Below, one piece after another: positions 1-64,000 of a DNA stretch of 64,000 nucleotides; positions within the stretch are counted from its first letter, which is position 1; each line of letters opens with the position of its first letter. Where the stretch lies: the NCBI RefSeq assembly GCF_000299335.2, contig NZ_CP004387.1, forward strand, positions 3,922,994-3,986,993, in the 5' to 3' direction. Under the pieces are notes generated by a model. That model made no database searches and had not been told where the DNA came from. It saw nothing but the letters and a program-made list of their open reading frames with translations. A program made the position numbers and the translations under genes. The stretch is from Isoalcanivorax pacificus W11-5. GTDB lineage: Bacteria > Pseudomonadota > Gammaproteobacteria > Pseudomonadales > Alcanivoracaceae.

Positions 1-62
1 TCCAGTGGCCGCAGGCCGCCACGGCCCACGCGTGCTTCCAGCCATTGCAGCGCCGCGCTCAT
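1..62 (-). CDS. recD: RecD, exonuclease V alpha subunit (N-terminal fragment)
   Basis: The minus strand opens an ATG at base 62 that reads MSAALQWLEARVGRGGLRPL before the window edge. The start overlaps the recB stop in an ATGA, the usual sign of translational coupling. Order and strand (recC, recB, then this) match the recCBD operon of gammaproteobacteria, in which RecD is the 5'-3' helicase subunit of the RecBCD enzyme. Only about 20 residues are visible, so the call rests mainly on position, not on motifs. Confidence 0.8.
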   Translation of the reverse strand, partial: MSAALQWLEARVGRGGLRPL

Positions 63-3000
63 GCGTCACCTCCGAGCAGGGCATCCAGGTGCTGCAGCAA
101 GGTCGGCGCGGGCGTGTGGAACCAGATGCCGTGGCCTTCGCGGCTGATGCCGCGCACAAACAGGTAACCAACGCCGCCAAAATGGTGCGCCGGGTCGTAG
201 TCCGGCACGGTGCGTTGCAGATGACGGTGCAGCGCCACAGCGTAGAGCATCGCCTGCACGTCGTAGCGGTGTTCGGCCATGGCGGCATCGAGGGCCTCGG
301 CGTGGTAATCCGCGACGCTGACGCCGAGCCAGTTGCTTTTGAAATCCACCAGGAAGTAACGGCCCCCGACGCTGAACACCAGATCGATAAAGCCGCGCAG
401 CATGCCGGCCACATCGTCAAAGTGCAGGGTCGGGCGCGGTTGTGTGGCGGGCAGGATATTCACGGCGGCATCCAGGGCGGCGGCGTTCAGGTTGGTGAGC
501 GGCAGCATGAATTCCATTTCCGGACACCAGAGATCCGCATCGCCCAGGCGCGGTTGGCCGCTGGCCAGTGGCGCCTGCAAGGTCTGTTCGACCATCTGAC
601 GCAACACGTTGGTCCAGGCGGGATCGAAACCATGACGGCTGAGCTGGGCGCGGACCATGTCGTCGGAGAGGCGGAACGGCAGCTGATACTCGACGCGTTC
701 GAAAATGCTGTGCAGGCAAATGCCCGCCGCAGCGCCGCGTGGAAACGCATGGATGGAGGTGAACTGGGCGGCCGGCAGACTGAACACCGGCAGTTCCGCC
801 GGCTCGAAATGCTCGGCGTGTGGATGCTCCAGGTCGCGCGTCAGGCCGGTGTAGCTGGTCAGGCGCCAGTGATCGCTGATGTGGCCGGTGAAGCGGCGCA
901 CCTGATCGGTACGCTGTGCGGGCGGCACGGGCACGTCGCCGGCGGCGGCCGGCGGTTCATCGGTCCAGGTGACCTGATCGCCGTGGGCCAGGGCGTCGAG
1001 CCGTACGCGGTAATGGTCGGTGTCGGTTTCGTCGGCGCCGAGGGCAAGCAGGTGATGCAGTGCGGAATCGGCACGGCCTTTGCCCACCGGCGCCAGCATG
1101 ACGTAGCAGCGCTGGATGCTGCGGGTCAGTGCCACATAAAGCAGCCGCATGTCTTCGCCGAGCTGTTCGCGCCGGGCGGCCGCGCGCAGTGCCTCGACGC
1201 GCGCTTCCGGCAACAGGCGTGCGGCATCCAGTGCGCAGTATTGCTGTTGTGTGCTGTCGTCGTAGTAACCGATATCGTGACTCGCGCGCGACGGCGCATT
1301 CCACATGCCTGCCACGAAGGTGACCGGATACTGCAGCCCTTTGCTGGTGTGGATGGTGACCACCTGGACCAGATTGTCTTCGCTTTCCAGCCGCAACTGC
1401 CGGGCGTCATCTTCCATCGGTTCCTGGCGCTGGCGGGCATACCAGTGCAGCAGTTCGCGCGGGCCACCCTGGGTGCCGGCGGCCTGTTGCAGTAATTCGC
1501 ACAGATGCAGAAGATCGGTGAGCCGGCGTTCGCCGTCTTCGCCGGTGCGCAAACGCACGAGCACTTTTTTCTCTTCGAATAATCGATACAGTGCGGGCAG
1601 CACACCCTGCCGCCGCCACAGCGCAGCGAGTTCGCGGAATTGTTCGAGTGTGCGCTGCCAGCCACGGGCATCGTTGAACAGTTTGTGCAGCGCCAGCGGG
1701 GCGATGGCAAACAGCGCGGTGCCCAGCGCACTGCGCACCAGGGTTTCGTTTTCCGGCTCGACCAGCGCGGCCAGCACCTGTTCGAGGTCGGCCGCGAGCA
1801 CGGTGGTGAACACACTTTGCCGGCCACGGTACACACAGCCGATCGCTTCGGCCGCCAGCGCATCGCGCACCAGGCGTGCTTCATTGTGACCACGCACCAG
1901 CACGGCAATGTCGCCCGCCGCCAGTGGCCGGTCACCCTGCATCGCCTTGCCTTGCGCGGCGAGGCTCAACAGCCGCCGAATCTCGGCGGCGATCCAGCCC
2001 GCCTGCCAAAGCTGTGCGTCGGCCTTGTTGTCTTCCAGACCGGTCTGTTCCGGGTCAGCCAGTACCAGGGTCAGGGCGGCGCGCTGTTCCGGCGCGACAA
2101 TACGCAGTGGTTTTTCATCGGCGCGGCCTGCGGCCCTGGCGGCATAAAAGCCGATGCCGTCGATCAGAAACGGGTCGTCGTGCTGTGCAAATACGCGGTT
2201 GACGGCCTCGACCATCGGCGTGGTGGAACGCCAGTTGGTGTCCAGGGTAAAACGCTTGTCGGCTTCGCAATCGCGCGCGGCGCCCAGGTAGGCATGAATG
2301 TCCGCGCCACGGAAGCGGTAGATGGCCTGTTTCGGGTCGCCGATCATGAACAGCGCGGTGCCGGCGCGCTGGTAGTAGAGGCGACGAAAAATACGATACT
2401 GCAATGGGTCGGTGTCCTGGAATTCGTCCACCAGGGCGACCGGGAAACGGCCGCTCACCTGTTGCGCAAGTTGCTCGCCCGCGTCGGCATTCAGGGCGCG
2501 GGCGACGTCACTGAGCAGGTCGTCCATGCCGCGCTGGCCGGCGCCGGCTTTCAGCTGTTGCAGGCGCTCGAGCACGTGCTCGCGGGTAAAGCCCAGCAGC
2601 ACACAGCGTTCGAGTGCCGGCGCCTGTTCTTCGGCGGCGACGATATCCGGCAACAAGGCCAGCAGTTCGTGGCCCGGCACATCCGCCAGCCGGTCCGGGT
2701 TGGCTGCCGCGCGTAATTCTTCCGGGTACAGCCGCACGCTTTGTATCTGGCCGTTGCCGGTCCGGGCGACGGGCGTGTCGGCCTCGCCGTCGGCCCAGGC
2801 GTCCAGTTGGTTGAGCGCCGGTTGCAGCCAGCGCCATTGCAGTTTGCGGCCGTTGAACACCTTGTCCTGGCAGGCCTGTTCCAGATGGCGGCGCACCACG
2901 CCGCCGTGGGTTTGCCAGGCCAGGCGCAGTTCTTCCAGCAGGGCGAGGCGTTGCCGTTCGCGCTTGCGGTAGTCGCCCAGGCTGATCGCCGGCTCCAGTT

Positions 3001-3598
3001 GCGGACGCGGGCTGCGCAGCAAGGGCCTGAGTTGCGCAAAGAGGCCGTCGGGGGTGTCGAAACTGCGCAACAGGGCGGCGCTGAGTTTGTCGGTGTCGGT
3101 GTAGACCTGCTGTCGCCAGACGTCGGTCACGGCCTGCTGGATCAGTGCGCTTTCGTCTTCGACAAAGGTGCATTCCAGTGGCGCACCCAGGTCCAGTGCG
3201 TATTCGCGCAGCAATCGCTGGCAGAAGCCGTGGATGGTAAAAATGGCCGCGTTGTCCAGGCTGGTCAGCGCGCGATCGAGCAACAGCAAAGCGGTGGCCT
3301 GGGGCACCTGTTCCAGCAGGAAGCGTTCGAACGGATCGTCGCTGTCGGCACGCTGGAACAGTTGCCGCGCGTCAGCCAGGCGCAGGCGGATACGGCCGCG
3401 CAGTTCGGCCACGGCGGCGCGGGTAAAGGTCACCACCAGAATGCTTTCCACCGGCAGCGGTTCGCGGCCAACGCCCAGCACCAGGCGCAGGTACAGGCCG
3501 GCGATGGAGAAGGTCTTGCCGGTGCCGGCGCTGGCTTCGATCAGGTTCAGGCCGTCCAGTGGCAGGCGGCGCAGGTCCATGGGCTGCATGTCATTCAT
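59..3598 (-). CDS. recB: RecBCD enzyme subunit RecB (helicase-nuclease)
   Basis: At 1179 residues this has the usual length of RecB, the 3'-5' helicase and nuclease subunit of the complex that processes DNA double-strand ends for recombination. Seen: Walker A EASAGTGKT at residues 21-29, the UvrD-type Walker B VDEFQDTDP near residue 390, and a C-terminal nuclease motif VDFKSNWLG near 1084-1092 (catalytic Asp and Lys) followed by a Y-x-V-Q-x-x-x-Y stretch. The start overlaps the end of recC by 8 bases and the stop overlaps the recD start, so the three subunits are tightly coupled. All key motifs are intact. Confidence 0.97.
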   Translation of the reverse strand: MNDMQPMDLRRLPLDGLNLIEASAGTGKTFSIAGLYLRLVLGVGREPLPVESILVVTFTRAAVAELRGRIRLRLADARQLFQRADSDDPFERFLLEQVPQATALLLLDRALTSLDNAAIFTIHGFCQRLLREYALDLGAPLECTFVEDESALIQQAVTDVWRQQVYTDTDKLSAALLRSFDTPDGLFAQLRPLLRSPRPQLEPAISLGDYRKRERQRLALLEELRLAWQTHGGVVRRHLEQACQDKVFNGRKLQWRWLQPALNQLDAWADGEADTPVARTGNGQIQSVRLYPEELRAAANPDRLADVPGHELLALLPDIVAAEEQAPALERCVLLGFTREHVLERLQQLKAGAGQRGMDDLLSDVARALNADAGEQLAQQVSGRFPVALVDEFQDTDPLQYRIFRRLYYQRAGTALFMIGDPKQAIYRFRGADIHAYLGAARDCEADKRFTLDTNWRSTTPMVEAVNRVFAQHDDPFLIDGIGFYAARAAGRADEKPLRIVAPEQRAALTLVLADPEQTGLEDNKADAQLWQAGWIAAEIRRLLSLAAQGKAMQGDRPLAAGDIAVLVRGHNEARLVRDALAAEAIGCVYRGRQSVFTTVLAADLEQVLAALVEPENETLVRSALGTALFAIAPLALHKLFNDARGWQRTLEQFRELAALWRRQGVLPALYRLFEEKKVLVRLRTGEDGERRLTDLLHLCELLQQAAGTQGGPRELLHWYARQRQEPMEDDARQLRLESEDNLVQVVTIHTSKGLQYPVTFVAGMWNAPSRASHDIGYYDDSTQQQYCALDAARLLPEARVEALRAAARREQLGEDMRLLYVALTRSIQRCYVMLAPVGKGRADSALHHLLALGADETDTDHYRVRLDALAHGDQVTWTDEPPAAAGDVPVPPAQRTDQVRRFTGHISDHWRLTSYTGLTRDLEHPHAEHFEPAELPVFSLPAAQFTSIHAFPRGAAAGICLHSIFERVEYQLPFRLSDDMVRAQLSRHGFDPAWTNVLRQMVEQTLQAPLASGQPRLGDADLWCPEMEFMLPLTNLNAAALDAAVNILPATQPRPTLHFDDVAGMLRGFIDLVFSVGGRYFLVDFKSNWLGVSVADYHAEALDAAMAEHRYDVQAMLYAVALHRHLQRTVPDYDPAHHFGGVGYLFVRGISREGHGIWFHTPAPTLLQHLDALLGGDA

Positions 3599-6500
3599 AC
3601 GGCAGCACCTCGGCAGCCTGTCGCAGCGGCTTGAGCAGGCACTCGCCTTCGCGGGCGAAGTCGCGCAGGTGCTGGTCGGTGAAGACCGGGAACAGGCGCG
3701 CTACCGCCGGGTCAGCGGCTTCGCCGGCGCTGCGCTCGTTGCCCAGCAGTTCGGTTTCCAGCCGGGCCGGTTCGTCCGGGTACACCAGCGCGGCCCAGCC
3801 GGTCTGCGGCAGGAAGGTCAACGGTGTGCTCAGGCCACGGCGATAACGCTGCAATATTGTCTGCAAGTGTTCTGTTGCCTGCACGGGCGGCAGCGGCGCC
3901 AGTTGCAGCCGCACATCACGGAAATACAGCATGGAGGTGCGCGCCTGTTCCGGCAGTGGCAGGGTATTCAGCGCCAGGTGCATGAGCCAGTATTCGAGCA
4001 GGTGACGCACTTTCGGCATGGCACGGGAATCGGCCAGCGGCGCGGCTTTTTTGGGCGCCTCGCGGAACAGCCGCGACGGGTTGCGCGCCTGCCAGCCGGC
4101 ACTGGTCAGTTCGCGAAAATGCCCGGCCACCGTGACGCCCTCTGCGGTAACGCTGAAGTCCGCGCCCGGCAGCAACTCCCCGGCCTGCCACAGGCGACGA
4201 ATCTGTTGCGCGTGTTCTTCGGCCGCGGCGACATGCTCCTGCAGGAACAGCCGGCCGGTGTCACCCGGCGGCAACTGCCCCCGGCCCTGCCAGCGAGCCA
4301 TCAGATCATCCAGGTCTTCGCCGGCCAGTGCCTGTTCGAGCACGTCTTTTTCCAGTTGCCAGATATCCAGACCATCCGGCGCGAACGGCTCATCGTCTTC
4401 GAGCACGTCGTCACGGGTGCCGAGATAAATGCCCAGGCGCTGTTCCAGCAACGCACGCGGCGGATTTTTCAGAAACCGCGCGAGATCGGCGATGCCCGGC
4501 GTGAGCAGGCGTTCGGCCAGGGTGTCGTCGTCGGGCAGATTGCTCATGGGCAGCGAGGCAATATTGCTGCCGGCGGCCACGTCGCCCCACAGGCTGGAAT
4601 AGGAAAACAGTGTTTCATCACCGCCGAAGTAGCGCGGGCTGAACGGCTGCAGCGGGTGCCGCACGATCAGGGACTGCGACAGGCGTGTGCCGTCTTCGGT
4701 GACGAAAGCCTGGTCCAGGTAATCGGTCAGCTCCGCCAGCACCACGGACGGTGGCCGCTCGCTGTTGTCGCGGCTGTCGCGGCCGCACCAGGAAATGTAC
4801 AGCTCGTCGCGCGCGGACAGCAGGGCTTCGAGAAACAGGTAACGGTCTTCGCTGCGGCGGGAGCGATCGCCCGGCAGGGGCCGGTCGCGCATCAGGTCGT
4901 GCCCGGCGGGCTGCTCGGGGCGCGGGTAGGCATCGTCCTGCATGCCAAGCAGGCAGACGACACGGAACGGCACGCTGCGCATCGGCATCAGCGTGCAGAA
5001 GTTCACGCGGCCGGCCAGGAAGCGCTGGCCGCCGGCACTGCCGGCCAGTTGTTGCCGCAGCCAGCCCTGCACCATGTCCACGTCCAGCGGTGTGTCATCC
5101 AGTGCCTGTCCTGCGGCGCTGGCGAAGGTATCCAGCGCCGCGCGCAACTGGTCGATCTCGCTTTGCCAGGCGGCGTCTTCCTGGAAGCAATCGTCGAGCA
5201 GCAGGTTCAGACGCTGTTGCCAGCGTGCGGCACTGCACGGCTGGTTGAAATCCCGATCAAAACGCTGCAACTGGCGCAGGCACCAGGCCAGCTTGCCGGC
5301 CAGCTCTGCCTGCCCCTGGGTCAGCCCCGGCAGGCTGGGAATGCCTTGCCAGAGCGTTTCGTCCTCGCCCATGGCGACGCCCAGCAGCAGGCGTTCAAGG
5401 CCGGCGGCCCAGCTGTTTTCGGAGAACGTCGGCAGTCCCAGTCGGGTGCGGTGCTCGGCATCCAGGCCCCAGCGGATATGCGCCTGCTCGATCCAGCCGC
5501 GCAGCAATGGCAAGTCGTCGACGCTGAAGCCGAACCGTTCGCGCAGTGGCGCCACGTCCAGCAGGTCCATCACTTCGTTGGCGGTGAAACGGCTCAGGCG
5601 CGGTTGCAGCAGTTGCAGGAAGGCGCGCAGCACCGGCGCTTCTTCCGCCAGGCTGCGGTCGGCGATTGCCCAGGGAATCGGGTGGCTGCTGTCGGCGCCG
5701 AACACGGCTTCGATCAGCGGCGCGTAGTCGCTCACCTGCGGCATCATCACCACCACATCGCGAGGTTCGAGATCGGGATACTGTTCGAACAGTGCCAGCA
5801 GTCGATCGTGCAGCACTTCCACCTCGCGCATGGGGTTGTGGCAGTCGTGCAGTTGAATGTTCGGTGTTTGCGGCGGGCGCGGTGCGGTGCGGCCGTCGCG
5901 CAGATGAAAAATGTCCGCCTGTATCTGGCCCAGCAATGTGGTGTCTTCCGGCGCCTCGAAGCTGTCCAGCTCTACGGTCTCCGGCCACAGGCCGCCGAGC
6001 AGCAGTTCCAGCAGTTCGCGGCCCTGGCCACCGAGGGATGCCAGCAGCGGGTTGCCGGTTTCCTCGAACAGTTCTTCCGGCGCCTGGCCATTGCGCAGGG
6101 CCTCGACGCGGCGGCGCGCCAGTTGCCGGTCGCTTTGCACATGGCCCCAGTACTCGGCGCTGGGGTTGAGCAGGAACAGGTGCACGTCAAGCTGCTCGCC
6201 CAAGGCGCCGAGTGCTTCCAGTTGCGCCGCCGGCTGACTGGTGGGCCCGAACAGGCACACACGCTTCGGCAGGCGCGCCTGGTGCAGGCGCTGCCCGAGC
6301 AGGGTGGCATTCATCAGTTCGCCCCGGTGCAGATCCTCTGGCGCCAGCGCCCGGATGCGCGCGGCCAGTTGCTGCCATAACCGTGGCTGCCAGCGGCGGT
6401 GTGCCGGGACGTCCCCTGTTTCGCCACGCTCCCAGTCGGTCATCCAGCGGGGACGGTAGACGAGGTACTGGTCGAACAGGTCAGCAATCTGCTGGCACAG

Positions 6501-6872
6501 CTGGAAGCGACGCAGCGGGCGGTCATCCCGCAGGTATTCCGCCAGCGGCGCGCCGTCAGGCTGGGTGAGCATGTCCGGCAGCAGCGCCATCAGGTGCCAG
6601 AGCATCGCCTCTTTGCTCCAGGCAGACTGCTCTGGCAGCGCCGGGTGCAATTGCCGGTGCAGTTGCCAGAAGAAGGAGGACGGCAGCGGGAAATGAAAGT
6701 TGGCGGCAATGCCGAGCCGCTCCGCCAGGTGCAGCCGCAACCAGGTGGCCATGCCGGGGCTGTGCACGAGGATTTCTTCAGGCACCAGCGGCGCGGGGGG
6801 ATCGGCGCGCAATACGGCTGCGAGCATTTCCGCGAGGTGTTCGAGGCGGTTTGACTGGTACAGGTAGTGCAT
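3591..6872 (-). CDS. recC: RecBCD enzyme subunit RecC
   Basis: This 1093-residue protein begins MHYLYQSNRLEHLAEMLA, the characteristic RecC start (short strand, then 'SNRLE.LA'). RecC is the inactivated helicase-like subunit that recognises Chi and holds RecB and RecD. I see no functional Walker A in the N-terminal part, as expected for this family. Its stop lies inside the recB start region (8-base overlap). It is the first gene of the recCBD operon here, and the promoter must lie in the short gap before the EEP gene or further upstream. Confidence 0.95.
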   Translation of the reverse strand: MHYLYQSNRLEHLAEMLAAVLRADPPAPLVPEEILVHSPGMATWLRLHLAERLGIAANFHFPLPSSFFWQLHRQLHPALPEQSAWSKEAMLWHLMALLPDMLTQPDGAPLAEYLRDDRPLRRFQLCQQIADLFDQYLVYRPRWMTDWERGETGDVPAHRRWQPRLWQQLAARIRALAPEDLHRGELMNATLLGQRLHQARLPKRVCLFGPTSQPAAQLEALGALGEQLDVHLFLLNPSAEYWGHVQSDRQLARRRVEALRNGQAPEELFEETGNPLLASLGGQGRELLELLLGGLWPETVELDSFEAPEDTTLLGQIQADIFHLRDGRTAPRPPQTPNIQLHDCHNPMREVEVLHDRLLALFEQYPDLEPRDVVVMMPQVSDYAPLIEAVFGADSSHPIPWAIADRSLAEEAPVLRAFLQLLQPRLSRFTANEVMDLLDVAPLRERFGFSVDDLPLLRGWIEQAHIRWGLDAEHRTRLGLPTFSENSWAAGLERLLLGVAMGEDETLWQGIPSLPGLTQGQAELAGKLAWCLRQLQRFDRDFNQPCSAARWQQRLNLLLDDCFQEDAAWQSEIDQLRAALDTFASAAGQALDDTPLDVDMVQGWLRQQLAGSAGGQRFLAGRVNFCTLMPMRSVPFRVVCLLGMQDDAYPRPEQPAGHDLMRDRPLPGDRSRRSEDRYLFLEALLSARDELYISWCGRDSRDNSERPPSVVLAELTDYLDQAFVTEDGTRLSQSLIVRHPLQPFSPRYFGGDETLFSYSSLWGDVAAGSNIASLPMSNLPDDDTLAERLLTPGIADLARFLKNPPRALLEQRLGIYLGTRDDVLEDDEPFAPDGLDIWQLEKDVLEQALAGEDLDDLMARWQGRGQLPPGDTGRLFLQEHVAAAEEHAQQIRRLWQAGELLPGADFSVTAEGVTVAGHFRELTSAGWQARNPSRLFREAPKKAAPLADSRAMPKVRHLLEYWLMHLALNTLPLPEQARTSMLYFRDVRLQLAPLPPVQATEHLQTILQRYRRGLSTPLTFLPQTGWAALVYPDEPARLETELLGNERSAGEAADPAVARLFPVFTDQHLRDFAREGECLLKPLRQAAEVLPYE

Positions 6873-6935
6873 CAGCAGTCCGTGGCAGGCGGTGGCAGGG
6901 CTACACCGGGAACGCCGCCACCACGGAGGATGAGA

Positions 6936-7829
6936 TCATTTTCCCCGGGGTAACGGCATCAGGCTGGCGGCGCGCACATCATCGGGTATCAGGATTTCCG
7001 TCGATACCGGCAGGTGGTCTGACAGCAGGCAGCTGTCGAGCACTTCGGTCTGCACGGCCTGCAGGCCGCTGCTGACGAGAATATGATCCAGGTGTTTTTC
7101 CGGCGCCCAGCTTGGATAGGTACGATGCTCGCCGTCCATCAGCTTCATGTCCAGTTCTGCCAGCGGAGAATTCAGCAACTGGTCCGGCAGGCAGTTGAAA
7201 TCGCCCATGATCACCACGTAGCGGTATTCCCGCAGCAGCTTGCTCAGGTAGGCGAGCTGGGCGTTACGGTGCTTGCCACCCAGTGCCAGATGCACGCCCA
7301 CCACCACCAGCGGCATCTCCGGGTGACCGTACTTGACGATAAAGGCGCCCCGGCCGGGCAGGCCCGGCAGGCGATGGTCTTCCACCTGGTAGGGCACCAC
7401 GCGGCTGAGCAGGCCGTTGCTGAACTGGCCAAGCCGGCCCAGGTTGCGGTTGAGCTGTTGGTGCCAGAACGGGAAATCGGCCAGCGAGGCCAGGTGCACC
7501 AACTGGTTGAGGAACTTCGAGCGCAGGCTGCCGCCGTCGACTTCCTGCAACGCCACCATGTCGTAGTCGCGCAACACTTCGGCGATGTTCTGGATATTGC
7601 TGAGGCTGCGCGGATGTGCGACCAGATGCTTCCAGCTGCCGGTGATGTAGTCGCTGAACTTGCTGGTGCCGATACCGGCCTGAATATTGAAGCTGAGCAG
7701 CTTCAGGCGGTCATCGGGCAGTTCGATCATGCTCGGCTGGCGGGTACGCCCGCGCAGGCCCTCGCGCACGAGGGAGAAGCCCTTGCCACGGCTACGCGGC
7801 GTATCGGGGGAGATCGGGTCTGTCTTCAA
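6936..7829 (-). CDS. Endonuclease/exonuclease/phosphatase (EEP) family protein
   Basis: The protein has EEP-fold motifs in order: LSFNIQAG (residues about 49-56), LQEVDGG, then GDFNCLP, LDHILVS and the C-terminal LSDHLPVSTEI with the catalytic Asp-His pair. EEP proteins are Mg-dependent phosphodiesterases, and the real substrate (DNA, lipid or nucleotide) cannot be told from sequence. The chosen start is TTG at 7829, preceded by AGGTG about 6 bases upstream. An internal ATG at 7730 is the alternative and would remove the basic N-terminal 33 residues. No signal peptide is seen, so it is likely cytoplasmic. It lies 63 bases upstream of recC on the same strand. Confidence 0.85.
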   Translation of the reverse strand: MKTDPISPDTPRSRGKGFSLVREGLRGRTRQPSMIELPDDRLKLLSFNIQAGIGTSKFSDYITGSWKHLVAHPRSLSNIQNIAEVLRDYDMVALQEVDGGSLRSKFLNQLVHLASLADFPFWHQQLNRNLGRLGQFSNGLLSRVVPYQVEDHRLPGLPGRGAFIVKYGHPEMPLVVVGVHLALGGKHRNAQLAYLSKLLREYRYVVIMGDFNCLPDQLLNSPLAELDMKLMDGEHRTYPSWAPEKHLDHILVSSGLQAVQTEVLDSCLLSDHLPVSTEILIPDDVRAASLMPLPRGK

Positions 7830-7844
7830 TGGTTCACCTGTCAG

Positions 7845-7870
7845 GCACGCCGGCAGTGAAGCCGGCGTGC
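7845..7870 (-). terminator. Strong GC hairpin after dsbA, without U-tract
   Basis: A perfect 10-bp inverted repeat, GCACGCCGGC / GCCGGCGTGC with a 6-base loop, lies between the dsbA stop and the EEP start on the minus strand. It lacks a following T-run, so it may be a weak terminator or an mRNA 3'-end stabiliser rather than a classic Rho-independent terminator. Confidence 0.4.
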
Positions 7871-7883
7871 TCGATCAGCAAGG

Positions 7884-8534
7884 TTACTTGCGGGCACTGC
7901 GTTCCCGGTTGACCAGATAATCGACCACCTGGAAAGTCTCGGTGTCGTTTTTGAGGTTGGCCCGCAGCACCACGTATTTGCCGTTGACGGTAAAGGCCGG
8001 CACGCCCCGGAGGCGATAGTCGCGGGAGGCAGTATCCGCCTGGCGTACCTTGGTGGAGACACCGAAGGAGGAATACAGCTCGTTGAACTCCTCTTCACTG
8101 ACATCGTACTTCTCGAAGAAGGCGGCGATGGATTCTGCCGAGAACAGCGGCTCACGATGCTTGTGGATGGCATCGAACAACGGGGTGTGGATTTCGTCGG
8201 TCAGGCCCTTGGCCTCGGCCACGTAGAAGGCGCGGGCCAGCGGCTCGGCACCACGAATGAACAGAATCGGCGAGCGGACAAACGCCACGTCTTCCGGCTT
8301 GTTGGCTTTCCAGGCATTCACGTAGGGCTCGACACCGTAGCAGGCCGGGCAGCCGTAGAAGAAGAACTCGCGCACTTCGATCCTGTCCGGGTCCAGGGTG
8401 GCCACCGGCTCGTCCAGCACCTCATAGTGCTGGCCTTCGACGAACTGGCCGTCGCTGGCCAGCACCTGGGCCTGCGCCGGGGCAATGATCAGGGCGCCCA
8501 GCAGGGCAGCCGCCCCAGCAAGTACTCGAAACAT
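7884..8534 (-). CDS. dsbA: Periplasmic thiol:disulfide oxidoreductase, DsbA-like, with CPAC active site
   Basis: This 216-residue protein has a Sec signal peptide ending near residue 22 (APAQAQ) and a thioredoxin fold with FFFYGCPACYGVEP at 57-70 and a cis-proline loop RGVPAFTV near residue 170. The size, the EFF.YGCP context and the tyrosine after the second cysteine fit DsbA, which inserts disulfides into exported proteins. The active site reads Cys62-Pro-Ala-Cys65, whereas the family norm is CPHC. Losing the histidine should make the enzyme less oxidising. AGGAG lies 9 bases before the ATG. The c-type cytochrome genes lie just upstream on the same strand, and their maturation depends on periplasmic thiol chemistry. 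Confidence 0.9.
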   Translation of the reverse strand: MFRVLAGAAALLGALIIAPAQAQVLASDGQFVEGQHYEVLDEPVATLDPDRIEVREFFFYGCPACYGVEPYVNAWKANKPEDVAFVRSPILFIRGAEPLARAFYVAEAKGLTDEIHTPLFDAIHKHREPLFSAESIAAFFEKYDVSEEEFNELYSSFGVSTKVRQADTASRDYRLRGVPAFTVNGKYVVLRANLKNDTETFQVVDYLVNRERSARK

Positions 8535-8677
8535 CCGGATATCTCCTTTCTGGTTATCACTGTATGGAGCCTTTGACCGAAAAACGCGGCAGTTGCTCCC
8601 GAAGCAGCGAGGATAAACGATTTTACCGGTCGATGGGTGTCGTGGCAGCGGGCCAGCATGCGCCTTTTGGCAGGCAC

Positions 8678-8702
8678 AAAAAAGGCGGCCGGTGGCCGCC
8701 TT
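8678..8702 (-). terminator. Rho-independent terminator of the cytochrome c4/c5 unit
   Basis: On the minus strand AAGGCGGCC-acc-GGCCGCCTT is followed directly by further Ts (A-run at 8678-8683 on the plus strand). It starts about 20 bases after the cytochrome c4 stop codon, in the correct orientation to end the cc5-cc4 transcript before dsbA. Confidence 0.85.
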
Positions 8703-8723
8703 CTCTGGTGTGTCAGTGCCCGC

Positions 8724-9374
8724 TTACTCGGACAGGCCGCTGATGAAGCTGGCCACGGCCTTGATTTCGCGGTCGGTCAGCTTGGCAGCGATGGACTGCA
8801 TCATGCCCGGCGCATCGGAATCGGTGTCGTTGCGACGGTAGGCCTGCGCCCCCAGGTCATCCCGGCCGGCCGCACGGAACGCGCGCAGCTGGTCTTCGAT
8901 GTACTGGGCCTGCTGGCCGTGCAGCGCCGGGAAGCCGGCCGCTGCGATACCGGCACCGGCCGGGCCGTGGCAGCCGGAACAGGCGGACACGCCGGATTCC
9001 AGATTGCCGCCACGGTACAGGCGGGCGCCGGCTTCCACCAGCTCCGGATCAGCCTTGCCGACTTCGACGGTCTGGCTGGCGAAGTAGGCGGCCAGATCAG
9101 CCATGTCCTGCTCGGACATGCTGGCGACCTGCGCCTGCATGATGGCGTTCTCACGGGCACCGCTCTTGTAGTCCTGCAGCTGCTTGAGCAGGTATTTCTC
9201 GCCCTGCCCGGCCAGCTTCGGATACATGCCCACCTGGCTGTTGCCATTGGGACCGTGACAGGCTGCGCAGACCGCAGCCTTGGCTTCGCCCGCTTCGGCA
9301 TCACCGGCGGCGTGAACGTAACCGGCCGTGGACAGGCCAGCGAGCATCAGGGCAAACAGCTTCAAGGACTTCAT
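8724..9374 (-). CDS. Diheme cytochrome c4
   Basis: A 216-residue secreted protein with a signal peptide ending at VHA-A (about residue 22) and two heme c sites, CAACH (near 35-39) and CSGCH (near 132-136), each in a cytochrome-c domain of similar length. Domain duplication with this spacing is typical of cytochrome c4, a periplasmic electron carrier feeding cbb3-type and related terminal oxidases. It follows a monoheme c5-like gene by 24 bases on the same strand, so the two are probably co-transcribed and share the terminator after c4. Confidence 0.93.
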
Positions 9375-9398
9375 CGCCTTTCCTTACGTTACGTCGTC

Positions 9399-9683
9399 TT
9401 ACTTGGACATGTATTCGATCAGCGCGCGGAATTCGTCGTCGCTGCAGTCGGCACACATGCCGCGCGGCGGCATCGCGCCAATACCGGAACGGGTGTGTTC
9501 GAGCAGGGTCTCCATGCCTTTCTCAAGGCGTGGCGCCCAGGCGGCCTGATCACCGGCCTTCGGAGCACCGGCGGCACCACTGCCGTGGCAGAACACACAG
9601 CTCTTGTTGTAACGGTCTTCGATCGCGTCAGCACTGACGGCGCTGGTGAGCAGCAAAGCTGCCAGGGCAACCATCCACTTCAT
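9399..9683 (-). CDS. Monoheme cytochrome c5-like protein
   Basis: This 94-residue secreted protein starts with a short signal peptide (MKWMVALAALLLTSAVSADA) and carries one CVFCH heme site and a MPPRGMCADCSDDE segment. That segment has the axial Met and the extra Cys pair typical of cytochrome c5. It lies immediately upstream of cytochrome c4, an arrangement known from pseudomonads. Its role is periplasmic electron transfer. GGAG precedes the ATG at a normal distance. Confidence 0.9.
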   Translation of the reverse strand: MKWMVALAALLLTSAVSADAIEDRYNKSCVFCHGSGAAGAPKAGDQAAWAPRLEKGMETLLEHTRSGIGAMPPRGMCADCSDDEFRALIEYMSK

Positions 9684-9927
9684 TCGATGCGCTCCTCGCC
9701 TCCGGGAACCCGCCGGGGCCTGTTCTGAACCAGCTCGGGAGTTTCATGCGCGGCGCCGGTCGGGGAGGCCGGGGTGCCACGCGGCGCGCATTATATACCA
9801 CAGCGGGTCTATTTCGTCACATCCAATGTGGGTTTGTCGGCCCGCTTTCCGCTGTGCCGTTGCATCTGCCGGACACAGCCGCCACCATTGCCCTGCCCCG
9901 CCCCCGGGGCGCCGTGACCGAGAGCCC

Positions 9928-10542
9928 ATGCACCCTGTAGAACGCCTGCTGCGGCAGACCCAGTTCCTGACCAGCGCCCAGCGGCTGGACCAGTGCCCCC
10001 CCGACGAAGGCCTGGAAGTGGCCTTTGCCGGCCGCTCCAATGCGGGCAAATCCAGCGCCATCAATCGCCTTACCGGCCAGAAGAGCCTGGCGCGGACCTC
10101 GAAGACCCCCGGCCGCACGCAGCTGCTGAACTTCTTTGAAGTGACCGAAGGCCGCCGGCTGGTGGACCTGCCCGGCTATGGCTACGCCAAAGTAGACCGT
10201 GCCACGCGCCAGCAGTGGCAGAAGGAGCTGGATGGCTACCTGGCCGAGCGCCGCTGCCTGCGCGGGCTGGTGCTGTTGATGGACATCCGCCATCCGCTGA
10301 AGGATTTCGACCGGATGCTGGTGGACTGGTCCGCCGAGGCCGGTATGCCGCTGCACCTGCTGCTGACCAAGGCCGACAAGCTCAGCTTCGGCCAGGCCAA
10401 GACCACCGTGATGAAGGTCGCCAGCTCGCTCAAGGGCCACCCGGCGCCGCTCACCGCGCAACTGTTCTCCTCCACCAGTGGCGCCGGCTGCGATGATGCC
10501 TGGGATCGTCTGGGCGGCTGGCTCGAACTGCCGCTGGACTGA
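9928..10542 (+). CDS. engB: Ribosome biogenesis GTP-binding protein EngB/YihA
   Basis: With the start at the ATG of MHPVERLLRQTQFLTS the protein is 204 residues, normal for EngB, an essential GTPase for 50S assembly. The reading frame runs further upstream, but that extension lacks similarity features. Seen: G1 GRSNAGKSS (residues about 34-42), the TPGRTQLLNFF switch region, G3 DLPGYGYAKV, and G4 TKADKLS. It reads towards the polA-side sRNA candidate. This reproduces the engB-sRNA-polA order of gammaproteobacteria (Spot 42 in Escherichia, ErsA in Pseudomonas). Confidence 0.96.
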   Translation: MHPVERLLRQTQFLTSAQRLDQCPPDEGLEVAFAGRSNAGKSSAINRLTGQKSLARTSKTPGRTQLLNFFEVTEGRRLVDLPGYGYAKVDRATRQQWQKELDGYLAERRCLRGLVLLMDIRHPLKDFDRMLVDWSAEAGMPLHLLLTKADKLSFGQAKTTVMKVASSLKGHPAPLTAQLFSSTSGAGCDDAWDRLGGWLELPLD

Positions 10543-10560
10543 CCGGCACCGCCTCCCACC

Positions 10561-10585
10561 TGACGCCGGCTGTCACCCGGCGTCA
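10561..10585 (+). terminator. GC hairpin just after engB
   Basis: TGACGCCGG and CCGGCGTCA pair with a 7-base loop 18 bases after the engB stop. A TTTT comes only 10 bases later, so termination here is plausible but not classic. Confidence 0.35.
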
Positions 10586-10768
10586 CTCAGCGACCTTTTA
10601 CGGCAGGTGAAGCCTGCCGCCCTCCGGCATGCGCTTGCCCACATTCGCCCGAAGCCGCGTCCACCGGGGCATTTGTCATGTCGGTGTCAAAGCTGGCACG
10701 GGGTTTGCTTTGTTAAAGACAGGTAAGAAAACCCGTTGGGGAACGGGTGCCTGGCCTGAACGGCAGGC

Positions 10769-10821
10769 AAAAAAAATCCCTGGCAGCAAATCGGGGGAAG
10801 GGAACGACTGCGCTGCCAGGG
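10769..10821 (-). terminator. Rho-independent terminator of the sRNA candidate
   Basis: A perfect 10-bp stem (CCCTGGCAGC/GCTGCCAGGG) is followed on the minus strand by ATTTTTTTT. Orientation is away from polA and towards engB. It could also terminate read-through from the DUF815/polA unit. Confidence 0.88.
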
Positions 10822-10930
10822 AGGCTTGCCGCCTCCGGTTCTCTGGGGGAAGAAACCGGAGACTAAAAAGCTGCGGACCGGCGAGGGTTACTGGGGGATC
10901 GGGGGGTACCGTTCCGCAGCTATTTCCTGT
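10769..10930 (-). ncRNA. Candidate small RNA in the Spot42/ErsA position, three C-rich hairpin loops
   Basis: Between engB and the polA unit the minus strand holds a promoter-like element followed by three stem-loops and a clean terminator. Hairpin 1 has arms 10913-10920 and 10870-10877 (GCTGCGGA/TCCGCAGC) followed by TTTTT. Hairpin 2 has arms 10854-10861 and 10833-10840 (AACCGGAG/CTCCGGTT read on the plus strand). Hairpin 3 has arms 10812-10821 and 10778-10787 (10 bp) followed by eight Us. All three loops expose a run of five or six Cs (CCCCCC and CCCCC, CUUCCCCC, CCUUCCCCC). No credible ORF covers it. Position and direction equal those of Spot 42 and ErsA. I could not compare the primary sequence, and homology is inferred from synteny only. 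Hairpin 1 could also end a shorter form of about 65 nt. Confidence 0.75.
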
Positions 10931-10935
10931 GACTC

Positions 10936-10966
10936 ATTGTATCGGGCCGGAGTTCCCGGTTTTCAA
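10936..10966 (-). promoter_or_regulatory. Promoter of the sRNA candidate
   Basis: On the minus strand TACAAT (10936-10941) is a near-perfect -10 box with TTGAAA (10961-10966) 19 bases upstream, somewhat longer than the optimal spacing. Overlapping it, GAACTC followed after 17 bases by TCACA resembles an extracytoplasmic sigma (AlgU/RpoE) promoter (GAACTT-N16/17-TCTGA). ErsA is known to be AlgU-dependent in Pseudomonas. Which sigma factor is used cannot be decided by reading. Confidence 0.5.
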
Positions 10967-11179
10967 CTTTTCTGCTCCGGAACTCTACTCTTTTACAGAT
11001 TTTACCGTTTGGCACAACACTGGCGTGTTTTTTCTTGCGGTGCGTCACACGGAACGCGTGCGTCACCGGACAAACGGTCCTCAGAAACGGTTCGGCGCCT
11101 TCACCAGACACCCCTCCTGCACACTGCTGCCCGGCGCGCCAACGACGCGTGAAGGCAGGCGCCCTCCGTCGCCCTCTGA

Positions 11180-11944
11180 TCAGATATCACCACTGTGCTG
11201 ATTCCAGAACTGCCGTGCCGTTCGCCCGGAGCGCCCGCCCTTTTCCATCGAAAACCGCCGCGCCAGGGTATGTAACTGCTCACGATCATTCACCGCCGGA
11301 AACAGGTGGTCGATCATCTCGAAATACTGCTGCTCGGAAATCGGGTAGAACGACAGCCCCAGGCCAAAACGGTCTGCCAGGGAGATCTTTTCCTCAACGG
11401 CGTCACCCAGGTGCAATTCGCCATCCACCACGCGGCTGGCGGCGTTGTCACGGTGGTATTCCGGCAGCAGGTGCCGGCGGTTGGACGTCGCATAGATGCG
11501 CACGTTTTCCGGCGGCAATTCGATTGAGCCTTCCAGCACGGTTTTCAGGTGTTTGTAGCCACGCTCACCCTCGTCAAAGGACAGGTCATCGCAGTAAATG
11601 ACGAAACGCTGTGCGCGTTCGCGAATATCGTCGACGATTTCCGGCAGCGACGCCAGTTCGTCCTTGTCCACTTCAATCAGCCTCAGCCCTTGCGGCGCAA
11701 ATTCATTCAGCACCGCTTTCACCAGTGATGACTTGCCGGTGCCGCGGCTGCCCCAGAGCAACACATGGTTGCAGGGTTCGCCCGCCAGGAAGCGCTCGGT
11801 GTTGCGTACCAGTTTGCCTTTCTGGGTGTCGACACCGAGCAGGTCATCGAGACGAATCGGATCAAGGTGCCGCACAGCTCGCAGTTGCCGGTTATGGGCG
11901 CGCCAGACCGCAGCAGTGGTCAGTTTCCAGTCGATACTGCTCAT
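11180..11944 (-). CDS. DUF815-family AAA+ ATPase
   Basis: The 254-residue protein has Walker A GSRGTGKSS (about residues 65-73), a Walker B-like FVIYCDDLSFD, a sensor-type YATSNRRHLLP and an arginine-rich middle. This layout fits the DUF815 (YjeP/PA-type) AAA+ ATPases, a widespread family without a firmly established role. It starts 3 bases after the polA stop on the same strand, so it is very likely co-transcribed with polA. In many genomes Spot42/ErsA follows polA directly, and here this ATPase is inserted between polA and the sRNA. No signal peptide or membrane segment is seen. Confidence 0.85.
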   Translation of the reverse strand: MSSIDWKLTTAAVWRAHNRQLRAVRHLDPIRLDDLLGVDTQKGKLVRNTERFLAGEPCNHVLLWGSRGTGKSSLVKAVLNEFAPQGLRLIEVDKDELASLPEIVDDIRERAQRFVIYCDDLSFDEGERGYKHLKTVLEGSIELPPENVRIYATSNRRHLLPEYHRDNAASRVVDGELHLGDAVEEKISLADRFGLGLSFYPISEQQYFEMIDHLFPAVNDREQLHTLARRFSMEKGGRSGRTARQFWNQHSGDI

Positions 11945-11947
11945 GAA

Positions 11948-14674
11948 TCAGTGCGCCTCGTCCCAGTTGTCGCCTATGCCGGCATCCACCACCAGCGGCA
12001 CCTTCAGGTCTGCAGCGCCACTCATCAATGCGGTCGCTTCATTGATCAGGGTATCCACCTGTTTCTCGTCGACCTCGAATACCAGTTCATCGTGCACCTG
12101 CATGATCATCAGCGCGTCGATACCGCTGTCTGTCAGCCACTGGTCCACGCGGAGCATGGCGCGCTTGATGATGTCTGCCGCCGTGCCCTGCATCGGCGCG
12201 TTGATGGCAGTGCGCTCCGCAGCCTGGCGCATGGCCGCGTTGCGGCTGCCGATTTCCGGGAGGTACAGGCGGCGGCCGAACAGCGTTTCCACATAACCCT
12301 GTTCGGCGGCCTTGGCGCGTGTGCTGTCCATGTATTCGCGCACACCGGGATAGCGCTCGAAATAACGGTTGATGTAATCCTGCGCCTCGCCGCGTGGCAC
12401 ACCCAGCTGTTTCGCCAGGCCGAATGCACTCATGCCGTAGATCAGGCCAAAGTTGATCGCTTTGGCGTTGCGGCGCTCGTTGTCGGTCACCGCATCAAGG
12501 GATTTTTCCCACACTTCTGCCGCCGTTGCGCGGTGAATATCCAGGCCGTGTGCAAACGCATCCAGCAGCCCTTTGTCGCCACTGAGGTGCGCCATGATAC
12601 GCAACTCGATCTGCGAATAGTCAGCCGCGACGATCTTGCGCCCGGCGGGCGCCCGGAACGCCTGGCGAATGCGACGCCCTTCTTCGCTGCGCACGGGAAT
12701 GTTCTGCAGGTTCGGGTCGCTGGACGACAGCCGCCCGGTCGCGGCCACGGCCTGATGGTAAGAGGTATGCACGCGGCCACTGCGCGGCTGCACCATCTCC
12801 GGCAGCTTGTCGGTGTAGGTACTTTTCAGCTTGTTCATCGCGCGGTGCGCCATGATGACACTGGGCAGTTCATATTCCAGCGCCAGCTCGGCCAGCACCG
12901 GCTCGGCAGTGGACGGCGCGCCTTTCGGTGTTTTCTTGATCACCGGGATATTCTGTTCGGTATAGAGAATCTCACCAAGCTGCTTGGTGGAATTGAGGTT
13001 GAACGGGCGCCCGGCGATCTCGTGCGCCTGCTTTTCCAGCGCGGCCATTTTTTTCGCCAGTTCCTGGCTTTGCAGGCGCAACATGCCGGCATCCACGTAG
13101 CAGCCGTTGCGTTCAATGCGTGACAGCACGCTGACCAGCGGCACTTCGATCTCACGGAACACGCGGGCCAATGTCGGGATCGCCTCCAGACGTGGCCAGA
13201 GTGTTTCGTGCAGGCGCAGGGTAATGTCCGCGTCTTCCGCCGCATAGGGCGCGGCGTCATCAATCGCGATCTGATTGAAGGTGAGCTGCTTGGCGCCTTT
13301 GCCCGCAATGTCCTCGAAGGCGATATTGCGATGGCCCAGAAACTTCAGCGCCAGCGAATCCATGTCGTGGCGGGTGGCGACGGAATCCAGCACGTAGGAT
13401 TCCAGCATGGTGTCGTACTCCACCCCGCGCAGCGTAATGTCGTACTGGGCCAGCACGCTCATGTCGTACTTGAGGTTCTGGCCGATCTTTTTCAGGCCCG
13501 GATCTTCCAGCAACGGCTTGAGTTTCTTCAGCACCGCGTCGCGGTCGAGCTGGTCGGGCGCACCGGGGTAATCGTGCGCCACCGGGACATAGGCGGCCTC
13601 ACCCGGCGAAATGGCAAAGGAAACACCGACCAGTTCCGCCTGCATGTAATCCAGGCTGGTGGTTTCGGTATCAAAGGCAAACAGCTTTGCCGCAACCAAT
13701 CGTTGCAGCCAGTCATCCAGCGTTGCGTCGTCGGTGATGGTGACGTAACTGGCGCGATCAATGCTGGTCTCGGCGGTGACGTCCTCGGGCACCTCCTCGC
13801 CGTCGAGTATTTCCAGCAACCAGCTTTTGAATTCCAGCGTGCGGTACTGCTCTGCCAGGGCCACCTTGTCCGGCTCGCGCAGGGTCAGTTCGTCGAAGGT
13901 CTCGTTCAGCACGCAATCCAGCTTGATGGTGGCCAGCTGGTAGGACAGGAACGCCTGGTCACGATGCTCTTCGAGCTTTTTCGGCAGGGTCTTGGCACCG
14001 CGAATCGGCAACGCCGGCACCTTGTCCAGATTGTCGTAGAGCGTCGTCAGGCTGCCGATGCCCTGCAGCAATCCCAACGCCGTCTTTTCACCGACACCCG
14101 GCACGCCGGGGATGTTGTCGACCTTGTCGCCCATCAGCGCCAGCAGATCGATGATCAGCTCCGGGCCAACACCGAATTTTTCCACCACACCGTCAGGGTC
14201 GAGCACCGTGCCGGTCATGGTATTGACCAGCGTGATGTGACCGTCCACCAGTTGTGCCATGTCCTTGTCGCCGGTGGAGATCACCACCGGCTGGCCGGCG
14301 GCGGCGGCCTGCCGGGCGAGCGTGCCGATCACGTCGTCGGCTTCCACACCCTCTTCCACGATCAGCGGCAGCCCCATGGCACGGATCAGCGTGTACAGCG
14401 GTTCCACCTGTGCGCGCAGTTCATCCGGCATCGGCGGGCGCTGGGCTTTGTACTGTTCAAACAGTTCGTCGCGGAAGGTTTTACCCTTGGCATCGAATAC
14501 CACGGCCATGCGTTCGGGCTGATAGTCCGCCAGCAGTTTGCGCAGCATGCTGGCGACGCCGCGCACCGCGCCGGTCGGCTGGCCGGACGAGGTGGCCAGG
14601 GGCGGCAGGGCATGAAAGGCTCGGTACAGGTAGGACGAGCCGTCTACCAGGACGAGGGGTTTCGGTTGTGACAT
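11948..14674 (-). CDS. polA: DNA polymerase I
   Basis: Starting at [20 protein letters not shown] the protein is 908 residues, typical for PolA. The open frame extends 20 codons upstream without family resemblance. Three domains are visible: a 5'-3' exonuclease with [14 protein letters not shown] and [18 protein letters not shown], a 3'-5' exonuclease with the intact [11 protein letters not shown] Exo I acidic pair, and a polymerase domain with [16 protein letters not shown] (motif A), the [16 protein letters not shown]-helix and VHDELVFEV (motif C). It performs repair synthesis and Okazaki-fragment primer removal. Both nuclease activities look intact. Confidence 0.98.
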
Positions 14675-14746
14675 GGCGTGCGGGCCTGTTCGCGGCTGGA
14701 GAGAGCATCTTGCCGCAGGCCCGCCAGATTTCAACCGTTTGCTGCG

Positions 14747-15352
14747 TCAGAACAGAAACACGGCGGCCAGTTCGATGGCGTCCAGGGCCAGGGTGTCGCG
14801 GTCCACGTAACGCATGAATTCCACACTCAGCGCCAGCGCCGGTTGTGGCTGCCAGTAACCGCCCAGTCCCCAGCTCAGACTGGTATCGTCGTTGCGTTCG
14901 GTATCGCTGCGGCAGGCACCGGCGTTGCAGCGCCGCAGGCGGGTGCGGATCTGCGCGTCAGAGAGGCCGGCAAAGGCCCGCGCGTAAACATGCTCTGCCA
15001 GTGGCAACCGCGCCAGGACCAGTGCCGAGGCCAGATGATCAAGACTGTCGTCACGGCGCGCACTGCCGCTACCGACGGCGCGTTCGTCCCGGTCGGCAAC
15101 GATGCCGCGCGCGATGCGCAACTCGGTGCCGAACATATCGTCCATCATGCCGCCGACCCGCAGCCCCAGCGTCAGCGGCCTGGCATCGAGGTGCCCGAAA
15201 TCCAGCGTCGTCTGCGCGGCACTGACCGCCACCCAGAAACGCGGCTGGTCACGGTAGACGGACACATCGGCCAACGCAGGCCGGGCGGAAAGCATCAGCA
15301 AAAAAAGCAGACAGGCCAGCCGGCCGGCGCGCGGCCATCCCCGGTATCGCAT
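14747..15352 (-). CDS. Small outer-membrane beta-barrel protein, unknown function
   Basis: From the ATG at 15352 (MRYRGWPRAGRLACLLFLL) the protein has a signal peptide ending ALA-D near residue 28. The remaining roughly 170 residues alternate polar and hydrophobic residues with aromatic girdles and end in a terminal phenylalanine (AAVFLF), the BAM recognition signal. An RCNAGACR loop may hold a disulfide. The family is like short OmpA/OmpW-size barrels, and I cannot assign a specific one. It lies between polA and a TetR gene, where pseudomonads often have a DUF2782 gene. The open frame continues upstream to 15433, but the signal peptide defines this start. Confidence 0.7.
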   Translation of the reverse strand: MRYRGWPRAGRLACLLFLLMLSARPALADVSVYRDQPRFWVAVSAAQTTLDFGHLDARPLTLGLRVGGMMDDMFGTELRIARGIVADRDERAVGSGSARRDDSLDHLASALVLARLPLAEHVYARAFAGLSDAQIRTRLRRCNAGACRSDTERNDDTSLSWGLGGYWQPQPALALSVEFMRYVDRDTLALDAIELAAVFLF

Positions 15353-15518
15353 GCGGAACTCCGTTGTTGTTATACGCCCTTCCCAGGGCCTGTTATCAGC
15401 GCCGTGGCGCTGTCGGTACGTGCGCACCGCCAATGCCCGGCTGCACGTTTTTTATGCGTTCCGCGAGTTATAACGCAGCCACCGGGCAAACGGCACGGTG
15501 GCCCGACGAACAGCAGCA

Positions 15519-16148
15519 TCAGTTGCGGGGCAGTTCACACAAGCCGGCGTGGAACAGCGCTGCGGCAAAGCGCGCGGCGTAGTCCGGGTCCAGCGGGCGG
15601 CGGCTGACCATCACCCGGCTGATTTCGTGACCCACGCCCACGAAGGCCGCTGCGATGTATTCGCTGTCGGCGTCTGGCAGCCAGCCACGCGTCTTGGCGT
15701 CGTCGATGTCCTCGACCAGATGCTCCATGGCCAGACAGAACATCGGGATACGATTGAGGCTGCCAATGGAGGTTTCGTGCCGTCGCGCCAGCTCGAAGCT
15801 GACCGGATTGGCGGCCAGCCCGCGAAAGTAGGCTTCGTAGCCGAAGCGCACGAACTCGGCCTGGCTGGTCGCCTTGCGACGGAACTCGCGCACGGATTCC
15901 GCCACCCGGCCGATATGTTCATCAACAATTGCGGCAAACAGCGCTTCTTTATCGGCGAAGTAGTTGTAGAAGGTGCCCAGGGCAAGATCGGTGGCGTTGA
16001 CGATGTCCCGGACGGTGGTGGCCTCGAAACCCTTTTCCAGAAAGATGTCCGTGGCGGCGGCGATCAGGGTTTCCCGGTTGCGTAGTTTGGTCAGTTCACG
16101 CTTGCCCTGGCATGGTTCGCCACGGGCAGCCAGTCGTTGCGTATGCAT
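15519..16148 (-). CDS. TetR/AcrR-family transcriptional regulator
   Basis: This 209-residue regulator starts at MHTQRLAARG, with AGGAGG 8 bases upstream of the ATG. The N-terminal helix-turn-helix reads LIAAATDIFLEKGFEATTVRD, then LALGTFYNYFADKEALFAAI, a canonical TetR DNA-binding domain at about residues 28-75. The C-terminal ligand domain does not reveal a substrate. It is divergent from thrB across a 276-base gap. The same open frame runs on antisense through thrB, but that extension is a shadow. Confidence 0.92.
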   Translation of the reverse strand: MHTQRLAARGEPCQGKRELTKLRNRETLIAAATDIFLEKGFEATTVRDIVNATDLALGTFYNYFADKEALFAAIVDEHIGRVAESVREFRRKATSQAEFVRFGYEAYFRGLAANPVSFELARRHETSIGSLNRIPMFCLAMEHLVEDIDDAKTRGWLPDADSEYIAAAFVGVGHEISRVMVSRRPLDPDYAARFAAALFHAGLCELPRN

Positions 16149-16424
16149 GGCCGATGCCTCCTGCATTGGGCCGTCCGCGAAGCAGAGCGCGGACTTGATA
16201 TCCGGCGATAATCCACTGGCATGATGCGCACGCCCGGGCCCCTTCCCTGCCTGGCGTGCACCGGCTTTATTGCCAGTGCCGGATGATAAGGTGATCGAAC
16301 ACCCGCATTGCAGTCCATGCGCCGACGAATGGCAAGTGGCGGCAGTTTGCCAGCACACCAGTACCAATTTCTTCACGTACATGCCCGCACGCATACGTTT
16401 CAACCCGGCGCTATACTCTCGCCC

Positions 16425-17345
16425 ATGACTGTCTTCACACCCCTGACACCCGACCAGATCAGTGCCCTGCTCGCAGAGCATCAACTCACCCTGTTGCACC
16501 AGCGGCCGATCAGCGAGGGCATCGAGAACAGCAATTATCTGCTGGAAGCACGTCGTGCCAACGGCATCCCCGTGGCGCTGGTGCTGACGGTGTTCGAGAC
16601 TCTGCCGGCGGACAGCCTGCCGTGGTTCATCGAGCTGCTGCACCGGCTGCAGGCCCGGGGGCTGTTCGTGCCGGCCCCGTTGGGCGGCACGCAGGCATTG
16701 ATGGAAGTGGCCGGCAAACCGGCTTTTCTCGTACCGAAACTCTCCGGACACCATCTTGCCCGGGCCGACGGCACCCAACTCGCCACGCTCGGCAGTGCAC
16801 TGGCACAGATCCATCTGACACAGGCCCCTGAAAACCTCACCGCACCGCCAAATCCGATGCAGCAACTGGCCACACTGGTGGACAACCACCTGCACCGCCT
16901 GCCCGGCCCCGACCGGGCCCGTGCGGAAACACTGCTTACCCGCTGGCAACAGCGGCTGCCGACGCCGGTGCTCTGCCACGGCGACCTGTTTCGCGACAAC
17001 GTGCTGTTCAACGGCCAGCAACTCACCGGCCTGCTGGATTTCTACAACGCCGGTGAAGCACCGGCGGAATACGACCTGGCGGTGACCATGAATGACTGGT
17101 GCCTGGATGCTGCACGGCGACCGGTGCCGGCACTGGAAACCGCGCTGCTCAACGGCTACCAGCATGTGCGCCCGCTGGACATGGCCGCGCGCATGCGGCT
17201 GCCGCTGGCACTGGCCATCGCGGCGCTGCGTTTCTGGCTGTCGCGGCTGGGGGCGGAGCAGCCCGGTGAGGAGGTGATTGGCCAGGGCAGCAAGGACCCG
17301 GCGGAGTTCGAGGTGCTGTTCCGGTTACGCGCGGACGCGCTGTAG
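16425..17345 (+). CDS. thrB: Homoserine kinase, APH-type (ThrB)
   Basis: The 306-residue protein has the aminoglycoside-phosphotransferase-like fold used by pseudomonad ThrB: EGIENSNYLLEA near residue 28, Brenner-type catalytic HGDLFRDNVLF near 186 and the metal-binding LLDFYNAG near 206. It phosphorylates homoserine in threonine synthesis. The start ATG at 16425 begins MTVFTPLTPDQI, and upstream in-frame codons are unlike the family. Proximity to polA and znu genes matches Pseudomonas gene order. Confidence 0.93.
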   Translation: MTVFTPLTPDQISALLAEHQLTLLHQRPISEGIENSNYLLEARRANGIPVALVLTVFETLPADSLPWFIELLHRLQARGLFVPAPLGGTQALMEVAGKPAFLVPKLSGHHLARADGTQLATLGSALAQIHLTQAPENLTAPPNPMQQLATLVDNHLHRLPGPDRARAETLLTRWQQRLPTPVLCHGDLFRDNVLFNGQQLTGLLDFYNAGEAPAEYDLAVTMNDWCLDAARRPVPALETALLNGYQHVRPLDMAARMRLPLALAIAALRFWLSRLGAEQPGEEVIGQGSKDPAEFEVLFRLRADAL

Positions 17346-17356
17346 CCAGGCTGCCG

Positions 17357-18493
17357 TCAGGCTTCGCGGATCATCGTCGTCAGCCGCTGGTGCCAGGCGA
17401 CATCCTCCCAGAAACCGGGGCTGTGCGGGCGCGCGTGCAGGCCGGTGGTAATCACCGGAATGCCTTCTTCCAGTGCCGCCATCACCATGTGCTCGGACAC
17501 CAGGCGCACCCAGTCCCAGTCCAGCGCGCTTTCGCGGGCATCGTGCACATAACCTTCGCCCAGGATCGGCGCCAGCCGGCGCATGCGGGCAAACTCGGCC
17601 TGCTGGTGCAGGCGTCGTCCGGCGCGACGGCTCCACTGGCTCTGCCGGGCGCGGTACAGCAGCGCCGCCACGCGGCTTTGCAGCCGGCTCGCCACGGCCG
17701 GGGCCACGGGGGTCAGCATTTCACCGCTGGCAAACCGGAAACGCGGGTCGTCGCTGAGCCAGGCGTGGGTGTCGAGAAAATCCAGTTCGCTGGTGTCGAG
17801 CTGCCGGATGTTGTCTTCCTGCGTAGCCGCCACGGACACGCCGTATCGGTAGTGCGGATACAGTGCCCGCAACGAACGCGGCACCTCCAGCAGATACTCT
17901 TCCACCCGCCGGCAAACCCCGCCCGACCAGCCGAGCATCTGCGGTAGCGGGTTGCGCGGGTGGCTGGCAAAAATGCGCCGGTAGGCACCGTGGGCGCAGG
18001 GCGCCTGGGGAAATTCGTGGCAGAAATCCACGCCCAGGATCAGGTCGGCGTAGCCTTCGTTTTCAATGAAAGCGAGCGTTTCTGCCCAGACGCGGACAAA
18101 GTCCTGTGGCCGTCGCACAAAGGACCGGCGTGCCTGGGTATCAGGCATGAACCAGCTGGTGAGCCACAGGCTGATGCCGTGGGCACGGGCGCGGCGCAAC
18201 ATTTCCACCAGCGTTTTACGCGGCTGCACCTGCACCGGCACGCGGGCGCCACGGCGCAGGTCGAGCCCTTCGGGCAACACGTCGAAACGGTCCTGGGTCA
18301 GCCCGCTTTCACCACGGGCCAGCAGATGGGGGAAGGGGTCCAGGCGCAGGGCGTTGTAGCCCCGTTCGGCCAGCTCGGCAAACACCTTGTCCAGATCGCG
18401 GTACTCACTGGCGCGGCCGTCACGGCGGGTCAGCCAGGAATAATCCCAGCAAGCCAGCGCCAGGCGCGGTGTGCTGCCCGCCTCTCCCACCAT
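17357..18493 (-). CDS. Cellulase-like (TIM-barrel) protein, no secretion signal
   Basis: From MVGEAGSTPRLALACWDYSW the protein is 378 residues. Features seen: ACWDYSWLTRRD near the start, GYNALRLDPFPHLLA, SLWLTSWFMPDTQ, LILGVDFCHEFP (a possible acid/base pair at the barrel) and VITTGLHARPHSPGFWEDV near the end. This organisation resembles Pfam 'sugar-binding cellulase-like' TIM-barrel proteins. No signal peptide is evident, so a cytoplasmic glycosidase or sugar-binding role is more likely than polysaccharide digestion. An upstream ATG at 18652 would add 53 residues with no recognisable signal. It stops 11 bases past the convergent thrB. Confidence 0.65.
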   Translation of the reverse strand: MVGEAGSTPRLALACWDYSWLTRRDGRASEYRDLDKVFAELAERGYNALRLDPFPHLLARGESGLTQDRFDVLPEGLDLRRGARVPVQVQPRKTLVEMLRRARAHGISLWLTSWFMPDTQARRSFVRRPQDFVRVWAETLAFIENEGYADLILGVDFCHEFPQAPCAHGAYRRIFASHPRNPLPQMLGWSGGVCRRVEEYLLEVPRSLRALYPHYRYGVSVAATQEDNIRQLDTSELDFLDTHAWLSDDPRFRFASGEMLTPVAPAVASRLQSRVAALLYRARQSQWSRRAGRRLHQQAEFARMRRLAPILGEGYVHDARESALDWDWVRLVSEHMVMAALEEGIPVITTGLHARPHSPGFWEDVAWHQRLTTMIREA

Positions 18494-18693
18494 CAGACAC
18501 CCTGAATACAAAAAAAGACGGTCCAGCATACGCATTTGCGCGCTGGCGACAATGGGCCTGCCGCATATCGGCCCGGGCTGCCTGATCAGCCCTGATCGCA
18601 TTACAGTAGACCCGACCCGCAACCGGAGAAGCGCCCGTGGCCCGCCCGGCAATCACTGACATTTTCACAGGCTCGAACACCCCGCCCTGCACC

Positions 18694-19074
18694 ATGCAAG
18701 AAACCCGCCGCCTGCGCGCGGCGTGGCTGTTGGCGGGCCTGCTGGCGGGCGGCAGCACCTTCGCTGCCGAACGGCTGCCGGAGTCCGCGCCGGGTGATGA
18801 GCCGGTGGGCCGAGACATGGCCGAACGGTTTCCCGCGCCGGTGATGGATGCCGAGGAGATGGAGCGGCTGTTTCTGGAAACGCCGCTGTTGATCGAACCG
18901 GAAGAAACCCGCCGTGGCGGTGGGCGCACACTGCCGGACCAGCAACGTTACGCAGAGCAGGATCCGAGTTTTCTCGAGCGTCTGCGCAGCCAGGGCACCG
19001 TGGCCCCGCCGCCGCCACCGGAGCAGGTCACCCCGCCACCGCCCCCGGTGGGCATTCCCGTGCGCGAACTCTGA
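18694..19074 (+). CDS. Small proline-rich secreted protein, unknown function
   Basis: Beginning at MQETRRLRAAWLLAGLLAGG there is a signal peptide ending FAA-E near residue 25. A short acidic mature part of about 100 residues follows, ending in a proline-rich tail with two PPPPP clusters (near residues 103-118). I recognise no domain. Proline-rich ends of this kind often span the periplasm or bind partners. It converges on znuA, and the two stops are adjacent with no room for a terminator. Confidence 0.6.
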   Translation: MQETRRLRAAWLLAGLLAGGSTFAAERLPESAPGDEPVGRDMAERFPAPVMDAEEMERLFLETPLLIEPEETRRGGGRTLPDQQRYAEQDPSFLERLRSQGTVAPPPPPEQVTPPPPPVGIPVREL

Positions 19075-19965
19075 TCAGGGCGCCGTCAGGCACTGGCTGA
19101 ACAGGCCTTGCAGGTGGGTCAGCAACCCGCTGTAGGTGCCGCCAGCCACATCCCGGCCGAGCGGATCGGCCTGCACCAGCCGACACTGGTCACGGCACAA
19201 CCGCTCCAGCAATGCCCGCCGCGCTTCCGGCTCCGCCATCACGCAATGCACTTGCTGCGCCTGCAAGGTGCTGCTGAGTTCCACGAAACGCCGGCTGCTG
19301 GCCGAGGCCTCGATGTTGTGGTTGATCACCAGCGGACGGCGCACGCCGAAGGCATCTGAAAAATAGGCCCAGGCGTCGTGATGGCTGAGGTACGGCGTGC
19401 CCGCCACCGGCGCCAGCGCAGCACGCACGGCGGCTTCCGTTTCGGTCAGCGCGGCGTCAAACAGCGCCACACGTTGCACCACCTCATCACGCGACAATCC
19501 GAGCGCATCTGCCTCGGCCGGCAACGCCTGCGCGAGACGCCGCATGTTGGCCGGGTACAACCACAGGTGTGGATCAAGCAGCCCGTGGTGGTGGGCATCG
19601 TCGTCGTGGTGATGGTCGTGGCCTTCATCGCCGTCGCGCCGGTACACGCCATCAAGATCCGTCAGCGCCAGCTGGCGGCCGGCATGGCGCTTCAGCAACC
19701 CGGCCATGCCCGGCTCGGCGTCGGCGCCGAGCCAGACCAGCAGATCCGCTTCGCGCACCTGCCTTGCCTGGCCCGGTGTGAACGAGGCGTTGTGCGGGGT
19801 CTGGTTCGGCAGCATCAGCGTCTCGACGCGTACCGCATCACCCAGCACTTCGCGCAGCAGCATCGCCACCGGTTCGGTACTCGCCAGCACCTTTGGACGG
19901 GACACTTCGGCGGCAGCGACGACGCCATTCAGGCACAACAGCAGGGCCGCGAGCAAAACACGCAT
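19075..19965 (-). CDS. znuA: Zinc ABC transporter, periplasmic binding protein ZnuA
   Basis: The 296-residue protein has a signal peptide ending VAA-A near residue 18, a first zinc-ligand region TLMLPNQTPHNASFTPGQA, an acidic histidine-rich loop (GHDHHHDDDAHHH near 117-129), then DPHLWLYPAN, YLSHHDAWAYFSDAF and a final Cys pair. These are the marks of cluster A-I ZnuA. It captures periplasmic Zn2+ for ZnuBC. It is divergent from znuCB, as in many gammaproteobacteria. The zur repressor gene usually nearby is not in this cluster. Confidence 0.96.
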   Translation of the reverse strand: MRVLLAALLLCLNGVVAAAEVSRPKVLASTEPVAMLLREVLGDAVRVETLMLPNQTPHNASFTPGQARQVREADLLVWLGADAEPGMAGLLKRHAGRQLALTDLDGVYRRDGDEGHDHHHDDDAHHHGLLDPHLWLYPANMRRLAQALPAEADALGLSRDEVVQRVALFDAALTETEAAVRAALAPVAGTPYLSHHDAWAYFSDAFGVRRPLVINHNIEASASSRRFVELSSTLQAQQVHCVMAEPEARRALLERLCRDQCRLVQADPLGRDVAGGTYSGLLTHLQGLFSQCLTAP

Positions 19966-20046
19966 GGAAACTCCGGTGAATAAAACAGGCCGCGTAGTAT
20001 ATCATCGGCGCTCCACCGAATACGCCGCTGACACAGGCTTTGATGC
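19966..20046. promoter_or_regulatory. znuA/znuCB divergent control region
   Basis: These 81 bases must carry both promoters. The only AT-rich core is AGTATATCAT at about 19995-20004, a partial dyad of the kind found in Zur boxes and also a possible -10 element. No zur gene is in view and the dyad is imperfect. The Zur-site reading is therefore an inference from the genes it separates. Confidence 0.35.
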
Positions 20047-20838
20047 ATGGCCGCACCCCGCCCCGTCCCCGACACCACCGATGCACCGCTGATTGCGCTG
20101 CATGACGTGGCAGTGCGCTTCGGCCAGCAGGAAGTGCTCAGTGACATCCATCTCGCCCTGCACAGCGGCCGCATCACCACGCTGATCGGCCCCAATGGCG
20201 CGGGCAAGTCCACCCTGGCGCGGGTGATCCTCGGCATCGTGCCGCCCAGCCGGGGGCGGGTGACCCGGCGCACCGGCCTGCGTATCGGCTACATGCCGCA
20301 GCGGATCAAGATCGACGACAGCCTGCCGCTGACCGTGGACGGTTTTCTGGCGCTGGGCATGGCTGGCGCGACCCGCGCGCGGCGTGATGCCCTGGGCCGC
20401 GCCGGCGTGGCACATCTGCGCCGGCGTGCGGTGCAGGCGCTGTCCGGCGGCGAAATGCAGCGCGTGCTGCTGGCCCGGGCACTGCTGCGCAAACCGGACC
20501 TGCTGGTGCTGGACGAGCCCGCCCAGGGCGTGGACGTGGCCGGCCAGGATGCACTCTACGGCCTGCTGGCCGAAGTGCGCGATGAACTGCGCTGCGGCAT
20601 TCTGCTGATCTCCCACGACCTGCACCTGGTGATGGCCGCCACCGATGACGTGGTGTGCCTGCACCATCACATCTGCTGCTCCGGCACGCCGGAAGCCGTC
20701 AGCCGCGATCCGGCCTTCCGCGACATGTTCCCCGGTCACCCGGCGACGAACCTGGCGCTGTACACGCATGAGCATGACCACGAGCACGACCTGCACGGCA
20801 ACGTGGATTGCGCGGAGCATCATCACCATGATCATTGA
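20047..20838 (+). CDS. znuC: Zinc ABC transporter ATP-binding protein ZnuC
   Basis: The 263-residue ABC ATPase has Walker A GPNGAGKST (near 58-66), signature LSGGEMQRVLLARALL, Walker B LLVLDEPAQGVD and an H-loop LISHDLHLV. The last 20 residues are histidine-rich (HEHDHEHDLHG and HHHHDH), a feature of several ZnuC proteins that may sense or ferry zinc. The stop overlaps the znuB start by 11 bases, so the histidine tail codons also carry the znuB start. It acts on the cytoplasmic face of ZnuB. Confidence 0.96.
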   Translation: MAAPRPVPDTTDAPLIALHDVAVRFGQQEVLSDIHLALHSGRITTLIGPNGAGKSTLARVILGIVPPSRGRVTRRTGLRIGYMPQRIKIDDSLPLTVDGFLALGMAGATRARRDALGRAGVAHLRRRAVQALSGGEMQRVLLARALLRKPDLLVLDEPAQGVDVAGQDALYGLLAEVRDELRCGILLISHDLHLVMAATDDVVCLHHHICCSGTPEAVSRDPAFRDMFPGHPATNLALYTHEHDHEHDLHGNVDCAEHHHHDH

Positions 20839-21616
20839 GCTGTTGCTGCTGCCACTGCTGGCCGGCCTGGCCGTGGCCGCCGTCGCCGGGCCAATGGGCG
20901 CCTTCGTGGTGTGGCGGCGCATGGCGTTCTTCGGTGACACGCTGGCGCACGGCGCCCTGCTCGGTGCCGCCTTCGGGCTGGCGTTCGGCCTGGCGCTGTA
21001 TCCGGCCGTGGTGCTCTGCTGCCTGGTGCTGGCACTGACGCTGGTGGCCCTGCAACAGCAACAGATCATCGCCAGCGACACACTGCTCGGCATCGTGGCA
21101 CACACCACGCTGGCACTGGGCGTGATCGCGATCAGCCTGCTGCCATCGGTGCAGGTGGACCTGTTCGGTTTTCTGTTCGGTGATCTGCTGGCCGTCAGCG
21201 GCCGTGACATTGTCTGGCTGTGGAGTGGCGCACTGGTGATCCTGCTGCTCACCGTGCTGAACTGGCGCCGCCTGCTGAGTATCACCGTGAACGAGGAACT
21301 GGCGCGCGTGGAAGGCATCAACGTGGCCGCCACCCGCACCCTGCTGATGCTGATGCTGGCGTTGCTGATCGCCGGCGCCATCCGCACCGTCGGCGTATTG
21401 CTGATCACTTCCCTGCTGATCATCCCCGCCGCCAGCGCCCGGCGTCTGTCGCGCACCCCCGCCCAGATGGCGATGCTGGCGAGCCTGCTCGGGGCCTTCG
21501 CCGTGATCGGCGGGCTGGCCCTGAGCTGGTTTGCAGATACGCCCGTCGGCCCCTCCATCGTGGTGGCCGCCGCCAGCATCTTCGTGCTCTCCCTGCTGGC
21601 ACCGAGAGCGGCCTGA
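20828..21616 (+). CDS. znuB: Zinc ABC transporter permease ZnuB
   Basis: From MIIELLLLPLLAG the protein is 262 residues with about eight hydrophobic segments and the family hallmark MAFFGDTLAHGALLGAA near residue 35. GVLLITSLLIIPAASA lies near residue 190. It is the membrane channel of the zinc importer with ZnuA and ZnuC. The open frame begins upstream inside znuC, but the ATG at 20828 is the family start and gives the overlapping translationally coupled arrangement. Confidence 0.95.
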   Translation: MIIELLLLPLLAGLAVAAVAGPMGAFVVWRRMAFFGDTLAHGALLGAAFGLAFGLALYPAVVLCCLVLALTLVALQQQQIIASDTLLGIVAHTTLALGVIAISLLPSVQVDLFGFLFGDLLAVSGRDIVWLWSGALVILLLTVLNWRRLLSITVNEELARVEGINVAATRTLLMLMLALLIAGAIRTVGVLLITSLLIIPAASARRLSRTPAQMAMLASLLGAFAVIGGLALSWFADTPVGPSIVVAAASIFVLSLLAPRAA

Positions 21617-21824
21617 CGGCGGTTTTCGGTCTTCTCGTGTGCTCGTTTCCGCCCCTTCCGTAACACCCCCTCACACCCTGTGCATTTCACACACCCAAGC
21701 GCACTGAACCGTTACATGAGGTAAATCAGTGCCTACATATTGCCCACGCCGCGCTGCCTATAGTCATGAGTGGGCGGGGGTCCCTCCGCAATCGTGGGAA
21801 ATATCTGGCAATGAGGGTTACACA

Positions 21825-23813
21825 ATGAACGGAATCTTTGCTCGGGGCGCCCTGCTGGGCGCGGTGCTGTTCGCACTGGCCGCCTGTGGCGGCGGGGGCG
21901 GCAGCAGCAACAACGCGGGAAGCGGCGGCAACCCACCCGCGGAGCCGGCGTCACCTGCCACTGAACTGACCAGCACCGAAAACGAATTTACCGAAGCGTT
22001 CTGCCCGTCCGCGGTGACCGGCCAGGTAGAGGGCCAGATTTCAGCGACCGACTGCCAGGCAGAAGCTTCCTCCGGCATCCCCGGCCTCAATGGCAATGTC
22101 CTGGCGCGTTTCTGCCCGGAAGCCGCCGAGGATTTCGCCGTCATCACCCATGACGACAATGGCCTGACCGTGCTGCCGATGGACTTCGGCCCGGCCTGTC
22201 TGCAGGAGCTCGCCGGCATGCTCGGCAATCTGGAAGACCTGCTCGGCGGCGACGGCGGCAATCCGCTGCTGACCGCGCTGTGCCCGACGGCGTCCATGAG
22301 CAACGAATTCAACCCGGCCGACTGCCTGACCGAGGCCCTGAGCCTGGGCAATGGCGACCTGCCGGGCCTGTCTGAACTGACCGAACTGGTCGGCCAGATT
22401 CCGGTACTCGGCGACATCATCGGCGCCCTGATGGGCGGCGGGCTGCCGGGCGAATTCCCGGGCCTGGACGGTCTGTGCGACCCGACCGATCCGCTCGGCT
22501 GCCTCAGCGCGCTGGCGGAGCTGCTGAATCCGCTGACCGACGCACTGGACCAGGTGCCGGTGCTGGGCGACCTGATCAACGGCCTGCTCAGCGGCGAGTT
22601 GCCGGGCGGTGGCCTGCCGGGTGGCGGCGATCTGCCGGGCCTGGATCAGCTGGCCGGCCTGCTGGCCCCGCTGACCGGGCTGCTGGGTGAAATTCCGGTG
22701 CTGGGTGACGTGATCAACCAGCTGCTTGGCGCCCTGCTGGGCGGCGGCACCCCGGGCGGCGAACTGCCGCAGCTGCCGGGCCTGGGCGATCTGTGTGATC
22801 CCGCTGATCCACTGAGCTGCCTGGCCGCACTGTCTGACTTGCTGGGCCCGCTCACCGGCCTGCTGGACCAGGTGCCGGTGCTGGGTGACCTGATCAACGG
22901 CCTGCTCAGCGGCGAACTGCCGGGCGGTGGCCTGCCGGGTGGCGGCGATCTGCCGGGCCTGGAACAACTCTCTGAACTGCTGGCCCCGCTGACCGGTCTG
23001 GTTGAGGAAATCCCGGTGCTGGGTGATGTGGTCAACGGCCTGCTCGGCGCCCTGATGGGCGGCGGCACGCCAGGCGAACTGCCGGGCCTGCCCGACCTGG
23101 GCGAACTGTGCGACCCAACCGACCCGCTGAGCTGCCTGACCGCACTGTCTGACCTGCTGGCACCCCTCACCGGCCTGCTGGACCAGGTGCCGGTGCTGGG
23201 TGATCTGATCAACGGCATTCTCAGCGGTGAACTGCCGGGCGGTGGCCTGCCGGGCGGCGGTGACCTGCCGGGCCTGGAACAACTCTCTGAACTGCTGGCC
23301 CCGCTGACCGGTCTGGTCGGTGAAGTGCCGGTCCTCGGCGACATCATCAACCAGTTGCTGGCGCCGCTGCTGGGCGGCGGCACCCCGGGCGGCGAACTGC
23401 CCGACCTGGGCGGCCTGTGCGACCCGGCCGACCCGTTGAGCTGCCTGGGTGCGCTGACCGAACTGCTCGCCCCGCTGACTGACGCGGTGGCACAAGTGCC
23501 CGTGCTGGGTGATGTGGTCAATGGCCTGCTGGATGCCCTGCTCTCCGGCGGCACCCCGGCACTGCCGGGCATTCCGGACCTGGAAGCGCTCTGCGGCGAC
23601 GCCGCTGACCCGCTGCAATGCCTGCTGTCAGTCGAGCAACTGCAACCGATCACCGATCTGCTGACGCAGATTCCGGTGGTCGGCGACATCCTCGACGGCC
23701 TGCTCGGCGGCGTGCTGGGTGGCGGCACGGGCGGCGGCAGCGGTACGCCGCTGGACGACCTGCCGATCCTCGGCCCGATTCTGGGGCCGATCCTTGGTGG
23801 CCTGTTCGGTTAA
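21825..23813 (+). CDS. Large tandem-repeat lipoprotein, unknown function
   Basis: The 662-residue product starts MNGIFARGALLGAVLFAL and has a lipobox LAAC (Cys21) followed by a glycine/serine linker, so it is a lipoprotein. Residues about 218 to 590 are tandem repeats: three full units of 106, 105 and 103 residues, then a shortened unit. Each has a Cys pair (CDPxDPLSCL), an amphipathic helix with DQVPVLGDLINGLLSGELPG, a glycine run and a second helix (EIPVLGDVVNGLL). PVLGD or PVVGD occurs nine times. The C-terminus is glycine-rich with GPILGPILGG. GAGG sits just before the ATG. No known domain is recognised. A surface, adhesive or matrix role is a guess from lipidation, repeats and Cys pairs. 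Confidence 0.85.
   Translation: MNGIFARGALLGAVLFALAACGGGGGSSNNAGSGGNPPAEPASPATELTSTENEFTEAFCPSAVTGQVEGQISATDCQAEASSGIPGLNGNVLARFCPEAAEDFAVITHDDNGLTVLPMDFGPACLQELAGMLGNLEDLLGGDGGNPLLTALCPTASMSNEFNPADCLTEALSLGNGDLPGLSELTELVGQIPVLGDIIGALMGGGLPGEFPGLDGLCDPTDPLGCLSALAELLNPLTDALDQVPVLGDLINGLLSGELPGGGLPGGGDLPGLDQLAGLLAPLTGLLGEIPVLGDVINQLLGALLGGGTPGGELPQLPGLGDLCDPADPLSCLAALSDLLGPLTGLLDQVPVLGDLINGLLSGELPGGGLPGGGDLPGLEQLSELLAPLTGLVEEIPVLGDVVNGLLGALMGGGTPGELPGLPDLGELCDPTDPLSCLTALSDLLAPLTGLLDQVPVLGDLINGILSGELPGGGLPGGGDLPGLEQLSELLAPLTGLVGEVPVLGDIINQLLAPLLGGGTPGGELPDLGGLCDPADPLSCLGALTELLAPLTDAVAQVPVLGDVVNGLLDALLSGGTPALPGIPDLEALCGDAADPLQCLLSVEQLQPITDLLTQIPVVGDILDGLLGGVLGGGTGGGSGTPLDDLPILGPILGPILGGLFG
22476..23591 (+). 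repeat. In-frame tandem repeats of the lipoprotein gene
   Basis: Unit starts, read at the first Cys codon, are 22476, 22794, 23109 and 23418, giving periods of 318, 315 and 309 bases and a truncated last unit of about 173. Units are close to identical at the DNA level over the glycine-rich segment that encodes LPGGGLPGGGDLPGL. That points to recent duplication or gene conversion and makes the copy number potentially variable. Confidence 0.85.
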
Positions 23814-23867
23814 GGCCGCACTGCTCGCACCAGAGAAAGGGGCCGTCCCAGGCCCCTGCCCCAAAGA

Positions 23868-23907
23868 CCGTGGTCACGACAACGAGGCACTCGTGCCGTG
23901 ACCACGG
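23868..23907. terminator. Large inverted repeat after the repeat lipoprotein
   Basis: Perfect 11-base arms CCGTGGTCACG and CGTGACCACGG enclose an 18-base loop that itself contains ACGAG/CTCGT. A smaller stem AGGGGCC/GGCCCCT lies just before it. There is no T-run, so this is a terminator-like or cruciform structure between convergent genes. Confidence 0.5.
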
Positions 23908-23945
23908 GCTCTCTCCCCCTCCTGCATCACCACCCCGCATCGCCG

Positions 23946-24305
23946 TCAGCGCGTCACGAACGCCGCGCACAACAGCAGGCAGAACAGGCCGGCGGCAAAC
24001 TTCGGCTCGTGGTAGTCCATGAACAGAAAGGTGATCGCCAGCCATCCCAGCGCGGCGGCCACAGACAGGAGCAGCACCGGCGTTTCGGCCAGCACGCTCA
24101 TTGCCCGCCAGGCCAGATACAGCCCAAGCAGCCCGAACACAACCTGACCCAGCGCAAACGCGGTATTTAACCCGTAATACAGCGTCGCCTCCGGTCCCGG
24201 CGCGCGCGTGCCGCGCAGGTACTGGGACACCACATCAACACTGAAATGAAGCAGCCCACTCAGCGCCAGCCAACCGTAGGCGGCATAGACAAGATACTGG
24301 TGCAT
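23946..24305 (-). CDS. Small integral membrane protein, unknown
   Basis: The 119-residue protein has about four hydrophobic segments: YAAYGWLALSGLLHF, AFALGQVVFGLLGLYLAW, VLLLSVAAALGWLAITFLF and FAAGLFCLLLCAAF. A short loop DYHEPKF lies before the last. I recognise no family. It is immediately downstream of the SDR gene on the same strand (33 bases), so it is probably co-transcribed and controlled by the adjacent TetR operator. Confidence 0.65.
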   Translation of the reverse strand: MHQYLVYAAYGWLALSGLLHFSVDVVSQYLRGTRAPGPEATLYYGLNTAFALGQVVFGLLGLYLAWRAMSVLAETPVLLLSVAAALGWLAITFLFMDYHEPKFAAGLFCLLLCAAFVTR

Positions 24306-24338
24306 GATAATTCCTCCCCGTGCGCCGAAAGACGCGAC

Positions 24339-25256
24339 TCAGCCGTTATGCACCACGCCGGCAAGCCGTTCTGATTCAGCCCAGAGCCTTGCCGCGCTGT
24401 CCGCCTCAGCTGCCTGCGGCGGGATCTTGGCAGCGACGGGATAGCCACGCGTTTCACCTAGCTTGTCCGGGCCGTAATAGGCACCGCCGCGGGCCTGTGC
24501 CGAGGTTGCGGCAAACAACGTTGGCAAGGCACCCTGCGCCGCCGGCTGGAACAGAAACCACAGAAAGCGACGCGCCATGCCCGCAGCACTCCAGGCACCG
24601 GCACCGTTGGGCAACAGCTCCGTGCGCGCAATCCCCGGATGCACCGCGATGCTCTGGATACCCCAGCCGGCCGCCTCGCTGCGACGCTGCAACTCAAATG
24701 CGTACATCAGGCAGGCCAGCTTCGACTGGCTGTAGGCGACCATGGGCCGGTAAGCGCGCGCCGACTGCAAGTCGTCGAAATCGATCGTGCCGCTGCGGGC
24801 GGCAATACTGGAGGTATTGATGACACGCGCTGACGCACTCTGGCGCAGCAGAGGCAGCAGCTGGGCGGTCAACGCAACATGCCCCAGATAATTGGTGCCG
24901 AACTGCAACTCGAACCCGTCGGCGGTCAGCTGGCGCGTCGGCGGCGTCATCACCGCAGCGTTGTTGATCAGCAGATCAAGCCGGGGGCGTGCTTCCCGCA
25001 GACGTTTCCCAAATGCCGTAACGGACGCCAGGCTGGCGAGGTCCAGCATCTCGAACCCTGCCCGGGCATCCGGCACATGCTGACGGATCTGATTGACGGC
25101 CGCCTCGCCCCTGGCGCGGTTTCGGCCCGCCAGGATCACCTCCGCGCCCGCACTGGCCAGTGCCAGAGCGGCCTGATATCCAAGCCCGCCCGTGCCGGTG
25201 ATGATCGCGGTGCGACCGCGTTGGGCGGGGATATCCGCCATCGTCCAGTTCGCCAT
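24339..25256 (-). CDS. Short-chain dehydrogenase/reductase
   Basis: From MANWTMADIPAQRGRTAIITG the protein is 305 residues. It has the classical Rossmann site TGTGGLGY (consensus TGxxxGxG), DLLINNAAVM for NNAG, and the catalytic Ser (NTSSIAARSG) and Tyr-x-x-x-Lys (YSQSKLA). The C-terminal part resembles the retinol dehydrogenase/WW-oxidoreductase type of SDR. The substrate is unknown. It is divergent from a TetR gene across a double operator, so it is probably induced by the ligand of that regulator. The upstream in-frame ATG at 25319 lies inside the operator and is unlikely. Confidence 0.9.
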   Translation of the reverse strand: MANWTMADIPAQRGRTAIITGTGGLGYQAALALASAGAEVILAGRNRARGEAAVNQIRQHVPDARAGFEMLDLASLASVTAFGKRLREARPRLDLLINNAAVMTPPTRQLTADGFELQFGTNYLGHVALTAQLLPLLRQSASARVINTSSIAARSGTIDFDDLQSARAYRPMVAYSQSKLACLMYAFELQRRSEAAGWGIQSIAVHPGIARTELLPNGAGAWSAAGMARRFLWFLFQPAAQGALPTLFAATSAQARGGAYYGPDKLGETRGYPVAAKIPPQAAEADSAARLWAESERLAGVVHNG

Positions 25257-25291
25257 ATCTTTGCCTCGCAAGGGATGGGCACGGTAAGCTA

Positions 25292-25332
25292 AGTGCACAA
25301 TCAAATGCACTGAGTGCAAAATTTAATGCACT
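25292..25332. promoter_or_regulatory. Tandem palindromic operators of the SDR/TetR pair
   Basis: Two near-identical 20-base palindromes, AGTGCA-N8-TGCACT, occupy 25292-25311 and 25313-25332 with one base between them. Their centres are 21 bp apart, two helical turns, so two dimers would bind on the same face. They lie in the divergent promoter region between the SDR and TetR genes. This is the pattern of an autoregulated TetR-controlled locus. Confidence 0.88.
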
Positions 25333-25360
25333 TGGTGCACCATTGCAACAGGCCGCCCGA

Positions 25361-25984
25361 ATGCCAGAGACCCTCCCCACCGCGAACACCGCGCCCGGCG
25401 AAGGCTTGCGGGAGCGCAAACGCCGCGAAACACGTCAGCGCATCGCCGAAACCGGGCTGCGCCTGTTCCTGGCCAACGGCTACGAAGGCACGACGCTGGA
25501 CACCATCGCGGCAGAAGCCGGCATCTCGCGCCGCACGTTTTTCTCCTACTTCAAATCGAAGGACGACATTGTCCTGTTCTGGATGGACGCCAATTGGGCC
25601 AGCATCTATACCGAGCTATTGAAGGTATCGCCGGACGTGGCGCCACTGGACGCCGTCTGCGACGTGATGCTGGAACACAGCGCCCGCTATACGGCGGAGG
25701 AAATGACGGCCATCGACAGGCTGATGCGTTCAAGCGACTCCCTGCTTTCCCTCAAGCCGGCGTTCTACGCCAAACAGGAACAGGCGCTTTTCAGCACCCT
25801 TTGCGAGGTCTGGCGACAGCCGGAACGGCGTGCCGCCCTGCACATGGTGGCGATGGTATCCATCGGTGCCGTGCGATTGGCGACTCAGGCGTGGAACGAT
25901 CAGGGCAGCCAGCGACAGCCGGTAGCAGCGCTGCTCAAGCAAGCCTTCGATGGCTTGAAAGCCGAGATTCAATCAGCGTCCTGA
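25361..25984 (+). CDS. TetR-family regulator of the adjacent SDR gene
   Basis: Using the ATG at 25361 (MPETLPTANTAP) the protein is 207 residues. A TTG 18 bases upstream is possible. The DNA-binding domain reads RIAETGLRLFLANGYEGTTLD and then ISRRTFFSYFKSKDDIVLFW at about residues 28-70. The C-terminal domain is of the TetR_C type seen in acyl- or mycofactocin-like regulators. It begins 29 bases after the second operator palindrome, so autorepression is very likely. Confidence 0.92.
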   Translation: MPETLPTANTAPGEGLRERKRRETRQRIAETGLRLFLANGYEGTTLDTIAAEAGISRRTFFSYFKSKDDIVLFWMDANWASIYTELLKVSPDVAPLDAVCDVMLEHSARYTAEEMTAIDRLMRSSDSLLSLKPAFYAKQEQALFSTLCEVWRQPERRAALHMVAMVSIGAVRLATQAWNDQGSQRQPVAALLKQAFDGLKAEIQSAS

Positions 25985-26133
25985 CCCGGCTGCCCGGCAC
26001 GCCGCGCCGGCAAACCCCCTGCCCGGATTTTGCGTGATGTGGGCGCAGGCGTGCTCTGGGCTTGCGGCTGGACCGATGCTGCTGTGCGTGTCCCAAACCT
26101 GCTCCGATGGTGATGGTGACTCTTTCGCCAATC

Positions 26134-26168
26134 TGTGCAAATATGGACATCAACTCCAAATTTGCACA
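26134..26168. promoter_or_regulatory. 35-base inverted repeat before the DUF4143 ATPase
   Basis: TGTGCAAAT and ATTTGCACA, perfect 9-base arms, are separated by 17 bases and end 4 bases before the likely start codon at 26173. It could be a repressor site, or a hairpin in the leader that hides the start. The arm shares the GTGCAAA core with the TetR operators 0.8 kb upstream. Confidence 0.6.
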
Positions 26169-26172
26169 AGCC

Positions 26173-27348
26173 ATGATCCCTCGAATCCTTACCAAAGAGC
26201 TACGCACACAACTCACCGAATACCCGGTGGTCACCGTGCTGGGCCCACGGCAGGCAGGCAAAACGACGCTGGTGCGCTCCATCCTCGCGGACTATGACTA
26301 TGTTTCCCTGGAAACCCCGGAAACGCGCGAGTTCGCCAACGAAGACCCCAAGGCCTTTCTCAAGCGTTACCCAAAGCGGGTGATTTTCGATGAAATCCAG
26401 CGCACGCCCCACTTGCTAAGCTATATCCAGACACTGGTGGACGAACGGCCCGGCGAGAACGGTCAGTTTGTTCTCACTGGCTCCCACCAAATGGAATTGC
26501 GTGCCGCCATCAGCCAATCACTGGCTGGCCGTACCGGCATACTGCATTTGCTGCCTCTGTCCATCCCTGAACTGAAGGCAGCAGGCATGGGCTTCGAGCA
26601 TTTCACCGAGTACGCCTTCCACGGCTTTCTGCCACGTATTCACGACCAGCAACAACGGCCCCACCGGGCATGGGCCAATTATTACCAGACCTATGTCGAG
26701 CGCGATGTGCGCCAGCTTATCAACCTGAAAGACGCCACCCTGTTCGAGAAGTTCATCAAACTGATGGCCGGGCGCGCCGGGCAAATTATCAATTACCAAT
26801 CACTGGCCAACGATATCGGCGTGGACAACAAGACCGTCAAACACTGGCTTTCCATTCTCGAAGCATCATTTGTAGTCTTCAAATTGCCGCCGTATTTCGA
26901 TAATTTCGGCAAACGGGTCATCAAATCACCCAAGTACTATTTCATTGACGTCGGCTTATTGACCTATTTGCTCGATATAGAAACCCCTCAACAGATCACC
27001 CGTGACCCACTGCTTGGCAGCATTTTCGAAAACCTCGTCGTACTGGAAGCCCTGAAGGCCCGCTATAATCAGGGGCATGCAGCCAACCTGTACTTCTTCC
27101 GTGACAGCCACGGCAATGAGATTGATCTTCTGCATAAATCTGGCAGTGAACTGAGTGGCATGGAAATCAAGGCCGCAGAAACCTGGAACAGTCATTTCAA
27201 GCAGGGCCTGAAACGCTTTTCCCGAAACAACCATGCCCTTGCCCGTGCAGCGGTCGCTTATAATGGCGAGGATTTTCAGATGAGCGATGGCATAGAGGCC
27301 GTACACTTTTCCCGTGCCGGGACATGGCTAACGCAAGACGGGAGCTGA
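26173..27348 (+). CDS. AAA-type ATPase with C-terminal DUF4143
   Basis: From MIPRILTKELRTQLTEYPVV the protein is 391 residues. It has Walker A GPRQAGKTT near residue 24, Walker B VIFDEIQRTPHLL and LTGSHQ sensor. The C-terminal DUF4143 restriction-nuclease-like half has GSIFENLVVLEALK, the catalytic-type FFRDSHGNEIDLL and a later MEIKAAE. The family is common in bacteria and mobile regions, with no fixed role. An alternative ATG at 26143 lies inside the inverted repeat. By eye the gene is clearly less GC-rich than its neighbours, with A/T in many third positions, suggesting horizontal acquisition. Confidence 0.88.
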   Translation: MIPRILTKELRTQLTEYPVVTVLGPRQAGKTTLVRSILADYDYVSLETPETREFANEDPKAFLKRYPKRVIFDEIQRTPHLLSYIQTLVDERPGENGQFVLTGSHQMELRAAISQSLAGRTGILHLLPLSIPELKAAGMGFEHFTEYAFHGFLPRIHDQQQRPHRAWANYYQTYVERDVRQLINLKDATLFEKFIKLMAGRAGQIINYQSLANDIGVDNKTVKHWLSILEASFVVFKLPPYFDNFGKRVIKSPKYYFIDVGLLTYLLDIETPQQITRDPLLGSIFENLVVLEALKARYNQGHAANLYFFRDSHGNEIDLLHKSGSELSGMEIKAAETWNSHFKQGLKRFSRNNHALARAAVAYNGEDFQMSDGIEAVHFSRAGTWLTQDGS

Positions 27349-27392
27349 ACGCCAGCGGGCTCGTGCCGGCTTTTTCAGCACAGCATCGCAGA

Positions 27393-28397
27393 TCATTTCC
27401 GGTATTCACTTGGCGCGCAATTCATCCAGCGCTTGAACGCACGCACAAAACCGCCAGCATCCGTGTAGCCAAGATGCGCAGCCACCTCCTCGACCTTCAT
27501 CTTGGTATTGTCCAGCAACTGCAAGGCAAGCTGCCTGCGCTCCTCTTCTATCAATTCACGATAGCTGGAACCTTCCTGCTCCAGCTTGCGGCGCAGGCTG
27601 CGGGAAGACAGCGCCAGCTCGCTGGCCATATCATCAAGCGTGGCGCCAAGCCCCATGTCGCCAAGCAGTTTCTGGCGGACCTTGCCGGTGATACCGATAT
27701 TTTCCACAGCCACCATGCGCTGACGACATTGCTGCTCCAGCATGCGCGTCAGTGTGGGCTCGTAACCGGGAAAAGGCTTATCAGCACCCTCGTAGCTCAC
27801 CATGATGCGATGGGCCGGCGCATTAAAAACTGGCGCAACACTGCACAGACCTTTTACGAGCTCCGGGTTGACCTCAGGAACACCGATGAATTCCACCGCT
27901 TTGAAATCCACACCATGAAGGGTGATTTCCCGGACCAGATTAATGGCTGTCGCCATGTCCCGCTCCAGCAGAAATTGTCGCAGATGAGAAGGGATCGGAT
28001 CAGCATCAAACGTGACACCAAAGGCATTTTCGTCTTCACATATCGCGACCCGGCAGTAAGCGGTGCTCAGGGGCAGGTAACGTATCCCCAGGACAATCGC
28101 GTCGCGCAACGTCTTGCAAGTGCGGAGCGCAAATCCCCACACCCCGAACGTGGCCAGACTATACTGCAAACCCAGCTCGAAGCCGGACGGCCCCGCATCC
28201 GGCAAGGCCAGCATGAGATTCTCGATAAGGCGCATTTCCTGGGTGCGCGTGATCAGCCCCTCACCCCCTGCGAGGGAGACATCAGAGATCCCGGTGCCCA
28301 GCAGGCAGGTTTGCCGGTCGATACCGTTGCGCTGGGCGAAATTGAGCATGACCTCGCTGATCGCCGCCGGGTGCAGTGTTTCCCCAGTGTTGTGCAT
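27393..28397 (-). CDS. AraC-family regulator (Arabinose_bd-type sensor)
   Basis: The 334-residue protein has an N-terminal sensor of the type found in OruR/ArgR-like AraC proteins and a C-terminal double helix-turn-helix. The latter is visible as LDDMASELALSSRSLRRKLEQ and VEEVAAHLGYTDAGGFVRAF with the terminal WMNCAPSEYR. Several relatives in hydrocarbon degraders control alkane, fatty acid or lipid genes, but the ligand is not evident. It is divergent from the desaturase gene across 120 bases and probably controls it. Confidence 0.92.
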   Translation of the reverse strand: MHNTGETLHPAAISEVMLNFAQRNGIDRQTCLLGTGISDVSLAGGEGLITRTQEMRLIENLMLALPDAGPSGFELGLQYSLATFGVWGFALRTCKTLRDAIVLGIRYLPLSTAYCRVAICEDENAFGVTFDADPIPSHLRQFLLERDMATAINLVREITLHGVDFKAVEFIGVPEVNPELVKGLCSVAPVFNAPAHRIMVSYEGADKPFPGYEPTLTRMLEQQCRQRMVAVENIGITGKVRQKLLGDMGLGATLDDMASELALSSRSLRRKLEQEGSSYRELIEEERRQLALQLLDNTKMKVEEVAAHLGYTDAGGFVRAFKRWMNCAPSEYRK

Positions 28398-28517
28398 GGC
28401 TCGTTACCACTTCTTCCAATGGCCAGTATTGCAGGGCAGATGGCCGCAGCGGCTATTCTGGTGGCTATGGGGCGACTTTACTATGGGATATGACAGTCCC
28501 GACAAGAGGCCACCTGC

Positions 28518-29429
28518 ATGGAGCCGGCGACATTGAACAAGCAGGCCATTGCCTGCGCGAAACATTATATGGGGAAAACGGCCTGGCTGACCGTTGCGCT
28601 CACGTTGGCAGTGGTGGTGACTTTTGCGGCCACGCTATTATTGTTCGCCGGCGGAGCATTGCCTGCCTGGGGCGCTTACCTGGCGGTGTCCGTGCTGACT
28701 TATATGGCCTATACACCGCTCCATGAAGCCGCCCATGGCAACATCCAGGGCCAGCACGATAGTCGAAAATGGATGAACGATCTTTGCGGTTATCTGGTTG
28801 CTCCCATCATCGCCATCCCCTATGCGTCACACCGCATCGAGCACTTCGCCCATCACCGTTATACCAATCAGCCGGAGAAAGACCCGGACTTTATAGTCAG
28901 TGGCATGCAGAAGGGCCTGATGGCCGTGGTCACTAACGGGCTGCGCTTGCTGTGGATTCAGAATACCTTTTTCCTGAAACACGGCTGGGCTGGCGCCTCA
29001 GCGACCGAACGCCTGATTTATTGCATGGAACTCGCGGTGTCACTGGGCTGGCGCGTTGCCTTAATAGCCCTGGTGCATCAACCCGGCACGATAGCCGTGG
29101 TTTTAGGGGGTTATTACACGGGCGCTCTTTTTACTGCGTACTGGTTCGCCTATCGGCCGCATCACCCGTACAAGACAAGCGAACGCTATCGCAACACCAA
29201 TAGCCTGATCATGCCCTTCTGGATGAAACCCGTGGAGTGGTTCTGGCTAGGGCAGAACCTGCACTCCATTCATCATCTTTTCCCCCGCGTCCCCTTTTAC
29301 AGATACCATGCGCTACATCGGGATATTCAGTTTATTCTGCGGGAACAGGGCACACCTATTATCGGTATCTTTTCGCGCCAACCGGTGACGAGTGGCCAAC
29401 CCGGAAAAGAAACACCCAGAGTTGTCTGA
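28518..29429 (+). CDS. Membrane fatty acid desaturase / hydroxylase family enzyme
   Basis: The 303-residue protein has the diiron histidine boxes in order: HEAAHGN near residue 73, HRIEHFAHHRYTN near residue 108 and NLHSIHHLFPRVPFYRYH near 253. Hydrophobic segments lie between them. The boxes fit the fatty-acid-desaturase/beta-carotene-hydroxylase superfamily, which uses O2 to oxidise acyl chains or terpenoids in the membrane. The substrate cannot be assigned. The divergent AraC gene suggests inducible expression. AGAGG precedes the ATG at a good distance. Confidence 0.88.
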   Translation: MEPATLNKQAIACAKHYMGKTAWLTVALTLAVVVTFAATLLLFAGGALPAWGAYLAVSVLTYMAYTPLHEAAHGNIQGQHDSRKWMNDLCGYLVAPIIAIPYASHRIEHFAHHRYTNQPEKDPDFIVSGMQKGLMAVVTNGLRLLWIQNTFFLKHGWAGASATERLIYCMELAVSLGWRVALIALVHQPGTIAVVLGGYYTGALFTAYWFAYRPHHPYKTSERYRNTNSLIMPFWMKPVEWFWLGQNLHSIHHLFPRVPFYRYHALHRDIQFILREQGTPIIGIFSRQPVTSGQPGKETPRVV

Positions 29430-29674
29430 TCAGGCTCCACAGAAAGGAGCCGACTGGATATCCAGACGGCAGCACTCAGACATTGTCACCAGACGCGCCC
29501 GGGTGCCGAAACGTTTGGTGATGTGATGCTGGAATTTCAGGGGGAAGGCTGATCACACGCGTCCGCAAACCCTTCCACCGGCTTTCCCGTTGCCCGCCTT
29601 CGTCTCCGCCAAAGTGCGCCGGCACAGGAATACACGAAGCAGGCGAACGGCAGCGTCAATTATGACGGACGATA

Positions 29675-30058
29675 TCAGGCAGCTTTCTGCTTTTTGGGCA
29701 TGATGAATTTCATCAAGGTCATGAACCACATCAACTGACCCGGATCGCCTTCGATCTTGATCTTGCCCTGCTGCATGCCTTCCATGAACGCCATCTGGTT
29801 CTTGCCGGCCTTTTGCAGTGTGGCGAAGGCGTAGGCAGCGTCCTCGAAGGCCAGCGTCACGGTCGGCGCGGGGTTCAGGCCGCCACGGGCGGTCACGCCG
29901 CTGGGCTGGAAGTGAAACCAGCGTGCGGGCGCACCCGCTTTGGTGCGCCATTGCATGATCACGTTGCGGTTTTCCAGTTGCTTGCGGAAATCCGCGTTAT
30001 GGCGCCCCAGCCAGCGCAGGCGCCAGCCCAGAATCAACAGTACCAGCCGAAATCGCAT
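29675..30058 (-). CDS. SCP2-like sterol-carrier-domain protein
   Basis: This 127-residue protein starts with a hydrophobic segment (MRFRLVLLILGWRLRWLG), then has a small SCP2-fold domain with WFHFQPSGVTARGG, VTLAFEDAAYAFATL and a C-terminal KIKIEGDPGQLMWFMTLMKF. SCP2 domains bind hydrophobic ligands such as fatty acids. It lies 32 bases downstream of rubredoxin reductase on the same strand and may belong to the same transcription unit, consistent with lipid or alkane metabolism. Confidence 0.75.
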   Translation of the reverse strand: MRFRLVLLILGWRLRWLGRHNADFRKQLENRNVIMQWRTKAGAPARWFHFQPSGVTARGGLNPAPTVTLAFEDAAYAFATLQKAGKNQMAFMEGMQQGKIKIEGDPGQLMWFMTLMKFIMPKKQKAA

Positions 30059-30090
30059 TGCCGTTCCCTCGTCTGAAAAAAGCCGCCGCC

Positions 30091-31233
30091 TCAGAACAGG
30101 GCGGGCAGCTCCTTGTTGAGTTTCATTTTTTCGCCGCAGGCGTCGCCGGTCAGGGCGTAGCCACGCAACTGCCCGTCGGTGTCGCGGAACAGTGCCTTGA
30201 CGTGGTGGCCATCGACCTCAAACTCCCAGTCGCCGGCCACATCCTGTGGCGGCGGCACGCACACCACCGGGCAGGCCGGCGTCTTGATGGTCACCGGCAT
30301 GACGCCGTAGCTCACCGCAGTGTCCTCGCCAGCGAGGGTTTTCGCCAGCGCGCGCGCCGCGCTCATCAGCGGCAGCACATACAGCAGCACATGGCCGTTC
30401 ACTTCCGCGCAATCGCCCAGGGCATAAATATCCGGGTCACTGCTGCGCAGGAAACGGTCCACTTTGACACCGCGGCCGGTGTCCAGGCCGGCGTCTTTGG
30501 CCAGGCCAATGCGCGGGCGCAGGCCCACGGCAGACAGCACGATATCCACGTCCACGGTGCTGTGATCGGACAGCGTCACCCGCACACCGTCGCCGTGCCG
30601 GTCCACGCGCTGCGCAAACGGGCCGAAGTGAAACACCACACCGAGTTTGCCCAGCGCGGACGACACCGCCACCGATGCCGGCTCCGGCAGGAAGGTCGGC
30701 AGGCAGCGGCCTACCGGCTCCACCACATGCACCTTATAACCGCCGTTGGTGAGGTCGTTGGCGAACTCACAGCCGATCAGGCCGCCGCCCACCACCAGCA
30801 CGGTTTTCTTGCCGGCGGCCGCCTCGCGGAAGCGGGCGTAGTCCATCAGGTCGTTGACGGTATAGACCGCGTCCATGCCGTCGCCTTCCATCGGCGGGCG
30901 GAACACGTCGGCGCCGCAGGCCAGCACCAGCTTGCTGTAGGTCAGCCGTTCGTCGCCGAGCACCACTTGTTTTGCGTCACGATCGATCGCCGTAACGGTA
31001 ACGCCGGTACGCAGCGTGGCATTGAAGGTCGATGCGGTCTGTTCCGGACCCCCCATGGCCAGTTCGTCCGCGCCCTTTTCTTTGGTGAAACCGGTGGAGA
31101 GCATCGGCTTGGAATAGTTACGACCGTCATCGGCGGTCAGCATGATCACGGGGGTATCCTGGTCGAGCTTGCGCAGCTCTTTGACCAGATTGAAACCGGC
31201 CAGGCCGGTTCCGATGACGATAATGGGGTCCAT
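30091..31233 (-). CDS. rubB: Rubredoxin-NAD(+) reductase
   Basis: From MDPIIVIGTGLAGFNLVKEL the protein is 380 residues, the size of Alcanivorax and Pseudomonas rubredoxin reductases. Seen: an FAD site GTGLAGFN at the start, an NAD site VVGGGLIGCEFAND near residue 147, and the C-terminal FAD-binding PDIYALGDCAEVNG. It passes electrons from NADH to rubredoxin for alkane 1-monooxygenase. It lies 74 bases downstream of the rubredoxin gene on the same strand. The frame allows a start at 31257, but the family start at 31233 is preferred. Also called alkT in related systems. Confidence 0.94.
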   Translation of the reverse strand: MDPIIVIGTGLAGFNLVKELRKLDQDTPVIMLTADDGRNYSKPMLSTGFTKEKGADELAMGGPEQTASTFNATLRTGVTVTAIDRDAKQVVLGDERLTYSKLVLACGADVFRPPMEGDGMDAVYTVNDLMDYARFREAAAGKKTVLVVGGGLIGCEFANDLTNGGYKVHVVEPVGRCLPTFLPEPASVAVSSALGKLGVVFHFGPFAQRVDRHGDGVRVTLSDHSTVDVDIVLSAVGLRPRIGLAKDAGLDTGRGVKVDRFLRSSDPDIYALGDCAEVNGHVLLYVLPLMSAARALAKTLAGEDTAVSYGVMPVTIKTPACPVVCVPPPQDVAGDWEFEVDGHHVKALFRDTDGQLRGYALTGDACGEKMKLNKELPALF

Positions 31234-31307
31234 AGGCTTCTCGGTGTCCGGCGGCATTGATCAGGGCAGGCGGTCCGGGGCGCGTCGCGCCCCGCAGGTG
31301 GGATGGA

Positions 31308-31472
31308 TCAGATTTCCACCATTTCGAAATCATCTTTGGAAACGCCGCAATCCGGGCAAACCCAATCATCCGGTACGTCGTCCCAGGCGGTGCCCGGCGC
31401 AATGCCTTCGTCCGGCAGGCCCTCGGCTTCGTCATAAATGAAGCCGCACACTACGCATTCCCACTTTCTCAT
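31308..31472 (-). CDS. rubA: Rubredoxin (54 residues)
   Basis: A short ORF reads [18 protein letters not shown] and ends with [17 protein letters not shown]. The two CxxC iron sites are Cys6/Cys9 and Cys39/Cys42, and DDWVCPDCG is the family signature. At 54 residues it is full length for a single-domain rubredoxin. GAGGA lies just upstream of the ATG. It donates electrons to alkane hydroxylase and is followed by its reductase. No alkB or P450 gene is in the window, so the hydroxylase must be elsewhere. Confidence 0.96.
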
Positions 31473-31545
31473 GATCTTTCCTCACGCTTATCCGGGGCTA
31501 AGTCACCGGCCGGCGAAGGCAGCCGGGTGACCCGCGAAGGCGCCT

Positions 31546-31574
31546 AAACTAGCGGCGCCCATATGAAAAATCAA
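31546..31574 (-). promoter_or_regulatory. Candidate sigma70 promoter of rubA-rubB
   Basis: On the minus strand TTGATT (31569-31574) and TAGTTT (31546-31551) are separated by exactly 17 bases, about 75 bases before the rubA start. A GGCGCC/GGCGCC pair flanks the -10 region. The match is moderate. Confidence 0.4.
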
Positions 31575-31707
31575 TGACATCGGGGCCACAATGCCATTCG
31601 CCTCTGGCAACATATGACCCACCCTGATGCGCCGCCGGTTTCTTGCCAAGACCGGGACCCTGGCGCATAGTGCGCGCGGCATCCTCCAGCCGGCCGGAGC
31701 CTCTTCC

Positions 31708-32286
31708 GTGAAGCAGCCGTTTTACCCCAGTCCCATCCTGCCTGCACAGTGCCACTGGCAACCCCTTGGACGCCAGCCCCTGCCCCCGGTGATCGGTGAC
31801 TGGATCGCCGACAGCGGCTCCCTGACCCGCCGCCTGCGCCAGCATGGCCGCTTCGCCGTGCAGCCGCTGCGCCAACTGATTACCCGGCCCACCGCCACCG
31901 AACTGCGCCTGGCCGGCCAGCGCCCGCGCCAGCATGCGCTACTGCGTGAAGTGTTGCTGACGCTCGATGGCGAACCGGTGGTCTTTGCGCGCAGCATGCT
32001 GCCACTGCGCTCGCTGCGCGGCGCCAACCGGGTGCTCGGTCATATGGCCCGCCGCTCACTGGGCCTGGAGCTGTTCAAGCCGCCGCAGGCCACGCGGCGC
32101 GCCGTCTGGGTCACCTGCCTCGATGGCGCCCGCCTGCCGGTGCCCGGCCTACACGGTCCGGTCTGGGGGCGCGAGTCGCTGTTCGAGAAACGTGGCCAGC
32201 CCTGTCTGGTGGCGGAATTCTTCCTGCCGGCGCTGTGGGCACGGCCAGACGTCGCCGGTGGCATGCCCTCCCATCACCGGCGCTGA
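31708..32286 (+). CDS. ubiC: Chorismate pyruvate-lyase UbiC
   Basis: With the GTG start at 31708 (GGAG about 8 bases upstream) the protein is 192 residues. Typical features are [34 protein letters not shown], the substrate-loop [17 protein letters not shown] and a late [22 protein letters not shown]. UbiC makes 4-hydroxybenzoate from chorismate, the first step of ubiquinone synthesis, and ubiA follows 55 bases later on the same strand. The frame extends to an ATG at 31627, but without an SD sequence or family resemblance. Confidence 0.93.
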
Positions 32287-32341
32287 AGCCCGTGTCCATC
32301 GGCGCTATGATGACGCCTTTCACGGACAAGGCAGACCGCTG

Positions 32342-33220
32342 ATGCTTGCTGCGATACAGACCCGCTACCCCGCTCTCTGGCCCTGGATTCAGCTGATGCG
32401 CCTGGATCGCCCGATCGGCGCCTTGCTGCTGCTCTGGCCCACGCTCTGGGCGGTCTGGGTGGCCGGCGACGGCACGCCGAGCCTGACCGTGATCCTGGTG
32501 TTTATTGCCGGCGTCTGGGTGATGCGCGCCGCCGGCTGTGTGATCAACGACTTTGCCGACCGTGATTTCGACGGCAGCGTGGCCCGCACCCGCGAGCGGC
32601 CACTGGCCACCGGCGCCCTGAGCGCGAAACAGGCGCTGCTGCTGTTCGCCGGCCTGCTGGTGCTGGCGCTGTTGCTGTTGATCCCGCTGAACCGCTTCAC
32701 CTTCTATCTTTCTTTTGGCGGCGCCGGGCTGGCGATCCTGTACCCCTTCATGAAGCGCTTCACCTTCCTGCCGCAACTGTTTCTCGGCGCCGCCTTTGGC
32801 TGGGCCATCCCGATGGCGTTTGCGGCCGAGACGGGCAGCCTGCCGGCGGCGGCCTGGCTGATCTTCACCGCCAAGGTGGTGTGGACCGTGGCCTACGACA
32901 CCCAGTACGCCATGTGCGACCGCGAGGACGACCTCAAGATCGGCATCAAGAGCACCGCCATTCTGTTCGGTGACGCCGACCGGCTGATCATCGGTGTGCT
33001 GCAGGCCCTGACACTGTGGCCACTGTGGCTGCTCGGCCGCGGCCTGGATTTCGGCTGGCCCTGGCACCTGGGGCTGGCCGTCGCCGCTGTGCTGTTCGTC
33101 TACCAGCAGTGGCTGATCCGTGACCGCGAACCGGCGGCCTGCTTCCGCGCCTTCCTCAATAACCAGTGGGTGGGCCTGGCTATCTTCGCGGGCCTGTGGC
33201 TGCAATACCTGCTGCGCTGA
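32342..33220 (+). CDS. ubiA: 4-hydroxybenzoate octaprenyltransferase UbiA
   Basis: The 292-residue polytopic membrane protein carries the two Asp-rich prenyl-diphosphate motifs [10 protein letters not shown] (near residue 67) and [12 protein letters not shown] (near 190), with about nine hydrophobic helices. The motif [19 protein letters not shown] near the start is a family hallmark. It attaches the polyprenyl chain to 4-hydroxybenzoate made by UbiC. It is followed by the Pho box and phoB on the same strand. Confidence 0.96.
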
Positions 33221-33346
33221 ATCACCGTGACCGGCCGACAGAAATGTAAAAATTTTTACACTGCGGCCGCTCATATCTCCCAAACCACGCCATTTGCGGG
33301 GTTTCACGCTGGCGGGGCCGTCGGCCTGCTGTTGACAGCGGTGGCG

Positions 33347-33380
33347 GTGTCATATTCTTGTCACTAAACGGCCATCTAAT
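33347..33380 (+). promoter_or_regulatory. Pho box and -10 element of phoB
   Basis: GTGTCAT-ATTC-TTGTCAC (33347-33364) matches the PhoB-binding consensus of two 7-base repeats with 4-base spacer. TCTAAT (33375-33380) follows at 10 bases, the normal distance for a PhoB-activated promoter whose -35 is replaced by the Pho box. It lies 53 bases before the phoB start, so phoBR is autoregulated. Confidence 0.88.
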
Positions 33381-33416
33381 GGGCACCCTAAACCATTAGC
33401 GAAAAAACTGACCGCC

Positions 33417-34121
33417 ATGAGCAAACACAAGATCCTGATTGTTGACGACGAGCCGGCGATCCGCGAGATGGTCGCGGTGGCGCTGGAGCTGGCCGACTTT
33501 GAAGTGCTGGAAGCGGAAAACGCCCAGCAGGCTCACGAGATCATTGTCGATGCACGCCCGGAGCTGGTGCTGCTCGACTGGATGCTGCCCTCGGTGAGCG
33601 GCATCGAACTGGCCCGCCGCCTCAAGCGCGACGAGGGCACCTCGGAAATTCCGATCATCATGCTCACCGCCAAGAGCGAAGAGGACAACAAGATCCAGGG
33701 CCTGGACGTCGGCGCGGATGACTACATCACCAAGCCGTTTTCCACCCGCGAACTGATCTCGCGCATCAAGGCCGTGCTGCGCCGCACGTCTGCCGGTGGC
33801 GCCGAGAAAGCCATCGAAGTGGAAGGCCTGTGCCTGGACCCGGTCAGCCACCGCATCACCGCCAACGGCGACCCGGTGGACATGGGCCCGACCGAATACC
33901 GCCTGCTGGAATTCTTCATGAGCCACCAGGAACGCGCCTACTCCCGCACGCAGCTGCTGGACCAGGTGTGGGGTGCCAACGTGTACGTGGAAGACCGCAC
34001 CATCGACGTCCACATCCGCCGCCTGCGCAAGGCCCTGTCGCCGTATGATTTCGACCGGTTCATCCAGACCGTGCGCGGCACCGGGTACCGCTTCTCCATC
34101 AAGACCCCGCGCGTCGCCTGA
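33417..34121 (+). CDS. phoB: Phosphate-response regulator PhoB
   Basis: The 234-residue protein has a receiver domain with the acidic pocket (DDE at 10-12), phosphoacceptor Asp54 in LLDWMLP, Thr in MLTAKS and Lys in YITKPF. The winged-helix output domain has TEYRLLEFFM and VHIRRLRKAL. It activates the Pho regulon (pst, phoU, phoBR) under phosphate starvation. The start ATG lies just after a Pho box promoter, and phoR follows 93 bases later. Confidence 0.97.
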   Translation: MSKHKILIVDDEPAIREMVAVALELADFEVLEAENAQQAHEIIVDARPELVLLDWMLPSVSGIELARRLKRDEGTSEIPIIMLTAKSEEDNKIQGLDVGADDYITKPFSTRELISRIKAVLRRTSAGGAEKAIEVEGLCLDPVSHRITANGDPVDMGPTEYRLLEFFMSHQERAYSRTQLLDQVWGANVYVEDRTIDVHIRRLRKALSPYDFDRFIQTVRGTGYRFSIKTPRVA

Positions 34122-34214
34122 CGCACGCCGTGGCGGCAGGGTACACTGCGCTGACCGGATGACCTGCCTGGGTCACCGGACAACGTAGCGCGTGCCGATG
34201 GTGGAGAAACCGGC

Positions 34215-35531
34215 TTGAATTTTACTGCGAACACCGAACTGCGCCGTATCGCCCTGCTGCTGGTGATCGGCTTTGCGCTGTCCTGGTATCTTGGCACCCT
34301 GTGGCCGGCGGCGCTGTTGCCGATTGCCTACATCGGTTATTCCTTCGGCCAGCTGGTGCGTTTCCATCGCTGGATCATGCGTTACCCCGACGACTGGGAA
34401 CCCCCGGAGGGCACCGGCGCCTGGGGCGAACTGTTCGACGCCATCTACCGCATGCTGCGCAAGGAATACGCAGCACGCGATGACCTGCAGCAATTGATCA
34501 GCCGCGCGGAAAGCTCCGTTACCGCATTGCGCGACGCGGTGGTCGTGGTCGACAAACGCGGCCGGCTGGAATACTGGAACCTGGCCGCCGAACGCCTGCT
34601 CGGTTTCCGCGCCCCGCAGGACCGCCGCCAGACGTTCACCAACCTGGTCCGCGACCCGCGCTTTGTCACCTATCTGCAGGCCGGCAATTTCGAACAGCCC
34701 ATCGATCTGCCATCGCCGCTGGATGACAACGTGCAGCTGGAATACACCATCACCCGCTTCGGTGCCGGCGAATGGCTGGTGCTGGTGCGCGATGTGACAC
34801 GGCTGCACAACCTGGAACAGATGCGCAAGGACTTCGTCGCCAACGTCAGCCACGAGCTGAAAACACCGCTGACCGTGCTCAAGGGCTACCTGGAAACCCT
34901 GATCGATACCATGCCGCCAGAGCAGAAACGCGTGCACCGCGCACTGCTGCAGATGAACCAGCAGAGCCAGCGCATGGAGGCCCTGATCAACGATCTGCTG
35001 CTGCTCGCGCGCCTGGAAGGCACCGAGGCCGACAAGCACAACCAGCGCGTGCAGATTGCGCCGATGCTGCGCCGCCTGCGCCAGGATGGCCAGGCCACCG
35101 ACCCGGAAAAAAACCACGAGTTGCACCTGGAAGTGGACCCGAGCGCCACTGTGTTCGGCGACCCGGCAGAGCTGCAAAGTGCGTTCGGCAACCTGATCAC
35201 CAACGCGGTGAAGTACACCCCGCAAAACGGTCGCATCGAAATCCGCTGGTGGGAAGATGACCGGGGCGGCCACCTGAGCGTGCATGACAACGGCGTCGGC
35301 ATCGACCCGCGCCATATCCCGCGCCTGACCGAACGCTTCTACCGCCCGGACTCCAGCCGCGTCACCCAGACCGGCGGCACCGGCCTGGGCCTGGCGATCG
35401 TCAAGCACGTACTGATCCGCCACAACGCGCGGCTGGAAATCCAGAGCCAGCCGGGCAAGGGCAGCACCTTTACCTGTCATTTCCCGCCGCACCGGCTGGC
35501 GCCGGCGCAGAGTGTGGAGGAAGCGGGTTAA
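34215..35531 (+). CDS. phoR: Phosphate sensor histidine kinase PhoR
   Basis: The 438-residue protein starts at a TTG (MNFTANTELRR). It has one or two N-terminal membrane segments (residues about 10-46), a PAS domain (near 100-195), the dimerisation His213 in NVSHELKTPL and an ATPase domain with NLITNAVKYTP, DNGVGID and GGTGLGLAIVKH. Short periplasmic exposure is typical of PhoR, which senses the Pst state through PhoU rather than free phosphate. Its stop overlaps the remnant of a toxin gene on the other strand by 4 bases. Confidence 0.96.
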   Translation: MNFTANTELRRIALLLVIGFALSWYLGTLWPAALLPIAYIGYSFGQLVRFHRWIMRYPDDWEPPEGTGAWGELFDAIYRMLRKEYAARDDLQQLISRAESSVTALRDAVVVVDKRGRLEYWNLAAERLLGFRAPQDRRQTFTNLVRDPRFVTYLQAGNFEQPIDLPSPLDDNVQLEYTITRFGAGEWLVLVRDVTRLHNLEQMRKDFVANVSHELKTPLTVLKGYLETLIDTMPPEQKRVHRALLQMNQQSQRMEALINDLLLLARLEGTEADKHNQRVQIAPMLRRLRQDGQATDPEKNHELHLEVDPSATVFGDPAELQSAFGNLITNAVKYTPQNGRIEIRWWEDDRGGHLSVHDNGVGIDPRHIPRLTERFYRPDSSRVTQTGGTGLGLAIVKHVLIRHNARLEIQSQPGKGSTFTCHFPPHRLAPAQSVEEAG

Positions 35532-35807
35532 GTTCGTGTCAGCCAGTATTGAGACCGGCGGCGATGATGTGCCACCGCCAGCACGAGTATCTGCTGGTCG
35601 ATAGCGCGATAAAGAATGGAGAAAGGGGAGCGTTGCATCACTACGCGCCGGATATCGGGTGATGCCTCAATGGGCCATAGCGTCAGCTGCTCGCAGTAGC
35701 GTTACCTCCAGCTCATCAATCAGCGCAGCGCCCAATCCCTGAACGCGTTGTTCATAGAAGCCTGTTGCTTCGAGGAACTCGGCCTCGCCCGCCGCCTCCC
35801 ACGCCAT
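35528..35807 (-). pseudogene. Frameshifted ParE/RelE-type toxin remnant, no antitoxin
   Basis: The minus strand encodes MAWEAAGEAEFLEATGFYEQ and continues to about LEVTLLRA before a stop. In the next frame it continues as LTLWPIEASPDIRRVVMQRS and ends AVAHHRRRSQYWLTRT. Joined, these match the ParE/RelE family plan: an early E-A-E-F-L-E-A-x-x-F-Y-E helix, then IRR, a YR motif and the terminal VAHHRRRxxYW. The 280-base span is not divisible by three, consistent with a single-base indel near 35660-35690. No antitoxin ORF is found upstream, where the next gene starts at once. This is a decaying orphan toxin. Confidence 0.8.
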
Positions 35808-35863
35808 CAAGAGGCCGGCAACGCCCCTACCCACCCTCTGGCCAAGAGGCTAGGCTATCACCC

Positions 35864-36739
35864 ATGCATTCCCTGGCGCCCACCCGGCCACGGCCGGGAC
35901 TGCTGCTTATCCTCTGCCTGCTGACGACCAGCCTGTGGGCTACGTCGCTGCATGCTTCGACGATCTCCGCCGCGACCCTGGCCGAGACCATACGCCGTGA
36001 AGGGCTGGCGTCACGCCTGCTGATCCGGTCGGAAGAACAGGGCGACACCGCACGGGGCAGTGTCGATGCGATTGTCGATTATCCGTTTGCCGTATTGAGC
36101 ACCGCGCTGACCGGCATCGACCCTTGGTGTGAAATCACCTTTCTGCATTTCAATATCAAGGCATGCGTGTACCGCGAGGATGACAGCGGCGGGCGGGTCA
36201 CGCTCTACAGCGGGCGCATGCATTACCAGCCGCCGGAGAAGTCGTTCCGCAATGACTACCTTTTTCGCGAAGAAGCCCGCACGGACACGCGGCTTGCCGT
36301 CAGCATGCTGGGTGCCGACGGGCCGTTCGGCACGCGTGATTATGAAATCCGCATTGAAGCCGTGCCGCTGGATGCACAGCGCAGCCTGCTGCGGCTGAGT
36401 TATTCGGTCAGCTACGGCTTGCTCACGCGCACGGCGCAGCGCCTGTATTTCGCCACCGCAGGCCGGCACCGCATCGGCTTTTCCAGCGAAGACGGCAAGC
36501 CGATTCGCGGCCTGCGCGGCATGATGGAACGCAACACCATGCGCTTTTATCTGGCCTTGCAGGCCTATCTCGAAGCCCCGGCAGACAGCGCGCTGGAAAC
36601 ACGTCTGGCGCGCTGGCATGCGCTGACGCTGAACTACCCGGACCAGCTCAGGGAATTGCCGCTGGAAGAGTACCTGGACAATAAAATGCGCGAACGCACC
36701 CATCAGCAGACGCTGCAACAGCAAGCCGACTCAGGCTGA
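35864..36739 (+). CDS. Predicted secreted protein, unknown function
   Basis: From MHSLAPTRPRPGLLLILCLL the protein has a signal peptide ending near LHA-S (about residue 30). A roughly 260-residue mature part follows without membrane segments. Segments such as YPFAVLSTALTGIDPWCEITFLHFN, RDYEIRIEAVPLDAQRSLLRLSYS and RHRIGFSSEDGKPIRGLRGMMERN look like a folded periplasmic domain, possibly lipid- or acyl-related. I recognise no family. It converges with the MFS gene with a 9-base overlap of their 3' ends. Confidence 0.75.
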   Translation: MHSLAPTRPRPGLLLILCLLTTSLWATSLHASTISAATLAETIRREGLASRLLIRSEEQGDTARGSVDAIVDYPFAVLSTALTGIDPWCEITFLHFNIKACVYREDDSGGRVTLYSGRMHYQPPEKSFRNDYLFREEARTDTRLAVSMLGADGPFGTRDYEIRIEAVPLDAQRSLLRLSYSVSYGLLTRTAQRLYFATAGRHRIGFSSEDGKPIRGLRGMMERNTMRFYLALQAYLEAPADSALETRLARWHALTLNYPDQLRELPLEEYLDNKMRERTHQQTLQQQADSG

Positions 36740-37990
36740 ACGCGACACGCTCTCCACATCACTGAACCGGTCCACCTGCCGCAACGGCTTGAACCCCCAG
36801 GCCCAGCCGACCACCACCGCCAGCGTGGCGGCGCCGCCCATCACGGCCGCCGGCACTGTGCCCAGCCAGGCTGCCGCCGTGCCGGCGCGGAACTCGCCCA
36901 GCTCGTTGGACGAACCGATGAACAGCATGTTCACCGCATTCACCCGGCCGCGCATTTCATCCGGCGTCGCGAGCTGGATCAACGTGGTGCGCACATACAC
37001 ACTGATCATGTCCGCCGCGCCTGCCACCAACATGGCCGCGAACGACACCCAGAACAGCGTCGAGAAGGCGAACACCAGATTGGCGACACCAAACACCGCG
37101 ACCGCCACGAACATCACCCGCCCGACATGGCGAGTGAGCGCACGGGTGCTGAGATAAATCCCCATCAGCAGCGCACCCACCGCCACCGCACTGCGCAACG
37201 CACCCAGCCCTTCCGGCCCGACGTGCAGCACATCGCTGGCATAGATCGGCAGCAGGGCCACCACGCCACCGAGCAGCACGGCAAACAGGTCCAGCGAGAT
37301 GGCGCCGAGAATGATCGGCCGTGAACGGATATAGCGGATGCCGGCGGTGAAACGCTGCCAGGCCGTATTGGTAACGGGCAGAATTTTTGCCGCGTACAGA
37401 ACCGGCACAGGGAGCAGCATCAGGATGCCGATGACAAAGCAGCCGAGGCACACCGCATACGCGAGGCTGCCGCCAAAAGCGTACAGCACGCCGCCCATCA
37501 GCGGCCCGCCGATCACTGCGACTTTCATGATCATGCTGTTCACAGCAATGGCCCGCGCCAGTTGCTCACGCGGCACAATCTGCGGCAGCAGGCTTTGCAG
37601 GGTCGGGCCGGTAAAGGCGCGGGCACAGCCGAACAACGCCAGCACCAGGTAGTAGTAACCGACCTCATGCTCGCCGAGGGACAGGTATAGCAGCATGCCG
37701 CTGCACAGCGCCTGCCCGCTCCAGCTCAGCAACAGAATGCGCTTGCGGCTGTAGCGATCCACCAGGTCGCCGGCGGGCAACAGCAGGCACAGCATGGGAA
37801 TGAATTGCGCCAGCCCCACCCAGGCCAGCGACAACGGGTCGCGGGTGATGTCGTAGACCTGCCAGGCGACCACCACCGCCTGGATCTGCATGGCGAACAC
37901 CGCCGCCAGCCGGGCAATCAGAAACGCCGCAAAACCCGGCTCGCGCAGCACACGCCGCCGGGATGGTTCGGCCGAAGCCTGCGATGTCAT
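36731..37990 (-). CDS. Major facilitator superfamily transporter (EntS-like)
   Basis: The 419-residue protein has about 12 hydrophobic segments and the MFS loop motif GDLVDRYSRKRILLLS near residue 74. ARAFTGPTLQSLLPQIVPREQL marks helix 4-5 of the MFS_3/EntS type of exporters. The substrate cannot be assigned (siderophore or drug export is common in this subgroup). It is 51 bases from slyX on the same strand. Confidence 0.88.
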   Translation of the reverse strand: MTSQASAEPSRRRVLREPGFAAFLIARLAAVFAMQIQAVVVAWQVYDITRDPLSLAWVGLAQFIPMLCLLLPAGDLVDRYSRKRILLLSWSGQALCSGMLLYLSLGEHEVGYYYLVLALFGCARAFTGPTLQSLLPQIVPREQLARAIAVNSMIMKVAVIGGPLMGGVLYAFGGSLAYAVCLGCFVIGILMLLPVPVLYAAKILPVTNTAWQRFTAGIRYIRSRPIILGAISLDLFAVLLGGVVALLPIYASDVLHVGPEGLGALRSAVAVGALLMGIYLSTRALTRHVGRVMFVAVAVFGVANLVFAFSTLFWVSFAAMLVAGAADMISVYVRTTLIQLATPDEMRGRVNAVNMLFIGSSNELGEFRAGTAAAWLGTVPAAVMGGAATLAVVVGWAWGFKPLRQVDRFSDVESVSRSA

Positions 37991-38041
37991 GGACCCTTAC
38001 CTGTCGTGGCCCGCGCCGGACGACGTCCTGCCCGGCGGGCA

Positions 38042-38251
38042 TCAGTAGTGCGGCGGCACCTCGTCCTCGGGGCCGCGCCGGTCTTTGACCAGCTCGTTCA
38101 TGTCCTGAAGGTGGCCGATCAGGGACCGGCAGACCTGCTCAAGCTGGTCGATCTGCTGTTGCTGGCTGGCAACGATGCCGTTCAGGGCCAGCAGCAGGTC
38201 TTCCTGGTAGGCCAGTTTGGTTTCGATGTCCACCAGACGCTGTTCACTCAT
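38042..38251 (-). CDS. slyX: SlyX family protein
   Basis: The 69-residue protein begins MSEQRLVDIETKLAYQEDLL and continues as a heptad-rich coiled coil with a QQQQIDQL segment. It ends RRGPEDEVPPHY, matching the PPPHY-type end of SlyX. SlyX is a small, conserved, probably dimeric coiled-coil protein of unknown function. It is divergent from the Mn riboswitch gene and lies upstream of the MFS gene. Confidence 0.9.
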   Translation of the reverse strand: MSEQRLVDIETKLAYQEDLLLALNGIVASQQQQIDQLEQVCRSLIGHLQDMNELVKDRRGPEDEVPPHY

Positions 38252-38311
38252 GGCGTTGCCTCCACCTGGCCGAGAGAGTTGCCGACCTTATCATAATCCC
38301 TTAGGCTTGGC

Positions 38312-38510
38312 GCCGTTCTGGGGGAGTAGTCTCCGTGCCGCCCCTCGATTAAATGGCACGGCGGGCCGTCAACATACTTGTCGCACACGACATGGCGCCC
38401 CGATCCCGCACCCGTCTGACCACGGGTACAGGGACTGACAAGACCCGGGACACAGGTGCCTCCCATGGCGGGACGGGCGCATGTGTCTCGGTGTTGAAGA
38501 TTCGGTCCCG
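38312..38510 (+). promoter_or_regulatory. yybP-ykoY (Mn2+) riboswitch
   Basis: The leader of the exporter gene contains GGGGGAGTAG (38320-38329) and CGTCAACATACT (38367-38378), the two most conserved segments of the yybP-ykoY manganese riboswitch. GGCACGG pairs with CCGTGCC between them. A second segment with GACTGACAAGACCC and ACAGGTGCC follows at about 38432-38460. The aptamer ends shortly before the ATG at 38526, leaving room for an expression platform that would act on translation or termination. This riboswitch class commonly precedes UPF0016 exporters. Confidence 0.87.
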
Positions 38511-38525
38511 CCTCTGGAATGTCCC

Positions 38526-39095
38526 ATGCTTGCAGAAGCCTTTGTTGTTTCCACCACCCTGGTTGCCATCGGCGAGATCGGCGACAAGACCCAACTGCTG
38601 TCCTTCGCGCTGGCCCAGCGTTATCGCGCACCCTGGCTGATCATGGCCGGCGTCTTGCTGGCCACGCTGCTCAACCATGGACTGTCGGCCTGGTTCGGCG
38701 GTTATCTGGCCGGGCTGGTCAGCCCGTTCTGGCTTACGGTGCTGCTGGGCGGCAGTTTTATCCTGCTCGGGCTGTGGATGCTGATTCCCGACAAGGAAGA
38801 AGACATCGACAACGGTCGGCGCTGGGGGCCGTTCGCTGCCGCATTCGTGCTGTTTTTCCTGGCCGAGATCGGTGACAAGACGCAGATCGCCACGGTGGCG
38901 CTGGCAGCCCGTTTCCCGGCGGATTTCTGGCAGGTGCTCAGTGGCTCGACCCTCGGCATGATGGCGGCCAATGTGCCGGTGGTGTGGCTCGGCGCGCGGC
39001 TGATCAGCCCACGCGGCGAGGCGTGGGCACACCGGATCAGTGCCGCGCTGTTCGTGCTGTTTGGCGTGGTAACGCTGGGCAGCCTGTGGTGGTGA
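38526..39095 (+). CDS. GDT1/TMEM165/UPF0016-family Mn2+ exporter
   Basis: The 189-residue membrane protein begins MLAEAFVVSTTLVAIGEIGD and contains the two hallmark motifs GEIGDKTQLL (near residue 16) and AEIGDKTQIA (near residue 115), one in each repeat of three helices. Bacterial relatives (MneA, Mnx) export manganese, and the Mn riboswitch in front strongly supports this. A start further upstream would fall in the riboswitch leader. It converges on arsH with one base between the stops. Confidence 0.92.
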   Translation: MLAEAFVVSTTLVAIGEIGDKTQLLSFALAQRYRAPWLIMAGVLLATLLNHGLSAWFGGYLAGLVSPFWLTVLLGGSFILLGLWMLIPDKEEDIDNGRRWGPFAAAFVLFFLAEIGDKTQIATVALAARFPADFWQVLSGSTLGMMAANVPVVWLGARLISPRGEAWAHRISAALFVLFGVVTLGSLWW

Positions 39096-39096
39096 T

Positions 39097-39807
39097 TCAA
39101 TGGGCGCGCTGGTTCACCCGGCGCGCCACGTCCTCTGCCGATTCCTTGCGTTCGGAATAGCGGTCCACCAGATAATCACTGCGGTCCCGCACCAGCAGGG
39201 TGAATTTCATCAGCTCTTCCATCACGTCCACGATGCGGTCGTAGAACGGTGACGGCTTCATGCGATCGTTGTCGTCGAATTCCAGATACGCCTTGGCCAC
39301 GGATGACTGGTTCGGAATGGTCACCATGCGCATCCAGCGCCCGAGCACGCGCAACTGGTTTACCGCGTTGAAGGATTGCGAACCGCCGCAGACCTGCATC
39401 ACCGCCAGCGTCTTGCCCTGGGTCGGACGCACGCCACCGAGCGACAACGGAATCCAGTCGATCTGCGCCTTCATGATGCCCGTCATGGCGCCGTGACGCT
39501 CCGGCGAACACCAGACCATGCCCTCCGACCAGGCCGCCAGCTCGCGCAGCTCGGCCACTTTCGGATGCTCCACCGGCGCCGCATCCGGCAGCGGCAGGCC
39601 AGCCGGGTTGAAGATACGTGTCTCGGCGCCCATGGCCTGCAACAACCGCGCCGCCTCTTCCGTGGCCAGGCGGCTGAAAGAACGTTCGCGCAGCGAACCG
39701 TACAACAGCAGGATGCGCGGCGGGTGCGCGGACGGCGACGCAGCGAACACTGCGTCGTTATCCGGCACCCGGAACAGTTCGCCGTCTACATTGGGCAGAT
39801 CCTTCAT
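39097..39807 (-). CDS. arsH: ArsH, NADPH-dependent FMN reductase (organoarsenical oxidase)
   Basis: The 236-residue protein has [25 protein letters not shown] split over residues about 32-56 with the FMN phosphate-loop GSLRERS. It then has [25 protein letters not shown] and [20 protein letters not shown], all typical of ArsH. ArsH oxidises trivalent methylarsenicals and gives resistance. It is the last gene of the ars operon, overlapping acr3 by 4 bases. Confidence 0.95.
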
Positions 39808-40835
39808 CGTGTCGCCTCTGCAGGAAACCAGTGCCGGGTGCGGTTCGCCAGCGCGACCAGTGACAGCATCACCGGCACTTCCACCAGCACTCCCACCACG
39901 GTGGCCAGCGCCGCCCCACTGTGCAGACCAAACAGGGAAATCGCTACCGCCACCGCCAGTTCAAAGAAATTCGAAGTGCCGATCAACCCCGCCGGCGCCG
40001 CTACATTGTGCGGCAGGCGCAGCCATTTGGCGCCACCGTAGGCGATCACAAAAATGCCGTAGCTCTGGATCAGCAGCGGAATGGCGATCAGCAGGATCAC
40101 GAAGGGTTCACTGACGATGGTTGGCGCCTGGAAACCGAACAACAGCACCACGGTGGCCAACAGCCCGGTCACCGACCAGGGCTTGATCCGGGACACAAAG
40201 GCGTTGATACGCGCCGCACCACCTTGTCGCTCCAGTTGCCGGCGCGTCATGACACCGGCCAGCAGGGGCAGCACCACATACAACACCACGGACAGCAGCA
40301 ACGTTTCCCACGGCACGGTCACATCGGTCATGCCCAGCAGCAGCGCCGCGATGGGGGCAAACGCGAAAATCATGATGATGTCGTTCACCGACACCTGCAC
40401 CAGAGTGTAATTGGGGTCGCCCTTGGTGAGCTGGCTCCAGACAAACACCATCGCGGTACAGGGCGCCACACCCAGCAGGATCATGCCGGCGATATACTCG
40501 GTGGCACTGGCCTCATCCACCAGGCCGGCAAACAGCACGCGGAAAAACAGCCAGCCCAGCGCCGCCATGGTGAACGGCTTGATCAGCCAGTTCACCACCA
40601 GCGTCAGCCAGATACCCTGCGGGCGCTTGCCAATATCGCGCACGGCGGCGAAATCCACCTGCACCATCATCGGGTAGATCATGGCCCAGATGAACACCGC
40701 CACCACCAGGTTCACATGCGCGTATTCCAGCGCGGCGATGGCGGTAAAAAGTTCAGGCAGTGCCAGCCCGGCGATCACGCCGGCAATGATGCACAGGCCC
40801 ACCCAGACACTGAGATAACGTTCGAAGAGGCCCAT
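39804..40835 (-). CDS. acr3: Arsenite efflux pump Acr3
   Basis: From [20 protein letters not shown] the protein is 343 residues with about ten hydrophobic helices. The conserved family segments are [18 protein letters not shown] (the essential Cys) and [20 protein letters not shown], together with MVQVDF. It exports As(III). The frame extends 15 codons upstream into the end of arsC. The start chosen lies 4 bases after the arsC stop. It is co-transcribed in arsR-arsC-acr3-arsH. Confidence 0.95.
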
Positions 40836-40839
40836 GGGA

Positions 40840-41343
40840 TCAGCCCGGGTACGCGTGTGACAGGCGTTGCTGGATATCACCCAGCGCCGCGACCAGTTCC
40901 GCCGGCTTCATCGTTTCCAGCGGCAGCGCCAGCAGCGCTTCAAGGCGCACTTGCAAAGCGCGCAGCGTACGCTCGAAGGCACGCGCAACGGTGTCCTCAT
41001 CCCCCTGGACCGGCGCCGGATCGGCCACACCCCTGTGTGCCTTGAGGGTCTTGCCCAGCCATACCGGGCAGCTCTCGCCAGCGGCGTTGTCGCACACGGT
41101 CACTACCAGGTCAAAAGACTGATCGGCAAAAGCATCCCAGGATTGTGAGGCCACCTCGCCCACAGGAATCTGGTGGCGCGCCAGCACTTTCAGTGCATTC
41201 GGATTGACCTCACCGGTGGGCTGGCTGCCCGCACTGAGTGCTTCCAGGCGGCCGGCGCCGAGATGGTTGGCCAGCGCTTCGGCAATAATGGAACGGCAGG
41301 AATTGCCGGTACAGAGGAACAGGACACGCAGAGGCAGTTTCAT
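40840..41343 (-). CDS. arsC: Arsenate reductase ArsC (low-molecular-weight phosphatase type)
   Basis: The 167-residue protein has the P-loop Cys11 in [14 protein letters not shown] and two further cysteines in [15 protein letters not shown] (Cys84 and Cys92), the relay used by thioredoxin-coupled ArsC. It converts As(V) to As(III) for Acr3. It lies between arsR and acr3 with short gaps. Confidence 0.94.
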
Positions 41344-41365
41344 TGACAGTGCTCCGTTGGAAAAT

Positions 41366-41689
41366 TCAGCAACAATTGGCGGCCCGCTTCAGCAGCGCTC
41401 CCCGGCTGGCCGCCGCCGCCCCGGTGAGCTGGCTGATGACGGCGAACGCCCAGTCGGGCATCGTTTCACTGAGCCGGTAATGCACCCACTGCCCGGCGCG
41501 CCGGTCCTGTACGATGCCGCAACTGCGCAACTGCGCCAGGTGCCGCGATACAGTGGATTGTGGCAACGACAGGGCACTGACCAGATCACAGACGCAGACC
41601 TCGCCAAAGCGGCTGAGCAGCATGACGGCGCTGAGGCGGGTGTCATCGGCCAGGCACTTGCAGAGCATCACCGGGGTCAGGTCAGCCAT
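41366..41689 (-). CDS. arsR: Arsenic-responsive repressor ArsR
   Basis: The 107-residue winged-helix protein has the As(III) site Cys32 and Cys34 in EVCVCDLVSALSL and the DNA-reading helix LPQSTVSRHLAQLR. Two more cysteines lie near the N-terminus (Cys10, Cys12) and two at the very C-terminus. It represses the ars operon and is released by arsenite. A clear palindrome sits just upstream. Four genes follow one strand from here to arsH. Confidence 0.95.
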   Translation of the reverse strand: MADLTPVMLCKCLADDTRLSAVMLLSRFGEVCVCDLVSALSLPQSTVSRHLAQLRSCGIVQDRRAGQWVHYRLSETMPDWAFAVISQLTGAAAASRGALLKRAANCC

Positions 41690-41705
41690 GTTTCACCATA
41701 TATGA

Positions 41706-41725
41706 ATATTCGGATATGCGAATAT
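41706..41725. promoter_or_regulatory. ArsR operator
   Basis: ATATTCG-N6-CGAATAT is a perfect dyad, 7-base arms, centred 26 bases upstream of the arsR start, in an AT-rich region. It lies inside the expected ars promoter. Confidence 0.75.
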
Positions 41726-41737
41726 GTTAGACCAGGG

Positions 41738-41764
41738 AAAAGGCGCCGGCAAGGGGCGCCTTTT
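41738..41764 (-). terminator. Bidirectional Rho-independent terminator between phoU and arsR
   Basis: AAAAGGCGCC and GGCGCCTTTT form a perfect 10-bp stem with a 7-base loop. It follows the phoU stop by 14 bases and ends the pst-phoU transcript before the ars operon on the same strand. Symmetry makes it able to act on both strands. Confidence 0.88.
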
Positions 41765-41777
41765 CGTTACCCGGCCA

Positions 41778-42497
41778 TCAAGGCTTGCCCTTGACCTCTT
41801 TCTCCATCTCATCGACCGAGATATGGCGTACGTCCTTGCCCTTGACCAGATAGATGATCTGCTCACAGATGTTACGTGAGTGATCGCCCACCCGCTCCAG
41901 CGAGCGCAGTGTCCAGATGACATTCAGCACACGGGAAATGGAGCGCGGGTCTTCCATCATGAAGGTCACCAGCGAGCGCATGGCTGACCGGTACTCCATA
42001 TCAATCTGGGCATCCTCACCGGCCACTTCCACCGCCTTGTCGGCATCGAAGCGCGCGAAGGCGTCCAGCGCGGAATGCAGCATGCGGCGCACATGGTTGC
42101 CGATATGACGCGCCTCGACATACCCACTGGGGGATTCACCTTCCTGTGCCAGCTGGATCGCCATGGCAGCGATCTTGGCGGATTCGTCACCGATGCGCTC
42201 CAGGTCAGAGACGCATTTGGACACCGCGATCAGCATGCGCAGGTCGGAGGCGGCCGGCGCACGCAGCGCCAGTACGCGGGCACACTCTTCGTCGATTTTC
42301 TTTTCCAGGCTGTCGACACGGTCTTCCACCGTCAGCACCTGCTCGGCCAGCTCGGAATCACCGGCCAGCAGCGCCTGCAGCGCGTCGCCCACCTGTTTTT
42401 CCACCAGCCCGCCCATCTCCATCAGGTGGGTACGGATGGATTCCATTTCCTCGTTGTACTGGCTGGAGCTGTGTTTGCCAAAATGGAAGCGATCCAT
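41778..42497 (-). CDS. phoU: Phosphate transport regulator PhoU
   Basis: The 239-residue protein has two three-helix repeats. The metal-binding motif appears twice: DLERIGDESAKIAAMA near residue 98 and LERVGDHSRNICEQI near 201, the E/D-x-x-R-x-x-D pattern of PhoU. It connects Pst transport to PhoR. It follows pstB by 54 bases and is the last gene of pstSCAB-phoU. Confidence 0.97.
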   Translation of the reverse strand: MDRFHFGKHSSSQYNEEMESIRTHLMEMGGLVEKQVGDALQALLAGDSELAEQVLTVEDRVDSLEKKIDEECARVLALRAPAASDLRMLIAVSKCVSDLERIGDESAKIAAMAIQLAQEGESPSGYVEARHIGNHVRRMLHSALDAFARFDADKAVEVAGEDAQIDMEYRSAMRSLVTFMMEDPRSISRVLNVIWTLRSLERVGDHSRNICEQIIYLVKGKDVRHISVDEMEKEVKGKP

Positions 42498-42551
42498 GAC
42501 GCTCTCCTCAAAAACAGTGGGGCCACCGCCGTGCGGCGGCCGTCAATATCA

Positions 42552-43379
42552 TCAACCGAAGCGGCCGGTAATGTAAGCTTCCGTCAGGTCGTGGTCCGGC
42601 TGGGTAAATACCTTCTCGGTGTTGTTCACCTCGATCAGCTCCCCCAGATGGAAGTAGGCCGTGCGGTCGGACACGCGCGCCGCCTGCTGCATGGAGTGCG
42701 TCACGATGGCGATGCTGTACTGGTTCGACAGCTCGTCGATCAGCTCTTCCACTTTTGCGGTGGCAATCGGGTCCAGCGCCGAGCAGGGCTCGTCCATCAG
42801 GATCACTTCCGGGCTCACGGCAATGGCGCGCGCAATGCACAGCCGTTGCTGCTGACCACCTGACAGCCCGGTGCCCGGCTTGTCCAGGCGGTCTTTGACT
42901 TCTTCCCACAGGCCCGCGCGGCGCAGGCTGCTCTCGACGATATCGTCCAGATCACCACGGCCACGTGCCAGGCCGTGCAGCTTCGGGCCGTAGGCGACGT
43001 TGTCATAGATCGATTTCGGGAACGGGTTCGGCTTCTGGAACACCATGCCCACCTGGGCACGCAGCAGCACCACGTCCAGCGACGGATCATAAATGTCGCG
43101 GCCGTCCAGCGTCACCGCACCTTCCACACGACAGCCCTCGATGGTGTCATTCATGCGGTTCAGCGTTCGCAGGAAGGTGGACTTGCCGCAGCCGGATGGC
43201 CCGATGAAGGCGATCACCTCGTTTTCCATGATGTCCAGGTCGATACCCTTGATGGCCTGGGTATCGCCATAGAACACCTTGACGCCACGGGCGCTCATTT
43301 TCGCCTTGTCGCTCATGGCGCCTTCGGCCTGGCGGGCCTGGGTGCGCTGGCTCATCATTTCCGGATTGACCATTTTCAT
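42552..43379 (-). CDS. pstB: Phosphate ABC transporter ATP-binding protein PstB
   Basis: From [20 protein letters not shown] the protein is 275 residues. Walker A is GPSGCGKST (60-68), the signature [19 protein letters not shown], Walker [14 protein letters not shown] and H-loop [14 protein letters not shown]. The N-terminal 30 residues before [14 protein letters not shown] are longer than in E. coli PstB, and internal Met codons could be true starts. It begins 2 bases after the pstA stop. AGGTGG precedes the ATG. Confidence 0.96.
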
Positions 43380-43381
43380 TG

Positions 43382-44734
43382 TCACCACCTTCTCTCGAAT
43401 TTCTTGCGCAGCAAGATAGCCAGCGCGTTCAGGCCGATCATCATGCTCAGCAGCACGATGATCGCCGCAGAGGTGCGGGCCTCAAAGAAGTTGCGCAGCT
43501 CGTTGCCTTGCCACAGATAAATCTGCACCGGCAAGGCCGTGGATTGCTCAAACGGCGTGGCCGGAATATTGGCCACGAACGCATTCATGCCGATCAGCAG
43601 CAACGGCGCTGTCTCGCCCAGCGCCTGCGCCACACCAATAATGGCGCCCGTCAGCACGCCGGGAATCGCCAGCGGCAACACCTGGTGAAATACCATCTGG
43701 ACTTTCGATGCGCCCAGCGCAAGCGCCGCCTGGCGAATCGACGGCGGCACCGCTTTCAGTGCAGCACGGGTGGCAATGATCACGGTCGGCAGCGTCATCA
43801 GACTCAGTACCAGACCACCCACCAGCGGCGCCGACAACGGCAGCCTGAACCAGTTGATGAAGATTGCCGCGCCCAGCAGACCGAAGACAATGGACGGCAC
43901 GGCGGCCAGGTTATTGATGTTCACTTCGATCAGATCGGTAAAACGGTTGCGCGGCGCGAACTCTTCCAGATACACCGCGCTGGCCACACCCACCGGCACC
44001 GCCAGGAAGATCACGATCACCATCATGAACAGCGAGCCCATGAAAGCACCGGCCAGACCGGCCGCTGCCGGCGAACTGCGCGAATCCGGATTGGTAAACA
44101 GCGGCGTGGCGAACTTGACGTTCAGCACGCCCTCTGCCTTCAGCATGTCGGCCAGCTCACGCACGGGTGCGCGCAATTGCTGCTGGCTGTCCGGCAGGCT
44201 GCGGTCAATGTTGCCGCGCACCCAGACGTCCACGTTGGCATCGGCCAGCAGGTCCAGTTTCACGGTCTTGCCGATCAGCGAGGGGTCCTCAATGACCATG
44301 TCGCGCAGGCGGAACCGCTCGCTGCTGGTGAACAGCGCTCGCACATAACGACGCTCTTTCTCCAGCTCCGGCTTCAGCGTGATGATGCTGTTCTCCATGA
44401 TCCGGTTCCAGTTCACCATGGTGAGCTGGCTTTGCCAGGCAATCTCGCGCTCGCCAAAAGCCTGCGGCGATTCATCTGCCCGGGGCACCGGTTTCGGGTC
44501 CACCTGAATGATGGCCGGGTCAAAGAACACATCCACGGTCATCGCCGACTGCCAGAACGCCGGCAGGCCACGCGCGAGGATGCTGATAAACAGCAGCGCC
44601 ACAAAGGCCAGGCCAGCCATGACCGCACTCAGGCCGAACAGCCGGAAGCGTGTTTCCCGCGCATGGCGCCGGCGCAGGCTTTTTTCCACGCGGGCCTGGA
44701 TGATGGCGCGTTCGCTCAGCGTCTCGTTGCTCAT
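43382..44734 (-). CDS. pstA: Phosphate ABC transporter permease PstA (with DUF3333 N-terminal region)
   Basis: The 450-residue protein has one N-terminal membrane segment near residues 35-55 and then a periplasmic stretch of about 170 residues of the DUF3333 type. The core permease domain has [42 protein letters not shown] and the EAA-loop [16 protein letters not shown]. The extra periplasmic part is usual in Pseudomonas- and Alcanivorax-type PstA, not in E. coli. Its start overlaps the pstC stop in an ATGA. Confidence 0.95.
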
Positions 44735-46110
44735 CAGTCGTATTGCTCCCGATATTTGCGCACGATGTACAGCGCCACCACGTTAAGCCCCAGCGTAATC
44801 ACGAACAGCGTCAGGCCGAGTGCAAACGCGACCAGTGATTGCGGGCTGGCGAAATCGGTGTCGCCGGTGAGCTGGTTGACGATGGTGACTGTCACGGTGG
44901 ACACCGCTTCCAGCGGGTTGGCGTGCAGCACCGGGCTGTTGCCCGCCGCCAGCACCACGATCATCGTTTCGCCGATGGCACGGCTGGCCGCCAGCAGGAA
45001 AGCGCCGACAATGCCCGGCAGCGCCGCCGGCAGCACTACCTGGCGAATGGTTTCCGATTTGGTCGCGCCAAGGCCAAGCGACGCGTCGCGCAGCGATTGC
45101 GGCACCTGGGTAATAATGTCGTCGGACAGCGACGACACGAACGGGATGATCATCACGCCCATCACGAAGCCGGCGGTGAGCGCACTGGTGGCGCGAATCT
45201 GAATGCCCAGCAGGTTACCCACACTGGCGAAGAACGGCCCGATCACCATCAGCGCAAACACGCCGTATACGATTGTCGGAATACCCGCCAGCACCTCGAT
45301 CACCGGCTTGGCCACCGAGCGCAGCCAGGAGGGCGCGTACTCGGCCATATAGATGGCCGTCATCAGTCCGATCGGCACCGCCACCAGCAGGGCGATGAAA
45401 CTCACCATCAGCGTACCCCAGAGCAGCGGCAGCAGGCCGAACTCGCCTTGTCCGCCAGTGCCAGTGGTGCTGAAGCGCGGGTTCCAGGTGGTACCGAAGA
45501 AGAAATCAATCGGGCTGACAAACGAGAAGAAGTGCATCGCTTCACCAAACATGGAGAACACGATGCCAACAGTGGTCAGAATGGCGACGCCGGAACACAG
45601 TGCCAGCAGAATGCTGATCACCTTTTCCACATAATTACGTGCGCGCAGGCTCACCTGAATGCGGCGGCGCGCGACCACCAGCCCGGCCAGGGCCAGCGAC
45701 GCCATCACGGCAATCTTGGCCAACTGGCCGATAGTGCGAAGACGCGACAGGGTCTCTGCCGCAGCGGCCTCGTATGGCGCGATATCGTTGGAGACACCGA
45801 AGCCGGAGGCAATGTCATCCAGGCGGCGCATCAACACTGTGATTTGCTGAGCCGTCAGGTTGGCCATGTCGGGCGGCAACTCGGAGAGCACCACCGCGCG
45901 GATCACGGACGGCTCCACCGCCGACCAGATCAGAAATACCAGCAATGCCGGCAGGCCACACCACAGTGCCACCAGCCAGCCGTAATAACCGGGCCGCGAA
46001 TGCATGCGCTCACTGCTGTCGCGCGCGACAGCGCGGCTGCGCATCAGGCCCATCTGATAAGCCACCGCCATCAGCATCAGCAGAATGGCGATCAGCGTCA
46101 GGTTACTCAT
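44734..46110 (-). CDS. pstC: Phosphate ABC transporter permease PstC
   Basis: The protein begins MSNLTLIAILLMLMAVAYQM and is 458 residues. The extended N-terminal half has two membrane segments and an extra-cytoplasmic region. The permease domain has YMAEYAPSWLRSVAKPVIEVL, GIPTIVYGVFALMVIGPFF and the EAA-loop ASRAIGETMIVVLAAGNSP. It pairs with PstA and PstB. It follows pstS after 193 bases that contain a strong hairpin. Confidence 0.95.
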   Translation of the reverse strand: MSNLTLIAILLMLMAVAYQMGLMRSRAVARDSSERMHSRPGYYGWLVALWCGLPALLVFLIWSAVEPSVIRAVVLSELPPDMANLTAQQITVLMRRLDDIASGFGVSNDIAPYEAAAAETLSRLRTIGQLAKIAVMASLALAGLVVARRRIQVSLRARNYVEKVISILLALCSGVAILTTVGIVFSMFGEAMHFFSFVSPIDFFFGTTWNPRFSTTGTGGQGEFGLLPLLWGTLMVSFIALLVAVPIGLMTAIYMAEYAPSWLRSVAKPVIEVLAGIPTIVYGVFALMVIGPFFASVGNLLGIQIRATSALTAGFVMGVMIIPFVSSLSDDIITQVPQSLRDASLGLGATKSETIRQVVLPAALPGIVGAFLLAASRAIGETMIVVLAAGNSPVLHANPLEAVSTVTVTIVNQLTGDTDFASPQSLVAFALGLTLFVITLGLNVVALYIVRKYREQYD

Positions 46111-46204
46111 CTTGACTCCAGTTGCCCGTCGCCGGATGGCGGACATGTGTTGCAGATCAAGGAGCGATTGTCATATTGCGGCAACAACACTCCAGAAACC
46201 AGCA

Positions 46205-46237
46205 GCCCCCGACGGCCCTTTCCAGGCCGCCGGGGGC
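46205..46237 (-). terminator. Hairpin between pstS and pstC
   Basis: GCCCCCGACGGCC and GGCCGCCGGGGGC pair over 13 positions with one mismatch and a 7-base loop, 67 bases after the pstS stop. There is no U-tract, so it more likely works as an mRNA-stabilising or partly terminating element that lifts PstS above the membrane subunits, as is common for binding proteins. Confidence 0.55.
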
Positions 46238-46303
46238 CGGGTGTTACCAGAGGAGGTGACGGACGCGATCGTTCATCATCGTCCGGCCTCCCCGGGTACT
46301 GCC

Positions 46304-47332
46304 TTACTGAACCGCCTTGCGAGCTTTGAAGTCGGCCACTTCTTTGGCGCGCTCTTCGTCGTTCAGCGGGATCAGGCCAGCTGCTTCCAGCGGGCTGCCG
46401 AAACCGGATACCTGATCGTTCAGGAAGTATTCAACATACTGGTCGATGCCCGGAACAACACCGAGGTGCTCGCCTTTCACGTAGAAGAACAGCGGGCGGG
46501 ACACCGGGTATTCGCCAGAGCCGATGGTTTCCAGGCTCGGGGTCACACCGTTGATGGTGGCCACTTTCAGGCGGTCACGGTTCTGGTCGTAAAAGCTCAG
46601 ACCGAATACACCCACCGCGTCAGCCTGGGCTTGCAGGCGTGCCAGGGTTTCGGTGTAGTCACCGGCGATCTCGATGATACGGCCATCCTGACGCAGGCTC
46701 AGACAGGCGCTCTTCTGAGCATCTTTGTCCATCGCCTTGATTTCAGCGAATTCGGCGCAACCGTCGAGAATCACTTTTTCCTCGAACACTTCACGGGTGC
46801 CGTGGTTGGACGCCGGGATCACCAGAATGATTTCCTGGTTCGGCAGGCTGTCGTCGATCTGCGACCAGCGGGTGTACGGGTTGGCAACCATTTTGCCGCC
46901 TTGCGGCACCTGGGCGGCGGCAGCCGTGAAGACGTGCTTCGGCTCCAGGGCGAACGTGCCCTTGTCGGCGCGCGAGGCAAACACGATGCCGTCGTAGCCG
47001 AACTGGATTTCCAGAATCTGTTTCACACCAGCACCGGCGCAGCTTTCCACTTCGCTGGACTTGATCGCGCGGGAAGCGTTGGCGATGTCGATGGTGTTGG
47101 CGCCCACGCCCTGACAGAACTGACGCAGACCGCCGCTGGAGCCGCCCGAACCCACTACCGGGGTGTTGAACTGGCCGAAGGCGTTACCGAACTCTTCTGC
47201 CACGATGCTGGCGAACGGCAGCACCGTGGACGAACCGGCGATCTGGATGGTGTCACGGGCCATTGCCGGTGCGGCAACGGTGGTCATGGCAGCGGCGGCG
47301 AACGCCAGGCCAAGAGTTTGCTTGAAGCGCAT
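46304..47332 (-). CDS. pstS: Phosphate-binding protein PstS
   Basis: The protein starts MRFKQTLGLAFAAAAMTTVA with a signal peptide ending AMA-R near residue 26. The phosphate-contacting segments are IQIAGSSTVLPFA, VVGSGGSSGGLRQF and SNHGTREVFEEKVI, as in PstS. At 342 residues it is normal. The chosen ATG at 47332 has GAGGA 7 bases upstream. An ATG two codons earlier (47338) overlaps the SD sequence. Its promoter carries an extended Pho box about 0.2 kb upstream. Confidence 0.96.
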   Translation of the reverse strand: MRFKQTLGLAFAAAAMTTVAAPAMARDTIQIAGSSTVLPFASIVAEEFGNAFGQFNTPVVGSGGSSGGLRQFCQGVGANTIDIANASRAIKSSEVESCAGAGVKQILEIQFGYDGIVFASRADKGTFALEPKHVFTAAAAQVPQGGKMVANPYTRWSQIDDSLPNQEIILVIPASNHGTREVFEEKVILDGCAEFAEIKAMDKDAQKSACLSLRQDGRIIEIAGDYTETLARLQAQADAVGVFGLSFYDQNRDRLKVATINGVTPSLETIGSGEYPVSRPLFFYVKGEHLGVVPGIDQYVEYFLNDQVSGFGSPLEAAGLIPLNDEERAKEVADFKARKAVQ

Positions 47333-47554
47333 TGTCATATCCTCGTCTGCATCTGCGAATTTGCGGCATCATCGTTGATGCCCGCCTGGCCCAGGCCTTC
47401 AGACTCCGGTTCCCCCGACAGCCCCTGGGACCAAGGGTCACTGGATTCTGGGCAGCAACTGTTGCAGTGGTGTGACACTTGGACCTGTTCACACACAATC
47501 CATCGGTCCTGGCGCAGACATCGGCCACACTCTGCTTCGAGCCATGGGCAGTCT

Positions 47555-47594
47555 AGGTCAGTTTTGTGACAACAAAATGACATCTTTCCGACAG
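47555..47594 (-). promoter_or_regulatory. Extended Pho box of the pst-phoU operon
   Basis: On the minus strand 7-base repeats at 11-base period read CTGTCGG, ATGTCAT, TTGTCAC and the partial CTGACCT, separated by AAAG, TTTG and AAAA. The central pair ATGTCAT-TTTG-TTGTCAC (47566-47583) is the best Pho box, with TAGACT 10 bases downstream as -10. The outer repeats would allow more PhoB to bind. The 5' leader to pstS is about 210 bases. Confidence 0.88.
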
Positions 47595-47746
47595 CCATCC
47601 TGGCTGCCGGAATGGGCGCACCGCGCAAATCCGCCCATTTCCCGGCCCACGACGACATTTATGTACCATCAGCGGATTGTATGAGGCCCCGCCTTCAGTA
47701 CACTTGCGCTTCAGGACCTACCACCTATGACAAAACGGATCAGATC

Positions 47747-48139
47747 ATGACCGACGACCGCGACGACGAGCCGCAACCGGGCGGAGAACTCGCCATCCAG
47801 ACCATCGCCATGCCTCAGGACGCCAACTGGAACGGGGACATCTTTGGCGGCTGGCTGGTCTCCCAGATGGACCTGGCCGGCGCCGTCTGCGCCCGCAAGA
47901 CCGCCCGCGGGCGGGTCGCCACCGTGGCCATCGATTCCATGTCCTTCCTGCGCCCGGTGCCGGTAGGTGCCGTGGTGAGCTGCTATACCGAACTGCTGGA
48001 CGTGGGCCGCAGCTCGATGAACATCCGCGTGGAAGTGTGGATCCGCAGCATGGGCGAGGTGGCCAAGGTCACCGAGGGCCTGTTCACCTTTGTCGCCATC
48101 GACCAGACCGGCCGTACCCGGGCCGTGCACCAGGACTGA
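47747..48139 (+). CDS. Acyl-CoA thioesterase, hotdog fold (YciA-like)
   Basis: From MTDDRDDEPQPGGELAIQTI the protein is 130 residues with the hotdog signature NWNGDIFGGWLVSQMDLAGA and the later MSFLRPVPVGAVVSCYTELL and RVEVWIRSM. YciA-type thioesterases hydrolyse a range of acyl-CoAs. The frame extends 45 codons upstream, but the pstS divergent region makes the start at 47747 more likely. It lies opposite the pst promoter region, 0.4 kb from pstS. Confidence 0.88.
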   Translation: MTDDRDDEPQPGGELAIQTIAMPQDANWNGDIFGGWLVSQMDLAGAVCARKTARGRVATVAIDSMSFLRPVPVGAVVSCYTELLDVGRSSMNIRVEVWIRSMGEVAKVTEGLFTFVAIDQTGRTRAVHQD

Positions 48140-48209
48140 GACGCGCATATCTCGCCGCATGCATCCCCGCTATACTGGCAGCCACGCTGTCTGTCAGGGA
48201 TGCGGAACG

Positions 48210-49112
48210 ATGCGTCAGTGGTGGTTTTGCGGTGATCTGATCCTGGCCGGCCTGATGCTGGCCAGCCTGATCGGGAAGCCCGCCAGGGCTGTGGAGGTCA
48301 TCCAGTACCCGGCGCCGGTGAGCGAGCGCGATTCGCGCGATCTGTACATCATCGAATTGTTGCGCCTGGCACTGGACAAGACCGTCGACAGCCATGGCCC
48401 CTACCGGCTGGAACCCGCCAGTGAAGCCCTGACCCAGAGCCGCGCGCTGGCGGAACTCTCCACCGGCCGCGAGCTGGACGTGGTCTGGAGCATGACCTCC
48501 ATCGAGCGCGAACAGCTCGCACGCCCCATCCGCATTCCGCTGCTCAAGGGCCTGCTCGGCTACCGCCTGCTGATCATCCGCGAGGAAGACATTCCCTGGT
48601 TTGCCGGCGTCCAGAACCTGGACCAGTTGCGTGAAGTGCGCGCCGGCCAGGGCCACGACTGGCCGGACGTGGACATCCTCAACGCCAACGGCTTGTCGGT
48701 GGTCCGCGCCAGCAGCTACGACAGCCTGTTCCTGATGCTCGATCAGGGCCGCTTCGACTACCTCCCCCGCGGGCTCACCGAAGCCTGGGCGGAACTGGAC
48801 CAGCGCCCGGAGATGGCCATCACCGTTGCCCCCGGCCTGCTGCTGTATTACCCCACCGCCGCCTATTTCTTCGTCGCCCCGGATAACGCACCACTGGCCG
48901 AACGCCTGACACAGGGGCTGGAGAGGGCCATCGCCGACGGCAGCTTCGACCGGCTGTTCTTCAATCACCCGCAACATAAGGAAGCACTGGCCCGCACGCG
49001 CGCCAGCGTGCGCCGCGTACTGACACTGGATAACCCGGTACTGCCGGCGGAAACACCACTGGACCGGCCGGCATTGTGGTACCGGCCCGACCTGCTGCCA
49101 CGCGAGCCCTGA
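48210..49112 (+). CDS. Periplasmic solute-binding-like protein (SBP family 3 type)
   Basis: From [20 protein letters not shown] there is a signal peptide ending near RA-VEV (about residue 26). The mature part of about 270 residues has two-lobe binding-protein features: [44 protein letters not shown] and [20 protein letters not shown]. It is an orphan with no permease or ATPase nearby. The ligand is unknown. It starts 70 bases after the thioesterase and may be in the same unit. Confidence 0.75.
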
Positions 49113-49203
49113 CATCACAGCGCCACGCATCGCTGGATACTCACAGGCACAGGCCCTAGACTTCGTTTCTTTCAATGCCAACAAGGTCCTGAAGTCGCCC
49201 CTG

Positions 49204-50355
49204 ATGTTTGATCCCACCGCGCCCGATTCAGTGGGGCTGGTCAAGCCCGCCCTGATGCATTTCGACGAGCCACTTGAGCTCGAATGTCGCCGCGTGCTTC
49301 CCAGCTACGACCTGATGTACGAAACCTACGGCACCCTGAACGCCGCGCACTCCAATGCCGTGCTGATCTGCCATGCACTGTCGGGGCACCATCATGCCGC
49401 CGGCTACCACAGCCCGGAGGACAAGCGTCCCGGCTGGTGGGACAACTGCATCGGGCCAGGCAAGCCGATCGACACCAACCGGTTTTTTGTGGTGGCGCTG
49501 AACAACCTTGGCGGCTGCCACGGCTCCACCGGGCCCGGCACCGTCAACCCGGAAACCGGCCAGCCCTGGGGGCCGGATTTCCCGATGGTGACGGTAAAGG
49601 ACTGGGTCACCAGCCAGGCACGCCTGGCGGACCGGCTCGGCATCCAGCGCTGGGCGGCAGTGATCGGTGGCAGCCTCGGCGGCATGCAGGCCCTGCAGTG
49701 GGCCATCGACTACCCCGACCGCATTGGCCATGCCGCCGTCATCGCCTCGGCACCGAAACTGTCCGCGCAGAACATCGCCTTCAACGAAGTGGCCCGGCAA
49801 TCGATCCTGACCGACCCGAATTTCCATGGCGGCCGCTATTACCTGCACGACACCTATCCGCGCCAGGGCCTGATCCTCGCGCGCATGGTCGGGCACATCA
49901 CCTATCTCAGCGACGACGCCATGCGCGCCAAGTTCGGCCGTGACCTGCAAAGCGGGCGGTTTCATTTCGGTTTTGATGTGGAATTCCAGGTGGAGAGCTA
50001 CCTGCGTCACCAGGGCGAGACGTTTTCGCGCAATTTCGACGCCAACACTTATCTGCTGATGACCAAGGCACTGGATTATTTCGATCCGGCGCGCAACTTT
50101 GACAACTCCCTGGAAACCGCCCTGTCGCATGCCACCTGCCAGTTCCTGGTGATTTCCTTCACCTCCGACTGGCGCTTTTCGCCGGAGCGCTCGGAAGAAA
50201 TCGTCAACGCGCTGGTGGCGGTGGACCGGGATGTCAGCTACGCCGAAGTCGATACCGACAAAGGCCACGATGCGTTTCTGCTCGACATCCCCGAATACAC
50301 GCGACTGTTCGGCGCCTACATGCGCCGCGTCGCCGACGAACTGGAGAACGCGTGA
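49204..50355 (+). CDS. metX: Homoserine O-acyltransferase MetX
   Basis: The 383-residue alpha/beta-hydrolase has the nucleophile elbow [10 protein letters not shown] near residue 158, [14 protein letters not shown] near residue 55 and the catalytic Asp and His in [15 protein letters not shown] and DKGHDAFLL. In pseudomonads this gene makes O-succinylhomoserine for methionine synthesis, and acetyl versus succinyl specificity cannot be read with confidence. The stop overlaps the metW start in TGATG. Confidence 0.95.
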
Positions 50356-50948
50356 TGTTGCGCCAGGACCTCGCCATCATCCGCGACTGGATTCCGCAGG
50401 GCGCGCAGGTACTCGACCTGGGTTGCGGTGACGGCACCCTGCTCGCACACCTGCGCGACAATCTTGGTGTGCGGGGTTATGGGCTGGAAATCGACCAGGA
50501 TAATATTGCCGCCTGCATCGAAAAAGGCGTCAACGTGATCGAACAGGATATCGACGAAGGGCTCGGCAACATCGCCGACCAGCGTTTCGATTACGTGCTC
50601 ATGACCCAGGCCCTGCAGGCGGTGCAGCGTCCGGACCAGGTGCTCTCGGAAATGCTGCGCGTGGGCCGCGAGGCGATCGTGACATTCCCGAATTTCGGCT
50701 ACTGGCGCGTGCGCGGCTATCTGTTCTTCAAGGGCCGCATGCCGGTGTCCCGCCGCCTGCCCTATGAATGGTACGACACACCGAACATCCATTTGTGCAC
50801 CGTGCGTGACTTCGACACCCACTGCAAAAAGAACGGCTTCCGGGTACTGGAACGGCGCGTGCTCAACCATGATCACCGCTCCGCCCTGTTCAGCCAGTTG
50901 TGGCCAAATTTTTTCGGCGAACTGGCGATGTACCGTGTCACCCGCTGA
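50355..50948 (+). CDS. metW: Methionine biosynthesis protein MetW
   Basis: The 197-residue protein has a class I SAM-methyltransferase-like fold: WIPQGAQVLDLGCGDGTLLAHL near residue 14, then FDYVLMTQALQAVQRPDQVL and FPNFGYWRVRGYLF. MetW is needed together with MetX in methionine synthesis of pseudomonads and related bacteria. Its start overlaps the metX stop, and rdgB begins 12 bases after its stop, so the three form one unit. Confidence 0.94.
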   Translation: MLRQDLAIIRDWIPQGAQVLDLGCGDGTLLAHLRDNLGVRGYGLEIDQDNIAACIEKGVNVIEQDIDEGLGNIADQRFDYVLMTQALQAVQRPDQVLSEMLRVGREAIVTFPNFGYWRVRGYLFFKGRMPVSRRLPYEWYDTPNIHLCTVRDFDTHCKKNGFRVLERRVLNHDHRSALFSQLWPNFFGELAMYRVTR

Positions 50949-50960
50949 CGGATACCGCTG

Positions 50961-51557
50961 ATGAAAATCGTGCTCGCCTCGGGCAACCAGAAAAAGCTGA
51001 ACGAGCTCAACGCCATTCTCGCGCCCCTGGGCTGCGACGTGCTGCCACAAAGCACTTTCAATGTGCCGGAGGCCGAGGAGACCGGGCTCACCTTTGTCGA
51101 GAATGCCATTCTCAAGGCCCGCAACGCCGCTGCGCATACCGGCCTGCCCGCCGTCAGTGACGATTCCGGTATCGAAGTGGATGCCCTCAACGGCGCGCCC
51201 GGCATTTATTCCGCACGCTTCGCCGGCCCGGGCGCCACCGATGCTGCCAATAACGCATTGCTGGTACAACGCCTCAACGCACTGCCGGACGCCACGCGCA
51301 GTGCCCGCTACCAGTGCGTGATCGTGTTCATGCGCCACGCCGACGATCCGGTGCCGCTGATTGCCCACGGCAGCTGGGAAGGTGAAATTGTGTTGCAGCC
51401 GGCCGGCGAACAGGGGTTTGGCTACGACCCGCATTTCTATATTCCGTCGCTGGGTTGCACCGCCGCACAAATGGCGCCGGCAGAAAAAAACCGCATCAGC
51501 CATCGCGGCCAGGCCCTGGCATCACTGATGCAACAGCTTCGCCCGCGCCTGGCCTGA
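50961..51557 (+). CDS. rdgB: dITP/XTP pyrophosphatase RdgB
   Basis: The 198-residue protein begins MKIVLASGNQKKLNELNAIL and has FVENAILKARNAA, the SDDSGIEVDALNGAPGIYSA loop, GFGYDPHFYIP and the final RISHRGQAL. These are the nucleotide and Mg-binding signatures of Ham1/RdgB, which removes non-canonical purine triphosphates. It is co-transcribed with metXW. Confidence 0.96.
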   Translation: MKIVLASGNQKKLNELNAILAPLGCDVLPQSTFNVPEAEETGLTFVENAILKARNAAAHTGLPAVSDDSGIEVDALNGAPGIYSARFAGPGATDAANNALLVQRLNALPDATRSARYQCVIVFMRHADDPVPLIAHGSWEGEIVLQPAGEQGFGYDPHFYIPSLGCTAAQMAPAEKNRISHRGQALASLMQQLRPRLA

Positions 51558-51718
51558 TCGGAATCTTCCGTCAAGGCAGCCCGCGCGGGAATACAAACAA
51601 GTGTTAAACCTGGGCGAAACCACAAACTTTGCCCTCTCCTTTTGCTCTCACTATCAGGTAGTCTCTGCGTGAGGTTGGAAACCGCAAAGACGAATCGTCA
51701 GCAGATAAGGAGATTCTC

Positions 51719-51961
51719 ATGAAGAAAGTATCGCTCGCCGGCCTGGCCCTGATCAGTGTATTTGCCATCGCAGCCTGTGATCAGGGACCGGCTGAGAAAG
51801 CAGGCGAAAACGTCGACGACGCCGGGGAACGCATTGAGAAAACCTGGGACTCTGCGACCGGTAACGAAGGCGCGATGGAGAAAGCAGGCCGCGCTGTCGA
51901 CGAAACCTACGAAGACACCAAGGACGCGGTGAAAGACACCTACGAGGATGCCACCAACTGA
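51719..51961 (+). CDS. Small charged lipoprotein, unknown
   Basis: The 80-residue protein has a signal peptide MKKVSLAGLALISVFA and lipobox IAAC (Cys20). A highly charged mature part rich in Glu, Asp and Lys follows, with repeats GENVDDAGERIEK, GRAVDETYEDTKDAVK and DTYEDATN. Such short helical, acidic lipoproteins occur widely and often respond to envelope or osmotic stress, but no function is assigned. AAGGAG precedes the ATG and a terminator follows. Confidence 0.8.
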   Translation: MKKVSLAGLALISVFAIAACDQGPAEKAGENVDDAGERIEKTWDSATGNEGAMEKAGRAVDETYEDTKDAVKDTYEDATN

Positions 51962-51982
51962 TCCGTTTTCGTCGCGTGTCAT

Positions 51983-52012
51983 GAAAGGCGCCGCAAGGCG
52001 CCTTTCCCTTTT
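51983..52012 (+). terminator. Rho-independent terminator after the small lipoprotein
   Basis: GAAAGGCGCC-gcaa-GGCGCCTTTC is followed by CCTTTT. It lies 22 bases after the lipoprotein stop and before hemW. Confidence 0.85.
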
Positions 52013-52087
52013 CTGGCGGCAAGCCGGTGACAGCCCACCGGGCAGCGCCTAGACTGCCCTTCCCGCTGACACGCAACCGGTCCGACC

Positions 52088-53227
52088 ATGAGCCTCACCC
52101 TGCCACCGCTGGCGCTGTATATCCATCTGCCCTGGTGTGTGCGCAAATGCCCGTACTGCGATTTCAATTCCCACGAACGCGACGGCGCACTGCCGGAAAC
52201 CGCCTACCTGGCGGCGCTGCGCCAGGACCTGCGTGAAGAGGTGCCGGATGCACAGGGCCGTCCCATCGGGAGCCTCTTTTTCGGCGGCGGCACACCCAGC
52301 CTGTTGTCACCGGATTTTTACGCCGAGCTGCTGGGCATGCTGCGTACCCGCCTGCACTTTGCCGAGGATATCGAAATCACCCTGGAGGCCAATCCGGGCA
52401 CCGTGGAACAACAGCGCTTCGAGGGGTTCCACCGCGCCGGCATCAACCGGCTGTCGCTCGGCATCCAGAGTTTCAACGACCGCCACCTGCGTGCGCTGGG
52501 CCGCATCCATGGCAGCCGCGAGGCAATACGTGCGGCAGAGCAGGCGCGCGCCGCCGGCTTCGACAACCTCAACCTGGACCTGATGCACGCCCTGCCGGAT
52601 CAGCAGCAGGACGAGGCACTGGCCGACCTGGCGCAGGCCATCGCGCTTTCCCCGGCCCACATCAGCTGGTACGAACTCACCATCGAACCGAACACCTCCT
52701 TCTACCGCGCGCCGCCCCCGCAACCGGACAACGACGCCATGGCCGACACCGAGGCCGCCGGCTTCGCCCTGCTGGCCGGGGCCGGTTACCGCCGCTACGA
52801 AGTCTCTGCCTTCGCCCGGGACGGGCGCCAGTGCCGCCACAATCTCAACTACTGGACCTTTGGCGACTACCTGGCGCTGGGCGCCGGCGCACACGGCAAG
52901 GTCACCCGCCCGGATCGCGGCACGATACTGCGCTACCGCAAGACCCGCCTGCCCACCCATTACCTGGCCGCTGACGGCCAGCGCCGCCTGGACAGCCAGG
53001 ACATTGCCACCGCCGAGCGCCCGCTGGAATTTCTGCTCAATGCCCTGCGGCTGCCCGGGGGCGTCCCCGAGGCCCTGTTCAGCGAACGCACCGGCCTGCC
53101 GTTGACGACGCTGGAACCCGCCCTCACCCGCCTGCGCCGGGACGGCCTGATCACGCCCGGGCGGCTGGCCTGTACCGAAACCGGCCTGCGCTTTCTGAAC
53201 CGGGTACTCGGCGCCTTCCAGCCCTGA
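52088..53227 (+). CDS. hemW: Heme chaperone HemW (radical SAM)
   Basis: The 379-residue protein begins MSLTLPPLALYIHLPWCVRK and has the CxxxCxxC cluster Cys17, Cys21 and Cys24 (CVRKCPYC). It then has SLFFGGGTPSLLS, LEANPGTVE and RLSLGIQSFNDRHLRALGR, all typical of HemW, and a C-terminal winged-helix domain. HemW was long annotated as an oxygen-independent coproporphyrinogen oxidase but is a heme-insertion chaperone. The absence of the extra N-terminal HemN cysteine supports HemW. Confidence 0.93.
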   Translation: MSLTLPPLALYIHLPWCVRKCPYCDFNSHERDGALPETAYLAALRQDLREEVPDAQGRPIGSLFFGGGTPSLLSPDFYAELLGMLRTRLHFAEDIEITLEANPGTVEQQRFEGFHRAGINRLSLGIQSFNDRHLRALGRIHGSREAIRAAEQARAAGFDNLNLDLMHALPDQQQDEALADLAQAIALSPAHISWYELTIEPNTSFYRAPPPQPDNDAMADTEAAGFALLAGAGYRRYEVSAFARDGRQCRHNLNYWTFGDYLALGAGAHGKVTRPDRGTILRYRKTRLPTHYLAADGQRRLDSQDIATAERPLEFLLNALRLPGGVPEALFSERTGLPLTTLEPALTRLRRDGLITPGRLACTETGLRFLNRVLGAFQP

Positions 53228-53273
53228 CCCGCCACCGCGGTTGACGACGTCCGCAACGCCGTATGACGGTCTT

Positions 53274-53320
53274 GCACCATGGTGCGGTCGACGCTTGATC
53301 ATCGAATGAACCCGATTCAT
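53274..53320. promoter_or_regulatory. Palindromes before the RND-pump TetR regulator
   Basis: GCACCATGGTGC (53274-53285) is a perfect 12-base palindrome, and ATGAA-cccga-TTCAT (53306-53320) is a second dyad closer to the start at 53383. Either could be the operator of the TetR regulator that leads the RND operon. Only one is likely real, and the second is better placed for a promoter. Confidence 0.45.
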
Positions 53321-53382
53321 ACTCCGCCATTCCGTTCATCCCGAGAACCGGACAAACAACGATACGCAGCCAGGAGAGGTGC

Positions 53383-54138
53383 ATGGGGACGCGGGAACGA
53401 CGCCTGCGAGAGCTTGCCGAGCGTGAGCAACGCTTCCTTGATTCAGCGCGCGAACAGATCAGCGAGCATGGCCTGCTGTCACTGCAGATGGCCAAGGTAG
53501 CGCGTGCCTGCGATTACGCCACCGGTACGCTGTACCAGCATTTCGCCTCGAAAGAAGACCTGCTGCTGTCTATCTGTGCCGACCAGGCCGAAAAGCGGGT
53601 GGAGTCCATGGCCCGCGCCGCGCGCTGGGATGCCCCCAGCCGCGACCGCATGATCGCGCTGGTTGTGGCCGATGTGCTGTTCGCCCAACGCCACCCGGAC
53701 CACTTTCGACTCGCTCAGTACGTCACCACCGAGGTGATCTGGCGCGCGGCTTCCCAGAAGCGGCGCGACGCCGTGCTGGAGGCCCATGGCCCGATTGGCG
53801 AACTGGTCAGCCAGGTGGTACAGGACGCCGTCGATGCCGGCGACGTCGCATCGTTCAACCTGCGTCCGCTGGAAATCGCCATCGGCCCCTGGGCGCTTTC
53901 CGAAGGCATGCATAATCTGGTGCATGCCGAAGGCGTACTGGATTTCTACGATCTGCGTGACCCTTACCGGCTGCTGCTGCGCCACAGCCACATTCACCTC
54001 AACGGCCTGCACTGGCAGCCGTTGTCCGACCCGTTCGATGACGAGGCGCTGACCGCCCAGATCAGCCACATCTGCGCCACGTTATTCGATGACCTGTGCC
54101 CGGAAGGCACCGGTTACCGTTATTGCTCGCCCCACTGA
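53383..54138 (+). CDS. TetR-family regulator of the RND efflux operon
   Basis: The 251-residue protein has the TetR helix-turn-helix EQISEHGLLSLQMAKVARAC and YATGTLYQHFASKEDLLLSI at about residues 25-70. A large ligand domain has HPDHFRLAQYVTTEVIWRAA. Pump repressors of this kind respond to pump substrates. It precedes the adaptor gene by 11 bases on the same strand, so it is likely the first gene of a self-regulated operon. Confidence 0.92.
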   Translation: MGTRERRLRELAEREQRFLDSAREQISEHGLLSLQMAKVARACDYATGTLYQHFASKEDLLLSICADQAEKRVESMARAARWDAPSRDRMIALVVADVLFAQRHPDHFRLAQYVTTEVIWRAASQKRRDAVLEAHGPIGELVSQVVQDAVDAGDVASFNLRPLEIAIGPWALSEGMHNLVHAEGVLDFYDLRDPYRLLLRHSHIHLNGLHWQPLSDPFDDEALTAQISHICATLFDDLCPEGTGYRYCSPH

Positions 54139-54149
54139 GGACCAGACCC

Positions 54150-55277
54150 ATGAACAAGCGCTTCATCATCGTCATAGCTGCCTGCGTTGTCGTCTTCGGG
54201 GGCGTCTTCGCATTGCAGATGATGCTCCGCAAAGGCATGAACGACTTTTTCGACAACATGCCGATGCCCGCTGCCTCCGTTACCGCCGCCGAAGCACAAT
54301 CCTTCACCTGGGAACGTGGCATCAGCGCCGTGGGCACAGCACGCGCCGTGAACGGCACCCAGCTGACCACCCAGGCCGCCGGCATCGTCACCGAGATCCG
54401 CTTTAACTCCGGTGACATGGTGAAGAAGGGTGACATTCTGCTGCGCCTGGACGACGCCACCGACCGCGCCGAACTGCAGGCGCTGCGCGCCGCCGCCGAA
54501 CTGTCGCGGCTGGAGCTTGAACGCACCCGCCGCCTGCAGAACCAGGGCAGCGTCTCGAAAGCCGAACTGGACCGGGCACAGAGCCAGTACGACCAGGCCC
54601 AGGGCAGCCTGAATACGCAGGAGGCCCGCGTCGCACAGAAAACCATCCGCGCGCCGTTCGACGGCCAGCTGGGCATTCGCCAGGTGGACCTCGGTGAGTA
54701 CGTGGCCGCCGGTGCGCCGGTGGTGAGCGTGCAGCAACTGTCGCCGATCTACATTGAGTTCAGCCTGCCGGAGCAGCGTCTGTCCGAGCTGGCGCTGGAC
54801 CTGGAAGTGGACGTGACCGTGGACGCCTGGCCGGACGACACCTTCACCGGCAGCATCACCGCGATCGAGCCGGGCATCGACCGCAGCACCCGCAACTTCA
54901 CCGCCCAGGCCACCCTGGCCAACGAAGACGGCAAGCTGCGCTCGGGCATGTTCGCCCGCGTCAACGTCGACCTCGGTGAAGCCGAAGAGGTGCTGGCCGT
55001 GCCGCAAACGGCGATCAGCTACAACCCCTACGGCAACGCTGTCTTCGTGATCGTCGAGAAACAGAACGACGCCGGCGAAACGCAACTGGTCGTGAACCGC
55101 CGCTTCGTCCGTACCGGCCGCACCCGGGGCGACTATGTCGCCATCGTGGAGGGCCTGGAAGAAGGCGACCGTATCGCCACATCCGGCCTGCTCAAGCTGA
55201 ACAACAACGCGACGGTCACGATCAGCGAAGACGTGAATCTGGACCCGCAGCTTGAACCGACCCCTGACAATACCTGA
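54150..55277 (+). CDS. RND efflux membrane-fusion (adaptor) protein
   Basis: From MNKRFIIVIAACVVVFGGVF the protein is 375 residues with an N-terminal membrane anchor (no lipobox). A barrel-sandwich hybrid comes next (TTQAAGIVTEIRFNSGDMVKKGDILLRLDD, residues about 70-100), then a coiled coil (ELSRLELERTRRLQN), a second half-motif RAPFDGQLGIRQVDLGEYV and beta-barrel domains. It bridges the inner-membrane pump and an outer-membrane channel. No channel gene is in the operon, so a TolC-like partner elsewhere is expected. Confidence 0.94.
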   Translation: MNKRFIIVIAACVVVFGGVFALQMMLRKGMNDFFDNMPMPAASVTAAEAQSFTWERGISAVGTARAVNGTQLTTQAAGIVTEIRFNSGDMVKKGDILLRLDDATDRAELQALRAAAELSRLELERTRRLQNQGSVSKAELDRAQSQYDQAQGSLNTQEARVAQKTIRAPFDGQLGIRQVDLGEYVAAGAPVVSVQQLSPIYIEFSLPEQRLSELALDLEVDVTVDAWPDDTFTGSITAIEPGIDRSTRNFTAQATLANEDGKLRSGMFARVNVDLGEAEEVLAVPQTAISYNPYGNAVFVIVEKQNDAGETQLVVNRRFVRTGRTRGDYVAIVEGLEEGDRIATSGLLKLNNNATVTISEDVNLDPQLEPTPDNT

Positions 55278-55297
55278 ACGGAGCCGGGACCGAATCC

Positions 55298-58200
55298 ATG
55301 AAATTCACCGACTTGTTCGTCCAGAAACCTGTACTCGCCTGGGTGGTGAGCCTGTTCATTTTCCTGCTCGGCGTGCGCGCCGTGACGGAACTGAACGTGC
55401 GCCAGTACCCCGAGCTGCAGGACGCCGTGGTCACCGTGACCACCACTTACATCGGCGCCGACGCGGACCTGATCCAGGGCTTTATCACCACGCCACTGGA
55501 ACGGGAAATTGCGACTGCCGAAGGCATCAACTACATCACCTCATCGAGCACCGGTGGCGTCTCGCTGATCCAGGCCTTCCTGCGCCTGGACGCGAACCAG
55601 AACGCGGCGCTCACGCAGATCGTCGCCAAAGTGAACAAGATGCGTGGCGAACTGCCGGCGGAAGCGGAAGACCCGGTGGTGGACATGACCGTGGGCGACA
55701 CTACCGCCGCCATGTATCTGGCGTTCTACAGTGAAATCCTCGACAACAACCAGACCACCGACTATCTGGTGCGTGTGGTGGAACCGCTGCTGTCCACCGT
55801 GCCCGGCGTACAGCGCGCCGAGATTCTCGGTGCCCGCACCTTCGCCATGCGCATCTGGCTCGATCCGGCGCGCATGACGGCATTGGGTGTTACCGCCTCC
55901 GATGTGTATGGCGCGCTGCAATCCAACAACGTGCTGTCCGCCGTGGGGTCCACCAAAGGCTCACTGATCAGTATCGACCTGACCGCCGAAACCGACCTGC
56001 AATCAGTGGCGGAATTCGAAGAGCTCATCGTGCGCGAAAGCGACGGCGCCATCACGCGCCTGCGCGACGTGGCCAATGTGGAACTGGGTGCGGAGAGCTA
56101 TGGCACCTCGGTCAGCTTCGGTGACCAGGCCGCCACCTTCATGGGCATCGAAGTGGCCCCGGATGCCAACTCGCTGGACGTGATCAAGGCGGTACGCGAA
56201 GTCTGGGACAACGACATCCTGCCGGAACTGCCGGAAGGCCTGTCGGCGGATATCCCGTACGACTCCACCGAGTACATTCAGGACTCCATCAACGAGGTGG
56301 TGAAAACCATCGTCGAAGCGCTGCTCATCGTGATCGTGGTGATCTTCCTGTTCCTCGGCTCGCTGCGCTCGGTGCTGGTGCCGATGATCGCGGTGCCGAT
56401 CTCCATGGTCGGCGCCCTGTTCCTGATGCTGCTGATGGGCTTCTCCATCAACCTGCTGACCCTACTGGCGATGGTGCTGGCCATCGGCATCGTGGTGGAC
56501 GATGCCATCATCGTGCTGGAGAACATCCACCGGCACGTGGAAGAAGGCATGGCGCCGTATGACGCTGCCATCAAGGGCGCCCGCGAACTGGCCTGGCCCG
56601 TGGTCGCGATGACCACCACGCTGGTGGCGGTGTACCTGCCGATCGGCTTTATCGGTGGCCTCACCGGCACCCTGTTCGTGGAGTTCGCCTTCACACTGGC
56701 CGGCTCGGTGCTGTTGTCCGGCATCGTGGCGCTGACACTGTCGCCGATGCTGTGTGCAAAACTGCTTAAACCGCACACTGAAAACAGCAATGACGGCCTG
56801 GCGCACTGGCTGGACACCAAGTTCGAAAGCCTGCGCCTGTCCTACCGCAACACGCTGCACGGTACCCTGAACACCAAATTCGTGGTGTTGATCTTCGGCA
56901 CTGTCGCGCTGGTGTCCTGTTACTTCCTGTTTATCAACACTCCGGAAGAACTGGCGCCGGGCGAAGACCAGGGCTTCATTCTGGCGTTCTCGGAATCCGA
57001 CCCCTACACCACGATGGAATACTTCGAGGCCAACACCGCGCTGCTGCGCGAAAAAGTCGAAGCGTTGCCGGAAATGGACAAGGTGTTCATGATCAATGGT
57101 ATGAGCGCGGCCGGCGCCGGCACCGTGACCGACGGCATCACCGGCATGGTGCTCAAGACCTGGGAAGACCGCGACCGCAGCACACGCGCCGTACTGGAAC
57201 AGAGCGTGCAACTGATCGCCCCGCAAATTCCCGGCCTTGAAATCGCCGCGTTCCAGCCACCACCACTGCCCTCCGGCGGGGGTGGTGGCTTCCCGGTGGA
57301 ATTCGTCATCGGCACCACGCAGCCGATTTCCACCACCGGCGAGCTGATCGAGCAGATCGTGGGCAAGGCCTATGAAAGCCGCAAGTTCATCTTCCTGAAG
57401 ACGGACCTGCGCCTGAACAAGCCACGCACCGAGATCGTCATCGACCGTGAAAAAGCGGCCGCGCTGGGCATCGACATGCGCTCCGTCGGGCAGGATCTGT
57501 CGGCCATGCTGGCCGGTGGCTATTCCAACCGCTTCTCGCTGGAAAACCGCTCCTACAAGGTCATCCCGCAGGTACAGCGCAGCGACCGTCTGAACACCGA
57601 CCAGCTGCTGGACTACTACACCCGTACCCGCGACGGCAACCTGGTACCACTGTCGACCATCGCCACGCTGAAAGACACGGTGCAACCACAGGCCCTGAAG
57701 CGCTTCCAGCAGATGAACGCGGTGACCATCTCCGCAGTGCCGCGCCCGGGTGTATCACTGGGTGAAGCGCTGACCGTGCTCGAACAGGCCGCCGCTGAAG
57801 TATTGCCGGCGCAGGGCTACCGCCTCGATTACTCCGGCCAGTCGCGCCAGTTCAAGACGGAAGGCTCGCAACTGCTGATGACCTTCTTCTTTGCGATGGT
57901 GATCATCTATCTGGTGCTGTCCGCGCAGTTCGAATCCTGGCGGGATCCGCTGATCATGCTGGTGTCGGTGCCGATGTCGATCTGTGGCGCGCTGCTGTGC
58001 ATGGCGATACTGAACATCGCCAGTTCGTTCGCGCAGTTCGGCGGGCTGCTCTGGCATACCGCAACCATGAACATCTACACCCAGGTGGGCTTGGTGACGC
58101 TGATCGGCGTGATTTCCAAGCACGGCATCCTGATCGTGGAGTTTGCCAACAAGCTGCAGGATCAGGGCCTGTCCAAGCGCGCCGCCATCGAGGAAGCGAC

Positions 58201-58438
58201 CTCGATTCGTCTGCGTCCGGTGCTGATGACCACCGCTGCACTGGTACTGGCGATGATCCCGCTGCTGATCGCCGCCGGCCCTGGTGCCGGCGCCCGCTTC
58301 GCCATGGGCTTCGTGATCGCCACCGGCATGACACTGGGGACGCTGTTCACCCTGTTCGTGGTGCCGGCGATCTATCTTTATATCGGCCGTGATCACGGCA
58401 ACACTGGTGAGTCGATGGAACACATCACCGCTCACTGA
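55298..58438 (+). CDS. RND-family inner-membrane efflux pump (HAE1 type)
   Basis: The 1046-residue proton-driven pump has a first helix in MKFTDLFVQKPVLAWVVSLF and two periplasmic loops. Helix 4 has LAIGIVVDDAIIVLENIHRH with the proton-relay Asp pair, and the later FFFAMVIIYLVLSAQFESWR, then GLVTLIGVISKHGILIVEFA with the relay Lys. Length, motifs and TetR-adaptor-pump order indicate a multidrug or solvent exporter. The substrate cannot be told. It ends shortly before a clear terminator. Confidence 0.95.
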   Translation: MKFTDLFVQKPVLAWVVSLFIFLLGVRAVTELNVRQYPELQDAVVTVTTTYIGADADLIQGFITTPLEREIATAEGINYITSSSTGGVSLIQAFLRLDANQNAALTQIVAKVNKMRGELPAEAEDPVVDMTVGDTTAAMYLAFYSEILDNNQTTDYLVRVVEPLLSTVPGVQRAEILGARTFAMRIWLDPARMTALGVTASDVYGALQSNNVLSAVGSTKGSLISIDLTAETDLQSVAEFEELIVRESDGAITRLRDVANVELGAESYGTSVSFGDQAATFMGIEVAPDANSLDVIKAVREVWDNDILPELPEGLSADIPYDSTEYIQDSINEVVKTIVEALLIVIVVIFLFLGSLRSVLVPMIAVPISMVGALFLMLLMGFSINLLTLLAMVLAIGIVVDDAIIVLENIHRHVEEGMAPYDAAIKGARELAWPVVAMTTTLVAVYLPIGFIGGLTGTLFVEFAFTLAGSVLLSGIVALTLSPMLCAKLLKPHTENSNDGLAHWLDTKFESLRLSYRNTLHGTLNTKFVVLIFGTVALVSCYFLFINTPEELAPGEDQGFILAFSESDPYTTMEYFEANTALLREKVEALPEMDKVFMINGMSAAGAGTVTDGITGMVLKTWEDRDRSTRAVLEQSVQLIAPQIPGLEIAAFQPPPLPSGGGGGFPVEFVIGTTQPISTTGELIEQIVGKAYESRKFIFLKTDLRLNKPRTEIVIDREKAAALGIDMRSVGQDLSAMLAGGYSNRFSLENRSYKVIPQVQRSDRLNTDQLLDYYTRTRDGNLVPLSTIATLKDTVQPQALKRFQQMNAVTISAVPRPGVSLGEALTVLEQAAAEVLPAQGYRLDYSGQSRQFKTEGSQLLMTFFFAMVIIYLVLSAQFESWRDPLIMLVSVPMSICGALLCMAILNIASSFAQFGGLLWHTATMNIYTQVGLVTLIGVISKHGILIVEFANKLQDQGLSKRAAIEEATSIRLRPVLMTTAALVLAMIPLLIAAGPGAGARFAMGFVIATGMTLGTLFTLFVVPAIYLYIGRDHGNTGESMEHITAH

Positions 58439-58458
58439 CGACAAGGGATACCCCTTTG

Positions 58459-58485
58459 AGCCCCGCACCTGCGGGGCTTTTTTTT
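58459..58485 (+). terminator. Rho-independent terminator of the RND operon
   Basis: AGCCCCGC-acct-GCGGGGCT is followed by a run of seven or more Ts, 20 bases after the pump stop. Confidence 0.92.
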
Positions 58486-58513
58486 GGTTCATGGCGAATT
58501 AGCATGTTGGCTG

Positions 58514-58737
58514 GGTCGGACGTCGGACGTCTGACGTCTGACGCCAAAAGCGCTTGATTCCGATGCGGGCAGCACTGCCCGGCTGCTTTGTCGCCATCCG
58601 CGATGCTTGTGCTTGTCGCGTTCCCCGCTCATCGCCCCCGAAGAGAGAGAATTGCCCGACAGGCAGCACCACATCGTTATTGGCACAATTGTTTGCTTCG
58701 GGTTTAGCGTCAGACGTCAGACGTCCGTCGTCCAACC
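58514..58737. repeat. 224-base element bounded by 35-base inverted repeats (MITE/REP-like)
   Basis: Bases 58514-58548 and 58703-58737 are inverted copies matching at 32 of 35 positions, continuing a few bases outward. Each arm is built of short GACGTC/AGACGTC units (GACGTCTGACGTCTGACG and its complement). The 154-base interior holds a GGGCAG-CA-CTGCCC hairpin and no gene. The two short minus-strand ORFs that cross it only translate the repeat. It fills most of the 490-base gap between the RND terminator and bioA. It looks like a non-autonomous mobile or extragenic repeat. No transposase or target duplication is recognised. Confidence 0.65.
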
Positions 58738-58930
58738 CAATACCCCTGATACCACTACTTTCCCGCTAATCCGCGATGAACCTTTTTTTGGCAGCGGCGA
58801 GCAGTGCATCGCAGGCACGTCGTTGCCGCTCGCAGTTCGAGGCTCGCCGCTTTTTTACGCACCTCCGCTGGCGGCCAGGCATCCGGAAAGCTACCCTGTG
58901 CAACATGTCCACGACCGTCGGAGAAACCAG

Positions 58931-60283
58931 ATGAGCAGTAACCAGGAAATCGTGGCGCGCGACCTGAGCGTGCTCTGGCACCCCTGCACCCAGATGAAGG
59001 ATCACGAGCATCTGCCGCTGATCCCGATCCGTCGTGGTGACGGTGTGTGGCTGGAAGACTTCGACGGCAACCGCTATATCGACGCGGTCAGTTCCTGGTG
59101 GGTGAACATCCTCGGCCACGGCAATCCTCGCATCAACCGCGCCGTGCACGAACAGCTCGACAAGCTCGAACATGTCATCCTGGCCGGCTTTACCCACGAG
59201 CCGGTGGTCGCCCTTTCCGAACAGCTCGTGGCCATGACACCGCCAGGCCTGGACCGCGTGTTCTATGCCGACAACGGTTCCTCCGGCATCGAAGTCGCCC
59301 TGAAGATGAGCTTCCACTACTGGCAGAACATGGGCCACACCCGCAAACAGCGGTTCGTCACCCTGGGCAACAGTTACCACGGCGAAACCCTGGCCGCCCT
59401 GGCGGTCGGCGATGTGGCGCTGTACAAGTCCACCTACAAACCCCTGTTGATGGATGTGTTCACTGCCCCAAGCCCCGACTGTTATCACCGCGCAGAAGGC
59501 GAGTCCTGGGAAGCCTACTGCCGCCGCCAGTTTGTCGAAATGAAAAAGATCCTCGCTGAGCACCACGAGGAAATCTGCGCGGTCATCGTCGAGCCACTGG
59601 TGCAGTGCGCCGGCAACATGCGCATGTATCACCCGGTGTACCTGAAACTGCTGCGTGAAGCCTGCGACAAGTACGGCGTGCACCTGATCGCCGATGAAAT
59701 CGCCGTCGGCTTCGGCCGTACCGGCACGCTGTTTGCCTGCGAACAGGCCGGCATCACCCCCGATTTCCTGGCGCTCTCCAAAGCGCTGACCGGCGGTTAC
59801 CTGCCCCTGTGCGCCGTGCTCACCCGCAACGAGATCTACCAGGCATTTTATGATGACTACAACACGATGCGCGCTTTCCTGCATTCACACAGCTTCACCG
59901 GCAATCCCCTGGCCTGCGCCGCCGCGCTCGCCACGCTCGAAATCTTCGAGACCGATAATCTGATCGAGCGCAACCGCGAACTGGCCGCGCACATGAGCCG
60001 CGCACTGGAACGCTTCAATGACCATCCGCACGTGGCCGAAGTGCGCCAGACCGGCATGATCGCCGCCGTGGAAATGGTGAAAGACAAGCGCACCCGCGAA
60101 CCCTACGACTGGCAGGAACGTCGCGGCCTGCGCGTCTATCAGCACGCGCTCAAGCATCAGGCGCTGCTGCGCCCACTGGGCAACGTCACCTATTTCATGC
60201 CGCCCTATGTGATTACACCGGAGCAGATTGACCATCTGGCCGATGTGGCCTGGGAAGGCATCAACCTGGCCACCAAGGATTAA
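58931..60283 (+). CDS. bioA: Adenosylmethionine-8-amino-7-oxononanoate transaminase BioA
   Basis: From MSSNQEIVARDLSVLWHPCT the protein is 450 residues. The family marks are WHPCTQMKDHEHLP, SSWWVNILGHGNPRINRA, FYADNGSSGIEVALKMSFHYW, VIVEPLVQCAGNMRMY and the PLP-lysine region LALSKALTGGYLPL. It makes diaminopelargonic acid in biotin synthesis. The upstream frame runs back into the repeat element and is not coding. The other bio genes are not in the window. rsmE follows 5 bases after the stop. Confidence 0.95.
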   Translation: MSSNQEIVARDLSVLWHPCTQMKDHEHLPLIPIRRGDGVWLEDFDGNRYIDAVSSWWVNILGHGNPRINRAVHEQLDKLEHVILAGFTHEPVVALSEQLVAMTPPGLDRVFYADNGSSGIEVALKMSFHYWQNMGHTRKQRFVTLGNSYHGETLAALAVGDVALYKSTYKPLLMDVFTAPSPDCYHRAEGESWEAYCRRQFVEMKKILAEHHEEICAVIVEPLVQCAGNMRMYHPVYLKLLREACDKYGVHLIADEIAVGFGRTGTLFACEQAGITPDFLALSKALTGGYLPLCAVLTRNEIYQAFYDDYNTMRAFLHSHSFTGNPLACAAALATLEIFETDNLIERNRELAAHMSRALERFNDHPHVAEVRQTGMIAAVEMVKDKRTREPYDWQERRGLRVYQHALKHQALLRPLGNVTYFMPPYVITPEQIDHLADVAWEGINLATKD

Positions 60284-60288
60284 CGCCC

Positions 60289-61002
60289 ATGCGCCGCTTC
60301 TTTGATCCGCAGCCGTTCAGCCAGGGCCAGCAGACTGTGTTGGGCGAGGATGCCAGCCACCATATTGCGCGCGTGCTGCGCATGCAGGTCGGCGAACGCC
60401 TGCAGGTGTTCAATGGCCAGGGCGGCGCCTGGGAAGCAGAAATCACCGCTATCAGCAAGAAAGCGGTGACTGTCCTGACGCAGGGTTTTGATGCAGAGGA
60501 TCGCACTGCACCATTGCCGGTGACCGTCGCGCTGCCGATGATCAAGGGCGAGCGCATGGACTACGCCCTGCAAAAAGCCACCGAGCTGGGCGCGCACCGT
60601 TTCCAGTTACTGACCACCGAACGCACGGACGTGCGGCTCGACGGCGACCGGCAGGACAAGAAATTGCGCCACTGGCAGCAGGTGGTGGTCAGCGCCTGTG
60701 AGCAGTGCGGCATGAATCGGGTGCCGACCGTGCACGCCCCCCTGCCGCTGACGGCCTGGCTACCGACTGCCGACACGACGCTGAAGCTGATTGCGCATCC
60801 CGGTGAAGCCCCTCTGGCAGACACGACGTTACGCCAAGCCGACAGCATGGTGCTGCTGACCGGCCCGGAAGGCGGCTTCTCCGACGCCGAGTTGTACAGC
60901 GCCGCCGATCACGGCTTTGTGGCATTTGCCCTGGGAAATCGTGTACTGCGCGCAGAAACCGCTCCAGTGGCGTTGCTGGCCGCGCTCTGGGCAAAGCTTT
61001 AG
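60289..61002 (+). CDS. rsmE: 16S rRNA m3U1498 methyltransferase RsmE
   Basis: The 237-residue SPOUT methyltransferase begins MRRFFDPQPFSQGQQTVLGE with the N-terminal PUA-like domain. It has ALPMIKGERMDYALQKATELG and the knot segment LTGPEGGFSDAELYSA with LGNRVLRAETAPVALLA near the end, all diagnostic. It methylates U1498 of 16S rRNA. It is co-transcribed with bioA and ends at a strong bidirectional terminator. Confidence 0.96.
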   Translation: MRRFFDPQPFSQGQQTVLGEDASHHIARVLRMQVGERLQVFNGQGGAWEAEITAISKKAVTVLTQGFDAEDRTAPLPVTVALPMIKGERMDYALQKATELGAHRFQLLTTERTDVRLDGDRQDKKLRHWQQVVVSACEQCGMNRVPTVHAPLPLTAWLPTADTTLKLIAHPGEAPLADTTLRQADSMVLLTGPEGGFSDAELYSAADHGFVAFALGNRVLRAETAPVALLAALWAKL

Positions 61003-61020
61003 TACCGTTTTCCCCTGATA

Positions 61021-61052
61021 ACAGAAAACCCGCCAAGCGGCGGGTTTTCTGT
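61021..61052. terminator. Bidirectional terminator between rsmE and the SLH lipoprotein
   Basis: ACAGAAAACCCGCC and GGCGGGTTTTCTGT are perfect 14-base arms with a 4-base loop, with T-rich ends on both strands. It serves both convergent genes. Confidence 0.93.
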
Positions 61053-61069
61053 CTCAATGCCAGGCTGCG

Positions 61070-62881
61070 TCAGTCAGCCAGAAACAGCGCACAGGACGCG
61101 TTCGCTGCATCGCGATTATCGTCCATCACTGCCCAGGCCGAAGGCACTGTCGGCAGCACATCGAAGCTCCAGTCCTCCAGCTCGTCAGTCATGTCGAACC
61201 GCAGCGTGTTCATGTCCGACGGGTCCACGGTGACCTGGGTCCAGTCGAGTTGCAGCACGCGTGAGTCGGTATAACCCGGCAGCAACTGCATGTTCAGCAG
61301 AATGGAGTTGTCGTTGATGCGGCGCCAGTCACCAGAAACATACAGCGGCTGTTTGAAACGCTGCTCGCTGTCCGGCACGCCCGCTTCTTCGTAGCGCACA
61401 CAGGCCTGCAGCCGGCCGGCAGTGATGGCCGATGCCTCACCGGCGGACAACAGCAATTGCAGGCGGCCTTCGCCCTTGGCCGGATCGGAGTAATGGATAT
61501 CCAGCACCTTGCCCTGCAGGAAATCCATCGTGGCATCAAAGAAGGCAGCGTCCAGCAACAGGGCGTCAAAGTCCCCGGCATCCCAGTTGGTCCAGTCGCG
61601 GCTTTCATCCAGCAGGAACTGACGCAGTGTGTCCACGTTCAGGTGCTGGCCGTTCTCGGTGGCGTCTGCGATCAACGCCTCCATGCCATCCAGCAGGCTG
61701 TTGAATTCCGTTTCGCTGAAGCTGTCGTTCAGGCTGCTGTTGGTCAGCAGTGTTTCGATAAAATCGAGCAACGCGGACGAGACCTGGTTTTCAAGTTGCG
61801 GATCGGCCTCTGGTTCCAGGAACGAGTAAGCCTCATAACTGGCAAGCACCAATTGAGAGCGGATGTCTGGCGAGCTGTAATCCAGCCCACCGTTGATCAG
61901 GCCCGCATTCACGGCCGCCTGGACATACTGCTGCGCCCAGTCGGACACTTGGCCGGGCACCGCCTGGTCAACCGGCTGCAAGCCCAGGGCACGCGTCATG
62001 ATGGCGGCGAGTTGTTCCATCGTTACGTCGCCGGGTGGCGTGAAGGTGCCCCCGTTGATGTCTTCAAAGCTGGCCCCCAGGCCGGCAATGTACCCGAACT
62101 GCCACTCGCTTGATGAAATATCGGCAAACGGACTCTGTGAAGGGGGTTCCTGATCCAGGCCCAGCAGACGCTGCATGACGCTGGCCAGTTGCGCACGTGT
62201 CATGCCCTCATCAAGTGCAGCACTGCCGTCGTCCATCCCCTCAAAAATGCCCGCCTCGACCAGCGCATCGAACTTCTCCTGCGCCGACAGGTTGTCCGAG
62301 GCGTAGGGCACCGCGCTGCGGGCGGCGAAACCGACCGGCGTGGTGATGTATTTTTGATAAAAGGCATCAATGATGCTGTACAGGATATCGAGCCCGTCCT
62401 GGCTGTCGGCCGCCGCCGACACCGCTGCCTTCGCCGCGTTCAGGTCCAGATCCTGGCCACGCAGCTGGTCTACCTGCACATGGTAACGGTAGACCTTTTC
62501 ATTCTGCTGGCCCGTCACCAGGTTGACGCCGCCAAAGTAGAAAAGCGTGACGTCATCCGGCAGGTTGGACAGCGACGGCAAGCGCAGACAATGCTGACGC
62601 AGGGTCAGGTCCTGGCTTTTGCAGTAGTTGGTATGCGTGACCGGGTTATAGCCGAAAAAGCCCTGGCTGTCGGTGTAACCGATCGGCTCGTCCTCGTCGT
62701 GGCTGGACGAGTCATTCAGGTCCACGAAAATTGTGGCGTTCGCCAGCCCGCCCGCCAGCGTGACGCGGCCTTCCGTGCCAGTCACCGGCGCATTGCCGCC
62801 GTCCTGGCTACTGTCACCACCGCAGGCCACCAGCATGGCACTGACCATCGGCACCAGTGCCCATTTCTTGTATGCAGTCAT
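61070..62881 (-). CDS. Lipoprotein with S-layer-homology-like repeats
   Basis: The 603-residue protein has a signal peptide and lipobox LVAC (Cys20, in SAMLVACGGD), so it is a lipoprotein. A short EF-hand-like acidic stretch, VDLNDSSSHDEDEP, lies near residue 53. Residues about 205-360 contain three SLH-like segments with GMTRAQLASVMQRLLGL, FADISSSEWQFGYIAGL, DVTMEQLAAIMTRALGL and WAQQYVQAAVNAGLI. SLH domains usually bind cell-wall polymers and are unexpected in a Gram-negative lipoprotein, though similar proteins are known in this bacterial group. The C-terminal half is unassigned. It lies 111 bases downstream of a TraF-like outer-membrane gene on the same strand. Confidence 0.85.
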   Translation of the reverse strand: MTAYKKWALVPMVSAMLVACGGDSSQDGGNAPVTGTEGRVTLAGGLANATIFVDLNDSSSHDEDEPIGYTDSQGFFGYNPVTHTNYCKSQDLTLRQHCLRLPSLSNLPDDVTLFYFGGVNLVTGQQNEKVYRYHVQVDQLRGQDLDLNAAKAAVSAAADSQDGLDILYSIIDAFYQKYITTPVGFAARSAVPYASDNLSAQEKFDALVEAGIFEGMDDGSAALDEGMTRAQLASVMQRLLGLDQEPPSQSPFADISSSEWQFGYIAGLGASFEDINGGTFTPPGDVTMEQLAAIMTRALGLQPVDQAVPGQVSDWAQQYVQAAVNAGLINGGLDYSSPDIRSQLVLASYEAYSFLEPEADPQLENQVSSALLDFIETLLTNSSLNDSFSETEFNSLLDGMEALIADATENGQHLNVDTLRQFLLDESRDWTNWDAGDFDALLLDAAFFDATMDFLQGKVLDIHYSDPAKGEGRLQLLLSAGEASAITAGRLQACVRYEEAGVPDSEQRFKQPLYVSGDWRRINDNSILLNMQLLPGYTDSRVLQLDWTQVTVDPSDMNTLRFDMTDELEDWSFDVLPTVPSAWAVMDDNRDAANASCALFLAD

Positions 62882-62992
62882 ACGTCCCCCAATTCGTTCC
62901 TTGTTCAGGACAGCACGCTTTTATGATGCCCTGACAGTTTCCAGACTCAACGCTGTGTGTATGCCGGACATCTGTTGTGCCCGGCGCCCATC

Positions 62993-64000
62993 TCAGAAAC
63001 GGGATTGCCAACCCAGGCTGACCGCTGCGGTACGCGGCAACTTGTCACCATCGATTTCGGTGTCTTCCAGCCCCATCAGCACGTCAAAGGTCAGGCGGTT
63101 GAACCAGGTCAGCCCGACACTGACACTGGAAAGCTGACTGCCTTTCTGGTTGGTGTGATAGCCCGCACGGACGCCCGGCAGCCAGATTTTCGGTGACTGG
63201 TACGCGGTCATCAGCGACAGCATCTGTTGCAGATCGCCGGTGGGCGTATTCACATCGGTCAGGTCATAGCTGAAGCCGACCATGCCACGACCGTTGTTGA
63301 AGCTGTAACTGCCATCCACAGTGGCCTGGCTGGCCATCACCCATTTCTCGCTGGCGGAAATACGGCCATTCTGTGCAAAGTAATCTGCAGCCATGCAGTT
63401 GGCGTACTCCTGCGATCCGCCCGGCAGCGACGCACAGTTCTGGCCCACGGCGCCGTAATCGAACTCTGGCTCGTTAATGTTCTTCAGCGTCAGGCCGGCA
63501 CTCCAGTTGTTGATCCGGTAAATGGCGCCAAGATCAATACTGATGTTGGTGCTTTTCTTTTCATTGGTGTCGTACTGGTCGGAGATAATGTCGCCAATAT
63601 CATCATCGTCCGGGTTGGTGGCGGCCGCTTTCAGGTTGATCACCTGCTTGCTGAAAGCACCGTTGATAATGTTCAGCCGCGCCCCGCCCACCAGGGATTG
63701 ACCCTCGTCCTTCCACAGCTCTTTCGCCCAGCCCACACCCACTTGTGCAAAGGTGGCTGACTTCAGGTACAGGGAGGAGCGGGTTCTCAGTTCCTGATTG
63801 ACGGCGTCGTAGACGACAGCATCGTCCAGCACGCTGGCTTTCACTTCTGCGTCAGCTTCGATGGAGACACTGAACGTGCCCAGAGAAGTACGAAAGGCAA
63901 TCGGCGTCAGTGGCGCCTGCAGACCGGTGTTGATCCGTGCGTAGCCATCACGCCCCATCTGCACCAGCACATCGTTCATTTCGTTGGCGAGTGTAATGCC
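62993..64000 (-). CDS. Outer-membrane protein, conjugal transfer TraF-like family (partial)
   Basis: The reading frame is open to the right edge, so the N-terminus is missing. The visible 335 residues include GRDGYARINTGLQAPLTPIA, LGAIYRINNWSAGLTLKNIN, MVGFSYDLTDVNTP and LPGVRAGYHTNQKG and end SLGWQSRF with a terminal Phe. The alternating strands and terminal Phe show an outer-membrane beta-barrel of the TraF_2 / OmpP1-like type. Several such proteins are annotated as conjugal TraF without a link to conjugation. It is probably co-transcribed with the SLH lipoprotein downstream. Confidence 0.8.
   Translation of the reverse strand, partial: GITLANEMNDVLVQMGRDGYARINTGLQAPLTPIAFRTSLGTFSVSIEADAEVKASVLDDAVVYDAVNQELRTRSSLYLKSATFAQVGVGWAKELWKDEGQSLVGGARLNIINGAFSKQVINLKAAATNPDDDDIGDIISDQYDTNEKKSTNISIDLGAIYRINNWSAGLTLKNINEPEFDYGAVGQNCASLPGGSQEYANCMAADYFAQNGRISASEKWVMASQATVDGSYSFNNGRGMVGFSYDLTDVNTPTGDLQQMLSLMTAYQSPKIWLPGVRAGYHTNQKGSQLSSVSVGLTWFNRLTFDVLMGLEDTEIDGDKLPRTAAVSLGWQSRF

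Follow-up and report, generated by a model that had tools for sequence, protein, structure and literature searches.

The DNA analysed here, a 64,000-nt stretch of the Isoalcanivorax pacificus W11-5 genome that we call the window, contains a gap between engB and a DUF815 ATPase gene that is followed by polA. This arrangement had been put forward in an earlier note based on the sequence alone, and it is borne out by the Pfam matches of the neighbouring genes. The minus strand of the gap carries a gene for a small RNA (sRNA). The features of the locus are as follows.

9928-10542, forward strand: engB, the convergent neighbour (Pfam MMR_HSR1)
10769-10921, minus strand: sRNA of about 153 nt (40-copy alignment and covariation; 5′ end placed by homology)
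10769-10776, minus strand: U8 tail of the intrinsic terminator (read from the sequence)
10777-10822, minus strand: hairpin 3, the terminator stem, with loop UUCCCUUCCCCC (5 of 12 pairs have both partners altered among copies)
10797-10793, minus strand: CCCCC in the loop of hairpin 3 (fold)
10823-10830, minus strand: linker GGCAAGCC, a possible 2-bp mini-hairpin (nearly invariant in the copy alignment)
10831-10863, minus strand: hairpin 2, with CCCCC in its loop at 10849-10845 (fold; outside the covariation count)
10869-10921, minus strand: hairpin 1, with a 25-nt loop (10 of 13 pairs have both partners altered among copies)
10906-10901 and 10897-10893, minus strand: CCCCCC and CCCCC in the loop of hairpin 1 (fold)
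10927-10933, minus strand: −10 element GTCACAG, spacer 16 (with the −35 element, ranks second in a matrix scan of the window)
10950-10956, minus strand: −35 element GGAACTC, of the ECF sigma-E type (a version is present in 40 of 41 copies)
10991-11005, minus strand: upstream direct repeat GTAAAATCTGTAAAA (all 10 letters in 9 of 28 first copies)
11180-11944, minus strand: DUF815 AAA ATPase gene, between the sRNA and polA (Pfam DUF815, 1.7e-100)
11948-14734, minus strand: polA (Pfam DNA_pol_A)

The 198-nt stretch from 10769 to 10966 folds with a predicted energy of −76.5 kcal/mol (z −4.8), and none of 200 shuffled sequences was equally stable. The three minus-strand stems and U8 terminator described in the earlier note hold. 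The note had also given each stem one C-rich loop. The runs of 6, 5, 5 and 5 C are indeed open, being unpaired at mean probabilities of 0.98, 0.98, 0.99 and 0.81; the count must be corrected to four C runs in three loops, because loop 1 holds two. No ATG or GTG was seen when the 153 nt were read by eye for protein-coding potential. A further suggestion, that a second terminator after hairpin 1 yields isoforms of about 65 and 160 nt, does not describe a feature of the family. Specifically, a T5 run follows hairpin 1 in 9 of 40 copies (seven from the window's genus and two from a sister genus), and thus the second terminator is not conserved in the family. Two isoforms are possible in the window's genus, as opposed to the family as a whole; Alcanivorax dieselolei, for one, lacks the T run.

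A search with our family model found a single sRNA copy in the window's genome. Just past the sRNA terminator, at 10748-10731 on the minus strand, there is a small hairpin (ACCCGUU-CCCC-AACGGGU) with a T-rich stretch behind it. This hairpin is present in genome G004, the nearest relative, too, and could be either a backup terminator or the remnant of a second copy.

In a search of 57 relatives, the sRNA sequence was found in 33 of the 36 genomes of the window's family and was absent from all 21 genomes of other families. A pattern built on the 3′ half returned 26 stretches in named genomes, of which 24 bear the label Alcanivorax or Alloalcanivorax, one Alcanivoracaceae and one Pseudomonadales. 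Two tandem copies of the sRNA are found in the loci of 13 of 28 relatives. We aligned 40 copies (39 distinct, the window's included), leaving aside those of loci L026 and L028, which both end within the RNA, and that of L030, which has an extra hairpin. The copy of L027 is likewise outside the 40 used for the loop and T-run counts, and was handled by hand for other comparisons.

The consensus structure places standard pairs in 97.5% of the cells of this alignment, compared with 27 to 47% when the structure is slid out of register. Moreover, changes affect both partners in 15 of 28 pairs, and neither this value nor the pairing value was reached in any of 500 shuffles. This count is without the pairs of hairpin 2, which MAFFT misaligned; when folded, all 32 distinct hairpin 2 regions, including that of the window, form the hairpin. 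Covariation is uninformative for the linker. All 40 copies examined keep a run of at least 4 C in every one of the three loop regions while stem bases vary, and the loop letters are almost invariant, above all CCCCGAT-CCCC of hairpin 1. The structure of the sRNA is under selection. The loops and stems on whose conservation the earlier proposal depended are thus conserved among relatives, as judged from the family genomes, the covarying stems and the C loops. In genome G011 the sRNA (L030, 1387-1578, 192 nt) has a fourth C-loop hairpin, which is apparently a duplicate of hairpin 2.

A transcript is available from a relative. A 2022 study detected sRNA4758272 of Alcanivorax dieselolei B-5 by dRNA-seq (PMC9788540; public data set CRA008652). 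The accessible part of that article places the RNA between the genes for a GTP-binding protein and Na+/H+ antiporter subunit G, reports strong conservation across the genus and a second copy in some species, and states that its sRNAs are named by genomic location and that the 5′ ends are accurate. The same part makes no statement on function, promoter class, structure or kinship for this RNA. In our genome G019 the sRNA match ends at exactly 4758272, and locus L022 has EngB on one side and an antiporter-G-like frame (identified by eye) on the other. From the exact coordinate and these neighbours we infer that G019 is the B-5 genome. The two RNAs have in common the gene slot, the coordinate of our match in G019, genus-wide conservation and duplicate copies in some species, and sRNA4758272 is therefore the orthologue; the two-copy report fits the tandem copies in our loci. 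When transferred through L022 and the alignment, its 5′ end falls on window position 10921, the sixth base after the −10 element, and this placement gives the length of about 153 nt. The earlier proposal also hinged on a transcript, and the dRNA-seq signal of the B-5 orthologue supplies one in a relative. We conclude that the sRNA is real, conserved and transcribed, the transcript coming from a relative, and that it occupies the Spot 42/ErsA place.

The promoter differs from the TACAAT element named in the earlier note, which we reject: TACAAT occurs in 2 of 41 copies, and a sigma-70 scan found no site. Instead, 40 of 41 copies have GGAACTT, or something close to it, followed by 15-16 bases and TC, which is the ECF RpoE/AlgU consensus. 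This sigma-E-type element is kept although the spacer between its halves varies, and a predicted envelope-stress sigma promoter is present as a sequence element. Among the 38 copies used to train a matrix, the −35 element reads GGAACTT in 31, GAAACTT in six and GGAACAT in one. The TC at −10 is found in all 38, though the spacer had been chosen to find TC and the −10 elements were selected by best fit.

The window's own −35 (GGAACTC) and −10 (GTCACAG) elements deviate from the consensus. When the window's genome and its closest relative are left out of the training set, the matrix ranks this site second among all positions of the window on both strands. The top-ranking sigma-E-like site, at 26755 on the minus strand, lies antisense within a 428-aa frame (26062-27348, forward strand) that has a P-loop-like motif by eye, and this site is probably due to chance. 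Genes for RpoE (314.6 bits) and Hfq (101.3 bits) are found in the genome. At the rpoE locus, the best matrix site precedes the rpoE frame by about 70 nt, which is what one would predict were RpoE to control both itself and the sRNA.

Upstream of the −35 element is the direct repeat GTAAAATCTGTAAAA, which resembles a CpxR box. All 10 letters of GTAAA-N4-GTAAA are present in 9 of 28 first copies and at least eight in 24 of 28, weaker matches being reached by up to 43 of 200 shuffles. The box lies 14 nt from the −35 element in two sister genera and, about two helical turns farther off, at 35-37 nt in the window's genus. CpxR control was considered and set aside, as no regulon emerged: the genome has seven matches to the box versus eight to the reversed pattern. 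Of 12 second copies tested, three have 9 of the 10 box letters. The second copies share another upstream stretch, GTGACG and then ATCG-CA-like letters, tens of bases before the −35 element (loci L008, L011, L013, L017, L018, L020, L021 and L025). This difference in upstream stretches suggests that the tandem genes may answer to different regulators.

An Rfam scan of the window yielded no family at its cut-off. The best match is anti-hemB (RF02837; 23.9 bits, E 0.0029 in 701 bases, cut-off 49.5), followed by sX13 (RF02232; 19.1 bits, E 0.31, cut-off 50) and ErsA (RF01719; 15.4 bits, E 2.6, cut-off 50), and Spot 42 is absent among the matches up to E = 10. Of the two families with which the earlier note had suggested a comparison, Spot 42 thus gives no match and ErsA a weak one below its cut-off; the description of the RNA as a divergent or new regulator is supported in its first sense, no Rfam family matching at its cut-off.

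We also scanned 17 loci with Rfam, 15 from the window's family and two from a family designated f39. The sRNA matches ErsA best in L029, L027 and L021 (37.6, 33.1 and 29.2 bits; E 0.0008, 0.01 and 0.09), where the alignment covers the two 3′ hairpins and, in its entirety, the trailing UUUUUUUUGCCUG. Anti-hemB is best in four loci (L001, L009, L016 and L019; 22.7 to 26.5 bits), alphaproteobacterial ar14 in L065 (28.0 bits, E 0.23) and RgsA in L068, an f39 locus (24.0 bits). In the other loci the sRNA has no Rfam match up to E = 1.

According to the accessible parts of two papers, ersA lies in the polA-engB gap and its RNA has three stem-loops plus a U-rich unstructured domain (PMC8575079), and ErsA is 132 nt long and sigma-22 dependent (PMC5819304). 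The Alcanivorax RNA resembles ErsA in its polA-engB place (engB is adjacent, and the DUF815 gene intervenes before polA), its sigma-22/RpoE-type promoter, two C-loop 3′ hairpins, T8 and a trailing GCCTG. Slot, promoter type and 3′ half might therefore be read as making it simply ErsA, a member of RF01719. We regard this as very improbable, since the window scores 15.4 bits and none of the 15 family loci scores above 37.6. In addition, the U-rich unstructured domain and the conserved ErsA 5′ region are missing, and hairpin 1 stands in the place of the latter. Strict membership of RF01719 is ruled out by the score below 50. Part of the ErsA score could be convergent, as a C-loop hairpin with a U tail is a simple design.

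Other RNAs share parts of the same architecture. The sX13 RNA of Xanthomonadaceae is described, in the part of the source accessible to us, as polA-adjacent, with three C-loop stems (4, 4 and 5 C) and G-rich targets (PMC3771888). The Alcanivorax sRNA likewise has three stems with C-rich loops; it differs in its score of 19.1 bits versus a cut-off of 50, and in its sigma-E-like site, which is lacking at the two sX13 loci above cut-off. Anti-hemB, listed as ncS04 in Burkholderia cenocepacia in the accessible part of PMC5688073, is similar in having a C-loop hairpin and then a terminator hairpin. It is different in that the match is below cut-off and the model is without hairpin 1. Spot 42 (spf) has chromosomal location alone in common with our RNA, as far as the accessible part of PMC3771888 describes it. 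In kind, the Alcanivorax RNA is thus a variant on ErsA and sX13: its place, promoter and 3′ half agree with those of ErsA, and its 5′ half differs.

The position next to engB recurs far beyond the family. In the order, our family model R1 gave matches in 21 of 390 genomes (18 from the family and three from f39); in the class, it picked out two genomes besides the window's own among 369. All five out-of-family matches have an engB gene no more than 2.5 kb away, at 9 and 69 bases for the pair from outside the order and at about 2.2 kb for the three of f39. Such closeness is expected by chance for one or two in a thousand per match. The anti-hemB model matched 107 of 229 class genomes at E ≤ 0.001, 11 of them above cut-off. 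Among the best 80 of these 107, an engB match was found in 71, and in 51 of the 71 the best anti-hemB-model match lies within 1.5 kb of engB (46 downstream and convergent, five downstream and co-oriented; the median of the 51 distances is 39 bases). Exceptions among the same 80 are nine genomes without an engB match, 17 with the match on another contig, which could be true or a contig break, and three with both on one contig but 2.5, 10.6 and 579 kb apart, the last in G513, which has the top anti-hemB score. In genome G576 (C33:13148-13886), four tandem anti-hemB-like matches spaced about 200 bases apart lie roughly 0.4 to 1.2 kb from engB.

The ErsA model matched 17 of 194 genomes of the order, seven above cut-off; of the 10 below, one belongs to the window's family. 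EngB or PolA is encoded inside 17 of 19 ErsA-model loci, and L038 and L046 have neither within the locus; in genome G055 the ErsA gene and engB are on separate contigs. In 14 control genomes, the anti-hemB model matched three below cut-off (E. coli, Caulobacter and Deinobacterium), the sX13 model one and the ErsA model none. Searches of more than 40 genomes with R1 or Rfam models used Infernal's stricter filters. Because the models are loose, the argument for an engB link is carried by position and not by score.

The promoter matrix was then applied to the RNA strand of these loci from 150 nt upstream, with a threshold score of 9. At ErsA-model loci, one of which is a member of the window's family, 17 of 19 reached the threshold (scores of 14 to 24, at a near-constant distance), as did 6 of 12 anti-hemB-model, 3 of 10 sX13-model and 2 of 4 out-of-family R1 loci, the site lying at a similar distance within each set. 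On the other strand the threshold was reached at none of the 19 ErsA-model loci, none of the 41 of the three Rfam models and none of the 45 of all four sets. No sigma-E-like site was found at two f39 loci (0.8 and −1.7) or at the sX13 loci above cut-off, L167 and L168 (3.8 and 2.6). We also surveyed the engB side in 21 genomes of the order, of which G042 had no clear engB, leaving 20 loci from 19 families, one truncated by a contig end. A sigma-E-like site was found on the expected strand in 4 of 19 and on the other in 2 of 19, where shuffling predicts about 0.95, a weak excess.

These data bear on the idea that the RNA is an sX13-like C-loop sRNA made by another sigma factor, with a GGAACTT element that is there by coincidence, in an upstream stretch that the copies happen to share. 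This explanation would agree with the lack of a sigma-E-like site at the two f39 loci and at L167 and L168, and with sX13 itself, which is abundant and Hfq-independent according to the accessible part of PMC3771888. We nevertheless consider it unlikely, because the element persists in 40 of 41 copies despite its changing spacer, sites recur on the RNA strand of the ErsA-, anti-hemB- and sX13-model loci and never on the other, and ErsA is reported to be sigma-22 dependent in the part of PMC5819304 available. Control of the Alcanivorax sRNA by RpoE remains the reading that we prefer.

The C-rich loops had been expected to pair with G-rich Shine-Dalgarno regions, and for this prediction the outcome is mixed. 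The target search covered the window and 20 further stretches, 464 kb or about 11% of the genome, with crude gene calls and uncertain starts. The predicted pairing of loops 1 and 2 at 313 starts is no stronger than inside genes, whereas loop 3 shows a slight excess at −15 kcal/mol or better (42 at starts versus 32 internal). Across the 464 kb, G runs near starts are no commoner than C runs. Exported proteins make up 9 of 23 genes with G runs near the start, compared with 69 of 296, no more than a weak excess (p 0.059). A G5 just upstream of the start is found in 5 of 296 genes, two of the five being exported by our heuristic. For hfq, a target of sX13, the region near the start has only GGG.

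One gene stands out as a candidate target on sequence grounds. A lipoprotein-like gene (603 aa) at 62881 on the minus strand has GGGGG just upstream of its start. Of the 12 genomes of the family that we searched, 6 have the gene; these include the window's own genome and all belong to its genus, and all six copies keep a run of at least 5 G while the rest of the leader varies. The kept G run could reflect ribosome binding alone.

The lack of a general pairing excess at starts is also what might be seen if the sRNA were mainly a decoy, its C-rich loops titrating a protein or another RNA and not mRNA starts. The near-invariant loop letters, CCCCGAT-CCCC above all, exceed what short G-run pairing needs, which would suit such a role. 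We know of no partner for the C-rich loops. The pairing of sX13 C motifs with G-rich motifs, described in the accessible part of PMC3771888, argues against a decoy, and we judge this explanation to be quite improbable.

We favour, with a probability of about 0.68, a stand-alone, trans-acting sRNA that is made by RpoE, has its own terminator, is a divergent relative of ErsA and represses mRNAs with G-rich starts through its C loops. RpoE control, target pairing, repression and any role of Hfq are the parts of this reading that we infer. Under envelope stress, RpoE would transcribe the sRNA, and its own terminator would end the transcript. The four open C runs in three loops would then pair with the G-rich translation-initiation regions of several mRNAs. 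By analogy with Xanthomonas sX13, where the available part of the source reports that repression depends on the C motifs as well as on G-rich motifs in the targets (PMC3771888), this pairing would lower translation of the targets. The gene would have retained the slot, promoter and two 3′ hairpins of the ErsA type, with the ErsA 5′ part replaced by a hairpin that carries two C runs.

The transcript was already known from a relative as sRNA4758272; what is added here is a corrected promoter and a testable link to RpoE. This offers a functional hypothesis, RpoE-driven C-loop pairing, for an sRNA that is widely conserved in a main group of marine oil degraders and had been described without an explanation. 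The authors of sX13 ask, in the part of their paper available to us, whether other bacteria, too, have structurally related sRNAs at their polA locus (PMC3771888). The anti-hemB-like matches beside engB in 51 of the 71 genomes with engB, among the best 80 of 107, give a concrete answer, and a partial literature search found no paper that makes this class-wide link between engB and an sRNA. The Alcanivorax sRNA looks like one branch of a widespread, probably stress-controlled set of regulators at the same chromosomal spot. More tentatively, and at somewhat less than even odds, ErsA, sX13, the anti-hemB-like RNAs and the Alcanivorax RNA may be branches of one ancient gene, mostly convergent with engB throughout the class and often under RpoE, that encodes a multivalent C-loop antisense RNA. 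If so, this gene, sometimes duplicated in tandem, would lower the translation of G-run mRNAs when the envelope is stressed, and what Rfam shows at present would be only fragments of a single family.
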